The position numbers and the translations under genes are program-made. The notes below the pieces were generated by a model that searched no databases, had not been told where the DNA came from, and saw nothing but the letters and a program-made list of their open reading frames with translations. DNA of 64,000 nt from Planctopirus ephydatiae (GTDB taxonomy: Bacteria; Planctomycetota; Planctomycetia; Planctomycetales; Planctomycetaceae), in assembly GCF_007752345.1 (NCBI RefSeq), contig NZ_CP036299.1, positions 2,185,001 through 2,249,000 of the forward strand. Direction: 5' to 3'. Positions 1 to 64,000 of the stretch are shown one piece after another (position 1 is the first letter of the stretch; each line of letters starts with the position of its first letter).

Positions 1-1
1 T

Positions 2-625
2 TGGGCGGACATGCAAACTGAACAGCTGCCTGAACATCTACGACGCGCGATCCGAATTCGAGCCTCGCAGGAATTGGCCGCAAAGCCCGTTGTGTCGTTA
101 GCCAACCCCTCGACCTTCCCTGCGAAGGCCCTTCGTGGAAAGAAATATCTGCCCTGGTTTGTTTCAGCTCTCTGCCTGATGTTTGCAGTGTTTACCTGGA
201 TCAATAACCGCCCGGCGGAAATAGTACGCCCTGATGTTGCTCAACGACGCGCTGAATTACTCACTGCGAATCAGGGGCTTGTGCAGGCAAGATGGTCACC
301 AGGGCCGACGCCCAGTGAAGGTGCCACGGGCGACGTCGTCTGGAGTGCTTCGCAGCAACAGGGTTTCATGCGCTTTCGAGGGTTGCCGGTCAACACGCCC
401 AGCCAAGAGCAGTATCAGTTGTGGATTTTCGCCAGAAATCAAAGTGACACGACGCCGATTGATGGCGGAGTGTTCGACATCACATCAACCGAAGAAGTTG
501 TCATCCCGATCAACGCGAAGCTGTATGTTCAAGACGCGTATATGTTCGCAGTTACGATCGAGAAGCCAGGTGGCGTGGTGGTATCTTCTCGCGAACGACT
601 GCCACTCCTCGCCAAGGTCGAGTAA
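2..625 (+). CDS. Anti-sigma factor, RskA-type C-terminal part (5' truncated by window edge)
   Basis: About 207 residues are visible. A single membrane helix (about residues 48-65, LPWFVSALCLMFAVFTWI) is followed by a periplasmic domain with features of the anti-sigma-K factor (RskA) C-terminal domain: a W-S-x-x-Q-Q-G-F-M-x-F-x-G-L-P stretch, YQLWIF, a late FAVTIEKPGG block and a closing arginine/leucine segment. Proteins of this family hold an ECF sigma factor at the membrane through a cytoplasmic N-terminal domain. Only about 45 residues lie before the helix and the frame is open to the left edge, so the sigma-binding part probably lies outside the window and the ATG at 11 is probably internal. 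The cognate ECF sigma gene would be expected just upstream (inference). Family call is fairly confident; exact start is unknown. Confidence 0.75.
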   Translation, partial: WADMQTEQLPEHLRRAIRIRASQELAAKPVVSLANPSTFPAKALRGKKYLPWFVSALCLMFAVFTWINNRPAEIVRPDVAQRRAELLTANQGLVQARWSPGPTPSEGATGDVVWSASQQQGFMRFRGLPVNTPSQEQYQLWIFARNQSDTTPIDGGVFDITSTEEVVIPINAKLYVQDAYMFAVTIEKPGGVVVSSRERLPLLAKVE

Positions 626-682
626 CCCGACATCAACGGTGAGATGATGCAAAACGAGGTCGCTGGGCCTCGTTTCGCAGGC

Positions 683-714
683 TCACCCAGACGCGGCCTT
701 GCACGCCCGGGTGA
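683..714. repeat. CACCCAGACG hairpin family, copy 1
   Basis: Left arm TCACCCAGACG and right arm CGCCCGGGTGA face each other across a short GC-rich loop and are followed by a conserved CACAAGAAA tail near 722. It matches the copies near 815, 7864 and 8758. Confidence 0.6.
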
Positions 715-753
715 CGATAGCCACAAGAAACAGTTTTGCAAGAATGTATTAAA

Positions 754-775
754 GTAGAGCAGGCTCCCGCCTGCC
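754..775 (+). repeat. GTAG-headed REP-like palindrome
   Basis: GTAG is followed by A and a palindrome with arms GCAGGC and GCCTGC around TCCC. It belongs to a set with copies at 7475, 7554, 20801 and 20847. A GTAG or GGAG head before an imperfect palindrome is the known hallmark of REP sequences served by RAYT (Y1-type) transposases; the assignment here is by analogy. Confidence 0.55.
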
Positions 776-814
776 TGTCTCTCACGCCCAACAGCCTGCA
801 TCCAACTCGCAGGG

Positions 815-876
815 TGGCCCAGACGTGGCCTTGCACGTCTGGGTGACAACAGGCACAAGAAACGACCCTCACAAGG
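815..876. repeat. CACCCAGACG hairpin family, copy 2
   Basis: GGCCCAGACGTG pairs with CACGTCTGGGTG across GCCTTG; the downstream ACAGGCACAAGAAA tail is shared with other copies. The hairpin core runs from 817 to 844. Confidence 0.6.
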
Positions 877-896
877 TATCGTTGTGCACAATACGC

Positions 897-1079
897 AGCG
901 TGCCCCCGGTTAAAATTCTGATTTCTACCGGGGTGGTAAAGCCACAGGAGGGCACTGGCACAGCCGCAAGACCAGGTGAGTTCCATTTGAGATCATCAGC
1001 GTCTCGCATGGCAGTTCTTACGGTAACGAAACCTCCTCCGCCTCAGGCACACACGTAGCCCGCAGACGGCCAACCTGTC
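897..1079 (-). repeat. MITE-like interspersed repeat, copy A (reverse orientation)
   Basis: Reads, in reverse complement, as the same element seen at 2926-3117, 7648-7819 and 9564-9750. Shared landmarks are the GAAATCAGAATTTCAACCGG hairpin end, the CCTCCTGTGGCTT block, the TGCCATrymGAG..CTGA block and a GGCCGTCTGCGGGC end. No reading frame is conserved between copies, so a non-coding element is likely. Confidence 0.65.
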
Positions 1080-1236
1080 CCACCCAGCTAAATCCGTTTC
1101 ACCTGAGATCTGTCAAACTCTGGGTAGGCTCAGTAATCTGGCGATCCTCTCATACAGGGAGGCGGTTGGTGGAGAGCCTCTGGATTTTCTCTACGATCAG
1201 CTTCAGGCTCTTGATTTCTGCGGGAACGGGTAATAT

Positions 1237-1280
1237 AAAACCTGAGACTGAGACGCAGTCTCAGTCTCAGTCTCGGGTTT
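1237..1280. terminator. Perfect GAGACT-repeat hairpin, possible bidirectional terminator
   Basis: CTGAGACTGAGAC (1242-1254) and GTCTCAGTCTCAG (1258-1270) form a perfect 13-bp stem around GCA. An outer alternative pairing uses AAAACC on the left and GGGTTTT on the right, giving A and T runs on both sides. It may end the anti-sigma transcript or act in the leader of the DUF1559 gene 110 bp downstream. Confidence 0.5.
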
Positions 1281-1392
1281 TGCTCCTGCCAGCCATTGAC
1301 CCGGATCACCTCAATCCGGTCAGAGCCAGCATCCCGGATCACCGCACCCGTCCATTCCGTGTCGCAAGTATCGATTTCCCGGAGATTCCCTC

Positions 1393-2394
1393 ATGCCGCT
1401 CCCGAGGTTCACTTCTTGCCGCTCCCGTGGCTTCACGCTCATCGAACTTCTGGTGGTGATTGCTATTATTGCCATCCTGATCGCCCTGCTCTTGCCTGCC
1501 GTGCAGCAGGCGCGCGAAGCTGCACGCCGCACGCAATGCAAGAATCATCTCAAGCAGATCGGTCTCGCGCTGCACAACTACGAGTCGACGCACAACACGT
1601 TTCCCCCGGGATGTGTTTCGATTCCAACCAGCACCTGGTCTGGCGTGTCGAATGACGGGATTCAAGAGACCGGTCCCGGTTGGGGCTTCTTCGCACACAT
1701 TTTGCCGTTTATCGATCAGGCCCCGTTGTACAACTCGATTAACTTCAATATAGCGATCACCGCTGCCAGCCACGCCACGCAGCGGCGGACGATCATTGCT
1801 CCCTACCGCTGTCCGAGCGACACCTGGGATCAGCCCGTCACCATTTTTTCCAACGGGGCGACGACTCCGACTCCAGCTCCCACAACCATCCTGGTCAGCG
1901 ATCTGGCTTCGATCAGCTACGTCGGCTGCGTCGGAGGCGGAAATCCCGCCGCCGCGCCGGCCTACACCGCGTTGTACGAGCAGCAGCCGTTCAACGGCAT
2001 GTTTCATCGCAATTCGAAGGTGCGGATGTCTGACATCACGGACGGCACTTCGAATACCTTAGGGATTGGCGAACGCGCGAGTATGCATACTCCCAATGGG
2101 TGGGCAGGTGTCATTCCGTTGGGATCGATGGTCTTCTCGCCGCAAGAAGCCGCACGACGCGGACAAACCGTCGGCGCTACTGCCCGCCCGGCTATCACGA
2201 TGATCGGCGTCCATGTGCGCTCCACCGGGCCTTCGCGCGACAGCAGCCCTGGTGGATTCATGGCTCCCCATGACGGTATTTCGCACGTTCTTATGATGGA
2301 CGGTTCCACTCGGGCGGTGGGAGTCAATGTGGACATCAACGTCTTTCGAGCTCTTGCCAGCCGGAACGATGGAGTGGTCGTTGGAGATTTCTGA
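1393..2394 (+). CDS. DUF1559 pseudopilin-like protein (prepilin N-terminus)
   Basis: The 333-residue product begins with a short basic leader and a class III/type II secretion prepilin signal: RGFTLIELLVVIAIIAILIA at about residues 12-31, in which cleavage would precede the methylated phenylalanine. The following QQAREAARRTQCKNHLKQIGLALHNYE block and the late H-x-LMMDGS motif are typical of the DUF1559 (SBP_bac_10-like) family, which is strongly expanded in planctomycetes. Cleavage by a PilD-type peptidase and assembly into, or display on, an envelope fibre is expected from the family; the actual role is unknown. GGAG sits 8 nt before the ATG. The lipoprotein gene 36 bp downstream is probably cotranscribed. 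Confidence 0.9.
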   Translation: MPLPRFTSCRSRGFTLIELLVVIAIIAILIALLLPAVQQAREAARRTQCKNHLKQIGLALHNYESTHNTFPPGCVSIPTSTWSGVSNDGIQETGPGWGFFAHILPFIDQAPLYNSINFNIAITAASHATQRRTIIAPYRCPSDTWDQPVTIFSNGATTPTPAPTTILVSDLASISYVGCVGGGNPAAAPAYTALYEQQPFNGMFHRNSKVRMSDITDGTSNTLGIGERASMHTPNGWAGVIPLGSMVFSPQEAARRGQTVGATARPAITMIGVHVRSTGPSRDSSPGGFMAPHDGISHVLMMDGSTRAVGVNVDINVFRALASRNDGVVVGDF

Positions 2395-2430
2395 CCTGCG
2401 TCGATTATCGCGGGAAAACGGAGATTGATT

Positions 2431-2835
2431 ATGTCGTGTTGGCGAGGTGCTGGTCCAAGTCTGCCGAAACGAACCATCCTGGGCGTGGCGGCGGTATTCC
2501 TCGGTGGATGCGGTCAGGTCGTATCCATCCCTCATGCAGACCAGCGGTGTACGGTGCATGGGGAGGTTCGGCTGAACGACGAACCGCTGAGAGCCGGTAC
2601 GATTTCCTTCGAATCTTATGGCGAGGGAGTCAAAGGCATGACGGTCACAGGCTTGATTATTGATGGCTCATTTAAGATCGATGCAAGAAACGGTCCCGTG
2701 ATGGGACCGAACCGCTTTGATATCTCAGTCGAAGGGGCGACCGGCTCTGTCGTAGGTACGTCGGGAATGATTGAGATTCAGCAAGGTTCGAAGGACTCCC
2801 TCGATTTCGACCTGACGACAAAATCTAAAAAGTAG
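2431..2835 (+). CDS. Small lipoprotein with carboxypeptidase-regulatory-like beta domain
   Basis: A 134-residue product with a basic N-terminus, a hydrophobic stretch and the lipobox LGGC near residue 27, so an envelope lipoprotein is predicted. The mature part carries a V-x-G-x-V-x-L-N-(D/G)-x-P-L-x-x-G-x-I-x-F pattern, common in small planctomycete lipoproteins that resemble a carboxypeptidase regulatory (transthyretin-like) beta sandwich. It follows the DUF1559 gene closely; this gene order recurs in planctomycetes and suggests the two act together at the surface. ATG 2431 is preferred over the in-frame TTG at 2425 because GGAG lies 7 nt upstream. Function unknown. Confidence 0.75.
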   Translation: MSCWRGAGPSLPKRTILGVAAVFLGGCGQVVSIPHADQRCTVHGEVRLNDEPLRAGTISFESYGEGVKGMTVTGLIIDGSFKIDARNGPVMGPNRFDISVEGATGSVVGTSGMIEIQQGSKDSLDFDLTTKSKK

Positions 2836-3310
2836 AGGCGTCAATGCACGGCGGGACCGAACAAAACAAAGGCAGAACAAAGGGGTCGGACTCTTTGTAG
2901 GACAAGTGTTCTCATCTAGGCTTCGCAGGGTGGCACAGGTTGCTCGTCCGCGAGCTACCTGTGTGCCGGAGGCAAAAGAGGTTTGGTTGCCGGAAGAAAT
3001 GTCATATGAGTCTCTGAGGATTTCAGGTGGAAACTTGACGGATTTGCCTATCCGGCAATGCCCTCCTGTGGCTTCACCACCCCGTTAGAAATCAGAATTT
3101 CAACCGGGGCCACCCTGTGGAGCCAGTGCCTGATTGATCAGGCTCATTGGATTCGAGGAGGTCAACGACCCGCCGAAACACATCAATGAGTGCTTACCTC
3201 TTGGATTCCCCCGTCATCACAGGTACAGTGAATTGTCCCTCAACACTCAAGTCGACCCGACATCCAACTCTTGTGCCGCCAGCACACAGTCTTGATTGTC
3301 GCGACAAAAC
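2836..3310. other. Intergenic region with MITE-like repeat
   Basis: Apart from the repeat at 2926-3117 nothing coding or structured stands out. A promoter for the following cytochrome/DUF1501 operon should lie between 3118 and 3310, but no clear -35/-10 pair was recognised. Confidence 0.6.
2926..3117 (+). repeat. MITE-like interspersed repeat, copy B (with terminal inverted repeats)
   Basis: This copy shows the clearest ends: CAGGGTGGC at 2926-2934 and its exact complement GCCACCCTG at 3109-3117. The left end also forms a hairpin around GCTCGTCCGCGAGC, and the right end has an internal palindrome around GAAATCAGAATTTC. About 192 bp, no coding capacity. Confidence 0.65.
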
Positions 3311-5836
3311 ATGCCTGCCGAGTTCATCCATCCGATGTCGCACCATCCTGTCCTCAAATTTGTCCCTCACTTCATGCCTGAAAATGGCATTCCGTTGCTT
3401 CGCGGGTTGAGTTGGGTCTGCCTCGCATTCGCCGTCTGGCTCTGCTCTCCATCCACGTCTGCATTTGCTCAGATTGATTTTGCCCATCAGATCGTGCCGA
3501 TTCTTCGCAAACACTGCATGGAATGTCATTCCGGAACAAAAATCAGCGGCGGCCTTTCACTCAATGATCAGGCAACGTTCCTTCAAGGCAGCGAAAACGG
3601 TCGTATCGTCGATTTCGCACAGCCCGATAAGAGCCTGTTACTCCATGTGGTCACCACGGATGACGCCGATTTCCGCATGCCTCCGAAAGGTCCGGGGCTC
3701 ACAAAAGAAGAAGCCGCTCTGCTCCGCCTGTGGATCAGGGAAAAGGCACCCTGGGAGCCCGGCTTCGCCTTCACCAGGCCCGCCTATGAACCTCCCTTAA
3801 AGCCACGAGAGGTGGAATTGCCCCCCATTGTGAATAGCCGGGCTCATCCCATTGATCGTCTCGTCGATGCCTCATTTGCCAGCAGACAGATCCAGCGCCC
3901 TGCCGCGATTTCCGATGGTGAGTTCCTCCGCCGTGCCTCACTCGATCTGATTGGATTGCTGCCTACACCGGAAGAATATGCCGCGTTCATGGCTGATCAT
4001 CATCCAGACAAACGCGCGCGGCTCATTCAATCGTTATTGAATCGGGATGTCGATTACACCGAACACTGGCTCAGCTTCTGGAACGACTTACTACGCAATG
4101 ATTACAGCGGCACAGGTTTTATTACGGGGGGACGCAAACAGATCAGCCGTTGGCTCTATGAATCACTCCTCCACAATCTGCCCTACGATCAATTGGCCAG
4201 CGAACTCATCGCACCACCCTCTATTGAAAGTCGTGGTTACATCGATGGGATTACCTGGCGCGGAACAGTCAGTGCCGGTCAGACCGTCGAGATTCAATTT
4301 GCTCAAAGCGTGGGCCAGTCATTCCTGGGCATCAACTTCAAATGTGCTTCCTGCCACGACAGCTTCGTGGATCGCTGGAAACTGGATGAAGCCTATGGCC
4401 TGGCCGCCATCTACTCCACAAGACCCCTGGAGATCCATCGCTGCGACAAGCCCACAGGCCGTATGGCGAACGCCTACTGGCCCTTCCCGGAGCTCGGGCA
4501 AGTCGACCCTGCCGCCCCGCGTGATCAACGGCTGAAACAACTGGCCAGCCTCATGACGCATCCGGAAAACGGACGCTTCACGCGGACGATCGTCAATCGT
4601 TTATGGCATCGCCTGATGGGCCGTGGCATTGTGCACCCTCTCGATGCCATGCAAAGCGAGCCCGAGAACGCCGACCTGCTCGATTATCTCGCCAACCATC
4701 TGCAGGGGCATCAATACGATCTCAAGCAAACTCTGGAGTTCATCGCCACCTCGGAAATCTACCAGGCAAAGACCGTATCCGTTTCGGAGGAATCCCTGCA
4801 GGCCAGCTTCCACGGCCCACGAGCCAGACGCCTTTCTGCTGAGCAATTTGTGGATGCCGTCTGGCAACTCACCGGCACTGCTCCCAGAAAGCCAGATGCC
4901 AACGTCGTAAGGGGCAAACTCGATCCTTCTCTGCTGGAGGCCACTGCCAAAGCCATGTCCGCCGAATGGATCTGGGGAGACTCTGCGCTCAATGGAAGTT
5001 CTCCACCAGCCAACGAAACGCTCGCCTTCCGCACCACCATCAACCTGCTCGAAGTGCCTCACAAAGCGGCAATGATCATTTCCTGCGATAACGAATACAC
5101 CATGTATATAAACGGCAAGAAGCTGGGTGAAGGCAAAAACCGGGAAACGCTAGGCGGCTATTCACTGACAGAGGCCCTCAAAACCAATCAACCGAATGAA
5201 CTGCTGGTCGTGGGGAAAAATACTGGAGCAGAAAACAACCCAGCGGGCTTATTTGTGGAATTACAACTCATTCAGAAAGACGGCAGCCGGCAGCACATCG
5301 GCAGCTCTACCGAATGGGAATGGAGCCCCACTCTCCCGGATTCCAAAGGGAAATACGACCTGCAGCCGACCGACTGGAAACCAGCCGTCAAAGTTCCGGC
5401 ACTCGATGTCTGGACGCAACATACCTTGCAGCCAGCGATCAAACGTCTTGCCGAACTCAATTTTGATCAAAACCACATGGTCCGCAGCTCGCTGGTGAGA
5501 AGCGATTTTCTCATGCGTTCCCTGGGACGGCCCAACCGCGATCAGATTGTTTCCATGAGGCCCAATGATCTCACAACGCTCGAGGCGATCGATCTCTCGA
5601 ACGGAGAAACACTGGCAACGGCTCTGGATCAAGGAGCCAGGTCACTTCTGGAAAAAGATTTTGCCACGACTCCTGAACTGGTCAATTGGATCTACAGCTA
5701 CGCACTTTCCCGGCCGCCGACAGAAACAGAATTGGCGACCGCTCTGGCTGCTCTGGGTGACGAACCCGCTCGGGAAAACGTGGCCGACCTGCTCTGGGCG
5801 ATTCTGATGCAACCCGAATTTTTCTATGTCAATTGA
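3311..5836 (+). CDS. Planctomycete cytochrome c / DUF1549 / DUF1553 protein
   Basis: The 841-residue product has a signal peptide, then a c-type haem site CMECH at about residue 69 in a planctomycete cytochrome c (PSCyt1-like) domain. A DUF1549 domain follows (R-R-A-S-L-D-L-I-G-L-L-P-T block near 210; CASCHD near 345 could be a second haem or metal site), then a DUF1553 domain interrupted by a beta-rich insert with NEYTMYINGKKLGEG that resembles a galactose-binding or rhamnosidase N-terminal sandwich. It should act in the periplasm or at the surface. The substrate of this family is not established. A DUF1501 gene follows 106 bp later. The start is uncertain: ATG 3311, 3335 or 3374 would all keep the signal peptide. 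Confidence 0.85.
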   Translation: MPAEFIHPMSHHPVLKFVPHFMPENGIPLLRGLSWVCLAFAVWLCSPSTSAFAQIDFAHQIVPILRKHCMECHSGTKISGGLSLNDQATFLQGSENGRIVDFAQPDKSLLLHVVTTDDADFRMPPKGPGLTKEEAALLRLWIREKAPWEPGFAFTRPAYEPPLKPREVELPPIVNSRAHPIDRLVDASFASRQIQRPAAISDGEFLRRASLDLIGLLPTPEEYAAFMADHHPDKRARLIQSLLNRDVDYTEHWLSFWNDLLRNDYSGTGFITGGRKQISRWLYESLLHNLPYDQLASELIAPPSIESRGYIDGITWRGTVSAGQTVEIQFAQSVGQSFLGINFKCASCHDSFVDRWKLDEAYGLAAIYSTRPLEIHRCDKPTGRMANAYWPFPELGQVDPAAPRDQRLKQLASLMTHPENGRFTRTIVNRLWHRLMGRGIVHPLDAMQSEPENADLLDYLANHLQGHQYDLKQTLEFIATSEIYQAKTVSVSEESLQASFHGPRARRLSAEQFVDAVWQLTGTAPRKPDANVVRGKLDPSLLEATAKAMSAEWIWGDSALNGSSPPANETLAFRTTINLLEVPHKAAMIISCDNEYTMYINGKKLGEGKNRETLGGYSLTEALKTNQPNELLVVGKNTGAENNPAGLFVELQLIQKDGSRQHIGSSTEWEWSPTLPDSKGKYDLQPTDWKPAVKVPALDVWTQHTLQPAIKRLAELNFDQNHMVRSSLVRSDFLMRSLGRPNRDQIVSMRPNDLTTLEAIDLSNGETLATALDQGARSLLEKDFATTPELVNWIYSYALSRPPTETELATALAALGDEPARENVADLLWAILMQPEFFYVN

Positions 5837-5942
5837 TCCGACGATATAAACTGATCCCACACGTTTGAATACTGCAAAGATCCATCTCGCGGGAAGCTCC
5901 TCAGCATCCTGTCGGGATCGCACCATACGAGAGACCGATAAC

Positions 5943-7400
5943 ATGGCTTTTGAAATTGATCCTTCCACGCCGCGGTCGATTGTCCGGCGGGATTTTGTCA
6001 AAGCCTTGACGATGGCCGGCCTGGCCGCCATGGCCACGGGCGAACCACGAGTCGTGCGGGCCAATTCCGAAGAGCCGCTGGTCCATCCCAAACCGACGGC
6101 CGATGCCTGCATTCTGCTGTGGATGGCCGGCGGTATGGCCGCTCCGGACACCTTTGACCCCAAACGCTACCATCCCTTCGAAAAAGGCCTGGCCGTTGCG
6201 GAGATGCTCAGCACCTTCCCCGCCATCAATACCTCCATTGATGGTGTGCAGATTTGCGAAGGGCTCGAAAACATCGCGCAGATTCTCCATCGTGGGACGC
6301 TCATTCGCAGTGCTGTCCAACCCGATCTGGGGAGCATTCTCCACAGCCGCCATCAGTATCACTGGCACACAGGCTATGTCCCTCCCCAGACAGTCGCCTG
6401 CCCGCATTTAGGTTCCTGGATGGCCAAGGTCCTGGGGCCGCGCAATCCCGTCATGCCCGCGTTCATCAATATCGGGCAGAGACTGGAGGGTGTCGGTGAA
6501 AGCGAAGAACTGAAGGCGTTTACGACAGCCGGATTCTTTGGCAGCGAGTTCGGGCCGATGAACCTTCCGTTCCCGGAAGAAGCGGCTCAATCGGTCAAAC
6601 CACCCCAGGGCATGACCAACACGCGATTCGCCAATCGTGAGCGGCTTTACCGGCAGTTGATCGACAAAAATCCTCATCGCGACCAGCTCAGCGACTATCA
6701 GCAGCAATCGATGCTCCGTAGCCTCGATAACGCCTACCGACTGCTCAGTTCCAAAGAGCGGGAAGCATTTGATATCACGCTGGAACCGAAAGAGGTCCAG
6801 GAAAAGTACAATACCGGTCGCTTTGGCAGAGGTTGTCTCCTTGCCCGCCGACTCATTGAGAATGGTGCACGGTTCGTGGAAGTCACGACCGAGTACGTTC
6901 CGTTCCTGCACTGGGACACGCATGCAAATGGGCATGAAACCGTGGCCCGCATGCATCAGGAAATTGATCGCCCGATTGCCACACTGGTTCAAGAACTCGA
7001 TGAACGAGGGCTGCTCGATCGCACGCTGGTGATTGTCGCCAGCGAGTTCAGTCGCGACGCCTTAATGGAAGGAAAACCCGGCTCAAACGCAGGGGATCAA
7101 GCCTCCTTCCGCGGCGACAACATCAGTGAAATGGCCCATTACGGCCTGCATCGACATTTCACCGGCGGCAGCAGCGTCCTGATGTTTGGCGGTGGCATGA
7201 AAAAAGCCTATGTGCATGGCCAGACGGCTGACGAACGCCCGCTGATCGCCATCAAAGATCCCGTCACCGTCATGGACTTGCACGCCACAATCATGACGGC
7301 CATGGGCATCAGCCCCAGGACGGTCTATTCCATCGAAGGCCGCCCATTCTATGTCACAGAAGACGGCAAAGGCCTCCCCGTCCAGCAGCTCTTCGCCTAA
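5943..7400 (+). CDS. DUF1501 family protein, Tat-exported
   Basis: A 485-residue product with a twin-arginine signal (RRDFVKALTMAGLAAMATG, about residues 16-34) and a full-length DUF1501 domain, a distant member of the alkaline phosphatase/sulfatase fold. Visible family blocks are ADACILLWMAGGMAAPDTFDP near the start of the mature protein, HWDTHANGHE, the ASEFSRD segment and HYGLHRHF near the end. Pairing with the preceding cytochrome/DUF1549/DUF1553 gene is the usual planctomycete arrangement, so they likely act on the same unknown, perhaps sulfated or complex, substrate (inference). ATG 5943 is chosen over an upstream TTG because it begins immediately before the Tat leader. Confidence 0.87.
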   Translation: MAFEIDPSTPRSIVRRDFVKALTMAGLAAMATGEPRVVRANSEEPLVHPKPTADACILLWMAGGMAAPDTFDPKRYHPFEKGLAVAEMLSTFPAINTSIDGVQICEGLENIAQILHRGTLIRSAVQPDLGSILHSRHQYHWHTGYVPPQTVACPHLGSWMAKVLGPRNPVMPAFINIGQRLEGVGESEELKAFTTAGFFGSEFGPMNLPFPEEAAQSVKPPQGMTNTRFANRERLYRQLIDKNPHRDQLSDYQQQSMLRSLDNAYRLLSSKEREAFDITLEPKEVQEKYNTGRFGRGCLLARRLIENGARFVEVTTEYVPFLHWDTHANGHETVARMHQEIDRPIATLVQELDERGLLDRTLVIVASEFSRDALMEGKPGSNAGDQASFRGDNISEMAHYGLHRHFTGGSSVLMFGGGMKKAYVHGQTADERPLIAIKDPVTVMDLHATIMTAMGISPRTVYSIEGRPFYVTEDGKGLPVQQLFA

Positions 7401-7474
7401 CTGGACTTGAGCCTCTCAGTCGCATCACCAGCCAAGATAAATCAAAAACGACATCATCCGGGCACGCCCCTGAA

Positions 7475-7496
7475 GTAGGGCAGGCTCCTGCCTGCC
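7475..7496 (+). repeat. GTAG-headed REP-like palindrome
   Basis: GTAG followed by GGCAGG, CTCCTG and CCTGCC. Same class as 754, 7554, 20801 and 20847. Confidence 0.6.
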
Positions 7497-7553
7497 TTCC
7501 TGCTTGGACTGCTTGGTTCGAGTCAATCAGAGTCGTTCGCATAAGACAGCACC

Positions 7554-7574
7554 GTAGGGTCCGCTGTGCGGACC
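7554..7574 (+). repeat. GTAG-headed REP-like palindrome with different arms
   Basis: GTAG followed by GGTCCGC, loop TGT, and GCGGACC: a perfect 7-bp stem whose arms differ from neighbours but remain self-complementary. Confidence 0.6.
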
Positions 7575-7647
7575 ATATTCTGCATCCCACCACTCGCGAC
7601 ATCTTCATGCGTAAGGTGCATGCCAATGCACGAACTCGCACGATGAT

Positions 7648-7819
7648 ACAGGTTGGCCGTCTATGGGCGATCTGTGTGCCGCAGGCTGAGACGCTTTCGT
7701 TGCCGGAAGAACTGCCATGCGAGCCTCTGAGGATCTCCGATGGGACCCTGACGAAGTTGCGCCGCTGCCAGTGACCTCCTGTGGTTTGTCAATCCCGGTA
7801 GAAATCAGAACTTCAACCA
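7648..7819 (+). repeat. MITE-like interspersed repeat, copy C
   Basis: Starts with ACAGGTTGGCCGTCT and ends in GTAGAAATCAGAACTTCAACC. Middle blocks TTGCCGGAAGAA, GAGCCTCTGAGGAT and CCTCCTGTGG match copies B and D. Confidence 0.65.
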
Positions 7820-7863
7820 ATGTGTTCTGCTGGAATTGCAGAAACATGCACAACGATTTCTTG

Positions 7864-7913
7864 TGCCTGTCGTCACCCAGACGTGCAAAGCCACGTCTGG
7901 GTGACGACAGGCA
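7864..7913. repeat. CACCCAGACG hairpin family, copy 3 (perfect 22-bp stem)
   Basis: Bases 7864-7885 and 7892-7913 are exact inverted complements around a 6-base loop CAAAGC. Core arm TCACCCAGACGTG. It could also terminate transcription from either side. Confidence 0.75.
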
Positions 7914-8082
7914 AAGTGATCCATATCCATCGTTTCCGACTCCCTGACATCGCACACCTGTGTTTCTTGAATAAAGTCATGGCTCAATTCAAAAAAAGTC
8001 TTCGGTCTTCACAATATTTAGAATCTATCAATAAGACTGGGTGCTTTCGTCAACCACAAGGTATCCGCGATGATCCTCTCGG

Positions 8083-8745
8083 TCAAAACTCACTTCTTGC
8101 CGGGGGAGAGTTTAATTCGATGTATCTCCTCACCTCTCGATGTGCTTCGGCTAAGGAGTCGTTAGAGGCTTTTGAATTCATGACATTCAGCAGACGCTCC
8201 CTGAGGCCGGGGAAATGTTCGCGGGAAAGGTTCTCTCCTGGAAAAAAGAGCGCATTGCACCGGAACGATTCGAGATTGGGCCAACCCAATACCTCCACGA
8301 TGTCGGCATAGGGCAGATTGCCGGTCGGAAACGCGATCTCCACCTGCTTCACCAGCGATTTTTCTGGAAAGTTCTGAATCGAATGACTGGGCTGTTGATA
8401 CCCCGGAAATGCATAGCTGCTTGTCAAACTTGATTGCGATGGCGAAATATCTGCATATGAAATTAATAGTTCGTCGCACATACGAGTATTACCCAAGATC
8501 GCCAGCGTGGTGTCCTGGAACTGGCCGATCCGTGTCCTCCCCGGCCGATGCTGCTGCGGATGGTAGAGCAGATAAATATGAGGATCTGTCATATAGCTGG
8601 TGCTACAATGCCGCACGACACGCCACCGGGCGACGATTCCACCTGCGTATCTCCAACCGCACGCAGCGAGCGTCACAACGAGAATCGATGCGACCGTGAA
8701 GCGAAGCAGTGTTGTGCGACTCGGACGTGGTAGACCAAGTTTCAT
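8083..8745 (-). CDS. Hypothetical exported/membrane-anchored protein
   Basis: A 220-residue product with a hydrophobic N-terminal segment (TLLRFTVASILVVTLAACG, about residues 12-30). LAAC would fit a lipobox, so either a lipoprotein or a single N-terminal membrane anchor is predicted. The C-terminal part has a short leucine-rich pattern (DIVEVLGWPNLESFRCN). I do not recognise the family. It is transcribed towards the left-hand repeat cluster and has no operon partner. The start codon ATG 8745 directly precedes the hydrophobic segment; a half copy of the CACCCAGACG repeat lies just upstream. Confidence 0.6.
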   Translation of the reverse strand: MKLGLPRPSRTTLLRFTVASILVVTLAACGWRYAGGIVARWRVVRHCSTSYMTDPHIYLLYHPQQHRPGRTRIGQFQDTTLAILGNTRMCDELLISYADISPSQSSLTSSYAFPGYQQPSHSIQNFPEKSLVKQVEIAFPTGNLPYADIVEVLGWPNLESFRCNALFFPGENLSREHFPGLRERLLNVMNSKASNDSLAEAHREVRRYIELNSPPARSEF

Positions 8746-8757
8746 CAGGAGTTCCTT

Positions 8758-8788
8758 TCACGTCTGGGTGACAACAGTCACAAGAAAC
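8758..8788. repeat. CACCCAGACG hairpin family, half copy
   Basis: Only the right arm CACGTCTGGGTGACAACAG with the CACAAGAAA tail is present; the left arm is missing. Confidence 0.5.
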
Positions 8789-8847
8789 ACCATCAACGGG
8801 GTGGCACGTCCCTGAGGTCCCCCGAAGGGCGTGGTTTTGACCATGGA

Positions 8848-9012
8848 TCAAGATGGAAATATACCCCATTGTGTGCCATGCTTCCGGCCCTGAGGAAGCA
8901 TGTGTTTTAAAATTCGAAGATCAATACCATCCACAATTCCAGCATGCTCACTCAAAACCGCCACCATCGCACGAAGCTCTTCCTCTCTGAATAAACCATC
9001 CAGCCGATGATT
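8848..9012 (-). pseudogene. Possible remnant of a coding sequence (54 codons, no clear start)
   Basis: An open frame reads NHRLDGLFREEELRAMVAVL and continues with a protein-like, charged-amphipathic composition through HAGIVDGIDLRIL to a TGA. It is closed upstream by an in-frame stop, has no ribosome site at its start and includes the CATGCTT palindrome in its last third. It may be the C-terminal scrap of a deleted gene, or chance. Low confidence. Confidence 0.2.
8877..8902. repeat. CATGCTT palindrome family, copy 1
   Basis: CATGCTTCC (8877-8885) pairs exactly with GGAAGCATG (8894-8902) around GGCCCTGA. Related copies at 33585-33610 and 43689-43714 have CTTGC/GCAAG arms, so arm changes are compensated. 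Confidence 0.65.
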
Positions 9013-9108
9013 TCATGACGGCGAGAAATGTAGAACTGAAAGTATAACTAGTACGTTGTTTAAAGCGACTATTGACATACCGTTGGCACACAAAGAATAG
9101 GTGCATCT

Positions 9109-9537
9109 ATGGCGGAAATATCAGATATTGAAGAAGAATGTGAAGATTTAGACTGGTATGCTGTTGATGAATCGGGGTATATTGGGCACTTTGCGACCGG
9201 AGGGCGTGGATTCCTGCCTCGATCCGTCAAGAATTCGTCCGAGAATCGCCTGACATTGCATTCTTTTTTTGTTGAACTGCCTGTGTCTTGTGCCGGTATT
9301 CATAATGACGCAGCCGGTAACAATGAGTTTTTTCTTGCAATGTCGGGCAGAGGGCTATATTCATACGACTACTCACCTGGAAAAGGTCGCAATCTAGGCT
9401 ATTCGCGTAACTGCATACCCACGTCTCCTCTAAAAGTCGAAGTATGTCCGGAGGAAATACAAGCAATACTTAAGCACACGATATCTTACGTATTGTTCTC
9501 TCAGGCTGAGAACGTCTCACCACAAATGTTTTTGTAG
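9109..9537 (+). CDS. Hypothetical cytoplasmic protein, atypical composition
   Basis: A 142-residue acidic protein starting with MAEISDIEEECEDLDWYAVDESGYIGHFATGG. The D-W-(Y/F)-x-V-D-x-x-G-x-I-G-H-F-x-(T/S)-G-G opening is a pattern I associate with small stand-alone proteins of unknown function in diverse bacteria, some near immunity-type genes, but I cannot name the family. No signal peptide or membrane helix. AGGTG lies 7 nt before ATG 9109. The coding sequence is visibly richer in A/T, with codons such as aat, aaa and ata, than the genes on either side, and it is surrounded by repeats; both suggest recent acquisition. Not clearly part of an operon. Confidence 0.65.
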   Translation: MAEISDIEEECEDLDWYAVDESGYIGHFATGGRGFLPRSVKNSSENRLTLHSFFVELPVSCAGIHNDAAGNNEFFLAMSGRGLYSYDYSPGKGRNLGYSRNCIPTSPLKVEVCPEEIQAILKHTISYVLFSQAENVSPQMFL

Positions 9538-9563
9538 CGCTGTTAGGTGAGTTAAGTCTCTCC

Positions 9564-9750
9564 GCACGGTGGCCGTCTGCGGGCGACCTACCTGCGTGCC
9601 GGAGGCAAGGCAGGTGTGGGTGCCGAAAGAAATGCCGTATGAGTCTCTGAGGATTTCGGCTGGAGTTCAGCAAGGGTCGTGTCTCTGTCAATGCCCTCCT
9701 GTGGCTTGGCCACCCCGGTAGAAATCAGAATTTCAACCGGGACCACCCAG
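9564..9750 (+). repeat. MITE-like interspersed repeat, copy D
   Basis: Begins GCACGGTGGCCGTCTGCGGG and ends GTAGAAATCAGAATTTCAAC followed by CGGGACCACCC. GGTGG/CCACC remains of the terminal inverted repeat seen in copy B. Lies immediately downstream of the atypical gene 9109-9537. Confidence 0.65.
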
Positions 9751-9810
9751 CGACATGCCTGCCTAAGACTGTGGGGCGAGTGACATCAAATCCCTCTCGT
9801 TCTGTCGCCT

Positions 9811-10440
9811 TTACCTGCGCATCAGTCCTGCTGGCAACTCTTTCAATCGCTCCAGTTCGATAATCTCACTGAAATACCAGGGCTTCCCTGTGCTCTTCTT
9901 GTATCCAATGCATTTCGATGGATACTTCACTCCGTCATGTTCCTTCCAATCACTGAACCGATGAATGTCGTTTCGCCAATCAATGCGCACCAATCGCTTC
10001 TCGGCCTGATCAAAATAGATATCCATCGGCGGCTTCACGCTCTGGCTGACACGCAAACCCAGTGCAGGCTTATCAGACTCCAGAATCTCTGGGATCACTT
10101 CCAGTTTTGACGTAGGGTCAATCAGGATTCCAAGTGTCCATGCCCAGACAAGAAACGTGGCTGGCTCATCCGGCATCAACTCATTCTTGACTCGTTCTTT
10201 GTTCCCCGTCCACCAGTATTGGGGAGGCTCATAGACAGAGACCCGCTCAGGCACTTTTTTCTCCGGATCAGAACTGGCGTTCACAGTCTCACGGGTACGG
10301 AACAATCGGAGGAGTTTCTCTTCGCCCCCCGCCGCATCCACGACCTGCTGGACGACGACGTTCGCATCCGGTTCACCTGCGACAATTGCATTCGACATCC
10401 CGATCACGCAATAGAGAGAGAGCAGGCAAATGATTCGCAT
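9811..10440 (-). CDS. Exported hypothetical protein with LolA-like appearance
   Basis: A 209-residue product with a Sec signal peptide (about residues 1-21, MRIICLLSLYCVIGMSNAIVAG) followed by VVQQVVDAAGGEEKLLRLF. A helix of this kind followed by alternating beta strands (PQYWWTG, LEVIPE, LGLRVS, MDIYFDQAEKRLVRIDW, YPSKCIGY) resembles periplasmic lipoprotein-carrier-like (LolA/LppX fold) proteins annotated as hypothetical in planctomycetes. No catalytic residues can be assigned. AAGGAG lies 7 nt before ATG 10440, a strong ribosome site. It is a singleton with the 21-bp palindrome 10487-10534 upstream. Confidence 0.65.
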   Translation of the reverse strand: MRIICLLSLYCVIGMSNAIVAGEPDANVVVQQVVDAAGGEEKLLRLFRTRETVNASSDPEKKVPERVSVYEPPQYWWTGNKERVKNELMPDEPATFLVWAWTLGILIDPTSKLEVIPEILESDKPALGLRVSQSVKPPMDIYFDQAEKRLVRIDWRNDIHRFSDWKEHDGVKYPSKCIGYKKSTGKPWYFSEIIELERLKELPAGLMRR

Positions 10441-10851
10441 GAGGTTGCTCCTTGAGAATGTCCTTTGGAATAATTATTTCACATCGGCAGGGTAGCACAG
10501 GTTGCTCGTCTTAGAGCAACCTGTGCTACCCTGCCTGTCACGTTTTGCAAACTCCGCTACCTTCCCTGATGCTTGATTGGCTCTGTTGTTGTCACGCATT
10601 GTGGCTCATGCCCATCCGCCACATCATCCATCCCTCGCCAAACAAATCCACCACTGAACAAATGCATCAACTCTGACTTCTCCCCGTCGCAGGTTTTCGA
10701 GTAAACTCCCCGAGGTCATTCTCATGGGTTCATTCTCACGAGATGTCTCTCGCAAACGTAAACAGGGTGTTGTCCTGGGTGGTCAGTCGTAATCCGTGGC
10801 ACCACAACTGGTACCACGATCGCAGCGTACCGATACAGATTTGAGGCTTGA
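10441..10851. other. Intergenic region between divergent genes
   Basis: Carries the long palindrome at 10487-10534. The remainder should hold the promoters for both neighbours; none is distinct enough to call. Confidence 0.5.
10487..10534. repeat. Perfect 21-bp stem palindrome
   Basis: Bases 10487-10507 and 10514-10534 are exact complements around GTCTTA. The arm GCAGGGTAGCACAGGTTGCT resembles the left end of MITE-like copy B (GCAGGGTGGCACAGGTTGCT), so it may be a solo end of that element. Confidence 0.7.
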
Positions 10852-12717
10852 ATGGGCTTGACGGCGAAGAGTACCTGGTTTGGTAAAGGAGTCGCAGTTC
10901 CGTCGGCTTCACTGGCCGCTCCCCAGGCGAAGACGCGCGTCCGCTCCGGCAATGATACGCGGGAAGTCATTGAATCGATTGCCTTTGCGTTCATTCTGGC
11001 CTTTATTCTGCGCACGTTTCTGGCCGAGGCGTTTGTCATCCCCACGGGATCCATGGCGCCCACGCTCTATGGCCGCTGCAAAGAGGTGACCTGCAGCCAG
11101 TGCAGCCATCAGTTCGCGATCGGTGCCAGCGATGAACTCAATCGCTCGAATGGCACTCTCGAAATGCGGATCGAAACGGCCACCTGCCCCAATTGCCGCT
11201 TTGAGAACGATGTCAAAGATCGTCCCGTTTTCAGCGGCGACCGAATTCTGGTCAACAAATGGACCTACGAGCTCGCTAAACCCAGCCGGTGGGATGTGGT
11301 CGTCTTTAAGTTCCCCGAAGAGCCCGAGACCAACTACATCAAACGTCTGGTCGGTCTTCCCGGCGAAATGCTCCGCATCTGGCGCGGCGATATCTACGTG
11401 CGTCCCGGCTTGGATGGCGAATACAAGATCGCTCGCAAGGACGACCCCAACAAGCAGCGCGTCATTCAGCAATCAGTTTACGACGACACCGAAGCACCAC
11501 GGGTTCTCATCGATGCTGGCTGGCCCGAACGCTGGCAGGGTGTGGAAATTCCCGCCAACGATGTTTCCCCAGCCGACTGGAAGGAAGATCCTGCCGGGTG
11601 GAAAGCCGATCGAAAAGCCAGATCCTTCTCGATCACCGGGAACGAGTCTCAAGCCGGAAAATGGCTCAGGTACCGGCATTATCTTCCCACGCCCGAAGCC
11701 TGGAATCAGGCCCTGGATAATCAGCCGATGATTTTCCCCGCGAAACCTCAGTTGATCGCCGACTTCTGCTCCTACAACCATTACGCCCCCATGGGCAACG
11801 GCCAGCGTGGCGAACCTGATCCCTACTGGGTCGGCGACATCGCCGTCACTGGAAAATTCCGGCTGGGCCCAGACGCAGAAGGGGTCGAGAAGGCAAACGT
11901 AATTGTCGAACTCACACGTGGCGTGCGAGTGTACCAGTGTGTGATTGGAACCGATGGTTTCATCACACTGCGGATGTCCGATGAACTGGCCGGCGAAGAG
12001 GCCTTTCGCCAGATTGCCCGCAGCAAAGGGCCCGTGGTCGCGACAGGTTCGTGGTTCAATCTGGAGTTTGCCAACTTCGATCAGAGACTCTGCGTCTGGA
12101 TCAACGATCAACTGGTCGAATTTGATGCTGAAACCACCTATGCACCACCAGTTCTCTATGGTCCGCAATTGCGAGACCTTTCTCCCGTGGGGATTTTTGC
12201 TCAGGGCCGCGAGGTGGATGTCGAAGAACTCCGTATCTTCCGCGACATTTATTACCGGGCCGACCGCGATCTGAGTGACGGACGGGCCTTTCCCGATGCT
12301 GCCGTTTCACCTACTGAATATTCAAGCCCTGGTCGTCTGGCGGCACTATTGAGCGATCCGCTCGCATGGGGAGCCGAGTACGAAGCGCGTGCATTTGCCG
12401 CCGAATTTCCGGCTCTGGGAGCGGACGAATACTTCATGATGGGCGATAACTCACCGCGAAGTCAGGATGCCAGACAATGGTCGAACACTCGTGGTGCCGA
12501 CCGCCGGCATGCTGTCCCTGAATCAGCACTGGTGGGCAAGGCCTTCAGCATTTTCTGGCCGCATGGCGTCCCCTTCATGAATGATGGCAAAGGGTATGCA
12601 CCACTGCCATTCTTCTATCATAAGGTCAATAAAGCCCAAAACCCGGATGTCGAAAACTACCCCAGGTTCTCTATCCCCTTCTATCCCCAGTGGTGGCGCT
12701 GGACGCGCATTCGGTAA
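10852..12717 (+). CDS. lepB: Signal peptidase I with zinc-ribbon and large extra domain
   Basis: A 621-residue type I leader peptidase (S26). After a membrane helix (about 40-60) come the catalytic serine in PTGSMAPT (Ser67) and the general-base lysine in NYIKRLVGLPGE (Lys164). The C-terminal box GDNSPRSQDARQW (about 530-543) closes the active site. Between Ser67 and Lys164 lie two CxxC knuckles (C81/C84 and C112/C115), a likely zinc ribbon, and between the Lys region and the last box is an insert of about 330 residues with LamG/concanavalin-like strands (VDVEELRIFRDIYY near 460). Bacterial SPase I is usually 200-350 residues. It removes Sec signal peptides at the inner membrane. GAGG lies 5 nt before ATG 10852. 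Confidence 0.9.
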   Translation: MGLTAKSTWFGKGVAVPSASLAAPQAKTRVRSGNDTREVIESIAFAFILAFILRTFLAEAFVIPTGSMAPTLYGRCKEVTCSQCSHQFAIGASDELNRSNGTLEMRIETATCPNCRFENDVKDRPVFSGDRILVNKWTYELAKPSRWDVVVFKFPEEPETNYIKRLVGLPGEMLRIWRGDIYVRPGLDGEYKIARKDDPNKQRVIQQSVYDDTEAPRVLIDAGWPERWQGVEIPANDVSPADWKEDPAGWKADRKARSFSITGNESQAGKWLRYRHYLPTPEAWNQALDNQPMIFPAKPQLIADFCSYNHYAPMGNGQRGEPDPYWVGDIAVTGKFRLGPDAEGVEKANVIVELTRGVRVYQCVIGTDGFITLRMSDELAGEEAFRQIARSKGPVVATGSWFNLEFANFDQRLCVWINDQLVEFDAETTYAPPVLYGPQLRDLSPVGIFAQGREVDVEELRIFRDIYYRADRDLSDGRAFPDAAVSPTEYSSPGRLAALLSDPLAWGAEYEARAFAAEFPALGADEYFMMGDNSPRSQDARQWSNTRGADRRHAVPESALVGKAFSIFWPHGVPFMNDGKGYAPLPFFYHKVNKAQNPDVENYPRFSIPFYPQWWRWTRIR

Positions 12718-12816
12718 GCGCCACTTGCCAGAAGGCCCCATCAACTCGGGTGGCCAACGTCATCTGTACGGCTCGACACGATCAGGCTAAACTGACGTCG
12801 GATCAAGGAGGATCAG

Positions 12817-13605
12817 ATGCCCAAACTGCTGGAATGCACAGGTCTCGTCAAGCAATACCCGCGCAAGCTGGCTGTGGCGGATGTCAGCTTCCATGTGAAC
12901 CCTGGTGAAGTCGTCGGTCTGCTCGGGCCCAACGGGGCCGGGAAATCGACCAGCTTCCGCATGACGTGTGGGCTGGTCACACCCACTCGCGGCAAGGTCA
13001 TGTTCAATGGCATCGACGTCACTAACTGGCCACTTTATCGGCGGGCTCAGGCCGGGATGGGTTATCTCCCTCAGGACACGAGCATTTTCACCAAGTTGAC
13101 TGTCGATCAGAATTTGATTGCTGTTCTGGAATTCATGCCGCTCACGGCCAAAGAACGAAATTACCGCTGCGACGAACTCCTCAACGAGTTCGGCATTGCC
13201 GAAAAGCGGCATCAGATCGCCTCCACACTCTCTGGTGGTGAACGCCGCCGGCTGGAAATCGCCCGCTGTCTGGCCAGTCGCCCCAATCTCATTCTGCTCG
13301 ATGAACCTTTCACGGGGATCGATCCCGTCACCATCAACGGCATTCAGGATATCATTGCCGAACTTCGCAACTCCGGCATATCGATTCTTCTCACAGATCA
13401 CCGCGAACGGGAAACGTTGACGATTACCGATCGCAGCTACATTGTTTTCGGGGGGCGAATTCTCTGCAGTGGCGATGCGGAACAGGTCCTGAATGACCCG
13501 GACGCCCAGCGCTATTACTTCGGTAGTCGCTTTGACGCCAAATCGATTATCGAGAGCAAAGGGATCTTTCAGGCCGGGCAATTCGAAGAACGCCGCGCTG
13601 CATAA
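12817..13605 (+). CDS. lptB: LPS export ABC transporter ATP-binding protein LptB
   Basis: 262 residues. Walker A GPNGAGKST (about 37-45), Q-loop LPQDTSIFTKLT, ABC signature LSGGERRRLEIAR (about 137-149), Walker B LILLDEP and switch histidine LLTDHRERE. The LPQ/SIF...LT and FTGIDP patterns are those of LptB rather than general importers. It powers extraction of lipopolysaccharide from the inner membrane with LptFG; those genes are not in the window. A near-perfect ribosome site AAGGAGG precedes ATG 12817. The rodA-like gene starts 11 bp after its stop, so the two are an operon. Confidence 0.88.
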   Translation: MPKLLECTGLVKQYPRKLAVADVSFHVNPGEVVGLLGPNGAGKSTSFRMTCGLVTPTRGKVMFNGIDVTNWPLYRRAQAGMGYLPQDTSIFTKLTVDQNLIAVLEFMPLTAKERNYRCDELLNEFGIAEKRHQIASTLSGGERRRLEIARCLASRPNLILLDEPFTGIDPVTINGIQDIIAELRNSGISILLTDHRERETLTITDRSYIVFGGRILCSGDAEQVLNDPDAQRYYFGSRFDAKSIIESKGIFQAGQFEERRAA

Positions 13606-13616
13606 CAAAGGTCGTC

Positions 13617-14816
13617 ATGGCTGGCATCACAATCGGTCGCAATGTTTCGCCGACCAGCAGAAGTTCGTTTTCGGTGACGGGCTTTTTCTCGCACCCGTCG
13701 CTCATCCTCCTCGCTTGTGCTCTGGGCCTTGTTGTCCTCGGTCTCTGTGGCATTGCCCGGGCTGATCAACTGCAGACCGTTACGCCCCGGTACGAGCGGC
13801 AGGTTGTCTGGCTCATTCCAGCAGCGATCGCGTTTGCTCTCGTCGTGGCCATTCCTTACTCCCGCTGGAAGCGATTCAGTGACTGGCTCTTTGTGGCCTC
13901 TCTGCCGCTGTTGGTGCTGGTACTCGCCATGCCGCCTCGCAATGGGGCAAGGAGCTGGATTCCTTTAGGTATTCTCGATTTCCAACCCTCGGAAATGGCC
14001 AAACTCACCTTCATCATGGCTTTGGCACATTACCTGATGTACCGCGATAATCATCGCACACTGCGCGGTTTAGTGATCCCCTTTGTCGTCATGCTGTTTC
14101 CCGTGGCACTCATCCTGCTGGAGCCAGATCTTGGCTCGGCAATGCTCTTCATCCCCGTCCTTTTCAGTATGTTGTTTGTTGCGGGAGCCCGGGCCAGGCA
14201 TCTGCTGACAGTCATGCTGCTGGCTGCCTGCCTGATGCCATTATTCTGGCAGAAGATGAATGCCGAGCAACGCTCACGGGTGACGGCCCTTTTCAATCAG
14301 ACCGATGGCGGGCCAGCACCACGGGGTGATGGATATCATCAGCATCAGGCCAAACAGGTCATCGCACTTGGCGGCGTCTGGGGAAGTGATTTCCAGGGAC
14401 AGGTGCTTGAAGAACCAGCCGCTTATCATCTGCCCGCTGCGCAGACCGATTTTGTGTTCTGCATGGTGGCAGAACGTTTTGGACTGGGAGGATCTCTGGC
14501 GACGGTTGCACTCTATGCCATCTTCCTGATGCAGGGCATGCAGATTTCGCAGCGATGTAAAGAGCCTTACGGGCGATTAGTCGCTGCAGGTGTCACTGTG
14601 CTTCTGACCACGCAGATGATCATCAACACCGGCATGGCTGTCGGATTACTGCCGATCACGGGGATCACGCTGCCGCTCATGAGCTACGGTGGTTCCAGTC
14701 TAGTGGCGACCAGTCTCGCTCTGGCGATGCTGGTCAACATCGACTTGAACGGACAATCAGAAATTCAATCCGAGTCATTCATGTTCAAGGATTTGAATGC
14801 TGCCTCCGGGAATTAA
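13617..14816 (+). CDS. rodA: FtsW/RodA/SpoVE family peptidoglycan polymerase
   Basis: 399 residues with about ten predicted membrane helices. SEDS family signatures are present: RSWIPLG, FQPSEMAKL, EPDLGSA and the C-terminal GITLPLMSYGGSS. These enzymes polymerise lipid II glycan strands with a partner class B PBP. RodA is favoured over FtsW because of its place beside an envelope export gene and absence of a division cluster, but the distinction is inference. Interesting context: FtsZ is lacking in planctomycetes, so SEDS proteins here deserve attention. AAGG lies 5 nt before ATG 13617; translational coupling to lptB is likely. Confidence 0.85.
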   Translation: MAGITIGRNVSPTSRSSFSVTGFFSHPSLILLACALGLVVLGLCGIARADQLQTVTPRYERQVVWLIPAAIAFALVVAIPYSRWKRFSDWLFVASLPLLVLVLAMPPRNGARSWIPLGILDFQPSEMAKLTFIMALAHYLMYRDNHRTLRGLVIPFVVMLFPVALILLEPDLGSAMLFIPVLFSMLFVAGARARHLLTVMLLAACLMPLFWQKMNAEQRSRVTALFNQTDGGPAPRGDGYHQHQAKQVIALGGVWGSDFQGQVLEEPAAYHLPAAQTDFVFCMVAERFGLGGSLATVALYAIFLMQGMQISQRCKEPYGRLVAAGVTVLLTTQMIINTGMAVGLLPITGITLPLMSYGGSSLVATSLALAMLVNIDLNGQSEIQSESFMFKDLNAASGN

Positions 14817-14999
14817 TGCCCCACTGTTTCAAGGTGCTTATCAAACGGTGGGTACTGTCAGCAGGGATCGATTTTTCTCTTCAGAAATCGTCATCCACAA
14901 TTTTACTGGAGTTCAGCAGTTAAACCTCAAGTCACGCTGCGGTTCGTTGTGCAGGATCAATTGTCCAAACAACTAATCGGCTGCTATTAAAGGTTTGAC

Positions 15000-16130
15000 A
15001 TGATTGCAACTTTGGAAAGATCCAGAAGCAAAAGCAAGAAGTCTCCCTCGGGATCAAAGTCATCTCGATCGAAATCGGCAACTATAGCGACAAAAGTTTC
15101 TGCCAGAATTTCCGGTAAATCTCAAAATTTGACAGAGGAACTTTGCCTTTCGACCCTCGTGTCTGAAAAGCGTATCTGCAAGTCTTTGAATTCACCCTCA
15201 GTCACGGCTGTTAAGAATAAAACAGCCGTCCGAGCTCCACGCCCAGTTGCTCCCCAGCGGTTGATTCCTCCACCCTTGGCCTATGTGGATCATCCACTCT
15301 TCGCACGCAAAAAAGCCGAAGCACAACTGGAACAGTTGAAGCCACTCACGATTGATTCGCTGAGTGCTTCACCTGTCTCTCAAGCGACCACGGCCGGAGC
15401 ACTTTTGCCCGCCTTCGCCCGGTCTCGTCTACTGGCTCCGGATGAAGAAAATTATCTCTTCTTGTGGATGAACTTCTGCCGTTACCAGGCCGAGGCCGCT
15501 CGTAAGAAGCTCGCCAAAACTCCTTCGAGTGATGCTTATTTTGCTCAGTACAATCTCTGGTTGAATAAATCGATCACTGCTCGCAATCAGATTGTTCAGG
15601 CCAACCTGCGGCTTGTCGTGGCTCTGGCTCGTAAATGCTGTGGATCGATTGAACAGCTTGCCGAACTCGTGTCCGAAGGGGTCATGCCTCTGATCCGTTC
15701 GGTTGAGCTGTTCGATATCAGCTTGGGAAATCGCTTCAGCACTTACGCCACCTGGGCTGTTCGCAATCAGATGCATCGCCACTTCAAAAAGGTGCAGACC
15801 TGGAACGAACACACTACGGCTTACATCCATGAAGCCCTCGAGCAGTTCGAAGATTTCCGCAGCCCGGTAGAAACACAGCCTGGAGAATCTCAAGAGGCCT
15901 GCCAGCGCGAGCTGACATCACTTCTGGAAACATTGTCGGAACGCGAGAGAGCCGTCATTGCCGCCCGGTTTGGTCTCGATGGCCAGCCTCGCGGCCAGTC
16001 ACTCTCCGAAATCTCCGGGCGCATCGGTTTGAGCAAAGAGCGCGTTCGACAGATCGTCCTCAAGGCTCTCGATAAGTTGAAACTTTACGCCGAGCAGAAG
16101 CCAGTGCTCGTGGAACTGTTCCAGGCCTGA
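15000..16130 (+). CDS. Sigma-70 family factor with basic N-terminal extension and little or no region 3
   Basis: 376 residues. The first ~60 are rich in Ser, Lys and Arg (RSRSKSKKSPSGSKSSRSKS). Region 1.2-like sequence begins near 142 (APDEENYLFLWMN), region 2 is clear at about 195-265 (NQIVQANLRLVVALARK, then FSTYATWAVRNQMHRHFKK), and region 4 is clear at the end (LSERERAVIAARFGLDG, then IGLSKERVRQIVLKALDKLK). Only about 50 residues separate regions 2 and 4, too few for a normal region 3. Primary factors normally retain region 3, so this is an alternative factor of a planctomycete lineage. AAAGG precedes ATG 15000. Regulon unknown; no anti-sigma gene is adjacent. Confidence 0.85.
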   Translation: MIATLERSRSKSKKSPSGSKSSRSKSATIATKVSARISGKSQNLTEELCLSTLVSEKRICKSLNSPSVTAVKNKTAVRAPRPVAPQRLIPPPLAYVDHPLFARKKAEAQLEQLKPLTIDSLSASPVSQATTAGALLPAFARSRLLAPDEENYLFLWMNFCRYQAEAARKKLAKTPSSDAYFAQYNLWLNKSITARNQIVQANLRLVVALARKCCGSIEQLAELVSEGVMPLIRSVELFDISLGNRFSTYATWAVRNQMHRHFKKVQTWNEHTTAYIHEALEQFEDFRSPVETQPGESQEACQRELTSLLETLSERERAVIAARFGLDGQPRGQSLSEISGRIGLSKERVRQIVLKALDKLKLYAEQKPVLVELFQA

Positions 16131-16431
16131 GTGACTCTCTCATCCTGAAAAACACAAATAAAATCTGCCTCCCGGGGAACCTTCCATTGCGTTGGCTTCC
16201 CGGGGGGCAACTTTTTGCCTTCTCCCCTTTTTACCTTTTTGCCTTTTTGCATTTCTGCCTTCTTGCCCCAGAACAATGTCGCAGCATGACGCAGCAGGAT
16301 CGGGAATAACTTGCTCTATCCCTAAATCCACGTCGCTGCTATATCACGTCATCCTTCCGCTCCACCTCCCCTTTGACGTTCTGTCAAACTGCATATTCCC
16401 GTCAATTACCGCTGAATTCGGAGACCGTCCG
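16131..16431. other. Intergenic, pyrimidine-rich tract
   Basis: About 16205-16270 is a run of C/T-rich sequence with repeated CTTTTTGCCT-like units, preceded by imperfect CCCGGGG inverted repeats that could end the sigma transcript. The open frame from 16192 translates this tract into a low-complexity leader and is not believed. Confidence 0.5.
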
Positions 16432-17139
16432 ATGTTTGCCACGTGCCAACGTCGAGAATTTGCCATTGTCTGGCCATGCCGTTTTGTGGTCGCAATCACC
16501 ATGCTGATCCATGGTCTGAGCAGCGTCACCAGTTCCATGGCGCAGACCGATTCCTTGACCATTCGCAATCAACAACCAGCACATTCCCAAAGTTTGTCTG
16601 CCGTGCAGGAGCCCGTCGCTTTAAATCCCGTCGTTCCCCTCGAAAAAGAGGTAGAGCAGCGTCTACGAGAAGTTGCCAAAGCTTCGGCTGGTCGCACCTC
16701 GTGGAACAAAACCGAGCTGGAGCGAATTCGCTGGTCAACGAGCGAACCACTCCCTGGGCATGTGGTCGATCTCCTCGAAAAACTTTCGGGCGAAATCCGC
16801 TTTGAAGAACTCCATCAACTCTGCCAGTGGCGAATGGATGACCAGCGCTCTCTGGTCGGCATACCCAGGGACGAAGATCTTCGCCTGTTTGTCCGCCAGA
16901 TTGAAGTTGCCCCCTGGTCGAAAGAGCAATCGTTTCCCAAAGTGGTGCTGCACACACGAACTCGCTCGGGCCCGACACTGCTCACACTGGTTCCACCATC
17001 AAAACCAGCAGCATCACTTCCTCCCCAGAATCGAGTCACTCCCGCTGGTGGTACGATCTCGAACGATCACCAGACGCTCATGCCCGCGGGCTATGTCGTC
17101 GAGCAAGCGTTATCCACTGAGCCTCGCAAGAGCCCCTAA
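16432..17139 (+). CDS. Exported hypothetical protein
   Basis: A 235-residue product with a predicted Sec signal (FVVAITMLIHGLSSVTSSMAQ) ending near residue 40. The mature part is soluble and mostly helical in the middle (EKEVEQRLREVAKAS), ending with a proline-rich segment. I do not recognise a family. ATG 16432 is chosen because GGAG lies 8 nt upstream and it gives a normal signal peptide; an in-frame start 240 bp earlier would add an implausible pyrimidine-tract leader. Stands alone between the sigma factor and a DUF1080-like lipoprotein. Confidence 0.55.
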   Translation: MFATCQRREFAIVWPCRFVVAITMLIHGLSSVTSSMAQTDSLTIRNQQPAHSQSLSAVQEPVALNPVVPLEKEVEQRLREVAKASAGRTSWNKTELERIRWSTSEPLPGHVVDLLEKLSGEIRFEELHQLCQWRMDDQRSLVGIPRDEDLRLFVRQIEVAPWSKEQSFPKVVLHTRTRSGPTLLTLVPPSKPAASLPPQNRVTPAGGTISNDHQTLMPAGYVVEQALSTEPRKSP

Positions 17140-17355
17140 AGTTCTCTCGCATCCTAGGCCCGGCTCTCTCTCCAAAATGAAAGCGCCTCTCAAGAACCCT
17201 CGTCATCGGGGGAGACGGCAGGGTGAGGGGCTTTTCTCCGTACACAGGTCATCCGTCGCGTCAGATCTTCAGAGTCAGGCCTAACGATTCAGAATCATTC
17301 TTTGTATGATTCGGGCTTTTGATCCTGCTTGGAACATTCTGGCCAATCCACGGGT

Positions 17356-18138
17356 ATGACCATGCGCTCATCGACCGCTTTTATCCAGCACTTGCCGACC
17401 GACAACCTGCGAACCCGATTGGCTCTGCTGCTCTTCACATTGGTCATTTGCCCATTGGTCATTTGCGGCTGTGCTCAAAACTCAGCCCCAGTAAAACCTG
17501 GAAGCACTCAGCCTGCAGAAACTCTCCCCGCAGCTGCTCCGTCCGCACAATTGCCCGCACCCGTCATCGAACTGGAACCCGACGAGCAGCGGCTCGCCCT
17601 CGCCGATTTTCTTACTTTCCCCGAGACCAGTGGTGACAACGCGGCGAGTGGTTGGTCCGAAGAAGGTTCCATCATTCGAGGCACAGGCACTCCCAAAGGT
17701 TACCTCTACACGCAAAAGACCTTTGAAAATTTCCGCCTGCGCTACGACCTGCGATTTCCTGCCGCTTTGTTGTCATCCGCCTCACCACTCAAAGAAAACA
17801 CAGGCGTTCTCGTCTATATCACGGGCGATCAGAAGGTCTGGCCCCTTTCGATGGAAGTCCAGGGAAAGTACGTCGATCTGGGCTCCGTCAAGGAGAATGG
17901 CGGTGCTGCCAAAGCCACCCAAACCTTCGATAAAGAACTGCAGCAGAAGGTGATTCGACCAGAATTTGAGTGGAATTCGCTGGAGGTCATTTCTCAAGGC
18001 GGCGCTCTCACAGTGCTGCTCAATGGCGAAAAGATCACCACTTCCGAGCCCAATTTTCTCAGCAGTGGGCCCATTGGCTTGCAGGCGGAAGGTTTTCCTG
18101 TCGAGTTCGCCAACCTCCGCATTCTCGTGTTGCCATAA
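17356..18138 (+). CDS. DUF1080-like lipoprotein (concanavalin-like fold)
   Basis: 260 residues. A hydrophobic segment followed by the lipobox VICGC (Cys near residue 40) predicts a lipoprotein. After a Pro/Ala-rich linker the domain shows the DUF1080 (3-keto-disaccharide hydrolase) pattern: GWSEEGSIIRGTG, LYTQKTFENFRLRYDLRFP, NTGVLVYITG, WNSLEVISQGG, LTVLLNG and GPIGLQAEG. Members of this fold bind or cleave glycans in the envelope. ATG 17356 or 17362 are both possible. No operon partner; the GNAT gene is convergent, 40 bp away. Confidence 0.75.
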   Translation: MTMRSSTAFIQHLPTDNLRTRLALLLFTLVICPLVICGCAQNSAPVKPGSTQPAETLPAAAPSAQLPAPVIELEPDEQRLALADFLTFPETSGDNAASGWSEEGSIIRGTGTPKGYLYTQKTFENFRLRYDLRFPAALLSSASPLKENTGVLVYITGDQKVWPLSMEVQGKYVDLGSVKENGGAAKATQTFDKELQQKVIRPEFEWNSLEVISQGGALTVLLNGEKITTSEPNFLSSGPIGLQAEGFPVEFANLRILVLP

Positions 18139-18178
18139 TCCGGCATCTCGCGTGCCGAATCGTGGATCTCAAAGAACC

Positions 18179-18730
18179 CTAAGACCCTTTGCGGTACTTG
18201 TCGGCATCAATCCGGTAAAAGGTGTAATCCACCTTGATGCCGCTCAATTCTTTGGGAGCTTCATGGGAAAACACCGCTCCCACCTTTTCTGTCGCTTTGC
18301 GTGAACGCCAGTTATCGCGACCAATGTGGAACCAGACCACCTGGGCCCAGGTAAACGCATGGTCGAGCATCAGTTGCTTCATTTCGCCGTTGGTCACACC
18401 TCCCCAATGGCTGCGCGACAGAAATGTGTAACCAATCGCCACTTCTCGAGCTTCCAGATTCCATTCATAGAAGCGGGACGAACCGACGAGTTTTCCACTC
18501 TCCTGGTCCGCGACCACATAGGCGCTCCCCGAAGCCAGCGCCCCTTCAAAAAATCTCTGTCGGAACGGCTCCCGCAGATAGCGCTGACGATCCGGATGCT
18601 GCTCCCAGATCAGGGGATCGGCCGCCGCCTCATACAGCGGCTCAAAATCCTCCGCACAAATCGGTCGCAGCACCACCGTCGGCCCCACCAGCGAACAGGT
18701 CACATCGATCGGATGCAAGTTCTTTTCCAT
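18179..18730 (-). CDS. GNAT family N-acetyltransferase (RimJ/RimL-like)
   Basis: A 183-residue protein with the RimJ/RimL-type layout: VVLRPICAEDFEPLYEAAADP at the N-terminus, GSSRFYEW and VAIGYTFLSRSHWGG in the acetyl-CoA-binding centre, and a W-F-H-I-G-R-D-N-W-R-S-R-K-A-T-E-K-V-G-A-V motif (NxxSxxxxEKxGF type) near the end. It transfers an acetyl group from acetyl-CoA to an unidentified amine, possibly a protein N-terminus. ATG 18730 is preferred to a GTG 72 nt upstream, which would add a cysteine-rich leader (KCCCCD) not seen in the family. Confidence 0.82.
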   Translation of the reverse strand: MEKNLHPIDVTCSLVGPTVVLRPICAEDFEPLYEAAADPLIWEQHPDRQRYLREPFRQRFFEGALASGSAYVVADQESGKLVGSSRFYEWNLEAREVAIGYTFLSRSHWGGVTNGEMKQLMLDHAFTWAQVVWFHIGRDNWRSRKATEKVGAVFSHEAPKELSGIKVDYTFYRIDADKYRKGS

Positions 18731-18833
18731 CAGACAACTCAAACTCAGGTCGCAACAGCAGCATTTACTCCCACCGACATCATTGAGTCGGAAATGGTTC
18801 ACTGCACTTCACGCCTCGTCTGTCAACTACTCC

Positions 18834-19649
18834 CTAAGGCAAAAACGGAAACAGTCGCTTCTTCGCCTCTGCCGTGAGTGGTGCCCCGTATTCACAAGGT
18901 TCAAACGCCTCGATGAACCGAACCTGCTGCGCCTTCACGGGTCCATAGGTCGCTTCAATCTCCTTGTGGAAACGACTGGCCAGTGGCCCGTTGAACCCCT
19001 CGTAAAAATCCTGGGCCGCCTGTCGAATGGCGGCTGCTCCCTCCACTTCGGGCTTGAGCATCGTGTAGGGCAACCATTGACCAAACTGGCACGCATGGCA
19101 CGCGAGCTGATCCAGAATCGATTCAAATACAGGCGTCACATCCACCACGACGGCTGGCTCAAAGGGGGTCGGTTTCTGGAAGTTATCCGAAAGGTACATG
19201 ATCACCGGATTCTCGCGCAGTGCCGGGGCTTCGGGAACAATGTTCGGCACAATCAGCAGGTACGCGGCATCAGCCACCACCTGCGATGTCCCCCGATGAT
19301 CCGGATGATAATCATTGGGCCGGTGTGTCAGAACCAGATCAGGCTGCTCGCGCCGGATCAGCGCGATCATCTTCTGCCGCAGTTCCAGCGTGGGCAGAAT
19401 CTCTCCATCATTCTGGCCCATGATGATGTAGCGAATTCCCATCAGTCGGGCGACGGCTTCTGCTTCGGCTTTTCGCATTTCGGCCAGTTCCCGGGGCTTC
19501 ATCCGATGATGTCCCGCATTCCCGCAACTGACCGAAACAAATGTCACCTCGTGGCCCGCCTGGCGGTATAATGCACAGATTCCACCAGCCTTGAGTTCAC
19601 AATCATCCGGGTGGGCACCTATCACAAGGATGCGGAGGGGTCGATTCAC
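18834..19649 (-). CDS. PIG-L/LmbE family N-deacetylase
   Basis: 271 residues. The zinc-binding signature GAHPDDCELKAGG (about residues 10-22) and the later HRPNDYHPDHRGT block (about 110-122) define the PIG-L/LmbE superfamily, which deacetylates N-acetylglucosamine-type sugars, including the BshB enzymes. The long C-terminal region (EYGAPLTAEAKKRLFPF) is common in planctomycete relatives. GTG 19649 has GAGGA 6 nt upstream and begins right at the Rossmann-like strand; a GTG at 19688 would be an alternative. Divergent from nadA with about 120 bp between starts. Confidence 0.82.
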   Translation of the reverse strand: MNRPLRILVIGAHPDDCELKAGGICALYRQAGHEVTFVSVSCGNAGHHRMKPRELAEMRKAEAEAVARLMGIRYIIMGQNDGEILPTLELRQKMIALIRREQPDLVLTHRPNDYHPDHRGTSQVVADAAYLLIVPNIVPEAPALRENPVIMYLSDNFQKPTPFEPAVVVDVTPVFESILDQLACHACQFGQWLPYTMLKPEVEGAAAIRQAAQDFYEGFNGPLASRFHKEIEATYGPVKAQQVRFIEAFEPCEYGAPLTAEAKKRLFPFLP

Positions 19650-19768
19650 TTCGGAATCCTCATTAAACTGTATTGAAGAAAACGACACAGAATAAAATTG
19701 TCACTTTGACGTTACAGATCAGCCAGCCGGGATTGCCTCAAACTGCTCATGAGTTGAAAGCGCCGAAC

Positions 19769-20794
19769 ATGTCTTTGCCAGTCATTCAGAATCCGGGCGA
19801 GCCTGCCGCTCATTTTGCCAATGCGATCGCGGAAGATCCATTGGAGCTCATGGATGAGATTGAGGCACTCAAAAAAGAGCGCAACGCCGCCATTCTCTCT
19901 CACTTTTACACCGATGGCGACCTGCAGGAGATTGCCGATTTCACCGGCGACAGCCTGAAACTCGCTCGCGATGCCGCATCGATTACCAATCCGGTCATTG
20001 TCTTCTGTGGTGTGCACTTTATGGGAGAATCGGCCAAGATTCTCAGCCCGGAAAAAACCGTTCTTATGCCCGATCTTCAAGCCGGTTGCTCTCTCGCCGA
20101 AAGCTGCCAGCCGGAAGATCTCGCCCGCTTCCAGAATGAGTTACGAGCCGCCGGCCGCGATATTCAAACCGTTGCTTACATCAATACTTCGGCGGCCGTC
20201 AAAAGCCTGTGCGACTGGATTGTGACCAGTGGCAATGCCCGCGAAATCATCGATCGCGTCCCGGCTGACAAAGAGATTCTTTTTGTTCCCGATCAGCATC
20301 TGGGCCGCTACTTGAGCGAAGTCACAGGCCGCAAGATGATTCTCTGGCCCGGCTCCTGCATGGTGCACGAGGTGTTCAGCATTCAAGACCTTCTCCGTGC
20401 CAAACGGAATAATCCGCAGGCCATTATCATGGCTCACCCCGAATGCCCACGCAACATTCTTGAGCATGCCGATGTCATTGGTGGCACTGAAAAGATGCGC
20501 CGGCATGTTGCTGCAATTGCCGAGCCCACGACGTTCCTCGTCGCGACCGAAGCGAATATGATTCATCCACTGCAGAAGATCGCCCCGCAGCACACGTTCA
20601 TCCCCGTCCCCGGCATCATGACGAGTACGGGCGAAACCTGTGCCTGTAACCGCTGTCCTCACATGGCACGAAACACTCTGCAAAAAGTACGTGACGCCCT
20701 GAGAGATATGCAGCCTGAGATTGTCTGGCAGCCATTTTTCGCCGATGCCCAGGAAGTCTTACGCCGCAGCCTCCTGGAGCCTGCCAAACGCTGA
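19769..20794 (+). CDS. nadA: Quinolinate synthase A
   Basis: 341 residues. Forms quinolinate from iminoaspartate and dihydroxyacetone phosphate in NAD synthesis using a 4Fe-4S cluster. Family blocks: [20 protein letters not shown] (YTDGD rather than the common YQxPE), [59 protein letters not shown] and [18 protein letters not shown]. Conserved cysteines in FCGV, GSC and ETCACNRC would hold the cluster. ATG 19769 is used; an open frame reaching upstream overlaps the divergent gene. nadB and nadC are not adjacent. Confidence 0.9.
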
Positions 20795-20800
20795 TTTCTT

Positions 20801-20832
20801 GTAGGGTGCATGAAGTTCCTACGGAATGCACC
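20801..20832 (+). repeat. GTAG-headed REP-like palindrome
   Basis: GTAG, then GGTGCAT (20805-20811) and ATGCACC (20826-20832) as a perfect 7-bp stem. Very similar in form to GTAGGGTGCG-type REPs in other phyla. It lies 6 bp after the nadA stop. Confidence 0.65.
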
Positions 20833-20846
20833 ACTTTGAGATTTAT

Positions 20847-20868
20847 GTAGGGCAGGCTCCCGCCTGCC
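20847..20868 (+). repeat. GTAG-headed REP-like palindrome, second of a tandem pair
   Basis: GTAG, then GGCAGGC, TCCC, GCCTGCC. Same orientation as 20801 and only 14 bp after it, with different arms. Confidence 0.65.
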
Positions 20869-20900
20869 GATCACGTCTCAACCTCTGGATTAGGAACTGC

Positions 20901-21860
20901 ATGCGGCTGTCGATTCTCATTCCCGTCTACAACGAATCCGAAAGTCTCGTCGAACTCCATCGCGAGCTTTCTGTCGTCCTCGACGGGCAACCCTTCGACA
21001 GCGAAATTCTCTTCATCGATGATGGTTCGCGCGACGCTTCGTGGGCCACCATTCGCGATCTCTCCCGGCAAGATTCTCGCGTACGAGGCATTCGCTTCCG
21101 TCGAAACTTCGGTAAAGCCGCCGCATTGAGTGCCGGCATGCACGCCGCCTGTGGCGAACTCATGATGATGCTCGATGCCGATCTTCAGGACGATCCGGCC
21201 GGAATCCCGCATTTTCTCGAAACTCTGGGAGACGACTGGGATGTCGTTAACGGCTGGAAGATCCGGCGTCTCGACCCGTGGCACAAGGTCTACCCTTCAT
21301 GGGTCTTTAATGCGATGGTCAGCCGCTTGACGGGCCTTCGCCTGCACGATCATAACTGCGGCATCAAACTCTTCCGCGCCGAAGTCGCACGCGAAATTCG
21401 ACTCTACGGCGAACTCCATCGATTTATTCCGGTCCTCGCTCACATGCGGGGTTTCAAAGTCACCGAAATCGAAGTCCATCACCGCTCGAGGCAACATGGC
21501 CATTCCAAGTATGGCTTTCGCCGCTTCACACGCGGTTTTCTCGATCTTTTGACAGTTTCCTTTCTGTCGTTCTATCGCCAACGCCCCCAGCATCTCCTGG
21601 GAGCTACCGGATTGATGCTGTTTGGTGTCGGGGCTGCGGGCCTTTTCTGGCTCGCCATCGAATGGTTTCTGATGAACATTCTGCAAACCTGGCCTGCCAC
21701 GCCCATTGGGGGCAGACCACTCCTGGCCTACTCGCTGGCCTTCGCTGTCCTGGGGGCACAGGCCATGACACTCGGGTTTCTTGCCGAACTGATTGTCCAT
21801 TTCAACAGTCGCGAAAGCGACGGCTACAGCGTGGCAGAACGAATTGAGCATGCGCCATAA
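20901..21860 (+). CDS. Family 2 glycosyltransferase, membrane bound
   Basis: 319 residues. A GT2 domain ([20 protein letters not shown], DIDDGSxD-type [30 protein letters not shown]) is followed by two C-terminal membrane helices (about residues 233-260 and 270-300). This layout is that of dolichyl-phosphate-mannose/undecaprenyl-phosphate sugar transferases such as ArnC/GtrB, which move a sugar to a lipid carrier on the cytoplasmic side. The sugar is not known. AGGA lies 5 nt before ATG 20901; a longer frame from 20826 would read through the REP palindromes and is not believed. Confidence 0.85.
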
Positions 21861-22229
21861 GTCATTTGACGCAATGTTCATCAAATTCTCCTTGCCAAAG
21901 TCGCTCAGCCAGCCAATAACAGCCTTTTGCGATCCTGACAAAGATTCTGGGAACTATCGGGAGTCGTCCGACATCTACTCAGGGAATGATCTCTTCTGGC
22001 AATGATCTCGTCAGGTAATCATTGACTCTGACAATCTGTGGTGAAAGGCTCCTTGTGCCCGACACTAAAGCATCGACTCTCAATTCCGATTTCCAATAAA
22101 CCCATCTCTGCTCGATTCCACTGCCGGAGTGTTCTTTCTTCAAAAGTTTTTTTGAAAAAAGATTTGCGAACAAAAATCAGCGGCAATTCATCAACAACCG
22201 CCCAGTCGACCTCTGTAGAAGATACTGCT
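21861..22229. other. Intergenic region upstream of the alpha-2-macroglobulin gene
   Basis: No gene. It has a direct repeat AATGATCTC (21985-21993 and 22001-22009) and an A/T hairpin with arms TTCAAAA and TTTTGAA (22139-22156). Confidence 0.45.
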
Positions 22230-25200
22230 ATGAAACATCATGCAAACGTAAAGGTGCTTTGGTCAGGCCAGCGCTGGGCCGCTCTGTGTGTGCTCGTCGC
22301 CTGTATCACCTTCATCGCCGATTTAACACTGGGTTGGAGATTCGTTATGGCCGAGAAGCAACCCGGCCCAGCTACAGTTCCACAGACCAAAGAACTCATC
22401 AAACAAGGCAATTTTCTCAAAGCCCTGGAACTCATTGAGCCTCAGCTTTCGAATCCACAGGCCGATCCCGCACAGATCAGCCTCTGGCTCCCTCAACTGG
22501 TGGATTGTCTGCAGCGCTTAGGTCGTATGGAAAGAGCCGATGAACTTCTGGAAAAAGCCGTCGCCACTCATGCGAAAAGCTATCAGGTCCTGGCGGCTGC
22601 TGGAGCGAGTTACCAGCGTCTCCCGTCGAATGGGCAGATGATTGCTAACGAGTTCATTCGCGGGAACGGAGATGGCCGCGGCAAGACCGTCTGGTCAGAT
22701 GACCGTGACCGCGTGCGTGCACTGCAACTGCTGAATCAGGCTTTACAACTTGCACCCGAAAATCAGCCCAAAGTTCGCGTCGATATTCTCAAGCAAATGG
22801 TCAATGCCCTGACTGCCAATCGCAGTGATCAACAGGCCTGGCGATTGCAGACGCTCACCAATCTCGATCTCCTGCCCGAATTTGAAGAAGTCCCCATCTG
22901 GTTTCGAGGTCGTGAATCGTCAGATGCTCCTGTCACTCCAGATGGCCAGCCACTTTATTACTCGATCCCGGAAAGCTGGGCTGCAACCAGGTCCGACGGT
23001 GAGCGTTACCGCTGGTTACTGGCTGAACAGAAAAAGCTCCTCCCTGCAGAAGGCCCACGCGTCGATCTCGAATTCGCACGATTTGCTCAGTCCCAATTCG
23101 GCGTGCAGACTCTTAGTTCACGCGGCTGGTTCCGCCTCCCCGATCCCACGGAAGAAGGCCAGACCGGTGCGATTCTTTCACTCGAAACCTTAGCGCCCAA
23201 CGAAACCGTCGCACGCCTGGCCAATGGCATTCGCCGTTTTCAGCTTCGCGACGACTACGCTTTTCTCATGACTTACCAGACGCTGGCCGAGGGCAAAGAC
23301 ACTGGCATCGCCCAGACAGCCCGCGAGTTACTGGCCACTGCCTTTGAAAATCGCAGGCAATATCCTCAGGCCGCCGCCGAGTGGCGGGAACTCCTCAAGC
23401 AGAATCCCAAAGCGACAGAGGCCAAAAGGCGTCTCGAGCAGATTGTCAACAGTTGGCTCGCACTCGAACCCGCCCGTTCGCAGATCTCAGGGACCAACGC
23501 TAAGTTGAGTGTGCGGTATCGCAATGGCAAGAACATCTCCTTCGTTGCCGAGCCCATTCGTGTCACTGAACTCTTTCAAGAGGCTCAACGCGTTCTCAAA
23601 ACCAACCCGCGCGATGTCGACTGGTCAGCCTTGAATCCTGACCAGATCGGTTACTCGATTGTGACCCGCGACCAGAAAAAATTTGTTGGTCCTTCCGTGG
23701 CCCGATGGTCACAGGTTGTCGTCCCGCGCCCCGAACATCGCGACAGCCTCGTCGAGGTCGATGTTCCCAAGCTCCCAGCCGGCGCCTACCTGATCACTGT
23801 CACCATGGAAGGTGGCAACCAGGATCAGATCGTTCTCTGGCTGAACGATCTCGCTCTGGTTCGCAAAGCACAGGATGCGGGCCCGCTTTACTTCGTTGCC
23901 AACGCTTCGACAGGGACTCCCATTCCCAATACCTCCCTCGAATTGTTCGGCTGGAAACAGCAGTGGGAAGACAACGGTCGTCGCGTCACCGTGCAGACGA
24001 AAACACTCACTGGCAAATCCAACGCCCAGGGAATCGCCACCTTTCCTCGCGAAGAAATGCAGGATTATCAGTGGTTTGTCAGCACGAAGACACCCACTGG
24101 ACAATCGGCCCAGCTCGGCCTGCAAGGCTACTGGTATGGCCAGCGCAGCATGCAGCAGGAGGAACGCAAGAGGTCCTACGTTGTCACCGATCGACCGGTC
24201 TACCGTCCATCACAAACGGTTCACCTCAAAGTCTGGCAGCAGTTAGCAACTTATGCCGAAGTTCGGGCCGCAGTCACACCTGAAGGTCAGCCACTGACGA
24301 TCCGTCTGCGCAAGCCTCAAGGTGAAGTCCTTCTCGAAAAGAAACTGGCGATGGATCGATTTGGCGGTGTGGAATTCGATTACGAACTCCCCTCGGATGC
24401 CGCACTGGGCGAATATGCTGTCGAAGTCGAGAACTCGGATTGGGGCCGCTTCCGCGTGGAAGAATACAAAAAGCCCGAATTCGAAGTTCTCGTCGATGGC
24501 CCCGAAACTCCCACTCGCCTCGGGCAGAAGTTCACAGCCAAGATTACTGCCAAATACTACTTTGGCTCACCCGTATCCCAGGGAACCGTCAGCTACAAGA
24601 TCGAGCGGCAAGCCTCGGAAGATCGCTTCTTCCCTGTCACTCCGTGGGATTGGCTCTATGGACGCGGTGCCTGGTGGTTCGCCGCCGATGCCACCTGGTA
24701 CCCCGGTTTTGAAAGGTGGGGTTGCTTAGGCCCAGTTCGCGGCTGGTGGCCACGCCAGGTTGAAGCACCGGAACTCGTCGCTTCTGGCGAAGCGCCACTC
24801 TCGGCCGACGGCACCTACGAAATCGAGATTGATACCGCCATTGCCAAAGAACTTTTTGGCAAAACCGATCACAAATATACCATTCAGGCCGAAGTGACCG
24901 ATGGCTCACGCCGCATGGTCTCTGGCAGTGGTTCTGTTCTTGTGACCAGACAACCCTTGCAGGTCACAGTCTGGGTTGATCGCGGCTATTTCCAGGCCGG
25001 CGATACCGTCCAGGCAACGGCCATGACCACACTACCGGGAGGATCTCCCTTTGCTGGCGAAGGTCAATTCACGCTCTTCTCTGTTCGCTATGACGAAGAT
25101 GGCACTCCCCAGGAAACGAAGGTGGAACAATGGGCCTCAAAGCGAGGCGAGGATGGTCTGGCGAAGCAGTCGTTTGTCGCTGCGAAAGCCGGCCAGTATC

Positions 25201-28200
25201 GGCTGGCCTACCTCGCACAAATTCCCAGCGCCACCGATAAAACTCAGGTGGAAACGGTCGAAGGTGCCTACTTGTTCACCGTTCGTGGCGAAGAAGTCGC
25301 TCCCGGTGGCTTCCGCTTTAACGATCTCGAACTCACGACCGATCGCAGAGAGTACGCACCTGGCGATACCGTGCAGTTGATGGTCTCGACAAATCAGCCC
25401 AACTCCACGGTCCTCGTCTTTCTGCGTTCCTCAAATGGCGTGGGCGGAAAAGTGGAAGTCAAGCAGTTGGTGGGCCAGACCATGCTGATCCCGATTCCGC
25501 TCGATGCGGCCGATCGCCCCAACATTTTCGTCGAAGCGATCACCGTCTCCGCAGGTGTCGTCCACTCGGCTGTGCGGGAAATTTTTGTTCCTCCCTCAGG
25601 AAAACTTCTCGACGTTTCGATCACTCCGTCGCAGGTCGAGTATTTGCCAGGGAGTGAAGCTCAAGCCACGCTCGAAATCAAAGACAAATCAGGCCAGCCA
25701 TTTGTAGGGCAACTCGCGCTCTCGGTCTACGACCGCAGCATTGATGCCATTGCTGGCGGCCCACTCTCGGGCGACATTCGCGAATTCTTCTGGAGCTGGA
25801 AACGCAGCCACACTCCCCAGAACGAGAACAACCTCTCGCGCACATCGTTCCCCGCCCGCATGCCGCATCAAGTCGTCCTGCAGCCCATCGGCATCTTTGG
25901 CAACATGGATGTCGATGACAAAGTCTTGAGAAAAGGATGCGGTGGAGGTCTTGGTGTTCGCCGGGGTGGAATGGACAATGCGGAGCGATTCTCCGCCATG
26001 GCAGGTGGTGCTCCCGGTGCCCCCATGGCTGCGATGGCCGCACCCATGGCCAAATCTCAAGTAATGGAAAGTGCGGCCGATGGCTTTGCTCTCAACATGA
26101 CGGAAGTCGAAGCAGCTCCCGTCACTGTTCGACAGGAGTTCGCAGATACCGCCTTCTGGAATGGTTCGATCATCACCGACGAGTCGGGCCGGGCTGTCGT
26201 CAAATTCAAAATGCCCGAGAACATCACCGGTTGGAAGCTCCGCACCTGGGCCATGGGGCCACAGGCTCAAGTCGGCGAAGCCACATCGCAGGTCGTGACT
26301 CGCAAAAACCTGATTGTCCGTCTGCAGGCACCACGATTCTTCGTCGAAAAAGACGAAGTGGTGCTCTCTGCCAACGTTCGCAACGAATTCGCAGAGGCTC
26401 TGGCGGCTCAGGTGAATATCGAGTTCGAGGGCGACACCCTCCAGTTGCTCACACCTGCTCTTTCTGATGTCGTGATCGACGGCAAATCCGAAGTCCGCGT
26501 CGATTGGCGGGTCAAAGTCATTCGCGAAGGGACAGCCACCATCCGCATGATTGCCCGCTCAACTAAAGAATCTGACGCCGCTCAGATGAAGTTCCCGGTC
26601 TATGTCCATGGTGCCCCCAGACAGGAGCCATTCGCCGGGACACTCAAACCCGGTGTCGATTCACTGGCTGTCGAGTTCAAACTCCCCGCCGAGCGCCGGC
26701 CCGAAACGGCTGTTCTCGATGTTCGCTACTCGCCCACTTTGGCAGGTGCCATTGTCGACGCTCTCCCTTATCTCGTCGAATTTCCCTATGGCTGTACTGA
26801 GCAGACACTCAATCGGTTTTTGCCCACACTCGCCACGCAGCGATTGCTCCTGTCGATGAATCTGTCACTCCAGGAGATTGCCGCCAAACGCAGCCAGCTC
26901 AATCCGCAAGAGGCTGCCGGGCCGGATGAACGAGCGGTTCGCTGGAAACGTTTCAACCGCGAGCCTGTCTTCAACGAAGCCGAAGTGGCCAAAATGAGCC
27001 GGGAAGGGCTGGAGGCACTGGTGGAGATGCAACTTTCCGATGGCGGCTGGGGCTGGTTCAGTGGCTTTGGCGAACACTCCTGGCCACATACCACGGCAGT
27101 TGTAGTTCATGGTCTGCTCCTCGCCAAAGAAAACGGTGCTCCTGTCAACGAAGAATCATTAGCTCGTGGCATTGCCTGGTTGCAGAATTATCAGGCAGGA
27201 GAACTCCGCTGGTTGAAACTCCCCAAAGAAGCTCATAACCATAAACCCCAAGCCGATGATACCGATGCTCTGGTCTACTCCATCCTGAGTGAAACCCGCC
27301 AGTTTTCAGCCGAAATGCGGGAGTTTCTCTACCGCGATCGAGTCGATCTGTCAGTCTATTCGATGAGTCTATTGGCTCTGGCACTGCATGCCGAAGGTCG
27401 GGCCGAACAGCTCGCCATGCTGCAGGAAAACATTGGCCAGTTCGTCGTTCAGGATGCTTCGAACGAAACCGCGTTCCTCAAGCTCCCCGCTGGCAATCGC
27501 TGGTGGCTCTGGCATGGCAGCGATATCGAAGCGATGGCCACATATCTCAAGCTCCTGGTACGCACCAATCCCCAAAGCGAGGTCGCTCCCCGGCTGGTCA
27601 AGTACCTGCTCAACAATCGCCGGCATGCCACCTACTGGAACAGCACCCGCGATACAGCCCTGGTCATTGAAGCCTTTATCGAATATCTCAAGGCCACAGG
27701 TGAACTCAATCCTCAGATGGCAGTAGAAGTCTGGCTCGATGGCAAACTTCGCCAGGAAGTCGCTCTCTCGAAAGAGAACCTGTTCACCGCCCAGACGCGC
27801 CTGTTGGTCACTGGTGACGAATTAACCACAGGGGCTCATCGCGTCGAATTCCGCCGCAAAGGGGCCGGGCCGGTCTACTTCAATGTCGATGTCAGTTACT
27901 TCTCTCTGGAAGATCCCATCCCAGCAGCAGGATTAGAAGTCAAAGTCGATCGCAAGTTCTATCGGCTTGATCCCATCGTGAAAGACGGCGTCCGCCCCAC
28001 ACAAACCGGTGCTGCACAAACTGTCGATGAGGCCGGCTTTAAGAAAACCCCGCTGGCCAGTCTCGATGAACTGAAAAGTGGCGATCTTCTCGAAGTCGAA
28101 TTGATCATCGAAACCAAGAACGATTACGAGTATCTGCTCTTTGAAGACCTCAAAGCGGCAGGAAGCGAAGCGGTCGATCTGCGCAGTGGTTACACTGGCA

Positions 28201-28406
28201 ATGAACTGGGGGCTTTCGTCGAATTCCGCGATGAACGCGTCGCCTTCTTTGTCCGATCGTTACCACGCGGCAGGCATCAGGTCAGCTATCGTCTGAGAGC
28301 CGAAATCCCCGGACAATTCAGTGCCTTACCCACTCGCGGACACGCCATGTACGCCCCCGAACTTCGCGGCAACTCCGATGAGTTCAAACTGCGGATTGTC
28401 GACTAA
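22230..28406 (+). CDS. Alpha-2-macroglobulin family protein with thioester and TPR-like N-terminus
   Basis: 2,058 residues. A signal peptide/anchor is followed by a helical tetratricopeptide-like region (about 50-440, e.g. LKALELIEPQLSNP and AAAEWRELLKQNPKATEA). MG domains follow, with the A2M motif DRPVYRPSQTVHLKVW near 660. A glycine/alanine/methionine-rich linker lies near 1240-1275. The A2M core then contains W-K-L-R-T-W-A-M and the intact thioester FPYGCTEQ (Cys1522, Gln1525), followed by an alpha-alpha toroid (GGWGWFSGFGEHSW). Bacterial A2Ms trap proteases in the periplasm, often with a class C PBP; none is adjacent here. The usual bacterial size is about 1,600-1,800, so the extra N-terminus is notable. 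A terminator follows at 28482. Confidence 0.88.
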   Translation: MKHHANVKVLWSGQRWAALCVLVACITFIADLTLGWRFVMAEKQPGPATVPQTKELIKQGNFLKALELIEPQLSNPQADPAQISLWLPQLVDCLQRLGRMERADELLEKAVATHAKSYQVLAAAGASYQRLPSNGQMIANEFIRGNGDGRGKTVWSDDRDRVRALQLLNQALQLAPENQPKVRVDILKQMVNALTANRSDQQAWRLQTLTNLDLLPEFEEVPIWFRGRESSDAPVTPDGQPLYYSIPESWAATRSDGERYRWLLAEQKKLLPAEGPRVDLEFARFAQSQFGVQTLSSRGWFRLPDPTEEGQTGAILSLETLAPNETVARLANGIRRFQLRDDYAFLMTYQTLAEGKDTGIAQTARELLATAFENRRQYPQAAAEWRELLKQNPKATEAKRRLEQIVNSWLALEPARSQISGTNAKLSVRYRNGKNISFVAEPIRVTELFQEAQRVLKTNPRDVDWSALNPDQIGYSIVTRDQKKFVGPSVARWSQVVVPRPEHRDSLVEVDVPKLPAGAYLITVTMEGGNQDQIVLWLNDLALVRKAQDAGPLYFVANASTGTPIPNTSLELFGWKQQWEDNGRRVTVQTKTLTGKSNAQGIATFPREEMQDYQWFVSTKTPTGQSAQLGLQGYWYGQRSMQQEERKRSYVVTDRPVYRPSQTVHLKVWQQLATYAEVRAAVTPEGQPLTIRLRKPQGEVLLEKKLAMDRFGGVEFDYELPSDAALGEYAVEVENSDWGRFRVEEYKKPEFEVLVDGPETPTRLGQKFTAKITAKYYFGSPVSQGTVSYKIERQASEDRFFPVTPWDWLYGRGAWWFAADATWYPGFERWGCLGPVRGWWPRQVEAPELVASGEAPLSADGTYEIEIDTAIAKELFGKTDHKYTIQAEVTDGSRRMVSGSGSVLVTRQPLQVTVWVDRGYFQAGDTVQATAMTTLPGGSPFAGEGQFTLFSVRYDEDGTPQETKVEQWASKRGEDGLAKQSFVAAKAGQYRLAYLAQIPSATDKTQVETVEGAYLFTVRGEEVAPGGFRFNDLELTTDRREYAPGDTVQLMVSTNQPNSTVLVFLRSSNGVGGKVEVKQLVGQTMLIPIPLDAADRPNIFVEAITVSAGVVHSAVREIFVPPSGKLLDVSITPSQVEYLPGSEAQATLEIKDKSGQPFVGQLALSVYDRSIDAIAGGPLSGDIREFFWSWKRSHTPQNENNLSRTSFPARMPHQVVLQPIGIFGNMDVDDKVLRKGCGGGLGVRRGGMDNAERFSAMAGGAPGAPMAAMAAPMAKSQVMESAADGFALNMTEVEAAPVTVRQEFADTAFWNGSIITDESGRAVVKFKMPENITGWKLRTWAMGPQAQVGEATSQVVTRKNLIVRLQAPRFFVEKDEVVLSANVRNEFAEALAAQVNIEFEGDTLQLLTPALSDVVIDGKSEVRVDWRVKVIREGTATIRMIARSTKESDAAQMKFPVYVHGAPRQEPFAGTLKPGVDSLAVEFKLPAERRPETAVLDVRYSPTLAGAIVDALPYLVEFPYGCTEQTLNRFLPTLATQRLLLSMNLSLQEIAAKRSQLNPQEAAGPDERAVRWKRFNREPVFNEAEVAKMSREGLEALVEMQLSDGGWGWFSGFGEHSWPHTTAVVVHGLLLAKENGAPVNEESLARGIAWLQNYQAGELRWLKLPKEAHNHKPQADDTDALVYSILSETRQFSAEMREFLYRDRVDLSVYSMSLLALALHAEGRAEQLAMLQENIGQFVVQDASNETAFLKLPAGNRWWLWHGSDIEAMATYLKLLVRTNPQSEVAPRLVKYLLNNRRHATYWNSTRDTALVIEAFIEYLKATGELNPQMAVEVWLDGKLRQEVALSKENLFTAQTRLLVTGDELTTGAHRVEFRRKGAGPVYFNVDVSYFSLEDPIPAAGLEVKVDRKFYRLDPIVKDGVRPTQTGAAQTVDEAGFKKTPLASLDELKSGDLLEVELIIETKNDYEYLLFEDLKAAGSEAVDLRSGYTGNELGAFVEFRDERVAFFVRSLPRGRHQVSYRLRAEIPGQFSALPTRGHAMYAPELRGNSDEFKLRIVD

Positions 28407-28481
28407 AGGCCGTTCATTCCCTGGCGATTCCTATCGACTGGTCAGTCTTCTCAGAGTGGCAATGACGAGGCGAATTGGAGA

Positions 28482-28522
28482 CACCCAGGTGGCGATTTCA
28501 GATCGTCACCTGGGTGTTTTTT
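28482..28522 (+). terminator. Rho-independent terminator
   Basis: CACCCAGGTG (28482-28491) pairs with CACCTGGGTG (28507-28516) and is followed by six T. Ends the alpha-2-macroglobulin transcript, 75 bp after its stop. Confidence 0.85.
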
Positions 28523-28655
28523 CGTCATTCGCTTTGGCTTTCTTGGCTTTTCCACCGGATTCATATCAACCAGGCAACTGCAAACTGGTTGCAAATAAAA
28601 ATGATGTGCGGTAAAAGTCTGGTGTTCAGTATCGCTCGTCATTCAGGGGGATCGC

Positions 28656-30029
28656 ATGACTCGTGCTCTTATGATCATTGCCTTGCTGTTTGTAGTGAAT
28701 GGTTCTCGTTTACCCCTGGCTCAAGCTGCTGAGCCAAGAATTGCCACACGCATTTTTTTTCAGGATGATGAAACTCATGAATTGAAATGGTCGGATGTCA
28801 AAATCGGTGACTCCATCCAATTGACTGCACCTGCATTAGTCGAAGGGTTTCCGAAGTTAAAACTTGAACAACAGACTTTGGTGCAGATGGAAGCCGCTGC
28901 CGGCTTACTGCTTGTCGGTGTTCGTGATGATGAAGACGGAAGTTTTCAAAGCGGTTGGGTTCTGATCGATACCGGTGTTGTCGAAGAAGAGCATGGAGAT
29001 CATTCTCATTGGTACTACACTCATGCACCTCGCGTGCGTGCCAGCCTCCTCGATGAGAAACAAGGGAACCCGGCACATCTCTATTGCTACGACGATGTCT
29101 TTTATCTCGCCAATGACCGCATGAATGGCTATACACGGATAGATCCATCCTCAATCTCGCCCATGGACAACGAAGAGGCCATCCGCAAAAAGGCCGAGTT
29201 CATTCCAGGTGGTGGTGGCCATATTACTCTGGCCGTAGTCAACAAGTCTCTTGGTTTCTCCAGTTGGATTGATCGCGAGGGGCCCAATAAAGGCCGCGTC
29301 GACGTGACACCCATCAATAGCTCTTCGAGAAAAGTGGATTCGTCATTCAACCTGCCATCGGGTGGAATTCACGGAGCCACCACTCTTCACAACAAAGTCT
29401 TTTTCGCACCAGCTGATGGCATCTGCTGGGTTGATGTCTCCAATTGGCATTCCGACCACAAAGATCCGCCGGCCATTCACCATGTTTCCCTTGGAATGGT
29501 GGATAACAAGCCCCTCCGAACAGGCTCGTTTACGACCATTGAGCAATATGTCGCCTTTACGACCGGCAGCGGGAAGGAATCAGCTCTTGGCTTGATTGAC
29601 GCGTCGAAATCAAATCCCGATTGGATTCGAATACCTTTGCCACTCGCCGATGGCAATCGTGCCGTTGGACCATATTTCTTAAAGCCCAGAAAAGGTTCTC
29701 CGCTGGCATTCATTTTTCATGGTCATCCAGCTTCGGTCGATGCTCCCAATCGCCTGACTCTAATAGAACTCGACCCCAATGGTGATGGCCTATGGAGTGA
29801 TGCCCAGGTAGCCGAGGAATTTGACGTTGGGAAGTCACGTGTTGAAGGTCACAGTGGACATCATGCTCTCGACTTTGATGCAGACCGTCGTCGTGCATTT
29901 TTCACCAATCCCGGCGAAGGCACAGTCTCTGTTTTCTCCATTGCTGACCGCAAAACCGTCGCCAATTTGCATGTTGGGGGTATCCCATCGAAGATTGTTG
30001 CCATCGGAGGTCGAGCCAGTCAGCACTAG
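28656..30029 (+). CDS. Exported protein, probable beta-propeller
   Basis: 457 residues with a Sec signal (about 1-25, ALMIIALLFVVNGSRLPLAQAA). The mature protein has repeated strand-turn patterns (HLYCYDDVFYLANDRM, FFAPADGICWVDVSNW, HHALDFDADRRRAFFTNPGEG, VSVFSIADRKTVANLHVGGI) like a YncE/YVTN-type beta propeller. The C-terminal VGGIPSKIVAI is typical of that fold. A histidine/acidic stretch near 108-115 (EEEHGDHSHW) might bind metal. Role unknown. Preceded by a GGGGGAT ribosome site and closed by its own terminator at 30098. Confidence 0.65.
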   Translation: MTRALMIIALLFVVNGSRLPLAQAAEPRIATRIFFQDDETHELKWSDVKIGDSIQLTAPALVEGFPKLKLEQQTLVQMEAAAGLLLVGVRDDEDGSFQSGWVLIDTGVVEEEHGDHSHWYYTHAPRVRASLLDEKQGNPAHLYCYDDVFYLANDRMNGYTRIDPSSISPMDNEEAIRKKAEFIPGGGGHITLAVVNKSLGFSSWIDREGPNKGRVDVTPINSSSRKVDSSFNLPSGGIHGATTLHNKVFFAPADGICWVDVSNWHSDHKDPPAIHHVSLGMVDNKPLRTGSFTTIEQYVAFTTGSGKESALGLIDASKSNPDWIRIPLPLADGNRAVGPYFLKPRKGSPLAFIFHGHPASVDAPNRLTLIELDPNGDGLWSDAQVAEEFDVGKSRVEGHSGHHALDFDADRRRAFFTNPGEGTVSVFSIADRKTVANLHVGGIPSKIVAIGGRASQH

Positions 30030-30097
30030 CCTCAAAATCAACGAAAGTCGGACCTTCAGTACTCCCTTGCCTGGCCGATTCGCAGAATTTTCTTGCT

Positions 30098-30138
30098 CAG
30101 AACGTCGGGATTGTGGCTAATCTCGACGTTCTGTTTTT
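30098..30138 (+). terminator. Rho-independent terminator
   Basis: CAGAACGTCGGGATT and AATCTCGACGTTCTG form a near-perfect stem with a six-base loop, followed by TTTTT at 30134-30138. Confidence 0.85.
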
Positions 30139-30163
30139 CTGCTTTGAGTTAAGGGCCTGATTG

Positions 30164-30838
30164 ATGGCAGAGGAAAGTGACATCGAATCCCAGTGGTATG
30201 CTGAGAAATCAGCCCGCATGGTCGATCTGTTGGGCGAAGAGCACGACATGGTCATGCACGCCATCATCCCGTACGCGGTGGGTGGCGGGCTCGACCTCTA
30301 TTACTACCCTCATCTCATTCCGGGAACAGGCATTGCCACCAAGGAGCTCTCGAACAGTCCGAACGAAGGCTCGACCAACAATGTCTTCACCACCTATGAA
30401 TTCGTCATGTTCACCCGCCATGATCTTTCGCTGGAGGATGCAAAAAAGCCCGAAACTCCCTTCGGAAAAATTCATTACACCATCAATGCCATTCTCAACA
30501 TGATGGCTCCCTATAGCGATCAGGCAAAACTGAATCCCTTCGAGACCGTAGAGTTTCCTCAAGGCATGGAAGTTGTCGGTGGAAAGTGCCTGATTCTCGA
30601 CGCTTATGGCATGACAGACCCACATGCCGATTTTGGCCTCATGCTCATTATGGAAATCCATCGCGTCGAAATGGATTACGCCCGCCAGCATGGTGGGCAG
30701 GCGCTGCTCGAAAAGCTGATGGCCGCCAACTATTACCCCTACTCCGACCTCGATCGTCCACCGGTGGTCAATGCTCAGGATCTCCGCGGGGCTGGCTCCT
30801 GGAGCCGCTGGAAAGACTGGTGGTTCGGCAACAACTAA
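30164..30838 (+). CDS. Suppressor-of-fused (SUFU) domain protein
   Basis: 224 residues, cytoplasmic. The pattern GGGLDLYYYPHLIPGTGIATKELS, then TYEFVMFTRHDL, and a C-terminal ILDAYGMTDPHADFGLMLIMEIHRVEMDYA fits the bacterial SUFU-like fold, which in bacteria often appears alone or in toxin-immunity settings. The call rests on the D-Y-P-x-x-x-x-x-x-T-x-E-L-S type pattern plus length and is moderate. Contains a likely helical C-terminus with many aromatic residues (YYPYSDL, WSRWKDWWFGNN). AAGGG lies 9 nt before ATG 30164. No operon partner. Confidence 0.6.
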   Translation: MAEESDIESQWYAEKSARMVDLLGEEHDMVMHAIIPYAVGGGLDLYYYPHLIPGTGIATKELSNSPNEGSTNNVFTTYEFVMFTRHDLSLEDAKKPETPFGKIHYTINAILNMMAPYSDQAKLNPFETVEFPQGMEVVGGKCLILDAYGMTDPHADFGLMLIMEIHRVEMDYARQHGGQALLEKLMAANYYPYSDLDRPPVVNAQDLRGAGSWSRWKDWWFGNN

Positions 30839-30929
30839 CATCAAAGCATGGTCAATTGTTTTCGCGTAACCGAAACAGGATGATGCTGCAAAACACCTTG
30901 CATTCACATCCTGCAGCGAAGGCCGATAC

Positions 30930-33524
30930 ATGCGGAAACTGACCAATCAATTTGCTGCCGCTCTTCTCGTCGTGGGGAATTGGATCTCGCCTCTCCCCGC
31001 CGCCGAAGTTCCTCCCAAAGTTCTCGACGATCGCCTGCAACTGGAATGCGTTCTCGATTCGCCCGCCATTGCCACTCCCACCGGGCTCGATGTTGACTCT
31101 CAGGGCCGCATCTGGGTCATCGAGAACAACACCCACTTTCGTCCCGGCAGTTACTCCAGGCATCCTCTCGATCGAGTGCTCGTCTTTCAGCCGCAAAGTC
31201 AGGCTTCAGGGAAAACCGATAAACCTACCGAAGTTCCACTCACCGTCTTCAAAAACGACCTCAAAAACTCGATGAGCCTCCTCTTGGGCGAACGCGATCC
31301 ACTCGCCCGGGAAGCCACAAAAAACCTGGTCTTTATTGCCACGCGGTCTCAGATTCTCAAATGTCAGGATCACGATGGCGACGGGAAATGTGATGAATCC
31401 CAGGTGCTGATCAATTTCGAGACCACAGGCAACTATCCACACAATGGACTTTCAGGCCTCGCCTGGCATCCCTCCGGCAAACTGATCTTTGGCTGCGGCG
31501 AAAACCTGGGGGCCTCTTATGAACTCAAAGGGGCCGATGGAAAAGTCATCGCTGGTGGCGGAGAAGGGGGCAACGTCTATCGTTGCGATATCCTTGGCCA
31601 TGCACTCGAACAGGTTGCCACAGGTTTCTGGAACCCCTATGCCAGCGCCTTTACAAAGGCAGGCGACTGGTTCACAGTCGATAACGATCCCGACAGCCGC
31701 CCTCCCTGCCGATTGCTTCATGTCATCGAAGGTGGCGATTACGGCTACCGCTTTCGCAATGGTCGCAAAGGGACACATCCTTTCACCTCCTGGAATGGCG
31801 AAATTCCAGGCACTCTCCCCATGGTCTGCGGCACTGGTGAAGCCCCTTCGGGCATCATTGTCCATTCGGGGAAAGGTTTCCCTGCTGACTATAACCAGAC
31901 ATTGCTCGTGACCAGTTGGGGCGATCACCGGATTGAGCAGTACATGCTGAAGCCGCGAGGAACTTCCTTTGGTGCCGATTTCAGAACCATCGTGATTGGT
32001 GGTGAAGATTTCCGCCCCGTTTCCATCCAGCAGGATTCCGCCGGGAACGTTTACTTCAGTGACTGGGTCAAACGCGATTACCAGCTGCATGGGCAGGGCC
32101 GCGTGTGGAAACTTTCACCCAAGCTGGCCACTTCCTCAAAAGATGGTCTTGTTGCCATAGACGCACCCCGTTCCTCTGCATCCTCCGGCCTGGCAGATCC
32201 ATTCGTTTTCAGGCGTCGATTGGTCGAATCGGCCAAACAGCCTTCAGAGGAGTTGATTCAGGCTCTGAAAGTCGCCACGAATCCTTACGCCGCCGAACTG
32301 GCGTTTCTCGCATTGAGGCAGCAGAAAGGACTAACTTCCGAAGTCTTATCGATGGCGGCAACGAGTCCACATCCCTCTGTTCGTCGGCTGCTGGTACAGG
32401 CCGTTGCCGAAGATCGCCTGCCAGATGCCCAGAAATGGATCGAACAGGTTCTCACAGGAGATCTATCCTCCAAAGATCTCTTTCTCGCCGCACTGGCGGC
32501 TCGTGCCATGATCTCTGGCCAGCCACCAGCCGAGTTTGAAAAGGCTCCCCCGGCGACTTTGGCCAAGCCGATTCTCTTCGACAGCACACAAAATGCAGGG
32601 ATCCGGGCACTCGCTCTCGAACTCTTAAACCCCGACGATCCCGCGCTCAACGATCAGTTTTTTCAGGAAGCTCTCAAAGGTCCTGAACCGCTTCGCACAG
32701 CAGCCGTCCGCTCGCTGGCCCGTGCCAGTCAACCCGCCAGAAAGAAACTGCTGACGAACATTGCGATCGATGAGTCTCTACCAGTCGAACTGCGTCTGGA
32801 TGCTCTTGCCGGTCTCATATTGCCTCCCACAACCACAGCAGAAGCTGGAGCCCAGTCATCAGCAGAGATTACTCCTTCAATCCTGAAACTGCTCGATTCC
32901 CCAGATCCGCGAATTCAGTCCAGTGCCATTCGCACTTTGCGAAATGTGCTCAAACCACAAATTGCCGCCTCGCCGGAACTCGCTCGAAAAATTGAAAAGA
33001 TCCAATCCACGGGACAAGGCGATGTCCTTGAACAGCTCAAGATCGCCACAGCTTCAGCCGAGCCAACCGCCACTCCAGCCTCGATCGATTGGAACTCTCG
33101 CGGAGACCATCACGCGGGCCGTCGCGTCTTTTTCTCAGCCGATGCCACCTCCTGCGCGAAATGTCATCGCGTCGATGGTGCGGGTGGTAATGTCGGGCCA
33201 GATCTGAGCGGGATTGCCCGCACGATGAACCGGCAGAAGCTTGCCGAATCCATCATCGAGCCCAGTCGAGAAATCTCGCCCCAGTTTTCCACTCTCGCGT
33301 TAGAAATGACCGATGGTCGCACTATCACTGGCATGCTGGCCGATGGTTCACCCAAAGGGATGATTCGCATCCGCAATCACGAGGGAGTCGTCTCAGATAT
33401 CCCGCTCGATCAGATCGAAGAGCAGTCCGTCTCGAGGGAATCATTGATGCCCAAAGGGCTGATTCAGCAAATGACTCCTCAAGAGTTCCGCGATCTGCTG
33501 AGCTATCTGGAAACCTTGAAGTAA
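30930..33524 (+). CDS. PVC-type haem protein with PQQ-dehydrogenase-like propeller and HEAT repeats
   Basis: 864 residues with a signal peptide (about 1-24). Residues ~25-400 form a six-bladed soluble glucose-dehydrogenase-like propeller (TPTGLDVDSQGRIWVIENNTHF, NGLSGLAWHPSGKLIFGCGENLG, WGDHRIEQYMLKPRG, VYFSDW), then helical HEAT-like repeats (~430-700). A PVC-type c-haem domain at the end has CAKCH (about 742-746), the distal methionine region and a VSRESLMPKGL block. This three-part design is a planctomycete hallmark and is thought to oxidise a sugar-like substrate in the periplasm; the substrate is unknown. AAGG lies 7 nt before ATG 30930. Convergent with the protease gene at 33757. Confidence 0.85.
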   Translation: MRKLTNQFAAALLVVGNWISPLPAAEVPPKVLDDRLQLECVLDSPAIATPTGLDVDSQGRIWVIENNTHFRPGSYSRHPLDRVLVFQPQSQASGKTDKPTEVPLTVFKNDLKNSMSLLLGERDPLAREATKNLVFIATRSQILKCQDHDGDGKCDESQVLINFETTGNYPHNGLSGLAWHPSGKLIFGCGENLGASYELKGADGKVIAGGGEGGNVYRCDILGHALEQVATGFWNPYASAFTKAGDWFTVDNDPDSRPPCRLLHVIEGGDYGYRFRNGRKGTHPFTSWNGEIPGTLPMVCGTGEAPSGIIVHSGKGFPADYNQTLLVTSWGDHRIEQYMLKPRGTSFGADFRTIVIGGEDFRPVSIQQDSAGNVYFSDWVKRDYQLHGQGRVWKLSPKLATSSKDGLVAIDAPRSSASSGLADPFVFRRRLVESAKQPSEELIQALKVATNPYAAELAFLALRQQKGLTSEVLSMAATSPHPSVRRLLVQAVAEDRLPDAQKWIEQVLTGDLSSKDLFLAALAARAMISGQPPAEFEKAPPATLAKPILFDSTQNAGIRALALELLNPDDPALNDQFFQEALKGPEPLRTAAVRSLARASQPARKKLLTNIAIDESLPVELRLDALAGLILPPTTTAEAGAQSSAEITPSILKLLDSPDPRIQSSAIRTLRNVLKPQIAASPELARKIEKIQSTGQGDVLEQLKIATASAEPTATPASIDWNSRGDHHAGRRVFFSADATSCAKCHRVDGAGGNVGPDLSGIARTMNRQKLAESIIEPSREISPQFSTLALEMTDGRTITGMLADGSPKGMIRIRNHEGVVSDIPLDQIEEQSVSRESLMPKGLIQQMTPQEFRDLLSYLETLK

Positions 33525-33584
33525 CTGGCCTCTCCAGCTCACAGCTCTCCCCAAACGCACCATGCTTCAGACCTCGAAAAGTGC

Positions 33585-33610
33585 CATGCTTGCGGCTCTG
33601 AGCAAGCATG
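33585..33610. repeat. CATGCTT palindrome family, copy 2
   Basis: CATGCTTGC (33585-33593) and GCAAGCATG (33602-33610) around GGCTCTGA. A decayed half (CCATGCTTCAG) lies 24 bp to the left. Confidence 0.65.
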
Positions 33611-33660
33611 TCTGAGAAAAGCTTCATTGCATAGATCATGCTGGAAAGACACATAAATGC

Positions 33661-33699
33661 CTGAGGGGCGACACACCATGAAAGTGCGCCGCCCCTCGG
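33661..33699. terminator. Hairpin between convergent genes, probable terminator
   Basis: CTGAGGGGCGACACAC pairs with GTGCGCCGCCCCTCGG with a few mismatches, a very stable GC-rich stem between the convergent stops at 33524 and 33757. No strong T-run follows on either side. Confidence 0.5.
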
Positions 33700-33756
33700 A
33701 TCTCTGCATTTGTCGAACTGTGAAAACTTCAACAGCCCAAGTTATTGTCACTCAAT

Positions 33757-35808
33757 TTATCGTTTGGCTGTCTTCGCCTGACGCAGCAAGGTAACATACT
33801 CGCTGGCGATCTTGAGCACTTCATCGTTGTAGGGCGTTTTCTTGAAGATCGGCCCATTGGTTCCCTTGGTTTCGTGCTCTTCCTCTTCCTTGCGGATCTC
33901 TTCCACAGCCTTCTCTTCATCGCGTTCTTTCTTGAGCGTTTCCTGATTCAGAGAGATCGTTTTGCGGTTCTTGCGAGCATCGAAGCGTGTGACATCATTA
34001 CGAATCTTGTCAAAGTCAGCTTCAGCAGCGATACGACGGGCGCTTTGTTCTTTCAGAGCAGCCAGAACATTGGCAGGTGTCATGTCATAAATAGGATGTG
34101 CCGCCTTGGGAACCTGATCGAAAGCCAGTGCATTCTCGAGGAAGGATTCCCCCAGATCCATGTGATCGACAAGTGAAGGGAGCACCACATCCGAAGGAAC
34201 TCCGCGGTTCTGCGTGCTGTCACCATTAACCCGGTAGAACTGATTAATGGTCAGCTTGACCGAACCCAGATCCTGGTTGTTGAGTACCGAGAACATCCGG
34301 TTACTGATTGGCATCACATGCTGCACAGTTCCCTTACCGTGCGTTGTGGTATCACCCACCACGATCCCACGGCCATAATCTTTGATCGCCGCTGCAAAGA
34401 TCTCGGAGGCGGAAGCACTCAGTCGATTGCACAGCACCACCAGCGGGCCCTTGTACATCACTCCGGGGTCTTCATCGTCGTAAGACTTGATTTTACCGTT
34501 GGGTTCCTTGATCTGGACCACTGGTCCCTGATCAATAAACAGGCCCGAGACTTCAATCGCTTCGGTCAAGGCACCTCCGCCATTCATTCGCAGATCAATC
34601 ACGACGGCATCGACCCCACCCTGCTTGTCAAATTCCTGCAGGGCTTTGGCGACATCGCGGGAAGTGCTTTTGAAATTGTCCTGGCCAGCCTGTGCTCCAC
34701 CAAAATCACGGTAGAACGAAGGAATATTGATCACACCAATCCGGCCCTTGGCACCGGGAATGCGAGTTTCGAGCGGGATAATCTCGCCCTTAACTTCCTG
34801 GGCCTTCAATTCGATTTTCTGGCGGGTCAGCACCACTTCGCCAGTTTCACCGGCAGCATTGACGACCTTGAGCTTCACTTTCGTACCGCCCATGCCACGA
34901 ATCAGGCGGACCACGCGATTAAGCTTCATCTCGACAACATCGACGTAATCTTCACCGTCCTGGGCGACAGCGACAATCTTGTCATTCGCTTTCAGTCGGC
35001 CATCCTTCTCGGCGGCACCACCAGGCACCACCTCAGAAACCGTGACATAACCATCAATGGAACGCAGAGCCGCTCCAATTCCTTCGAGGCTCAAACGCAT
35101 CGAGATCTGGAAATCTTCCACAGTCTGAGGCGACATATAGCTCGAATGGGGATCAAACGAGTGGGCCACAGCCGAGAGATAAATCTCGAGAATCTCGGAA
35201 GGTTCGGTTCCCTTGGCAGCTTTCAGCAGCGTGTCATAACGCTTATGCACCTGCTTCCTGGCCTCTTCAATCGTTTTGTCATCCAACAAGAGCGAGACGA
35301 GCTCAAACTTGATGCGTTTTCTCCAGCGTTCGTTGAGCTCTTCGGGAGTGGCGGCATAAGCCAGCAGATCGCCATCGGTCACCATCGATTCATCAACGGT
35401 GAAGTCGTGGGGCAAATCAATCAGTTGGTGAGCAATCGCCACCCGTTCGGTGAGTCGTTGCAGATAACGCTGGAACACCAGATGGGCAAACTCCACATTC
35501 CCCGCCTTCAGCAGGTCATCCAGCTTGTCCTTGTAGGGACTGAATTCGTCGATATCTGCCTTGGTGAAGTAGAGCTTCGCTGGATCAAGATCCTTCAAGT
35601 ATCGGGTAAACGTCAGTTGGGAAATTCGGTCATCCACCGGCTTTTGGCCGATGTGGTACTTACTGATCATATCCGCAGCCAGGCGAGCAGTCGTTTGCTC
35701 ACTGGAGGAGGTCTTCCCCAGGTTCTGGGCAAAAATCGTGGAGGCAGCCATGAAGCACAAACATGCGACAAGACCTGCCACCGCTCGAGACGGCAATCGC
35801 TGAATCAT
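33757..35808 (-). CDS. prc: Tail-specific carboxy-terminal protease (S41 family)
   Basis: 683 residues. Signal peptide (1-27), an N-terminal helical domain, a PDZ domain (about 245-330, GIGAALRSIDGYVTVSEVVPGG and LKANDKIVAVAQDGE), then the S41 catalytic domain with the nucleophile in NRLSASASEIFAAAI (about 462-476) and the lysine in HGKGTVQHV (about 488-496). A DUF3340-like charged C-terminus (ARKNRKTISLNQETLKKERDEEK) matches E. coli Prc/Tsp rather than the short CtpA. It degrades periplasmic proteins through their C-termini, trims lipoproteins and affects the cell wall. AGGGA lies 7 nt before ATG 35808. No operon partner. Confidence 0.9.
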   Translation of the reverse strand: MIQRLPSRAVAGLVACLCFMAASTIFAQNLGKTSSSEQTTARLAADMISKYHIGQKPVDDRISQLTFTRYLKDLDPAKLYFTKADIDEFSPYKDKLDDLLKAGNVEFAHLVFQRYLQRLTERVAIAHQLIDLPHDFTVDESMVTDGDLLAYAATPEELNERWRKRIKFELVSLLLDDKTIEEARKQVHKRYDTLLKAAKGTEPSEILEIYLSAVAHSFDPHSSYMSPQTVEDFQISMRLSLEGIGAALRSIDGYVTVSEVVPGGAAEKDGRLKANDKIVAVAQDGEDYVDVVEMKLNRVVRLIRGMGGTKVKLKVVNAAGETGEVVLTRQKIELKAQEVKGEIIPLETRIPGAKGRIGVINIPSFYRDFGGAQAGQDNFKSTSRDVAKALQEFDKQGGVDAVVIDLRMNGGGALTEAIEVSGLFIDQGPVVQIKEPNGKIKSYDDEDPGVMYKGPLVVLCNRLSASASEIFAAAIKDYGRGIVVGDTTTHGKGTVQHVMPISNRMFSVLNNQDLGSVKLTINQFYRVNGDSTQNRGVPSDVVLPSLVDHMDLGESFLENALAFDQVPKAAHPIYDMTPANVLAALKEQSARRIAAEADFDKIRNDVTRFDARKNRKTISLNQETLKKERDEEKAVEEIRKEEEEHETKGTNGPIFKKTPYNDEVLKIASEYVTLLRQAKTAKR

Positions 35809-36690
35809 TCCTACATCCCTGAATTCAATGGGAACAAACCTGCCACAATCACACCGGCTTTACGGATCGTATCGAAGTTTCTCAAAGATAGGCAATACGC
35901 CTCTTGGCAGAACCCTCACAATCTTTCCAATCCCACAGGTAAAGTGAGATCTGATGCTGAACACCAGCTCACAGTCGATTGGACCAAACTTGCTGATCGT
36001 CAGCCTTGAGACCAATTACTTCTCTCTGGTTACAGTTCTTGCAATTCTGAAGTATTTCGCCTGATCAGAATCCGCAATTTAAAGCCAGATCCGGCAGACG
36101 ATGTGATGAGATACGCGAGTTCGCTTCATTTTGTGAGAACAATCCGTGCGAGGCTTTTCACAGAATCGCCTTTGATTCCTGCGGAGAGCCGCGCCAGAAT
36201 ACGGCTCATATGGAAGTTCTTGTGCGGAATTCCTGGTCAGGAAAAAACAATCTGCAACCCTCAGAAGACAAAGACAAATAAAAGTTGGCTTGAATTTTGT
36301 CGGAAGTCCGATAGCCTGAAGTGTGTTAATAGCCTGCTCGATGATTCGAGCTACCCTTTGCCAGGGATCTTCAATTTCAGTTGTGACGCACGAATCACCA
36401 CAGAAAATTCTTTGGCAAAGTGGACTGGCGCCGGGTGTTCCCATGAGTTACATGGCTCCGGCGCTGTGTGCGACATGCGATGATTCGTCATGTTTTCACA
36501 CGGAGCTGGGCTGGCAAGTCGGGTATTGCCGTAGTGAGCGCGACGTCTGAGTCAGCATAAATTTGTGCTGACGGATGAAGCTTACGAGTGCAAATCGCGC
36601 GACGAGCATCATGAGGCTCAAGGGAACGGTTTCTGGTTGCAGTCTCCACTGCAACAATTGTTGACCGCTCCTTTCGGTTCCGGATGTGCC
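35809..36690. other. Long intergenic region (882 bp) between divergent genes
   Basis: AT-richer than the flanks, with no convincing gene. A TCAGCA/TGCTGA hairpin lies around 36552-36571. A 35-codon frame from ATG 36444 has two CxxC-like cysteine pairs (CATCDDSSCF) but no ribosome site. Open frames at 36103-36483 and on the minus strand at 36079-36444 look random. It may hold leader elements for the 5.2-kb cytochrome gene. Confidence 0.45.
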
Positions 36691-39600
36691 ATGCCTCAAC
36701 CCTCCTGCCTTTTTGGACAATCGTTCCCATCCCTTGTGGATCTGTTGTCTTCTGTTCGCAATCTTCTCTGTCGCGCCACGTTCGCCATCCTGATGGCTGC
36801 CAGCAGCCTCGGACTTGCCTCGTCATGGGCAGAAGATCAGCCTAAAGAGGGTGCCGAGACCAAGCCTGTCAGCTTTCATTCTCAGATCAAGCCATTGCTG
36901 CAGTCTCGATGCTCAGGTTGCCACCAGGCGGCTAAATCTCAGGGCGAATACATTCTCACCGATTTTGCCAGCATGATGAAGCCGGGCGAAACCGGCACAC
37001 CCTCAATCGTGCCCGGCAAGCCCGAAGCGAGCTACCTCATTTCGCAAATCCAGCGGAATGACAAAGGGCAGGCCGAAATGCCTAAAGGACTCCCCGCGCT
37101 TTCACAGGTTGAAATTGAGCTGATGTCGCGCTGGATTCGCGAGGGTGCCAAAGATGATTCACCACCTGCAGAACTGAGAATCTTCGATCAGGAGCATCCC
37201 CCCGTTTACAGTCGGCTCCCATTGATCACGTCGCTGGACTATTCCAAGGATGGCAAGCTTCTGGCAGTGGCAGGCTTCCATGAAGCCTTGATTCTCGATA
37301 GCACGACAGGTGCTGTTGTCGCTCGCTTGATTGGACAATCGGAACGTATTGAGACCGTCAGGTTCTCCCCTGATGGGACCCGAGTTCTCATCGTGGGTGG
37401 AAATCCCGGTCGTACTGGCGAATTCCAGATCTGGAAAACTTCAGACTGGTCGCTGGAAACCTCAGCCACGGTCACTTTCGATACTATTTATGGCGGAAGC
37501 TGGTCACCCGATGGAAAACTCGTCGCCCTGGGTGGGGCCGATAATTCTGTCCGAGCCTTCAATGCCGCCACGGGAGAGCAGGTTCTGTTTCAAGGGGCTC
37601 ACAGTGATTGGGTGCGCGATACCGTCTTCAGCAAGGATGGCTCGCACTTGATTTCTGTCGGTCGCGATATGACGACCAAACTGACCGAAGTCGCCACTCA
37701 AAGATTCGTCGATAATGTCACTTCGATCACACCCGGAGCGCTCAAGGGTGGTATCCAGGCCATTGCCCGGCATCCCGAGCGTGATGAGATTATCGTGGGT
37801 GGATCCGACGGGATTGCCCGCGTGTACCGTGTCTTCCGCGTAACCAATCGCGTCATTGGTGATGATGCCAACCTCATCCGGCATATGCCCGCTCTGCCGG
37901 GAAGAATCTTCTCCGTGGCAGTCAGTCCCGATGGTCAGCGTTTTGCAGCAGCCTCTTCTCTCGATGGCCAGGGCCATTGGGCAATTTATGATTTCACGTT
38001 TGATACGTCACTGCCTGATGACATCAAAGCGATTAATCAGAAAGTGGTCACTTCCCGGTCAGCCGAAGAAAAAGAGAAGCTCGAAAAGTACCTCACGTTA
38101 AACACGAAAGTTCTGGCCCAGGGAAGCATGCCAGAAAGTTCGCTCTACTCACTCGCCTTTTCGCCGGATGGGCAGACTTTGGCAATTGGTGGAGCCGACG
38201 GTCTGCTCCGGCAGATGAACGCTACCAATGGCGAACAGGCGAAATCATTCCCAGTCGTCAATCTGGCGCAGAACGACCAGACGGCTTCCACAGGAGCCTC
38301 CCCAAAAAAGGTGGCACCAGCCGCGACATCGAGTCCGCAAGGGCCTTCCAGTCAGGAATCTTTGCCTTCTGGTCGCACGATTGTCTCGTTGTCGATGGCT
38401 CCGGAAAATCTGGAATTCACCAGCCGTTTTTCATCCGTGCAACTGCTGGTTTTTGCCAAACTGGATAACGGCGACGTGATCGATGGCACGCGCCTCGTCA
38501 AATATTCGACAAGTCAGGCACCCTTTGTTGTCGTCTCTCCCACCGGGCTGGTCGAACCTCGCGAGACCGGTGCAGGGGAACTCGTGATTCAGTGGGGCGA
38601 ACTCTCTGTCAAGACTTCGGTCAAAGCCTATTGGCCAGCCCAGGAAAGCCCAGTCGACTTTGTGCGTGATGTAAATCCCGTGTTGTCAAAGCTGGGTTGC
38701 AATCAGGGAACCTGCCACGGAGCGGCTCAGGGGAAAAATGGTTTCAAGCTCTCCTTGCGAGGCTACGACCCGCTCTTTGATCTCCGGGGGTTCACCGACG
38801 ATCTCGCTGGCCGCCGCATCAATCTGGCCTCACCTCAAGACAGCCTCATGCTCTTGAAGCCGACGATGGTGACTCCCCACGTCGGCGGACATCTGCTCAA
38901 TCGGGACGAGATTTACTACTCCATTATCGAAAGCTGGATTGCTCAAGGTGCCAAACTCAATCTCTCGACACCACGAGTGACCTCCATCAGTCTGGAGCCC
39001 GAGAATCCCATTATCCAGAAAGTGGGTGGGCAGCAGCAGTTCCGTGTGATGGCCACCTATGCCGATGGAGCACGGCGGGACGTGACCCGCGAGTCATACA
39101 TCGAGACGGGAAATATGGAAGTGGCGACTGCCAGCCGTTCGGGCCTCTTGACATCTCTGCGCCGCGGTGAAGCTCCCATTCTTGCCCGCTTTGAAGGAGC
39201 CTATGCCGCGACGACGCTCACTGTGATGGGCGATCGCACAGGATTTGTCTGGCAAACTCCGGAAAGTTGGAGTCGCATTGATGAACTCGTCGCCAACAAA
39301 TGGGAGCGAATGAAGATTCAGCCCAGTGGGCTCTGCTCGGATTCTGAATTCCTCCGCCGTGTCTATCTCGACCTGACGGGCTTGCCACCAACTGCTGACA
39401 AGGTCAGGTCTTTCCTAGCAGACCCAAGGCCCACGCGTGTCAAACGCGACGAAGTGGTCGATCAACTCGTCGGGAGCCCGGATTATGTGGAATTCTGGAC
39501 GAACAAGTGGGCCGATCTGCTGCAGGTCAATCGCAAGTTCCTCGGAGCCGAAGGTGCTGCCGCCTATCGGCAATGGATTCGCGAGCAGGTGGCTGGCAAT

Positions 39601-41904
39601 CTTCCTTATGACGAATTCGCCCGCAGAGTTTTGACCGCCCAAGGTTCGAACAAAGACCAGCCCGCAGCCTCGTACTTCAAGATCTTGCGGACTCCCGAAG
39701 ATGCCATGGAAAATACGACTCATTTGTTCCTGGCCATTCGCTTCAACTGCAACAAATGCCACGACCATCCCTTCGAAAAATGGACTCAGGATCAGTATTA
39801 CGAAACTGCTGCCTATTTCGCCCAGATTGACCGCGAAAGAGATCCAGCCTCGGGTGATCGTCGGATAGGTGGAACGGCCGTCGAAGGGGCCACACCTCTC
39901 TACGAGATCATCAAAGATAAGTCCTCAGGCGATGTGATTCATGATCGCACCAAAGCGGTGGCACCACCTCGCTTCCCTTACGAAGTGAATGCCAGCTTGC
40001 CCGAGCAGGCATCGCGTCGCGAGCAGCTGGCCGGCTGGATGACATCCACAGACAACCGCTACTTCGCCAAAAGCTATGTGAACCGCTTGTGGGGTTACAT
40101 GCTGGGTGTAGGGATCATTGAACCGATTGATGATATTCGCGCCGGGAACCCGCCAAGTAATCCCGAATTGCTCGATGAACTCACCCGCGAATTCCTTACT
40201 CACGGTTTTGACACTCAGCACATGATGCGGCTGATCTGCAAATCGCGCACATACCAGCTTTCTGTCGATGCCAACAAATGGAACGAAGACGACAAAATCA
40301 ACTACTCGCACGCCATGGCTCGCCGCCTTCCTGCAGAAGTCCTCTATGATTCGATCTTCCGCGGGACAGGGGCCGTATCGAAGTTCCCTGGTGTGCCGGC
40401 AGGAGCGAGAGCTGCGTCTCTTCCCGATTCAGGAGTCGAGTTACCCAGTGGTTTCCTCAATACCTTTGGTCGCCCCACTCGTGAAAGTGCCTGTGAATGC
40501 GAGCGCAGCAGCGGATTGCAACTGGGCCCCGTGATGGCACTGATCAGTGGCCCCACAGTGGCCGAAGCGGTCGAAGACCCTGCTAACGAACTGGCCAAAC
40601 TGACTCAGCAGATCACCGATGATAAGCAACTGATCAATGAAATCTTCCTCAGAATGGTCGGACGCCCTGCCACAGATGCCGAAGTCAATGCCGCTGTCGA
40701 GAGCATGAACCAGATTGCGGGTGATCATCGCAAGGTGGAAACTCTTTACCAGCAGCGCGAAGCCCAGTGGAAAGAAATCTTCGCTCGTCTGGAAGCTCAG
40801 CGTCTCGAACGCCTGGCACTCGCCGAAAAAGAGCTGCAAAGCTTTGAAGTCGAGTTTCTCCCGAAGCGTATGCAGGAGGAACAGCAGAGGCAGCAATCTT
40901 TGGCTCAACAACAGGAGGCCAGCCAGAAGCGCCGCGAAGAACTTAAAGAAACGCTCGTGAAAGACTGGAAATCACCAGTTCCCACCGAGCAGCTATCGTC
41001 TGCATGGCACACAGTTATACCTAAAGAGGCCAAATCGAGCCTGAACGCTACGCTCACCATCCAGCCCGATCAATCGATTCTCGCAGAATCAAAGCCCGGC
41101 AATAACCACCTCTACACCATTGTTGCCGAGACCCAGGTGCGCGGTATTACCGGCTTCCGTCTCGAGGCCCTGACCGACGTCAGGCTTCCTGCACGCGGTC
41201 CTGGTCTGGCACCTAGTGGCAACTTCGTACTGACAGAAATCGAAGTCGAAGCAGCACCCTTGGAAAAACCTAAACAAAAGAAGAAGCTCAAACTCAAGCG
41301 GGCCGTCGCCGATTTCTCACAGGAAAATTATGCGGTAGAAACAGCCTTCGACGGCAAACGGAATCCCAATAACAATGGCTGGGCAGTTGATCCAAAGGTG
41401 GGCCAGACTCACTGGGCTACCTTTGAATTCGAAGAACCCGTTGACTTCGAGGCTGGAACTCAACTCACGTTCCTGCTCGACCAGCGCTACACCGATGGTA
41501 AACATGCATTGGGTCGATTCCGGATCTCGCTCACGACCGCCTCCGTTCCGCTTCAGGTGGGCTTGCCACCTCTGGTCGAAATGGCCGTTTTGAATCCAGA
41601 AGCTCGCACACCAGAAATGCAGGCTGCCTTCGAAGAATTCATCATCGCTCAGGATGAAGCTCTTCGGAAAATTGAAGTCGAGATTGTCAGGCTGAGTTCT
41701 CCATTACCACCTGATCCCAAGCATGTCGCACTTCAGGAGGCCGTCGCGACAGCGAAACAGCCCATCCCGGAAGATCGTCTGCTCGTCGCACGCCGCACCG
41801 ATAAGGACATGAGTACAAAGCAACTGGAGAATCTCCGGTTGACGATGGTGCAGGATGTCGCCTGGGCCCTCATTAACAGTCCCGAGTTCCTGTTCAACCA
41901 TTAG
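36691..41904 (+). CDS. Giant planctomycete cytochrome c / WD40 / DUF1549 / DUF1553 protein
   Basis: 1,737 residues. After a signal peptide (about 15-48) comes a planctomycete cytochrome domain with CSGCH (74-78) and the MPKGLPALS/E-I-E-L-M-S-R-W-I block. WD40-like repeats follow (DGKLLAVAGFHEALILDSTTG and five or more similar units, about 175-510), then an Ig-like bacterial beta domain, a second CHG site (GTCHG near 673), another Ig-like domain and DUF1549 (CNKCHDHPFEKWTQDQYY near 1019-1036). DUF1553 follows and includes a long coiled-coil (EQQRQQSLAQQQEASQKRREELKE near 1395-1420). It should be a large periplasmic redox or binding protein. ATG 36691 is preferred because it opens the signal peptide. 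Confidence 0.85.
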   Translation: MPQPSCLFGQSFPSLVDLLSSVRNLLCRATFAILMAASSLGLASSWAEDQPKEGAETKPVSFHSQIKPLLQSRCSGCHQAAKSQGEYILTDFASMMKPGETGTPSIVPGKPEASYLISQIQRNDKGQAEMPKGLPALSQVEIELMSRWIREGAKDDSPPAELRIFDQEHPPVYSRLPLITSLDYSKDGKLLAVAGFHEALILDSTTGAVVARLIGQSERIETVRFSPDGTRVLIVGGNPGRTGEFQIWKTSDWSLETSATVTFDTIYGGSWSPDGKLVALGGADNSVRAFNAATGEQVLFQGAHSDWVRDTVFSKDGSHLISVGRDMTTKLTEVATQRFVDNVTSITPGALKGGIQAIARHPERDEIIVGGSDGIARVYRVFRVTNRVIGDDANLIRHMPALPGRIFSVAVSPDGQRFAAASSLDGQGHWAIYDFTFDTSLPDDIKAINQKVVTSRSAEEKEKLEKYLTLNTKVLAQGSMPESSLYSLAFSPDGQTLAIGGADGLLRQMNATNGEQAKSFPVVNLAQNDQTASTGASPKKVAPAATSSPQGPSSQESLPSGRTIVSLSMAPENLEFTSRFSSVQLLVFAKLDNGDVIDGTRLVKYSTSQAPFVVVSPTGLVEPRETGAGELVIQWGELSVKTSVKAYWPAQESPVDFVRDVNPVLSKLGCNQGTCHGAAQGKNGFKLSLRGYDPLFDLRGFTDDLAGRRINLASPQDSLMLLKPTMVTPHVGGHLLNRDEIYYSIIESWIAQGAKLNLSTPRVTSISLEPENPIIQKVGGQQQFRVMATYADGARRDVTRESYIETGNMEVATASRSGLLTSLRRGEAPILARFEGAYAATTLTVMGDRTGFVWQTPESWSRIDELVANKWERMKIQPSGLCSDSEFLRRVYLDLTGLPPTADKVRSFLADPRPTRVKRDEVVDQLVGSPDYVEFWTNKWADLLQVNRKFLGAEGAAAYRQWIREQVAGNLPYDEFARRVLTAQGSNKDQPAASYFKILRTPEDAMENTTHLFLAIRFNCNKCHDHPFEKWTQDQYYETAAYFAQIDRERDPASGDRRIGGTAVEGATPLYEIIKDKSSGDVIHDRTKAVAPPRFPYEVNASLPEQASRREQLAGWMTSTDNRYFAKSYVNRLWGYMLGVGIIEPIDDIRAGNPPSNPELLDELTREFLTHGFDTQHMMRLICKSRTYQLSVDANKWNEDDKINYSHAMARRLPAEVLYDSIFRGTGAVSKFPGVPAGARAASLPDSGVELPSGFLNTFGRPTRESACECERSSGLQLGPVMALISGPTVAEAVEDPANELAKLTQQITDDKQLINEIFLRMVGRPATDAEVNAAVESMNQIAGDHRKVETLYQQREAQWKEIFARLEAQRLERLALAEKELQSFEVEFLPKRMQEEQQRQQSLAQQQEASQKRREELKETLVKDWKSPVPTEQLSSAWHTVIPKEAKSSLNATLTIQPDQSILAESKPGNNHLYTIVAETQVRGITGFRLEALTDVRLPARGPGLAPSGNFVLTEIEVEAAPLEKPKQKKKLKLKRAVADFSQENYAVETAFDGKRNPNNNGWAVDPKVGQTHWATFEFEEPVDFEAGTQLTFLLDQRYTDGKHALGRFRISLTTASVPLQVGLPPLVEMAVLNPEARTPEMQAAFEEFIIAQDEALRKIEVEIVRLSSPLPPDPKHVALQEAVATAKQPIPEDRLLVARRTDKDMSTKQLENLRLTMVQDVAWALINSPEFLFNH

Positions 41905-42037
41905 ACCGAAATCAGGTTTTCGTCTCTCCATTAAGGTATTGAGTTTCACGAACTGAGAACGACCACACTGGGTCGATAATCCAAAGAACCACTCCGAATA
42001 AACTTTTGAACCTGTAATTCTTTAGGGGCACCTCGCC

Positions 42038-43510
42038 ATGTTAGTTATCCCCGGTCAACCTGGAAAAGATATGTGCGATCCCCATCTCGGCGTATCGCGA
42101 CGAGCTCTGCTGCGTGTGGGTGGTACTGGCCTGTTCGGACTATCACTTGGTCAGATGCTGGGCCTCAAGGCACAGGCGAATGATTCGGCTCTCGCCACCG
42201 GTGGTCCGGGCTGGAACAAAGCGAAAAGCATTATCCTGGTCTATCTTCAAGGGGGCCCGAGTCATCTTGACCTGTGGGATCCCAAGGAGAATGTTCCCGA
42301 CAATGTCCGCAGCGCGTTTGCTCCCATTTCGACCAAACTGCCGGGCGTCAAATTCACCGAGATTCTGCCCAAACTGGCCCAGGTGAACGACAAATTCACA
42401 TTGATCCGGTCGATGAGCTATACGCCCAATGGCCTCTTCAACCACACGGCCGCCATTTATCAGATGATGACTGGCTACACGACAGATAAAGTCAGTCCTT
42501 CAGGCCAGTTGGAACCTCCTTCACCCAAGGATTTTCCTAACTTTGGTTCGAACATCATCCGCTTGAAGCCACCCAAGGAGCAGATGCTTCCCTTCGTCAT
42601 GCTCCCGAGGCCACTTCAGGAAAGTAACGTTGTCGGCAAAGGAGGAACGGCTGGCTTCTTAGGCAAAGCCTACGATCCGTACACGCTCTATCCCGATGGC
42701 GACGATATGGATATGGCCAAGATGGAACGCATTCGTATTGACGACCTCCAATTGCGGCCCGAAGTTTATGCGACACGTCTCGAACGGCGGGCACGCCTCC
42801 GTGAACAGATCAATTCACTGATGCCCCGCATGGATGAAGCCGTTGCCGACTACAAGCTGGGTGAATACTACGATCAGGCTCTCGGTCTGATTATTTCCGG
42901 CCGAGCCCGGGAAGCATTCGCTATTTCCACCGAAGACGATACCACCCGCGATCTGTATGGCCGCAACACCTTTGGTCAAAGCCTCCTGCTGGCTCGCCGT
43001 CTGGTTGAAGCCGGAACCCGTGTGGTCGAAGTGGTCTGGCCGAAAGTGGCGAACAGCGACAATCACTCGTGGGATCATCACGTGGGTTTGACAGATCGCA
43101 TGAAGAAACAGTCTGGCCCCATGTTCGATGCCGGTCTGTCAGGTCTCATTACCGATCTCGATCAGCGGGGATTGCTCAACGAAACTCTCGTGGTCGCTGT
43201 GGGTGAGTTCGGTCGCAGCCCGCAAAAGGGCGTCAGCACGTCCGGTAACGGTAACAGTGCTGATGGTCGCGATCACTGGCCTTATTGCTACACCGCCATG
43301 GTGGCTGGTGCCGGCATTACGCCAGGAGCCGTTTATGGCGAAAGTGACAAAACGGCCTCAGCCCCCAGCAAGTCGCCCGTTCATCCGGCGGAACTTCTGG
43401 CCACGATCTACCACTCGTTTGGCATCCATCCCGAAACGATCGTCTACAATCACCTGAACCAGCCACGAGAGTTGGTCAAGGCCCAGGCCATTACCTCACT
43501 CTTCGTGTAA
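42038..43510 (+). CDS. DUF1501 family protein, Tat-exported
   Basis: 490 residues with a Tat signal ([21 protein letters not shown], about 20-40) and a complete DUF1501 domain: [20 protein letters not shown], the [20 protein letters not shown] block (metal-site region), [30 protein letters not shown] and the terminal [16 protein letters not shown]. These are more complete alkaline-phosphatase-superfamily residues (GRDHW) than in the shorter paralogue at 5943, which has HYGLHRHF instead. It forms an operon with the giant cytochrome gene upstream (133 bp). Substrate unknown. AGGGG precedes ATG 42038. A terminator follows. Confidence 0.88.
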
Positions 43511-43584
43511 AACCTGACTAATGTAACGACAAGCGAAAACCATCGCGCGAATGTTTCCACATTTGCGCGAAGGTTTGGATTCAG

Positions 43585-43620
43585 GGCGACTCACTCCATC
43601 GAGAATGAGCCGCCTTTTTT
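43585..43620 (+). terminator. Rho-independent terminator
   Basis: GGCGACTCA (43585-43593) and TGAGCCGCC (43606-43614) form an 8-of-9 stem followed by six T. Ends the cytochrome/DUF1501 operon. Confidence 0.8.
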
Positions 43621-43688
43621 CATTTTTGCATGTGGTTGTCTTCTCGAAGGATAACTCGCTTTCGATGAAGTAAGCGCACTCTGTGTGC

Positions 43689-43714
43689 CATGCTTGCAGC
43701 TATGGACAAGCATG
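43689..43714. repeat. CATGCTT palindrome family, copy 3
   Basis: CATGCTTG (43689-43696) and CAAGCATG (43707-43714) around CAGCTATGGA. Confidence 0.6.
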
Positions 43715-43978
43715 TTTTCACATCCAAGAACGCGCTGTTATCTTCTGGGAAAACGTCTGAGATTCGGCAGCCAACATTCCAATCACGAATTCCGCAGAAG
43801 AAGTTCATCAACGCACAATGGTTACAGTTTACGCCGCAGGCTCAGGTCGGCACGCTATGACCATTTCTCACGTTCCCGCACGATCCATTCGGCCGGACAC
43901 TTTGCCGGGGTTCCCTTTGAGCATAGACTGTAATGACTCATTGAAAGCCTGCACTCAGGGAACAGGGATTGCACCAAC

Positions 43979-44776
43979 ATGCCCTATTTTGAAACAACTG
44001 CCGGTCGAGTCTTTGCTGTCGTTCAAGGTGAAGGGCCGCCCGTTGTTCTGCTGCACGGCTTCCCTTTGACTCATCGCATGTGGCGCGAGCAGATGGTGCC
44101 GCTTTCAGCGAATCATCAGTTGATCGTCCCCGATTTTCCCGGCTTCGGGCAGACACCGCTGGCGAAAGACAGCCTGTCGATCGATGACTATGCGATCGTC
44201 ACCTTTGCCCTTCTGGATGTCATTGCCCCGCAGCAACCTGTTCATGTGGCGGGTCTCTCCATGGGAGGGTACATCGCCATGGGGATGTTGCGCCAGGCGG
44301 CTGATCGAATCCGTTCGCTGGCACTGCTCAATACGAAACGTGAAGCCGATTCCGCCGAAGCTGCCCAGAAGCGGTTGGCCATGGCTGATAAACTGCTGGT
44401 CGAAGGCAGCCGGGTGGCTGCCGAAGCCATGATGCCCATGGTGATGGCACCAGATGTCAACGAAGACCGGCCCGCCCTTTTCGACTTTGTGCGTGATCTC
44501 ATGATCTCACAGGCAGCCCGTGGCCTGGCAGTCGCCCAGCGGGCCATGGCCAGCCGGCCAGACTCGACAGATCTATTAGCCAAGTGCGCCGTTCCTGTGC
44601 TCGTCGTGGCAGGTTCTGAAGACAAAATCACACCACCACAGGGGATGGCCGAGATGGCTCGCGATATTCCCGGCTCACACTTCGTCACAATTGCTGATTC
44701 CGGGCATCTCTCTCCACTGGAAAACCCCGTGGCTGTGAATGAAGCACTGATCAGCCACTTTCAAAGATATCCGTAA
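43979..44776 (+). CDS. Alpha/beta-fold hydrolase
   Basis: 265 residues. Canonical fold markers: VVLLHGFPLTHRMW (oxyanion strand-loop), PDFPGFGQT, the nucleophile elbow VAGLSMGGYIAMGM (Ser in GLSMGG), an acidic residue in VLVVAGSEDKITPPQ and a final histidine in IADSGHLSPLENP. It resembles 3-oxoadipate enol-lactonase/haloperoxidase-like esterases, but the substrate cannot be read. The following phosphodiesterase gene starts 65 bp downstream and both may be cotranscribed with the O-methyltransferase. Confidence 0.88.
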   Translation: MPYFETTAGRVFAVVQGEGPPVVLLHGFPLTHRMWREQMVPLSANHQLIVPDFPGFGQTPLAKDSLSIDDYAIVTFALLDVIAPQQPVHVAGLSMGGYIAMGMLRQAADRIRSLALLNTKREADSAEAAQKRLAMADKLLVEGSRVAAEAMMPMVMAPDVNEDRPALFDFVRDLMISQAARGLAVAQRAMASRPDSTDLLAKCAVPVLVVAGSEDKITPPQGMAEMARDIPGSHFVTIADSGHLSPLENPVAVNEALISHFQRYP

Positions 44777-44841
44777 ACAGGATCTAAAGCCGTCTATTGA
44801 CAGAATCCGCCAGTCTTTCCGCCAGGACAAAGTCATCTCCT

Positions 44842-46227
44842 ATGCCTCAGCCGCTGGTGATCATCAATGTGGTGGGTCTGACATACGAACAGCTGGGTCA
44901 GCACACGCCCCATCTCACGGCACTTGCCAAAGCCGGCACAGCAGCGCCCGCCAGCGGAGTTTTTCCAGCAGTCACCTGCACGGCACAGGCCTCGATGCTC
45001 ACAGGTACAACTGCGACACAGCATGGTATTGTCGGCAATGGATGGTACTTTCGTGACACCAGTGAAGTACGCCTCTGGCTGCAATCGAATCGATTGGTAC
45101 AAGGGACAAAACTTTACGAGCAGTTGACGTCGATTGATCCGGGCCTGACCACTGCCAAAATGTTCTGGTGGTACAACATGTATGCGCCCGTCGCCTTCTC
45201 GATGACTCCCCGGCCCAGTTACCCAGCCGATGGTCGCAAAATCTTCGATTCCTATTCATATCCCACGGAACTGCGCGATGTTCTCCAGAGCAAACTGGGG
45301 GTCTTCCCTTTGCAGTCCTTCTGGGGGCCGATGGCGGGAATCGAAAGTTCCCGCTGGATTGCCACAGCCTCCATCGAAGTGATGAAGAGTTATCGACCGT
45401 CACTGACATTGGTTTATCTGCCCCATCTGGATTACGACCTCCAGCGATATGGCCCGCACGATCCTCGCATTCAGAAAGCTTTGCAAGAAGTCGACCTCGA
45501 AGCGGGACGTGTCATCGAGGCTGCCCGAGATTCTGGTGCCGAAATTCTGGTTGTCTCGGAATACGGCATTACGGAAGTCTTGAAACCTGTGCACATCAAT
45601 CGTGTGCTCCGAGAGGCTGGCCTGCTGGTCGCTCGCCGCGAGCCATTAGGTTATGAAACACTCGATTGTGGCGCTTCCCGGGCATTTGCTGTCAGTGATC
45701 ATCAGGTGGCCCACGTCTACATTCAAGACGCGTCGGATATCCCGAGAGTCAAGAAACTTCTGGAGCAGACTGAAGGCATTGAGCGCGTGTTGGACGAAGC
45801 GGGCAAAGTCGAGTTGGGAATTGCTCACGAACGAGCCGGCGAACTGGTGGCCATTGCCGCACCGCAGGCGTGGTTCACGTACTATTTCTGGCTCGATGAT
45901 CATCTGGCACCGGACTACGCCCGCACGATCGACATCCATCGGAAACCTGGCTACGACCCCACCGAACTGCTGCTCGATCCGCAACTAAAGTTCCCGAAGT
46001 TGCGCATCATCCGGCGTCTGCTCCAGAAAAAACTGGGCTTTCGTTACTACATGGACGTGATCGGACTGGATGCCTCCATCGTTAAGGGTTCGCATGGAAG
46101 ACTCGCGACGAAAGGCCGCGAACCTGCGGAAGGGCCGGTCATGATCGCTTCCCGACCAGACATTCGCTCTGAGAACTGGAGTCTGCTCGATGTCCCTCAA
46201 ATTGCCAGAGCCTTGATGGGCTTGTAA
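44842..46227 (+). CDS. Alkaline phosphatase/nucleotide pyrophosphatase family phosphodiesterase
   Basis: 461 residues, no signal peptide. The N-terminus PLVIINVVGLTYEQLGQHTPHL followed by FPAVTCTAQASMLTGTTATQHG has the catalytic threonine (about residue 42) of the type I phosphodiesterase/nucleotide pyrophosphatase family. Later metal-site segments LPHLDYDLQRYGPHDP, VVSEYGI and HINRVL follow. This subgroup includes EboF-like proteins of the ebo cluster, but the other ebo genes are absent. ATG 44842 is used; an upstream TTG would extend the product by 15 residues of unusual composition. Next gene is a SAM methyltransferase 68 bp downstream. Confidence 0.85.
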   Translation: MPQPLVIINVVGLTYEQLGQHTPHLTALAKAGTAAPASGVFPAVTCTAQASMLTGTTATQHGIVGNGWYFRDTSEVRLWLQSNRLVQGTKLYEQLTSIDPGLTTAKMFWWYNMYAPVAFSMTPRPSYPADGRKIFDSYSYPTELRDVLQSKLGVFPLQSFWGPMAGIESSRWIATASIEVMKSYRPSLTLVYLPHLDYDLQRYGPHDPRIQKALQEVDLEAGRVIEAARDSGAEILVVSEYGITEVLKPVHINRVLREAGLLVARREPLGYETLDCGASRAFAVSDHQVAHVYIQDASDIPRVKKLLEQTEGIERVLDEAGKVELGIAHERAGELVAIAAPQAWFTYYFWLDDHLAPDYARTIDIHRKPGYDPTELLLDPQLKFPKLRIIRRLLQKKLGFRYYMDVIGLDASIVKGSHGRLATKGREPAEGPVMIASRPDIRSENWSLLDVPQIARALMGL

Positions 46228-46295
46228 TGAGATGACCTTCTATTGCAATTGATACAACCTCAACCTGAGTTGATCACGGAATTCTGGAGTTCGGC

Positions 46296-47381
46296 ATGGC
46301 AGTGAAAGATGCACTACGGTTTCCACCGACAGATGTCACGCCGATTTTTGACCTCTTTCGAGGCAACTTCGCGACAGAACTTCTGGCAGCTTCCGTCGCC
46401 CATTTGCACGTATTCGACGTTTTGAACGAGCGTCCTCTGTCGTTTGACGAATTGCAGAGCCGCCTGGCTCTGTCCGAGCGAGCCACACAAGTCCTTGTCA
46501 CCGGCCTTTGTGCCATGCAACTGCTCACCAGACGCCTCAATGGCGGTATCGACTTGACACCTCTGGCCAGAAATCATCTGGTCTCCACCAGCCAATTCAG
46601 CGTAGGTGGCTACATTTCGCTGGCCGCACAATCGGCTGGCACACTGGCACTGGTCGAGAGATTGAAGTCCGACCGGCCTGAAGGAGCGGAGAGCGCGCAG
46701 GGGGCCGCTTTTATTTTTCGTGAGGGTTCCGAATCGGCCATGGATCGTGAAGACTCCGCCCGGTTTTTGACGTTGTCTCTGGCCGGCCGGGCGTGGAACG
46801 TAGCTCCCCGGTTTGCCGATGTCCTTCCCGCAGGCCAACCTGGAAAAGTTCTCAAAGACAATTCTGGCAGTTCTGGTCGAGTTCTGCTGGATGTCGCTGG
46901 CGGCAGTGGGATATACACTATGGCAGTCCTGCAGAAGCACCCCACCTGGAGAGGCATCATTTTTGATCGCCCGGAAGTGCTGAAAACCGCCGCTGAGTTA
47001 GCTGACGAAACAGGGGTTCGCGATCGATTGGTATTCCATGCAGGGGATATGTGGGCCGATCCCTTCCCACCAGCCGACGACATCTTGCTCTCGAACGTGC
47101 TGCATGATTGGGATCGCCCCCAGTGTGCTCGCCTGGTGGCGAAGGCCACTTCCGGATTGCCGGAAGGTGGCCGCCTGCTGATTCATGATGTGCTGTTAAA
47201 CAGCGATTTGACGGGCCCGCTGGAAATTGCCCTCTATTCGCTGGCTCTTTTTTCACTGACTGAAGGACGGGCCTACAGTCTGGCAGAGTATCGCGGCTGG
47301 ATCGCAGGGGCCGATTTAAGATACGTGGATTGCATTCCGACAGCAGCACATGGCCACTTGATTCTGTCGGAGAAGGTTTGA
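46296..47381 (+). CDS. SAM-dependent O-methyltransferase (family 2, AdoMet_MTase/dimerisation type)
   Basis: 361 residues. A winged-helix dimerisation domain (about 5-95, LSERATQVLVTGLCAMQLLTR) precedes a Rossmann domain with motif I LLDVAGGSGIY (about 200), FDRPEV, the acidic VFHAGDMWADPFP, and NVLHDWDRPQC (catalytic His region) near 265. This is the plant-COMT/hydroxyindole O-methyltransferase type used on phenolic or secondary-metabolite hydroxyls. GGAG lies 6 nt before ATG 46296. Co-orientation with the hydrolase and phosphodiesterase hints at one small pathway (inference). Confidence 0.87.
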   Translation: MAVKDALRFPPTDVTPIFDLFRGNFATELLAASVAHLHVFDVLNERPLSFDELQSRLALSERATQVLVTGLCAMQLLTRRLNGGIDLTPLARNHLVSTSQFSVGGYISLAAQSAGTLALVERLKSDRPEGAESAQGAAFIFREGSESAMDREDSARFLTLSLAGRAWNVAPRFADVLPAGQPGKVLKDNSGSSGRVLLDVAGGSGIYTMAVLQKHPTWRGIIFDRPEVLKTAAELADETGVRDRLVFHAGDMWADPFPPADDILLSNVLHDWDRPQCARLVAKATSGLPEGGRLLIHDVLLNSDLTGPLEIALYSLALFSLTEGRAYSLAEYRGWIAGADLRYVDCIPTAAHGHLILSEKV

Positions 47382-47592
47382 TCTGCAAAAAAGATGACCA
47401 TTGATCATCAATTTGACGAACAATCGACGTATCTTCAGGGTAAGAGGCTAAGGATGGGTGCTTGACCCCTCACCCGAAGGTTCGTAGCATCAATAACATC
47501 AGTATTCTTTGATTGATTTCATATCTGTCGGCGATTCGCCATCTTGTGGAACCCCTCATCACTGGGTTTTCCACCAGAACAGGAAATTTTGC

Positions 47593-49092
47593 ATGGCCAC
47601 AACGATCCAGAATTCTGGTGCAGTACGGACGCCGGAACGTCCCTCCGTGACGGCTCGCCTCGATGGTTCGCAAGTCAGAGGTGCGAAGTGGTCAGAAATC
47701 GCCGTGACAGTCGGTGTGAGTACCTTTTTGCATGCCATCGTTCTGTTTTTGTGTGCAATGATTGTCTTTGACAATCGCCAACTGGAAGAAATCTTCACCA
47801 CGATTGCCTCGATCAACGAAGTCGAACAAGAGCCGATTACCGAATCATCGTTGATTCAGCCCGAGGAAATCATTCAGACCAACGTCGACCCAAATCAGGG
47901 CGAGTCCAACGCCCTCGATGTGGCGGATGTCCCAGTCGATATGCCGAACATCAACGATCTGGATCCCTCGATGGTACTCGACTCGGTCGAGGCCGACAGT
48001 GGCTTGAGTGTAAAAATTGGCGATGCGATGGCCGGACGATCATCCGCTGTCAAATCTCAGTTGCTGAAGGAGCAGGGTGGTAATGATGCCAGCGAGGCGG
48101 CCGTTCTCACGGGGCTCAAGTGGCTGGCCAACCATCAGGCCGACGACGGGAGCTGGAACTTCAATCATGTCGGGACGAAGGGTTGCGATTGCAGCCAACC
48201 GGGAACCTTGAAAGCCTGTAAAACCGGTGCGACAGCTATGGCCATGCTCGCCTACATGGGTGGTGGGCATACCCACAAAAAAGGCGATTACCAGAAGGAG
48301 ATGAAGCAAGCCGTCGACTTCATGATCAAGAGTCAGAAGGTGACTCCCGAAGGCGGCGATTTCCGAGGGATCGTCTCGAGTAACGAAGGCTTTTATACAC
48401 AGGGGCTGGTCACTATCGCCTTGTGCGAAGCTCTGGCTCTCACCAAAGATGAGCGTTTACGCACACCCGCCTTCAATGCCGTCAAATTCATTGTCAACGC
48501 ACAGAATCCCAAAGATGGCGGCTGGCGATATCAGCCGCGCCAGGCCGGTGATACATCCGTCGTGGGTTGGCAGGTGATGGCTCTCAAAAGTGCTCAGATG
48601 AGCAAGATCAAGGTCCCTCCGCAAACCTTCCGTGGTGCCGAGAAATTCCTGGATGCCTGTGCCAAGAATGGTGGCTCTCAGTACACTTATGTTCCCGGAA
48701 CTGGTGATGCCAAAAATTCGATGACTGCCGCCGGATTGCTCTGCCGCATCTACATGGGGTGGGAACCCAACAAGCCAGCACTCAAGGAAGGTGTGGCTCA
48801 TCTGGATAAAGCCAAACCGGCCAAGGGAGACATGTACTACAACTATTACGCCACACAGGTCATGCACCACTGGGGTGGGCCTGAATGGCAGCGATGGAAT
48901 GCAGTCATGCGTGACCAACTGATCAAAACTCAATTGAAGCAGGGGCATGCCACCGGAAGCTGGAACGTAGCCGATCCTCACGGCGGCTCGGGCGGTCGGC
49001 TCTACATGACCTGCCTCGCCGTCATGACTCTCGAAGTCTATTACCGCCATTTGCCCATCTACCAGCGGGAAAATGTGAAGGTCGATTTCTGA
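47593..49092 (+). CDS. Membrane-anchored prenyltransferase/squalene-oxidase-repeat protein
   Basis: 499 residues. A cytoplasmic leader, one membrane helix (about 41-62, VGVSTFLHAIVLFLCAMIVF) and an acidic linker (NEVEQEPITESSLIQPEEIIQ) precede an alpha-alpha barrel with prenyltransferase/squalene-cyclase repeats: LKWLANHQADDGSWNF (about 206), VDFMIKSQ, FIVNAQNPKDGGWRYQPR, a DTSVVGWQVMALKSA block, and GWEPNKPALKEGVAHL. No DxDD acid of squalene-hopene cyclases is seen, so binding or another activity is more likely than cyclisation. ATG 47593 has AGGA 8 nt upstream and is preferred to an earlier TTG. Planctomycetes have many such proteins. Confidence 0.82.
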   Translation: MATTIQNSGAVRTPERPSVTARLDGSQVRGAKWSEIAVTVGVSTFLHAIVLFLCAMIVFDNRQLEEIFTTIASINEVEQEPITESSLIQPEEIIQTNVDPNQGESNALDVADVPVDMPNINDLDPSMVLDSVEADSGLSVKIGDAMAGRSSAVKSQLLKEQGGNDASEAAVLTGLKWLANHQADDGSWNFNHVGTKGCDCSQPGTLKACKTGATAMAMLAYMGGGHTHKKGDYQKEMKQAVDFMIKSQKVTPEGGDFRGIVSSNEGFYTQGLVTIALCEALALTKDERLRTPAFNAVKFIVNAQNPKDGGWRYQPRQAGDTSVVGWQVMALKSAQMSKIKVPPQTFRGAEKFLDACAKNGGSQYTYVPGTGDAKNSMTAAGLLCRIYMGWEPNKPALKEGVAHLDKAKPAKGDMYYNYYATQVMHHWGGPEWQRWNAVMRDQLIKTQLKQGHATGSWNVADPHGGSGGRLYMTCLAVMTLEVYYRHLPIYQRENVKVDF

Positions 49093-49276
49093 TTCCTTCA
49101 ACCTGAAATTGAGTATTCGAGTTCGCGTATTTGAAGCGTTTCGATTTCGCCCGGAAAATCAGGTTGGAACTGGCTTTTAAACTTCCGTTCACGCAGAGTG
49201 CGGCGATCAGTGGAGCAAAGACGACTGGTGCCTTATACTCCTCCCCAGAGATACCGGGACGTAAAGAGGCCGAAAG

Positions 49277-49600
49277 ATGCCACTGTTTGAAATTGAGACG
49301 TCGGCACACATCATGGTCGCCTGGACAGAATCCCGCGAGGATGCCGAGGCCTTGACGCAAGAGACATTTCCCGACGAGGAAATTCTCCGTATCGGTCGGC
49401 GTCCACGCGATGCGTGGGTGATTTCCAAAAGACTGCTGGGATTAACAGGCCCTGCCTCACCCAGTGAAATGGCTCGCGATTGCCTCGCCAAATCTCATGG
49501 CAACAAAATCGAAGCCATCCATTTGTATATGGTCGGCATGGGGGTTTCAGAAGATGAAGCTCAACGAGCCATCGAGACCAATATGTCACTGGGCTGGTGA
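49277..49600 (+). CDS. Small hypothetical cytoplasmic protein
   Basis: 107 residues, no signal or membrane helix. MPLFEIETSAHIMVAWTESREDAEALTQETFPDEE suggests a ferredoxin-like beta-alpha-beta start, with a helical C-terminus (KIEAIHLYMVGMGVSEDEAQRAIETN). GAGG lies 7 nt before ATG 49277. I know no family. It sits between the prenyltransferase-repeat gene and an SDR gene in the same direction, with 75 bp to the next start, so a shared transcript is possible. Confidence 0.7.
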   Translation: MPLFEIETSAHIMVAWTESREDAEALTQETFPDEEILRIGRRPRDAWVISKRLLGLTGPASPSEMARDCLAKSHGNKIEAIHLYMVGMGVSEDEAQRAIETNMSLGW

Positions 49601-49675
49601 GGCTCCTCCGGGGGTTTCTTGTTGAATCCGTTTCCCCGGATTTCATGATTTGCACTAGGGTGGAGTAGTTTGTCC

Positions 49676-50485
49676 ATGAGTCGGTTGCTTGAAGGCAAAG
49701 TCGCGCTGGTCACTGGTGCAGGGCGTGGCTTGGGCCGCGCGTTTGCCGAGCATCTGGCTAAACTTGGTTGCCATGTCGGAATCCATGGCCTGCGGGAGAA
49801 TGGCCCCTCCGAATACGGCGAAGGGACAACTCTGACACATACTGCCGCTGAGATCGCAACGGCATACAGCACAGAAACTTACCGCGTTCTGGGCGACCTC
49901 ACCGTCGAGGCCGATGCCGCTCGCGTCGTTCAGGAAGTGACTTCTGAATTGGGGCCGATTGATATTCTGGTGCACTCGGCTGGTGGAGATATCGCCGCCG
50001 CCGGTGGAAAGCCCAATCCCAACGATGCTGTTATGATCAAAGCGATTGATGTTCGTTCGGTACTTGATCGCAATCTGATGAGCACCATCCATATCTGCCA
50101 GCAGGTGGCCCGCGGGATGATGGAGCGACGCCAGGGCCGCATCATTACCATCAGCTCGATCGCTGCATTCCGGGGAAATGCCAACAGTGCCATTTATTCC
50201 ACTGCCAAAGCGGCTGTGGTCGAATACACACGTTGCCTTGCTGAACAGCTCCGGCCGTACGAAGTGACCTGCAATTCTCTGGCGCCCGGCGATACGCGAA
50301 CAGGTCGCTACCTGGGAACACGAACGGTCGATCAGAGTCGTCTGGTTGAAGCGGGTACGCTCGATCGAATTGGCCTGGTTGAGGAAGTGGCTCAGGTGGT
50401 CGAGTTCTTTGCCGGCCCGTTAGGGCAATTTGTGACGGGGCAGGCTTTACGTGTCGATGGTGGCAGCCAGATCTGGCCCGCCTGA
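49676..50485 (+). CDS. Short-chain dehydrogenase/reductase
   Basis: 269 residues. Cofactor loop VTGAGRGLGRAFAEHL (about 12-27; G-x-x-x-G-x-G), NNAG-equivalent HSAGG near 100, catalytic Ser in ITISSIAAF near 155, the YxxxK pair in IYSTAKAAVVEYTR (Tyr near 172, Lys near 176), and the C-terminal GQALRVDGGSQ. Uses NAD(P)H on an unknown carbonyl or alcohol; resembles FabG-type 3-oxoacyl reductases but cannot be narrowed. GGAG precedes ATG 49676; TTG 49670 is a weak alternative. Confidence 0.87.
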   Translation: MSRLLEGKVALVTGAGRGLGRAFAEHLAKLGCHVGIHGLRENGPSEYGEGTTLTHTAAEIATAYSTETYRVLGDLTVEADAARVVQEVTSELGPIDILVHSAGGDIAAAGGKPNPNDAVMIKAIDVRSVLDRNLMSTIHICQQVARGMMERRQGRIITISSIAAFRGNANSAIYSTAKAAVVEYTRCLAEQLRPYEVTCNSLAPGDTRTGRYLGTRTVDQSRLVEAGTLDRIGLVEEVAQVVEFFAGPLGQFVTGQALRVDGGSQIWPA

Positions 50486-50876
50486 CCTCTTATTTTTGTG
50501 CATCCGATGAGCTGATAATTCGGTCACTGCGTGATCCGCGATCTCGTAGGAAAGCTTTCTCACTCAACGCGAATTTCAGCAGCATGCCAGCCCGGCTTGG
50601 TGATTTTCATCGAATCGCTTTGAAAAACGTTTCTGATGACACGTCAATTCCGCTGGCAAAATCGGTTCAAAATGGTCTTATGGTGCGATGATCCGCACAT
50701 TTTTTATGATTTGTGGCTGGTTGGTTTTACTCCGGGAGATCAGCGGCTACACTCGTCATCTTGGCCACTAATGGCCATGCCGTGGTTTCATCGCCAGCAG
50801 GTTGGAATTTATCAGAAGTGATGAATTCGCCCTGATTTGTCGAATTGTCATTCGCGGCCTAACATTCAGCAGATAT
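50486..50876. other. Intergenic region before the tRNA gene
   Basis: No gene is supported. A putative tRNA promoter lies at 50837-50865. A 61-codon frame at 50636-50821 has no ribosome site. Confidence 0.5.
50837..50865 (+). promoter_or_regulatory. Putative sigma-70 promoter of the tRNA-Lys gene
   Basis: TTGTCG at 50837-50842 and TAACAT at 50860-50865 are separated by 17 bp; the tRNA begins 11 bp after the -10. Each box matches four of six consensus bases. Confidence 0.4.
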
Positions 50877-50946
<70 letters not shown>

Positions 50947-50949
<3 letters not shown>

Positions 50950-52380
50950 CTCCATATTTTTGACTGAATGTTCGGAGGACTGAACTCTTCCCATGCTCTT
51001 GAGTGGCTGAAGTCTGGATGTGACTTCTGCAAGACTCTCCTCAAGGCCGTTGAGTAGCTCTTCAACCAGATTGACTGGCATCGCGGGCGCCGGGTAGAGG
51101 ATGACTGAGTCTCCAATATTTCTCTGGATGATCCCTCGCTTCCGACAGGCCAACGTGACCTGGTGACCAGCGCGTGCTTCGGCTGGATAGGGCGTCATGG
51201 GCTCACGATGGTGCACCAGATCGATAGCCATCATCGTCCCCAGATGTCGAATCTGACCGACGTGCTGTAACCACGCCGGTTCCGATGATTGCCACTCTTG
51301 AATTCGCTGTCTCAGGCAGCTTTCAATCTCACAGGCGTTTGCAAGCACATCTTTCGTTCGCATGCGCCGAATCGATGCCAAGGCTACAGCACATGCCAGC
51401 GGATTCCCGGTGTAGGTATGGCCGTGGTAGAAGGTGCGGCCCTGCCAGGGTTCGCCAGCAAAACATTGGAAGATTTCCTCCGTCGCTAATGTCGCTGCCA
51501 GTGGCAGGTAACCTCCGGTCAGCCCTTTCGACAAGACCAGCAGATCTGGTGCAACCGCCTCGTGCTCACAGGCCAGCATCTTGCCGGTACGACCAAATCC
51601 GACAGCAATTTCGTCGGCAATCAACAGAATGCCACGTTCCGCCGTCATCTTACGAAGTGCCTGCAGATAGCCTGGAGGATGAACCAGAATTCCCGCTGCG
51701 GCCTGGACGAGTGGTTCGACAATTACTGCCGCCAGTTGATCACGTTGCTGATCCAGCAATTGTTCGGTTTTTGCCAGAATGGTTTCGAGGGGCAGAAACT
51801 CGGGGCCAAGAGCGAATGCCCGCGCTGGAGTCGGAAGTTTCAGGGCTGGAAATGTCATTCCTCCAAACAGGCTGTGAAAGACATCAATTCCGCCCACGCT
51901 CACGGCCCCTACGGTGTCTCCGTGATAGCTTTGTTCCAGACACCCGAACAACCGGCGATCTTCCGAGTGAGCTTTCTGGCGATGGTATTGCCAGGCAATC
52001 TTCAGAGCGGCTTCCACGCCAGCTGCACCGCAATCTGTGTAGAACACTTTGGTGAGACCCGGCGGTGCCAATCCGACAAGTTCTTCAGCGAGTTCGATCG
52101 AACTGGAGTTCGCAATCCCCAGCAAAGTGGAATGAGCCACACGCTCGATCTGACTGGTTAAGGCGGCATCTAACTCGGGGACACGATGCCCGTGAATATT
52201 GCACCAGAGCGAAGAGTGCCCATCGAGATATCTGTTTCCCTGGCTGTCAAACAGAGAAAAGCCCTCCGCATGGGTGATGATGGGGGCTTCTTCAGAGGCG
52301 TAGGCAGACATCGCGGTAAACGGATGCCACACATAGGCATTGTCCGCAGCTCGAAGCTGTGAGTGGTGATCAGAATCCAT
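50947..52380 (-). CDS. bioA: Adenosylmethionine-8-amino-7-oxononanoate aminotransferase
   Basis: 477 residues, class III PLP aminotransferase. YVWHPFTAM at the N-terminus is the DAPA-aminotransferase hallmark. Other blocks: GQGNRYLDGHSSLWCNIHGH, YTDCGAAGVEAALKIA, QSYHGDTVGAVSVGG, the PLP aspartate in LLIADEIAVGFGRTGK, and the Schiff-base lysine in LSKGLTGGYLP (about 282). The step makes 7,8-diaminopelargonate for biotin using S-adenosylmethionine. Other bio genes are not in the window. ATG 52380 has only a weak ribosome site. The stop overlaps the tRNA-Lys 3' end. Confidence 0.93.
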
Positions 52381-52533
52381 CAGACCATTCGATGTTTGTG
52401 GTGCATACTCAGAGCTTCCAGCGCCTGTTTTCAGAATCGCTGAAAGTACTGTCGCTAGGAAATTTTTTTGACACCAATCAGATTATCGCAACAGCTTCGT
52501 GACAGATACCAACCGCCGTATTTTGGAGCCCGT

Positions 52534-52592
52534 AAAAACGATCAGGTGCAGTGAGCGGTTCTTTGTTCGAGAACCACTTACTGCACCTGATC
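52534..52592 (-). terminator. Terminator of the flagellar operon
   Basis: On the minus strand a 23-bp stem (arms 52540-52562 and 52570-52592, one G-U pair and one mismatch) with a seven-base loop is followed by five T (AAAAA at 52534-52538 on the plus strand). It lies 26 bp after the fliA stop and before bioA. Confidence 0.85.
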
Positions 52593-52618
52593 AAAGCCAT
52601 TGAATCGCTGGCAGAATC

Positions 52619-53398
52619 TTACTGAGCAAACTCCGGTTTGCGGCGGCCAAGCTGTTCTTTGAGTCGGTTGACGATACTCGAATGCATCTGGCTCACGCGG
52701 GATTCTGACAGCCCTAAAGTGCTGCCAATTTCCTTCATTGTCAACTCTTCGTAATAGTAGAGAATGATAATCAGGCGTTCGTTGCGGTTAAGACCTTTGG
52801 TGACCAGTTTCATCAGGTCACGCTTCTGGATGCTGAGAGTCGGGTCTTCGCCTTTAGTATCTTCAATGATGTCGATTTCACGAACATCTTTATAGCTATC
52901 GGTCTCGTACCATTTCTTGTTCAGGCTGACGAGATTAACAGCACTGGCTTCGCTCTTGAGTTTTTCGTACTCATCCAGAGGGACGCCCATCTTGGCAGCA
53001 ACTTCATTATCAGCAGGAGGTCTGCCGAGTTCGGCTTCGGCCTGCTTGCGGGCGGATTCCAGCTTGCTGGCTTTGCTGCGCACAAGTCGCGGAACCCAGT
53101 CCATGGTCCGGAGTTCGTCGAGCATGGCTCCACGAATTCGCGGGACACAGTAGGTTTCAAACTTAACTCCGCGCTCCATATCGAATGCTTCAATAGCATC
53201 CATGAGTCCGAAGACTCCAGCGGAAATCAGGTCGTTGATATCCACGCCATCCGGAAGCTTGGACCACACTCGCTCTGCGTTATATCGCACCAGCGGGAGA
53301 TAGTTCTCCATGAGGCGATTACGCAGTGCTTTGCTCGACTGGTCCTGCTTATAGGCATTCCAGACGGCCTGAATGTCTTCGATAACCCTGGTCACCAT
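52619..53398 (-). CDS. fliA: Flagellar sigma factor FliA/WhiG family
   Basis: 259 residues with all regions of the sigma-28 type: region 2 (LMENYLPLVRYNAERV, GVDINDLISAGVFGLMDAIEAFD, KFETYCVPRIRGAMLDELR), region 3 (WVPRLVRSKASKLESARKQAEAELGR), and region 4 (LNRNERLIIILYYYEELTMKEIG, LGLSESRVSQMHSSIVNRLKEQL). It directs late flagellar promoters and is expected to be held by FlgM. ATG 53398 is chosen because GGAGGG is 5 nt upstream. Last gene of the flhA-flhF-flhG-fliA operon. Confidence 0.93.
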   Translation of the reverse strand: MVTRVIEDIQAVWNAYKQDQSSKALRNRLMENYLPLVRYNAERVWSKLPDGVDINDLISAGVFGLMDAIEAFDMERGVKFETYCVPRIRGAMLDELRTMDWVPRLVRSKASKLESARKQAEAELGRPPADNEVAAKMGVPLDEYEKLKSEASAVNLVSLNKKWYETDSYKDVREIDIIEDTKGEDPTLSIQKRDLMKLVTKGLNRNERLIIILYYYEELTMKEIGSTLGLSESRVSQMHSSIVNRLKEQLGRRKPEFAQ

Positions 53399-53507
53399 CC
53401 AACCCTCCGTGAACATCCGTGATAGCTAATGAGGGTTAGCTATCGTGCTTGCATCGTTTCGAATGCGGTTCTGAACAATATGAATAGATCCGCAGATAAA
53501 TCATTAA

Positions 53508-53765
53508 CTATCGGGCAGTGACACTGTCAGTCGGCAGTCCAGGCGATGAATCAGCCAGATCTTTTCTGGTCAGATCTTTTCTGGCCATGTCTTCCGCTGT
53601 CTGGCGACCAAGTTCTCCCAGGAACCAGCCCAGCGGAAAGAAGATCATCATCGCTATCAGACCTTTTCTGACAGTCTCTATAAATCCACTCCCTTCGATA
53701 GCTCCTGCAGCACAGGCAGCCATTAAAGAAAGCAGGCTTAAATACGCTGCATACTGCCTTACCAT
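53508..53765 (-). CDS. Small membrane protein in the flagellar operon
   Basis: 85 residues with two predicted membrane helices (about 5-24, YAAYLSLLSLMAACAAGAI, and 36-52, GLIAMMIFFPLGWFLGEL), then a charged cytoplasmic tail (RQTAEDMARKDLTRKDLAD). AGGG lies 5 nt before ATG 53765. It sits between flhG and fliA in the same direction. The order recalls the small unnamed membrane proteins in other flhF-flhG-fliA operons, but I cannot assign a role; a part in flagellar assembly is inference. Confidence 0.65.
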   Translation of the reverse strand: MVRQYAAYLSLLSLMAACAAGAIEGSGFIETVRKGLIAMMIFFPLGWFLGELGRQTAEDMARKDLTRKDLADSSPGLPTDSVTAR

Positions 53766-54196
53766 GACGGCCCTGTTGTGGTTCAGGGTGGCGAACTAAT
53801 GAAGAGGCTACATAGCTTCATTCTTCAGTATCGACATACTTCAGCATGCAAATTCAGTGAATCTGTTGAAATCAACGCAGAGTCCGCAGACGGAATTTCT
53901 CCGACTGCATTCTCAAAAAGTGATACGCAGGTAGGAAATAAGCTCAAGAAAACGATAGGTAACGAACAGGTTTCGTTAATCAGGAAGGGAGTCAAAAGTC
54001 GAGGTGGGAAACGAATGGAATGTGGGCAGGCTTTGGCAGCGCGAGGCGCAAACAGAGTGGGCTATGTTGTGAAGGGAATCATGAGGCGAGGCAGGAATGC
54101 GAAGTGAGGAAGCAATAAGAAGTCATGCGGAGAGGATAACAGGCGGGATAGGCGTTCAGGCAAGATTCAAGATCAAAACTCGTTGGCGAAGAGCAA
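53766..54196. other. Intergenic gap inside the flagellar cluster
   Basis: A 431-bp purine-rich stretch without a supported gene. An open frame on the plus strand at 53778-54107 has no ribosome site and opposes the operon. A promoter for the small protein and fliA may lie here. Confidence 0.45.
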
Positions 54197-55156
54197 TCAG
54201 GTGATTGCCATCGCGTGGATGCAATTCATCGCTTTTTCTTCCGTTTCCGACAAGACCAACCTGAAGAAAGATTTTCGAGGTGCGAAAGATCTGGTTGCCC
54301 ATTTCCCTGCAAATCGGCGAATTTGTGCACTCACTGGGCAGCTCGTCTTCAGGACAAACGGAGTTCTTGAGCCAATCGACGCCATGACGTCTTCGTGGTA
54401 TCCCAGTTTGCCCAGTTTCTCGATGCCGTATTGCAGAAATGTTCGACTGGTGCGAGCTAGTCGTTCAAAGATGGCCTCTGCGTGCTGATCCTCATGGCAG
54501 CTGGTAATCAGGATGCCGGCGGAATTCTGGCAACGGACTGACAGATGCTTGAGGACCGCATAGGTGTTAGCGATGGATGTCGGTTCGGGAGTCGTGATTA
54601 GATCGATACGATCTGCAGCTCTCACGAAGGGATAAACCACAGGAAAACTGGCGGTCCCAGCATCGACAATCAAGGTGTCGCAGTTCTTTTCGAGCTGAGC
54701 CAGTTGTTCGATGAAGAATGTCCTGAGCGGGACAGGGATCAATTCCGGCTGCAGTAACAAGCGGCAGCCGGTGAGCAATTTGACGTCGCCTGGACAGTCT
54801 AGAATCACTTCTACTAACTGCCTGGCACCACTGCCGACATGCTCCAGATTCCAGTAACTGTGTAATCCGCACATCAGATCCAGATGAGAAACACCTTCGG
54901 CAGCATCCAGCAGGAGGACACGTTGGCCCATTTCTCCCAGTGCCACAGCCAGGTTCAGTGCGTACGTCGATTTGCCGACGCCCCCTTTTCCAGACGTCAC
55001 CACAATGACCCGGCATCTCGAGTCAGTCATAGCGACATCATGCTGACCTTTGAACCACGAGATCCCGGATTGAGCTTTAAGAGAACGCAGACCTGTGGCC
55101 TGATCGCATGGGATCGCCAAAGTTTCTGACTCAGTCATGGTGAATGGTAAGGTCAT
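54197..55156 (-). CDS. flhG: MinD/ParA-family ATPase FlhG
   Basis: 319 residues. Deviant Walker A SGKGGVGKST (about 55-64), switch I LLLDAAEGVSHLD (DAA instead of DAD), and Walker B TLIVDAGTASFPVV, followed by TTPEPTSIANTYAVLK. FlhG (YlxH/FleN) works with FlhF to set the number and place of flagella. ATP binding residues are complete. ATG 55156 is used; the next in-frame ATG is 18 nt downstream. The spacing to flhF is 76 bp. Confidence 0.9.
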   Translation of the reverse strand: MTLPFTMTESETLAIPCDQATGLRSLKAQSGISWFKGQHDVAMTDSRCRVIVVTSGKGGVGKSTYALNLAVALGEMGQRVLLLDAAEGVSHLDLMCGLHSYWNLEHVGSGARQLVEVILDCPGDVKLLTGCRLLLQPELIPVPLRTFFIEQLAQLEKNCDTLIVDAGTASFPVVYPFVRAADRIDLITTPEPTSIANTYAVLKHLSVRCQNSAGILITSCHEDQHAEAIFERLARTSRTFLQYGIEKLGKLGYHEDVMASIGSRTPFVLKTSCPVSAQIRRFAGKWATRSFAPRKSFFRLVLSETEEKAMNCIHAMAIT

Positions 55157-55232
55157 GGGCTATCGAATGATGAGGAAGCGGGGCAGGATTGTGCTAAATG
55201 AAAATGGATGATTCGTTGGTGGCAGATCTCGG

Positions 55233-57068
55233 TCAGACGGGCGAGGCATAGGCATTGGTTGTCGTAATCGAACTTGTCGCGAGAATCGATGGGCGCAGTG
55301 GTTCAGCAGAGAGAATCAGTCGGGCAATCCGCGAAGCGGCAGCTCGCTCCAGGTGATCGGGAACTTCCTGGCCTGTTGTCAGATAAGAAAGTGGCAGAGT
55401 GGAGTTAAGATTGGTGGCCAGGACGGCACCGTAATCCTGAATCTCATCGAGTTTTGTCAGGATGAGCTGATTGGCACCGATCGTGATGAACTTCGAAGCA
55501 ATCAGAGTGACTGAACGCGGATCGCTCGCCATACTGATACACAAGTGAATTTCCTGTGCATGGGCTTCTGCCAGAATCGCCTTGAGTTCCTGATTCTTCA
55601 GTTCATCGTAAGGACTTCGGCCAGACGTATCGATGAGGACCAGATCCATCGTCGCGTAGTCATCCATCGCACTTCGCATTTCTGCAGGTGATGAAACCAC
55701 ACGCATCGGGAGTTCCATAATCTCCGCATATGTCTTGAGTTGTTCAACGGCGGCAATTCGAAATGTATCGACAGTAATAAGACCGACTTTTCGATGCTCA
55801 CGCAGCCGTGCCTGGGCTGCCAGCTTTGCCAGCGTGGTTGTTTTCCCAACTCCCGTCGGGCCCACCAAGGCGACAATATGTGGAGTACCCGGTGCAATTT
55901 GCACAGGTCTGGAAAGATTCAATTCCTGCTCAATCAGGCTGAACAATAACAACCGGGAGGCCTGTGGATCGGTCAATTCTTTGGGAGTGGCCAGGCAAGC
56001 GAGCTTTTTTAACAGCTTCCGGGCGATGTTTTCTGGCAGGCCTGTCTGATTCACCAACAATTGCCAGCTGGTCAATTCGACTTCCCGCGCTTCATGCAGG
56101 CGATTCATCGAACTTGTCTTGAATTGTTCCAGACTCTTTTGAGTTTCGTGGAGCCGCTGATCGATCTGCCACCATTGGGAGTCATGGACAGCATCTGCCG
56201 TGGTCAACACCGCTGGTTTTTCGATGCGGGCACCTGGCAGAGTTAATCCCGAAGGTTCGTAGGCTGGCAAAAGCGAGACTGGCTCAGCTGGTAATTCCAC
56301 ACCTGACGCCAGAGAGGAATGTGTTGTCGAAACTGTCGGTTCGGGTGCTGATCGCCTGACATCCTTCGCTGGAGACGACTGGTCCTGCTGCTGATCGCGA
56401 GCGGTTGGACTCGTTTCACCGGGATTGGGATCAACTACGGATTGTTCAAAATTCTGCCTTGGTTGCCAGCGACCCAGACCTCTTGGCGCAGGCGTGAGAG
56501 CAGGCGAATTCGAAGGGGCCGTCACGCGCGTTGGCAAAGGCGTCCGACGTGGCGCCGTCGCAGGCGGCTGTGAACTCGCCTGAGGCTGAGGTGTGACCTT
56601 GGTGTTTGGCTTTTCTGGTCGATGACCAATCCCCTGGCCATTTCCAGTTGAACGGACATCATGAGTCGATGTGCCAGGCCGAGGACTGCCAACTGCTGGT
56701 GAAGAAGGATAGCTATGCTGACCGCTGGTACGCTTCTTGAGTTCAGCTTCTAAGGATCGAACCGCTGATGGCCCGACACCCAAAAGTGGCGGTGGGCTGG
56801 CTAATGTTTCATCCAAGGGTCGCGGAGTGGCTCGAGTGGCTGTCGACTTGGGTTTTGGAGGAGTAATGCTTGTTTTTGTCACGACCGGTTGAGGTTGGCT
56901 GGTGGCGGTGATTTCCACTTCGCTACTGGTACGTCCAAATGGAAGCCACGAGCGATGTTCGATCTGCCGTGTATGCAGAATCGTCGCCTCAGTCCCCAGT
57001 TCCCGATAGGCCTGCTCGAGAGCATCGTCGAGCGTCGCGGCACGATAGACGCGAATATCCCGATTCAT
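55233..57068 (-). CDS. flhF: Flagellar GTPase FlhF (SRP family)
   Basis: 611 residues, longer than the usual 370-490. After the conserved N-terminal VYRAATLDDALEQAYRELGTEA comes a long Pro/Ser/Thr-rich linker (about 65-305), then an N domain and the GTPase: P-loop GPTGVGKTT (about 401-409), LITVDTFRIAAVEQLKTYAEI, LVLIDTSGRSP and ILTKLDEI. FlhF targets the first flagellar basal body components to the pole. ATG 57068 with GGAGGG 5 nt upstream is preferred over a longer start that would add a cysteine-rich leader. The expanded linker is the unusual feature. Confidence 0.92.
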   Translation of the reverse strand: MNRDIRVYRAATLDDALEQAYRELGTEATILHTRQIEHRSWLPFGRTSSEVEITATSQPQPVVTKTSITPPKPKSTATRATPRPLDETLASPPPLLGVGPSAVRSLEAELKKRTSGQHSYPSSPAVGSPRPGTSTHDVRSTGNGQGIGHRPEKPNTKVTPQPQASSQPPATAPRRTPLPTRVTAPSNSPALTPAPRGLGRWQPRQNFEQSVVDPNPGETSPTARDQQQDQSSPAKDVRRSAPEPTVSTTHSSLASGVELPAEPVSLLPAYEPSGLTLPGARIEKPAVLTTADAVHDSQWWQIDQRLHETQKSLEQFKTSSMNRLHEAREVELTSWQLLVNQTGLPENIARKLLKKLACLATPKELTDPQASRLLLFSLIEQELNLSRPVQIAPGTPHIVALVGPTGVGKTTTLAKLAAQARLREHRKVGLITVDTFRIAAVEQLKTYAEIMELPMRVVSSPAEMRSAMDDYATMDLVLIDTSGRSPYDELKNQELKAILAEAHAQEIHLCISMASDPRSVTLIASKFITIGANQLILTKLDEIQDYGAVLATNLNSTLPLSYLTTGQEVPDHLERAAASRIARLILSAEPLRPSILATSSITTTNAYASPV

Positions 57069-57162
57069 ACAAGCCCTCCGGCAACACCACAACAAGTTAA
57101 AGAAGTTTGCACTCTCAAATTCATTCGATCAGTCATAACGGCTGAAAAACCGGGTGTCGTTC

Positions 57163-59316
57163 TCATCGCCTGGCTCCTGTCAAGTCGGCCTGTTGAGCAG
57201 GCATCATGTTGGGCCTTGCTGGTCTGATGGCAGCGATACCAATCACACCATGAGGTTCGACAGCCGTATCCCGCGTGATTTCGTTCAGACTGATCACAGC
57301 CAGTCGTGGTAAGGTGCTGGACGTCATCTGTCGCACACCGGCACGCAATTGCGGGCCGCACAACAGCACGGGTGGCCGGCCAAATTGCACCAGTTTTTCT
57401 AGTTGCTTCGCCAGTTCTTGAGTAAACGACTCCACAATCTGAGGCGACAATTTGACCAGCATGCCGCGTTCGGTGAATTCAATCCCGGCCGACAACGTAT
57501 CTTCGACGGCAGGTTCTAATGTCACGACATGCAACGTACGCTGTGAATCGCGATATTGCTGACAGATGGTGCGGCTCAAAGAATGCCGCACGTATTCCGT
57601 CAAAATGGCAATATCCTTCGTGCGATCGATGTAATCTCCTAACGTTTCCAGAATGGTTTCCAGATCCTTGATCGGGATTCTTTCCCGGAGCAGATTTGCC
57701 AGAACCTGATGAATCACACCAATCTTGAGGACATCCGGTACGAGATCTTCGAGCAGTTTGGGAGCTTTGGCTTTGAGTGTGTCGATCAGTTGATGAACCT
57801 GCTGGCGGGAAAGTAACTCGTCCGCATACGAGCGAACGATCTCTGTCAGATGTGTGACGATCACCGCTGCAGGTTCCACAACGCTGTAACCGAGCAGTTG
57901 GGCGCGTTCATTCTGTGAAGGTTCAATCCAGACGGCGGGTCGGTCAAAAGCCGGGTCGCGGGCATCCATACCCGGAATTCGGCCAGTCGTTAAACCGGTA
58001 TCGATGGCCATTAACCCGGTGGGATAGACGGCTCCCCAGGCAATGGGCGTATCTTTCAGTTTGATCTGATATTCGTTCTGTTCCAGGCGAACATTATCGC
58101 GAATACGAATTTTGGGAAGAACAAGCCCCAGTTCCTGGGCAATCTTATTGCGGACTCGCGTAACTCGATCCAGGAGATCTCCGTTTGAAGCCGGGTCGGC
58201 AAGGCGGATCAGGCCAAAGCCCAGTTCGACTTCAAGTGGTTCCACACCCAGATGATCTTCCGGACGAGGCTGCGGTTTCGCTGCGGCTGCTTCATGAGTT
58301 TCTGCCTGTGCTTTTTGGAGCTTCCCTTTCTCCTGGGAGGCACGCAGAAAGTAGCCCGCGACGGCCAGTGCCATACTTAATGAAAGCAGAGGCATCATCG
58401 GCAGGCCCGTAAACGCCATGGCACCAACAAAGGCACTCGACACAAAGAGTGTCTCGCTGTGCCGAAAAAGCTGGCTGAGTGTTTCTTTTGAGAGATTTGA
58501 TTCGCTGCTGGAGCGAGTCACCAGCAGGCCAGAAGCCAGCGAGATGAGAAACGCTGGGACTTGGGAAACCAGTCCATCGCCAATCGTTAACGTCGTGTAG
58601 ACCTTGATCGCTTCTTCAAACGGCATGCTGTGCATGAACATGCCAATGATGATTCCACCCAGAACATTAATCAGCGTGATGATAATGCCGGCAATGGCAT
58701 CGCCACGGACAAACTTGCCCGCACCGTCCATAGCGCCATAAAAGTCGGCTTGCTGTGTAATTTCCAGACGCCGCGCTTTGGCCACCTCTTGTGTGATGGC
58801 ACCGGCATTGAGATCAGCATCGATAGCCATCTGCTTGCCGGGCATTCCATCCAGGGCAAAGCGAGCTGCCACTTCGCTGATGCGGCTGGAGCCTTTAGTG
58901 ATGACCACAAACTGAATCACCACCAGAATCACGAAGAGAATGATGCCGACAACCAGTTGTCCGCCAGCGACAAACTCGCCAAAGGCTTCAATCACCTCGC
59001 CTGCCGCGCTGGTTCCATCGATGTTGGCCCGCGTAAGGATCAAACGCGTCGAGGCCACGTTCAGCACCAGCCGCGCCAGTGTTGTTCCCAGTAACAGCGA
59101 TGGAAAAACACTGAAATCGAGCGGCTTGGAGACGTAAATGGTCGTCAGCAGAATCACCACTGCAAGCGTGATGTTCCCCGCCAGCAGGACGTCGAGCACG
59201 ACAGGTGGTAAGGGAGCAATGATCACCAGAATCGACATGACGAACAGGCCTGGCATGAGCAGACTCTGCGCGAAATTCCCGGCGTCGCGCAGATTCTGAG
59301 CGCGAGTAACGGGCAT
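57163..59316 (-). CDS. flhA: Flagellar export apparatus protein FlhA
   Basis: 717 residues with eight N-terminal membrane helices (about 20-320) and a cytoplasmic domain. Clear FHIPEP features: LLLGTTLARLVLNVASTRLIL, FVVITKGSSRISEVAARFALDGMPGKQMAIDADLNAG, and GDGLVSQVPAFLISLASGLLVTR. The C-terminal ring contains LLRERIPIKDLETILETLGDY. It is the central nonameric gate of the flagellar type III exporter. GGAG lies 6 nt before ATG 59316; an extended frame upstream reads through a regulatory region. First gene of the operon in the window; the tandem palindromes 59477-59502 lie 160 bp upstream. Confidence 0.95.
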   Translation of the reverse strand: MPVTRAQNLRDAGNFAQSLLMPGLFVMSILVIIAPLPPVVLDVLLAGNITLAVVILLTTIYVSKPLDFSVFPSLLLGTTLARLVLNVASTRLILTRANIDGTSAAGEVIEAFGEFVAGGQLVVGIILFVILVVIQFVVITKGSSRISEVAARFALDGMPGKQMAIDADLNAGAITQEVAKARRLEITQQADFYGAMDGAGKFVRGDAIAGIIITLINVLGGIIIGMFMHSMPFEEAIKVYTTLTIGDGLVSQVPAFLISLASGLLVTRSSSESNLSKETLSQLFRHSETLFVSSAFVGAMAFTGLPMMPLLSLSMALAVAGYFLRASQEKGKLQKAQAETHEAAAAKPQPRPEDHLGVEPLEVELGFGLIRLADPASNGDLLDRVTRVRNKIAQELGLVLPKIRIRDNVRLEQNEYQIKLKDTPIAWGAVYPTGLMAIDTGLTTGRIPGMDARDPAFDRPAVWIEPSQNERAQLLGYSVVEPAAVIVTHLTEIVRSYADELLSRQQVHQLIDTLKAKAPKLLEDLVPDVLKIGVIHQVLANLLRERIPIKDLETILETLGDYIDRTKDIAILTEYVRHSLSRTICQQYRDSQRTLHVVTLEPAVEDTLSAGIEFTERGMLVKLSPQIVESFTQELAKQLEKLVQFGRPPVLLCGPQLRAGVRQMTSSTLPRLAVISLNEITRDTAVEPHGVIGIAAIRPARPNMMPAQQADLTGARR

Positions 59317-59709
59317 GTGATTCTCCAGGAGTGAATAGGGGCTGACAAGAACTGAAAATGAAGGGAGTCCGGCAAGCCGGGACAAACCTGGTGACGAGTT
59401 CTCTTTACAATGGATGGAAGAACTTTGAGAATTCCGTGGTGGTGTTATGAAAAAGGCTGAAGTCTGTCCAGTCGGGTTTCGCTGAGAAATTTCGCTGAGA
59501 AACTGCACCAAAGAGCGAGTTTTCGCTGCTTTGAATTGACGCAACGTCTTGAACCGAAATGGAAAATGGCGAGATCCCGAGGTGTTTTGCCACTGTCAGA
59601 CAAGCTATAACTGTCAGTGCTGAAGACCGATGATGCCGGGAGATGCAGATTCCGCCGATAAACCACGCCTTGCAGCAGTTATCATAAGAAACTACATAGC
59701 CACTCAAAC
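59317..59709. other. Upstream region of the flagellar operon (divergent with DUF2752 gene)
   Basis: Contains a perfect tandem repeat of a 13-bp palindromic unit (59477-59502). No gene is supported; the operon promoter should lie here but no sigma-54 or sigma-28 consensus was recognised. Confidence 0.5.
59477..59502. promoter_or_regulatory. Tandem 2 x 13-bp palindromic repeat, candidate operator
   Basis: TTTCGCTGAGAAA occurs at 59477-59489 and again, directly abutting, at 59490-59502. Each unit has inverted halves TTTC and GAAA around GCTGA, a common layout for a dimeric regulator site. It lies between the divergent flhA and DUF2752 genes. Confidence 0.4.
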
Positions 59710-60174
59710 GTGTACAGATTCATTTCCCACCTTTCTCCGCCTCACCGCCTGTCGATCACTCATCGAGTGCTGCTGCTGATGGCTGCAGCTCTGCTGATCA
59801 GTGGTTTTATACTTGCCGCCTTTTTGAAGCCTCACCCTTCCGGGGTGGGGACTCATCAACAACTTGGTTTCCCCCCCTGTTACTTTCTCGCCTTGTCTGG
59901 TCTCCCCTGTCCTGCCTGTGGCATGACGACCTGTTTTTCCCATTTTGTCAGATTGGAATGGATTGATGCCGCCCGATGTCATCCAGGAGGTCTCTGTCTC
60001 GCTTTCTTCGCATCGATAACAACGGTCTGGATACTGCTCAGTGTGATTCGAGGAGTTTCATGCTTGACCAGTGATTATCTCGAAGTGTTTGCTATGATCT
60101 CATTTGCAGTACTAGGGATCATTCTCGTGAACTGGGTAGGACGAGTGACCTGGATTTACTGGAGTGGTTTCTAA
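59710..60174 (+). CDS. DUF2752 membrane protein
   Basis: 154 residues, three membrane helices (about 18-38, 95-115 and 125-147). The family signature L-P-C-P-A-C-G-M-T-T-C-F-S-H-F (about 65-79), followed by DAARCHPGG, defines DUF2752. The conserved CPxCG pair suggests metal or disulfide chemistry at the membrane face. The start is GTG 59710 without a good ribosome site; an ATG at the first helix is possible. Role unknown; not part of the flagellar operon since it is divergent. Confidence 0.8.
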   Translation: MYRFISHLSPPHRLSITHRVLLLMAAALLISGFILAAFLKPHPSGVGTHQQLGFPPCYFLALSGLPCPACGMTTCFSHFVRLEWIDAARCHPGGLCLAFFASITTVWILLSVIRGVSCLTSDYLEVFAMISFAVLGIILVNWVGRVTWIYWSGF

Positions 60175-60340
60175 GTCCAATAGTTGGTTTCCTGCCTTTT
60201 GCCCTTCCGCCTTTCCTCGCTGAATTCACCTCGCCTTTCTTTTCTGAATCAAAAATCCCGAATTCTTAATGACGACTTGAGGTCAGTCATGGCCAACGGA
60301 TCGTTACCTCATGGAATTCCATAATGTGGAGGTCCCCTTG

Positions 60341-61042
60341 ATGGACAACACAGCACGAACATGTGCGGCTGGTTCTTCGCGTCGCGAATGGATGCGAACT
60401 GCACTGGGATTCAGCGCACTGGCCGCGTTTGGTTCAGCTCCGGGTTGTTCACTCTTTGTGATGGCCGGAAAAATGGTGCAGGGAGACCCCAAGCATACAT
60501 GCCGCTTTAAGGCCATGACGGGGATCGATCTCACCAAAGGGAAGCACAAAATCATGGTGGTCTGCTCGACACCGGCAGATCTCAAACAGGAAAATTCGTC
60601 CCTCGAATATGACCTGATTGACGGAATTACCCGCCGCATGAAGCGTCGCAAGGTCGATGCCGTCGATCCCAAGAAGATCACGAAATGGCTGGATGACCAT
60701 GGCGGCATCGATGGTGATCTGACAGACATCAGTCAGGACATTGAAACCAACTATATTGCCTGGGTGAACGTCCATCGGTTCCAGACCACAGAAGACAATG
60801 CCCCGCGTTTGCATCGGGGAAGAATGCTGGCCGAGGTCAGTGCTTTTGAAGTGCAGGATCTGGGGGGGAGAAAGTTTCCCAGTCAGATTTTCACGACTGA
60901 GTTCAACTCGACCTATCCTGAGCATCAGCCCATTTCTGAAAACGGACGATCCGCGCTGGTCTTTCAGAAAGAGTACCTGGATCGCGTCAGCGAGATGCTG
61001 GGCGAAATTTTCTTTGATAAGTCTTTGAACGACACACTTTGA
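60341..61042 (+). CDS. Lipoprotein of unknown family, first of a similar pair
   Basis: 233 residues. An RR-containing, Tat-like leader (SSRREWMRTALGFSALAAFGSAPGC) ends in a lipobox (Cys about 36). The mature domain has HKIMVVCSTPADLKQENSSLEYDLIDGITRRMKR, VDPKKITKWLDDHG, D-I-E-T-N-Y-I-A-W-V-N-V-H-R-F and LHRGRMLAEVSAFEV. Its spacing of strands and helices resembles TolB-N-like/LpoB-like periplasmic domains (inference). GGAGG lies 8 nt before ATG 60341. It is 66 bp from the next gene, which has the same layout, so they look like a duplicated operon pair. Confidence 0.7.
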   Translation: MDNTARTCAAGSSRREWMRTALGFSALAAFGSAPGCSLFVMAGKMVQGDPKHTCRFKAMTGIDLTKGKHKIMVVCSTPADLKQENSSLEYDLIDGITRRMKRRKVDAVDPKKITKWLDDHGGIDGDLTDISQDIETNYIAWVNVHRFQTTEDNAPRLHRGRMLAEVSAFEVQDLGGRKFPSQIFTTEFNSTYPEHQPISENGRSALVFQKEYLDRVSEMLGEIFFDKSLNDTL

Positions 61043-61108
61043 TCGATGTGTGATGGTGCAGAATTTTTCTGTCGTCTTGCTCTCGATTCCATATTGCCGG
61101 GGTCTGCC

Positions 61109-61825
61109 ATGAAAACCTGGATGAAAAAACAGTCCGAAGCCCATACCACGATTGCCAGGCGTTCCTCAAGAATGCGGCTGACAGCCATGGTCTGCGCTCT
61201 CACAGCATGTCTGCTGTTTCATGGTTGCAATTACGTGGTCATGATTGGCTATCTGATTGGTGGGCCACCCTCCATCGAACCTGAGTTCGATGCCATGACC
61301 AAAGAGTCGATGACTGATAAAGACGTGAAGGTTGCCGTCGTTTGTTATGCCCCCAAGGAAGTACGCTTCAGTTTTGAAGACATTAACTTTGAAGTCAGCA
61401 AGTTCGTGACCTTCCGGCTCGACTCCCACAAGATCAAGACCGTTCCTCCCGATTACGTCAAAGCCTGGCTCGATCAGAATCCCGATTGGGATCGTGCGGA
61501 AGAAATCGGTGCGGCTTTCAAGGCGAGGTACGTCGTCTATATCGATCTCAAAGCCTTCTCGCTGTACGAAGAAGGAAGTGCCTCGCTTTACCGCGGACGA
61601 TCCGAAGCGATTGTCAGTGTCTGGAAGATGGATGACTCGTTTGAAGCGGGTGAAAAGATCTTCAGCAAAGAGATCATCTCCAAGTACCCGCTCTATCAGC
61701 CCAAAAGCGCTGCCGACGAAACACTTTCCAACTTCAAAGCATTGTATATGACCCGTCTGAGTGAAGAAATCGGCCGACTCTTCTACGAGCATTACACGGG
61801 CGATGATATGGGTGATGCGACTTAG
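61109..61825 (+). CDS. Lipoprotein, second of a similar pair
   Basis: 238 residues. Basic leader, hydrophobic segment and lipobox LLFHGC (Cys near 39). The mature part parallels the preceding gene: VKVAVVCYAPKEVRFSFEDI for KIMVVCSTPADLKQ, VPPDYVKAWLDQNP for DPKKITKWLDDHG, ARYVVYIDLKAFSLYEE for NYIAWVNVHRFQ, and a final R-L-S-E-E-I-G-R-L-F-Y-E-H-Y matching R-V-S-E-M-L-G-E-I-F-F-D. Identity is low but the order is constant, so ancient duplication is likely. It may partner with the first protein at the outer membrane. Function unknown. Confidence 0.7.
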   Translation: MKTWMKKQSEAHTTIARRSSRMRLTAMVCALTACLLFHGCNYVVMIGYLIGGPPSIEPEFDAMTKESMTDKDVKVAVVCYAPKEVRFSFEDINFEVSKFVTFRLDSHKIKTVPPDYVKAWLDQNPDWDRAEEIGAAFKARYVVYIDLKAFSLYEEGSASLYRGRSEAIVSVWKMDDSFEAGEKIFSKEIISKYPLYQPKSAADETLSNFKALYMTRLSEEIGRLFYEHYTGDDMGDAT

Positions 61826-62055
61826 GTCAATCTTCCGGGATAGGTTGGAGTCAGTCACAACCTGAGGTTGTCAATCTGGTATAAGACGAAAAGATGTCTG
61901 TTGAATACTGGGCTGATTGAGCAGGATCGGGTTGCAGTTGCTCGAACCTCGACGTACTGTTTCGATGATTTCCTGTATGAACTGGCCCGATTGCCGCGAT
62001 TTCACAAGCAGACGGGCCAGACAACTTCAGATGCGTCACCGACGGATGTTTTCTC

Positions 62056-63540
62056 ATGCGGATTGTTTTGACCAGTTCTGAAGCCGTACCTTTCTCAAAA
62101 ACCGGGGGACTGGCTGATGTTTCATCCGCTCTACCCAAAGCACTGGCCGCCCTCGGGCACGAACTCTGGCTCATTACTCCTTATTATCCGCAGCAGGCTG
62201 AACTGAACGGCTTGGCCAAGCAGATTCAATCCACAGAGCAGTCGATTACCATTACCATCGGTCATAACGATGTGACTGCCCGAATCCTCGAATCCCGCAT
62301 TCCCGGAACATCCGTTCGAGTCTTTCTCGTCGATCAACCGGAATACTTCGATCGCCCCGGCCTTTATGGAGATGCCCAGGGCGATTATCGGGACAGTTGC
62401 GAGCGATTTGTGTTTCTCAGTCGCGCGGTTCTCGAAATCTGCCGCAAGTTTGACATTCGTCCGGATGTGATCCATGCCAACGACTGGCAGACGGGGCTGG
62501 TTCCTGCCTTATTGAAAATCGAAGGGCATAGTTACGGCCTCGAACGCACCGCCAGCATTTACACCATCCATAATATGGCTTTTCAAGGGCAGTTCTGGCA
62601 CTGGGATATGGTGCTCACAGGTCTCGACTGGAAGTACTTCAACTGGCGACAGATGGAGTTCCACGGACAGCTCAACCTGCTGAAAACCGGGATCACTTTC
62701 GCCGACATGCTGACGACGGTCAGCCCTACATACGCCCGGGAAATTCAGACAGCCGAGTTCGGCAACGGTCTCAACGGCGTGCTGACATCCCGCCGGGAAG
62801 ACCTGGTGGGCATTCTGAACGGCATTGATGAAGAAGTCTGGAACCCAGCCAGCGATCCTTACATTGCAGAAAACTACGACCACACGACAGTTTCCATCGG
62901 TAAGCCCGTCTGTAAAGTGGCTTTGCAAAAAGCGATGGGGCTCCCCGTCCACATGAATGTTCCGCTCTTTGGAATGATCAGTCGGATTACCTCGCAAAAG
63001 GGCCTCGACCTGATTCTGGGATGTTCCCGCGATCTGGCCGATTTGAATGTGCAATGTGTTTTTCTGGGAACGGGAGATCCTGTCCTCGAAAAAGGATTGA
63101 TGGCACTCGCGAAAGAGCATCCCGAAAAATTCGCCGTCAAGATTGGCTATGACGAAGCGCTCTCGCACCAGATTGAAGCCGGCAGTGACATTTTTCTGAT
63201 GCCCAGCCAGTTCGAGCCTTGCGGCCTCAATCAGATGTACAGCCTTGCTTATGGCACTGTTCCTATCGTGAGAGCTGTGGGTGGTCTGGCCGATTCGGTC
63301 ATTGATGTCACCGAAGCAAATCTTGGCAAAGGGACAGCCAATGGCTTCAGCTTCTACGAATACAAAAGCGAAGTTCTCTTCCGGCAGATCTGCCGAACTT
63401 TAGGTTACTTCTTCGACAAAACCACCTGGCTCAAACTGCAGAAGACCGGCATGACTCGTGACTGGTCATGGAAGCGGAGTGCTCAAGAGTATCTCAATGC
63501 CTACCAGCAGGCTTGCCTCAAGCGATCTCATGGTCATTGA
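62056..63540 (+). CDS. glgA: Glycogen synthase (ADP-glucose type, GT5)
   Basis: 494 residues. The nucleotide-binding signature KTGGLADV (15-22) at the N-terminus, HANDWQTGL, YTIHNMAFQG, and the C-terminal FLMPSQFEPCGLNQMYSLAYGTVPIVRAVGGLADSV are those of GlgA. It elongates alpha-1,4-glucan from ADP-glucose (or UDP-glucose). glgC and glgB are not adjacent. ATG 62056 starts at the first strand MRIVLTSSEAVPF. A small palindrome ACAACCTGAGGTTGT lies 185 bp upstream (61857-61871). Terminator at 63569. Confidence 0.93.
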   Translation: MRIVLTSSEAVPFSKTGGLADVSSALPKALAALGHELWLITPYYPQQAELNGLAKQIQSTEQSITITIGHNDVTARILESRIPGTSVRVFLVDQPEYFDRPGLYGDAQGDYRDSCERFVFLSRAVLEICRKFDIRPDVIHANDWQTGLVPALLKIEGHSYGLERTASIYTIHNMAFQGQFWHWDMVLTGLDWKYFNWRQMEFHGQLNLLKTGITFADMLTTVSPTYAREIQTAEFGNGLNGVLTSRREDLVGILNGIDEEVWNPASDPYIAENYDHTTVSIGKPVCKVALQKAMGLPVHMNVPLFGMISRITSQKGLDLILGCSRDLADLNVQCVFLGTGDPVLEKGLMALAKEHPEKFAVKIGYDEALSHQIEAGSDIFLMPSQFEPCGLNQMYSLAYGTVPIVRAVGGLADSVIDVTEANLGKGTANGFSFYEYKSEVLFRQICRTLGYFFDKTTWLKLQKTGMTRDWSWKRSAQEYLNAYQQACLKRSHGH

Positions 63541-63568
63541 TTCGACCCACCGACATTGTCGATCCATC

Positions 63569-63609
63569 AAAAAAACCGGTCGATTGCATCCTGGCAATCG
63601 ACCGGTTTT
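63569..63609. terminator. Bidirectional rho-independent terminator
   Basis: CCGGTCGATTGC (63576-63587) and GCAATCGACCGG (63594-63605) form a perfect 12-bp stem with loop ATCCTG; AAAAAAA lies on the left and TTTT on the right, serving glgA and the convergent mdh. Confidence 0.9.
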
Positions 63610-63649
63610 ACGTTGAAGTCTTCTGTTTATCGGAAGGACATCGATCCGG

Positions 63650-64000
63650 TTAAGGGAGCAGATCTTTCACAGTGTCCCGCTCGGCCTTCAGTTCATTGAT
63701 GGTCGCATCAATTTTCGAGCGGCTGAATTCATCCACCTGGAAGCCCTGAATGATCTTCCAGTTTTTGCCGTCGCTGGAGAGCGGGAAGCCGCTGATGATC
63801 CCTTCTTCGACACCGTAGCTGCCATCACTCAAGACGGCGGCTGAAATACACGTTCCAGCCGGTGTCGGATTCACCAGACTCTTGACGGTATCAAGAGCAG
63901 CATTCGCTGCCGAGGCTGCGCTGGAGGCGCCACGGGCAGCAATCACAGCAGCACCGCGTTGCTGGACAGTCGAGATAAAGGTCGATTTCAGCCAATCATG
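63650..64000 (-). CDS. mdh: Malate dehydrogenase, C-terminal part (cut by window edge)
   Basis: 116 visible residues at the C-terminus. TVQQRGAAVIAARGASSAASAANAALD, SYGVEEGIISGFPLSSDGKNWKIIQGF and the final FSRSKIDATINELKAERDTV match cytosolic/Thermus-type malate dehydrogenases (about 325-330 residues). It oxidises malate to oxaloacetate with NAD in the TCA cycle. The frame is open to the right edge, so the N-terminal coenzyme domain and active site are outside. The GTG at 63946 is internal, not a start. Confidence 0.88.
   Translation of the reverse strand, partial: HDWLKSTFISTVQQRGAAVIAARGASSAASAANAALDTVKSLVNPTPAGTCISAAVLSDGSYGVEEGIISGFPLSSDGKNWKIIQGFQVDEFSRSKIDATINELKAERDTVKDLLP

Follow-up and report, generated by a model that had tools for sequence, protein, structure and literature searches.

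An enlarged type I signal peptidase of Planctomycetia with a zinc-ribbon-like loop and a predicted jelly roll insert

The gene lepB-A, located at 10852-12717 on the forward strand of the window (the whole 64,000-nt stretch of DNA analysed here), encodes a type I signal peptidase of 621 aa with two inserted modules, as indicated by its ORF, its profile matches and a structural model. The first module is a zinc-ribbon-like loop located between the two catalytic residues, and the second is a predicted concanavalin-A-like jelly roll that precedes the last conserved box. The sequence-only reading had singled out this enzyme for its size; the size is real, but it is not odd in the class Planctomycetia, where the enlarged enzyme is the usual form. 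LepB-A is probably the housekeeping signal peptidase of this lineage, rebuilt, and not a local oddity.

Signal peptidase I is essential in bacteria and a drug target, and it is commonly pictured as a compact core to which only a small cap is added. A lectin-fold domain inside that core, commonly with two copies of the enzyme, is a surprising architecture for an essential enzyme. The chlamydial LepB, from the same superphylum, is also an unusually long signal peptidase I of ~630 aa. We found no description of the enlarged architecture in the literature covered, which did not include supplements, subscription journals and preprints. The main text of PMC10632474 contains neither 'signal peptidase' nor 'lepB' (0 occurrences of each), and the accessible parts of PMC8767425, PMC5837995 and PMC11131199 do not describe the architecture either. 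In the portions available, PMC12758564 uses E. coli lepB as a control and PMC12419801 concerns a type II peptidase.

Gene and peptidase core

The lepB-A ORF starts with ATG, and its stop codon is counted within 10852-12717; the features described below also lie on the forward strand. The reverse strand of this stretch contains ORFs of up to 231 aa, which we take as shadow frames of lepB-A. A fusion, a frameshift and an assembly artefact were each considered and ruled out by full-length relatives, because LepB-A finds a match in all 30 of the class genomes searched (its own included) as well as at 80 named loci. The names of these loci, which include Gimesia, Rhodopirellula and Isosphaeraceae, point to Planctomycetia as the class. 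The absence from close relatives that the sequence-only reading had named as a possible objection was thus not observed. Three genomes of the same genus encode full-length LepB-A with 98, 97 and 80% identity.

LepB-A matches the Pfam family Peptidase_S26 (PF10502; E 3e-31, 109 bits against a cut-off of 22.9) and TIGR02227 (E 7.9e-28, 97 bits against a cut-off of 47), in each case in three stretches. By homology, the catalytic serine is Ser67 (11050-11052) in the motif IPTGSMAPT, and the catalytic general base is Lys164 (11341-11343) in the motif YIKRLVGLPGE. The last conserved box, GDNSPRSQDAR (residues 531-541, 12442-12474), was located from the sequence and the alignment, and ~335 residues separate it from the Lys-box region, which extends to residue ~196. 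Each of the 79 aligned sequences keeps Ser67 and Lys164, together with G531, D532, N533, S534, S537, D539 and R541 of the last box. This alignment comprises the window protein and 78 proteins from the 80 named loci (L055 and L103 were dropped), picked by score. In a wider set of 181 rows, in which A, B and outside-class proteins are mixed and the window protein is counted twice through L006, Ser67 is present in 180 rows, with a gap in the remaining one, and Lys164 in all 181.

An AlphaFold2 model of LepB-A built from the 79-sequence alignment has a pLDDT of 88.1 and a pTM of 0.87. When residues 57-621 of this model were compared with E. coli LepB (1t7d_B) by VIA-align, the Z score was 12.2 with an rmsd of 3.5 over 184 aligned residues of 34% identity. 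The core fold and the boxes are common to LepB-A and the E. coli enzyme (PDB 1t7d, 3iiq, 9nlo). By its profile matches, its residues and its predicted fold, LepB-A belongs to the type I signal peptidases (MEROPS S26A), and the sequence-only assignment to signal peptidase I, with Ser67, Lys164 and the GDNSPRS box intact, agrees with both the S26 profiles and the modelled core. From the family and the conserved residues, we infer that LepB-A is an active peptidase.

The model also contains a helix at residues 34-57 (10951-11022) with a hydrophobic sequence, which may serve as the sole membrane anchor. E. coli LepB has two membrane helices and a small cap, known as domain II.

As to the substrates, a crude filter over the window proteins found the strict A-x-A motif within the tested span in 2 of 21 picked N-termini and a relaxed motif in 10 of 21, and these picks are not clean signal peptides. 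PMC2881027 describes one signal peptidase I in Kuenenia, an anammox planctomycete, with the AxA motif visible in its predicted signal peptides. This suggests that signal peptidases of the phylum cleave with ordinary specificity.

Zinc-ribbon-like loop and jelly roll insert

The first module was delineated from the model and the alignment at residues ~75-121 (11074-11214). Its two CxxC pairs, at residues 81-84 and 112-115, lie between Ser67 and Lys164 as first read from the sequence, and in the model both are flanked by strand pairs in a block with a pLDDT of 90-97. Both the sequence and the strand layout of the model thus place two CxxC knuckles on hairpins, the arrangement of a zinc ribbon, and the zinc ribbon proposed earlier is consistent with this confidently predicted Cys quartet. 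The profile matches of the loop are weak and under the cut-off (IBR_1 E 8.4e-4, Zn_ribbon_4 E 0.15). The four cysteines are invariant in 79 of 79 sequences of the LepB-A alignment and in 28 sequences of the paralogue, LepB-B, and the modelled loop would probably bind zinc, the alternative being disulfides formed by these cysteines in the periplasm. However, the quartet is missing from two of 33 ORFs of relatives, both paralogues included (L027 and L033), and aligns in only 7 of 42 insert-bearing ORFs outside the class, so the zinc ribbon is dispensable. E. coli LepB, unlike LepB-A, has no zinc-ribbon loop.

In a genome family outside the class (f49), we also observed signal peptidases of ~500 aa with a jelly roll (L188:866-2380, L190:840-2342, L197:1626-3140 and L203:1733-3247) in which six CxxC pairs are placed close to the catalytic boxes or between them and perhaps form more than one zinc ribbon.

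The second module occupies residues ~201-468 (11452-12255), as delineated by VIA-align on the predicted model, and is followed by a linker (residues 469-522, 12256-12417) that is partly helical in the model and of lower confidence near residues 470-490. In the whole model this region matched 1oq1_B, 4azz_A (CBM66) and 4ygb_A (ERGIC-53), all with a Z score of 13.7. Modelled alone from 28 sequences, the insert reached a pLDDT of 86.3 and a pTM of 0.87, and its matches were 4ygb_A (Z 14.3, rmsd 3.4, 171 aligned residues, 11% identity), 4azz_A (Z 14.1, rmsd 3.0, 156 aligned residues) and 1oq1_A (Z 13.3), where rows within 1 Z count as tied. Overall, the comparison of the insert with lectins and CBM66 gave Z scores of 12-14 across 150-187 residues, with 5-12% identity to the matched chains. 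The models therefore predict a complete concanavalin-A-like jelly roll, that is, a beta-sandwich matched over the whole domain. An unstructured insert, which would have counted against the sequence-only reading, was not what we found, as the insert folded confidently both alone and in the full model.

This reading had described a ~330-residue insert with LamG-like strands. The concanavalin-like fold stands for residues ~201-468, with the linker behind it, but the LamG label does not extend to the sequence: LamG in Pfam gave no match at E up to 1 among 28 members scanned, a search in which the HMMER filters drop most weak matches, and 'LamG-like' is therefore true of the fold only. Among the same 28 members, no Pfam carbohydrate-binding family scored above its cut-off; the best were GLEYA, seen in 7 of 28 with E 0.0072, and PA14, seen in 2 of 28 with E 0.009. 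Searched against the sequences of solved structures, the insert profile returned a single match at E 0.44, which we took as chance. With either model, levan-binding proteins and the binding domains of clostridial neurotoxins were among the high-ranking Foldseek matches. We take the neurotoxin chains to contain the common jelly roll, and kinship of the insert to toxins was not read from this ranking, the top VIA-align matches being lectins and CBM66.

All 181 rows have D410 and D465 of the insert, 180 have Y468 and 177 have R464, and from the alignment all four resemble positions of the framework. W326, N408 and D442 are conserved in the A group and different in the B paralogue; consequently, no shared sugar site is evident. 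The length and the loops of the insert differ between members.

Paralogues, distribution and proposed role

The complete genome (5.21 Mb, one contig, completeness 100) contains PF10502 matches in two ORFs only, lepB-A and one at 1.474 Mb (listed match G000:C1:1473737-1475389). The latter encodes LepB-B (L002:1138-2913), a protein of 591 aa whose parts follow the order seen in LepB-A: helix, Ser box, Cys quartet, Lys box, insert and last box. A second, normal lepB had been proposed as a check; a second copy does exist, but it is not normal, as it shows the same enlargement and its insert is homologous to that of LepB-A. The matched N-terminal parts of the two proteins share 40% identity, and an hhalign comparison of their inserts gave a probability of 99.9 (E 1.3e-36). 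Since the inserts of both paralogues are homologous, the insert is older than the duplication that produced A and B. In a rough tree built from 138 columns of the core in 164 sequences, a single clade unites the B copies (support 0.966), the class sequences group together with two outside sequences included (0.916), and compact enzymes separate from insert-bearing ones (0.766) with one insert-bearing exception, L192.

For compact enzymes, we counted ORFs of less than 400 aa with a single-piece S26 match over at least 120 of 168 positions. None was found in the genome of LepB-A itself. Of 45 class genomes that are at least 95% complete, six have a compact enzyme among the matches listed (G231, G253, G299, G351, G357 and G388) and 39 have none among theirs, where the listed matches end near E 3e-6 and weak ones were possibly missed. 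Outside this draw, G004 encodes a compact enzyme of 299 aa, and among the 12 genomes behind named loci five have one (G432, G433, G437, G438 and G439, the last being weak at E 1.4e-4). Compact enzymes are absent from the genome of LepB-A and from most class genomes examined, yet not from all. Because no compact enzyme was found in the former and none is listed for the 39, general signal peptide processing must fall to the enlarged forms in these genomes. In the 6 of 45 and 5 of 12 genomes where a compact enzyme coexists, the large forms need not be the sole general enzyme.

Across the phylum, the insert profile has a match in 205 of 392 genomes: every one of the 40 class genomes and 165 of the 352 from elsewhere. 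We examined 40 of the outside matches; they do not form an exact top 40, with G262 represented by a second place of lower score. At 39 of these 40 places an N-terminal S26 core and the insert lie within one ORF, with 42 such ORFs in total, while L193 contains the insert and the C-terminal core only. Among the other of the 165 matches, some may be unrelated jelly rolls. From the 39 of 40 places, compared with the Cys quartet count above, the jelly roll is widespread among signal peptidases I in the phylum, with a patchier occurrence of the zinc ribbon. Outside the class, compact enzymes are common. Of the 30 genomes of family f49, 28 have an S26 match; most of the strong matches are ORFs of 502-538 aa (~505), and a few others are short or weak.

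Two further records deserve mention. L091:5827-7593, from a record titled Candidatus Kuenenia stuttgartiensis, is an A-type protein 36% identical to LepB-A, and the organism label may be wrong. L218:327-974, on the viral-collection contig IMGVR_UViG_3300027676_000013, is a distant, weak and apparently compact signal peptidase relative.

We consider it somewhat probable that LepB-A is a housekeeping signal peptidase I with a zinc ribbon for stiffening and a jelly roll for docking or capping, and that its paralogues share or divide substrates. LepB-A would act on Sec and Tat signal peptides as other enzymes of its family do, cutting them on the outer side of the inner membrane, and the zinc ribbon would stiffen the long loop beside the Ser strand. 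The jelly roll, as a periplasmic docking or cap module, would bind a partner, such as a pre-protein, the translocon or an envelope component, and would position substrates with no chemistry of its own. LepB-A and LepB-B may share the substrates or divide them. The docking role is suggested by the fold and the position of the modelled insert only. If the domain does bind substrates, the translocon or the envelope, it would add a layer of protein-export control for which model bacteria offer no known example. The function of the insert can be tested directly in cultured planctomycetes. For the role put forward by the sequence-only reading, in which the insert could select substrates or sense the envelope, the results speak neither for nor against.

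Another possibility, which we regard as somewhat unlikely, is a mainly structural role: the jelly roll would be a cap, a domain II that has been passively enlarged, stabilising the fold with no specific partner. The insert follows the Lys box and precedes the last box, at what we take to be the place of domain II in E. coli LepB, and this position is consistent with such a cap, as are the framework-like character of the most conserved residues and the variation in length and loops from member to member. However, the insert is kept and folded in both paralogues and in many genomes of the phylum even though compact enzymes work without it, which speaks for more than a passive cap.

Alternatively, the jelly roll could be a true lectin whose binding to a sugar, either of the envelope or on cargo, brings in substrates or tethers the peptidase, a reading that appears unlikely. 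The nearest folds are indeed carbohydrate-binding ones, including the L-type lectin domains of ERGIC-53, VIP36 and Emp46p/47p, CBM66 and the galectins, and the insert shares its jelly-roll fold with CBM66 and the B. subtilis galectin-like protein 1oq1 at 10-11% identity. This fold, however, is very common and has many uses, the identities to the matched chains are as low as given above, and the top-ranked folds include non-lectins such as the alpha-amylase inhibitor 1dhk_B. D410, R464, D465 and Y468, which are kept across all groups, resemble framework, and W326, N408 and D442 change in LepB-B. Because the conserved positions look like framework and a shared sugar site is not evident, a protein-docking or cap module is favoured over a lectin. 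The stronger version, in which a working lectin within an essential signal peptidase couples signal-peptide removal to a sugar of the envelope or of glycosylated cargo as a bacterial analogue of ERGIC-53, is distinctly unlikely; the L-type lectins, in contrast to the insert, are separate eukaryotic cargo receptors that are not built into a peptidase.

It is very doubtful that LepB-A is not the housekeeping enzyme but an accessory peptidase specialised for some of the substrates: the divergence of the paralogues could give each its own substrates and compact forms stand beside enlarged ones in some class genomes, but an ordinary enzyme was not found in its own genome or listed for 39 of 45 class genomes, and in f49, where L188, L190, L197 and L203 have the insert, the strong S26 matches are mostly ORFs of ~505 aa.

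Gene neighbourhood

The B copy adjoins A upstream on the same strand in 21 of 30 genomes, as counted from the listing, and lies elsewhere or on another contig in seven, including all four of this genus; none was seen in the other two. At the named loci, B is directly upstream of A in 25 of the 58 that are testable, and an ORF with ABC motifs is directly downstream of A in 49 of 73 testable ones. In the window, the next gene downstream is lptB (12817-13605, forward strand), encoding the LPS export ABC ATPase (TIGR04406, 309 bits against a cut-off of 240). The third gene of the string (13617-14816, forward strand) belongs to the rodA/ftsW family (PF01098, E 4e-84); its product passes the cut-off of NF037961 (171 bits against 150) and stays under that of TIGR02210 (302.6 against 336.7).

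One locus of a relative, L034 (G026:C8:83070-86705), contains three consecutive signal peptidase matches, a tandem pair and a third downstream. Two other genes of the window were noted. At 15000-16130 it encodes a sigma-70 family factor, matched in regions 2 and 4, with a Ser/Lys-rich N-terminal extension of ~190 residues. At 17329-18138, close to lepB-A, it encodes a 3-keto-disaccharide hydrolase domain (PF06439, E 1e-19), which is presumably of the jelly-roll type.
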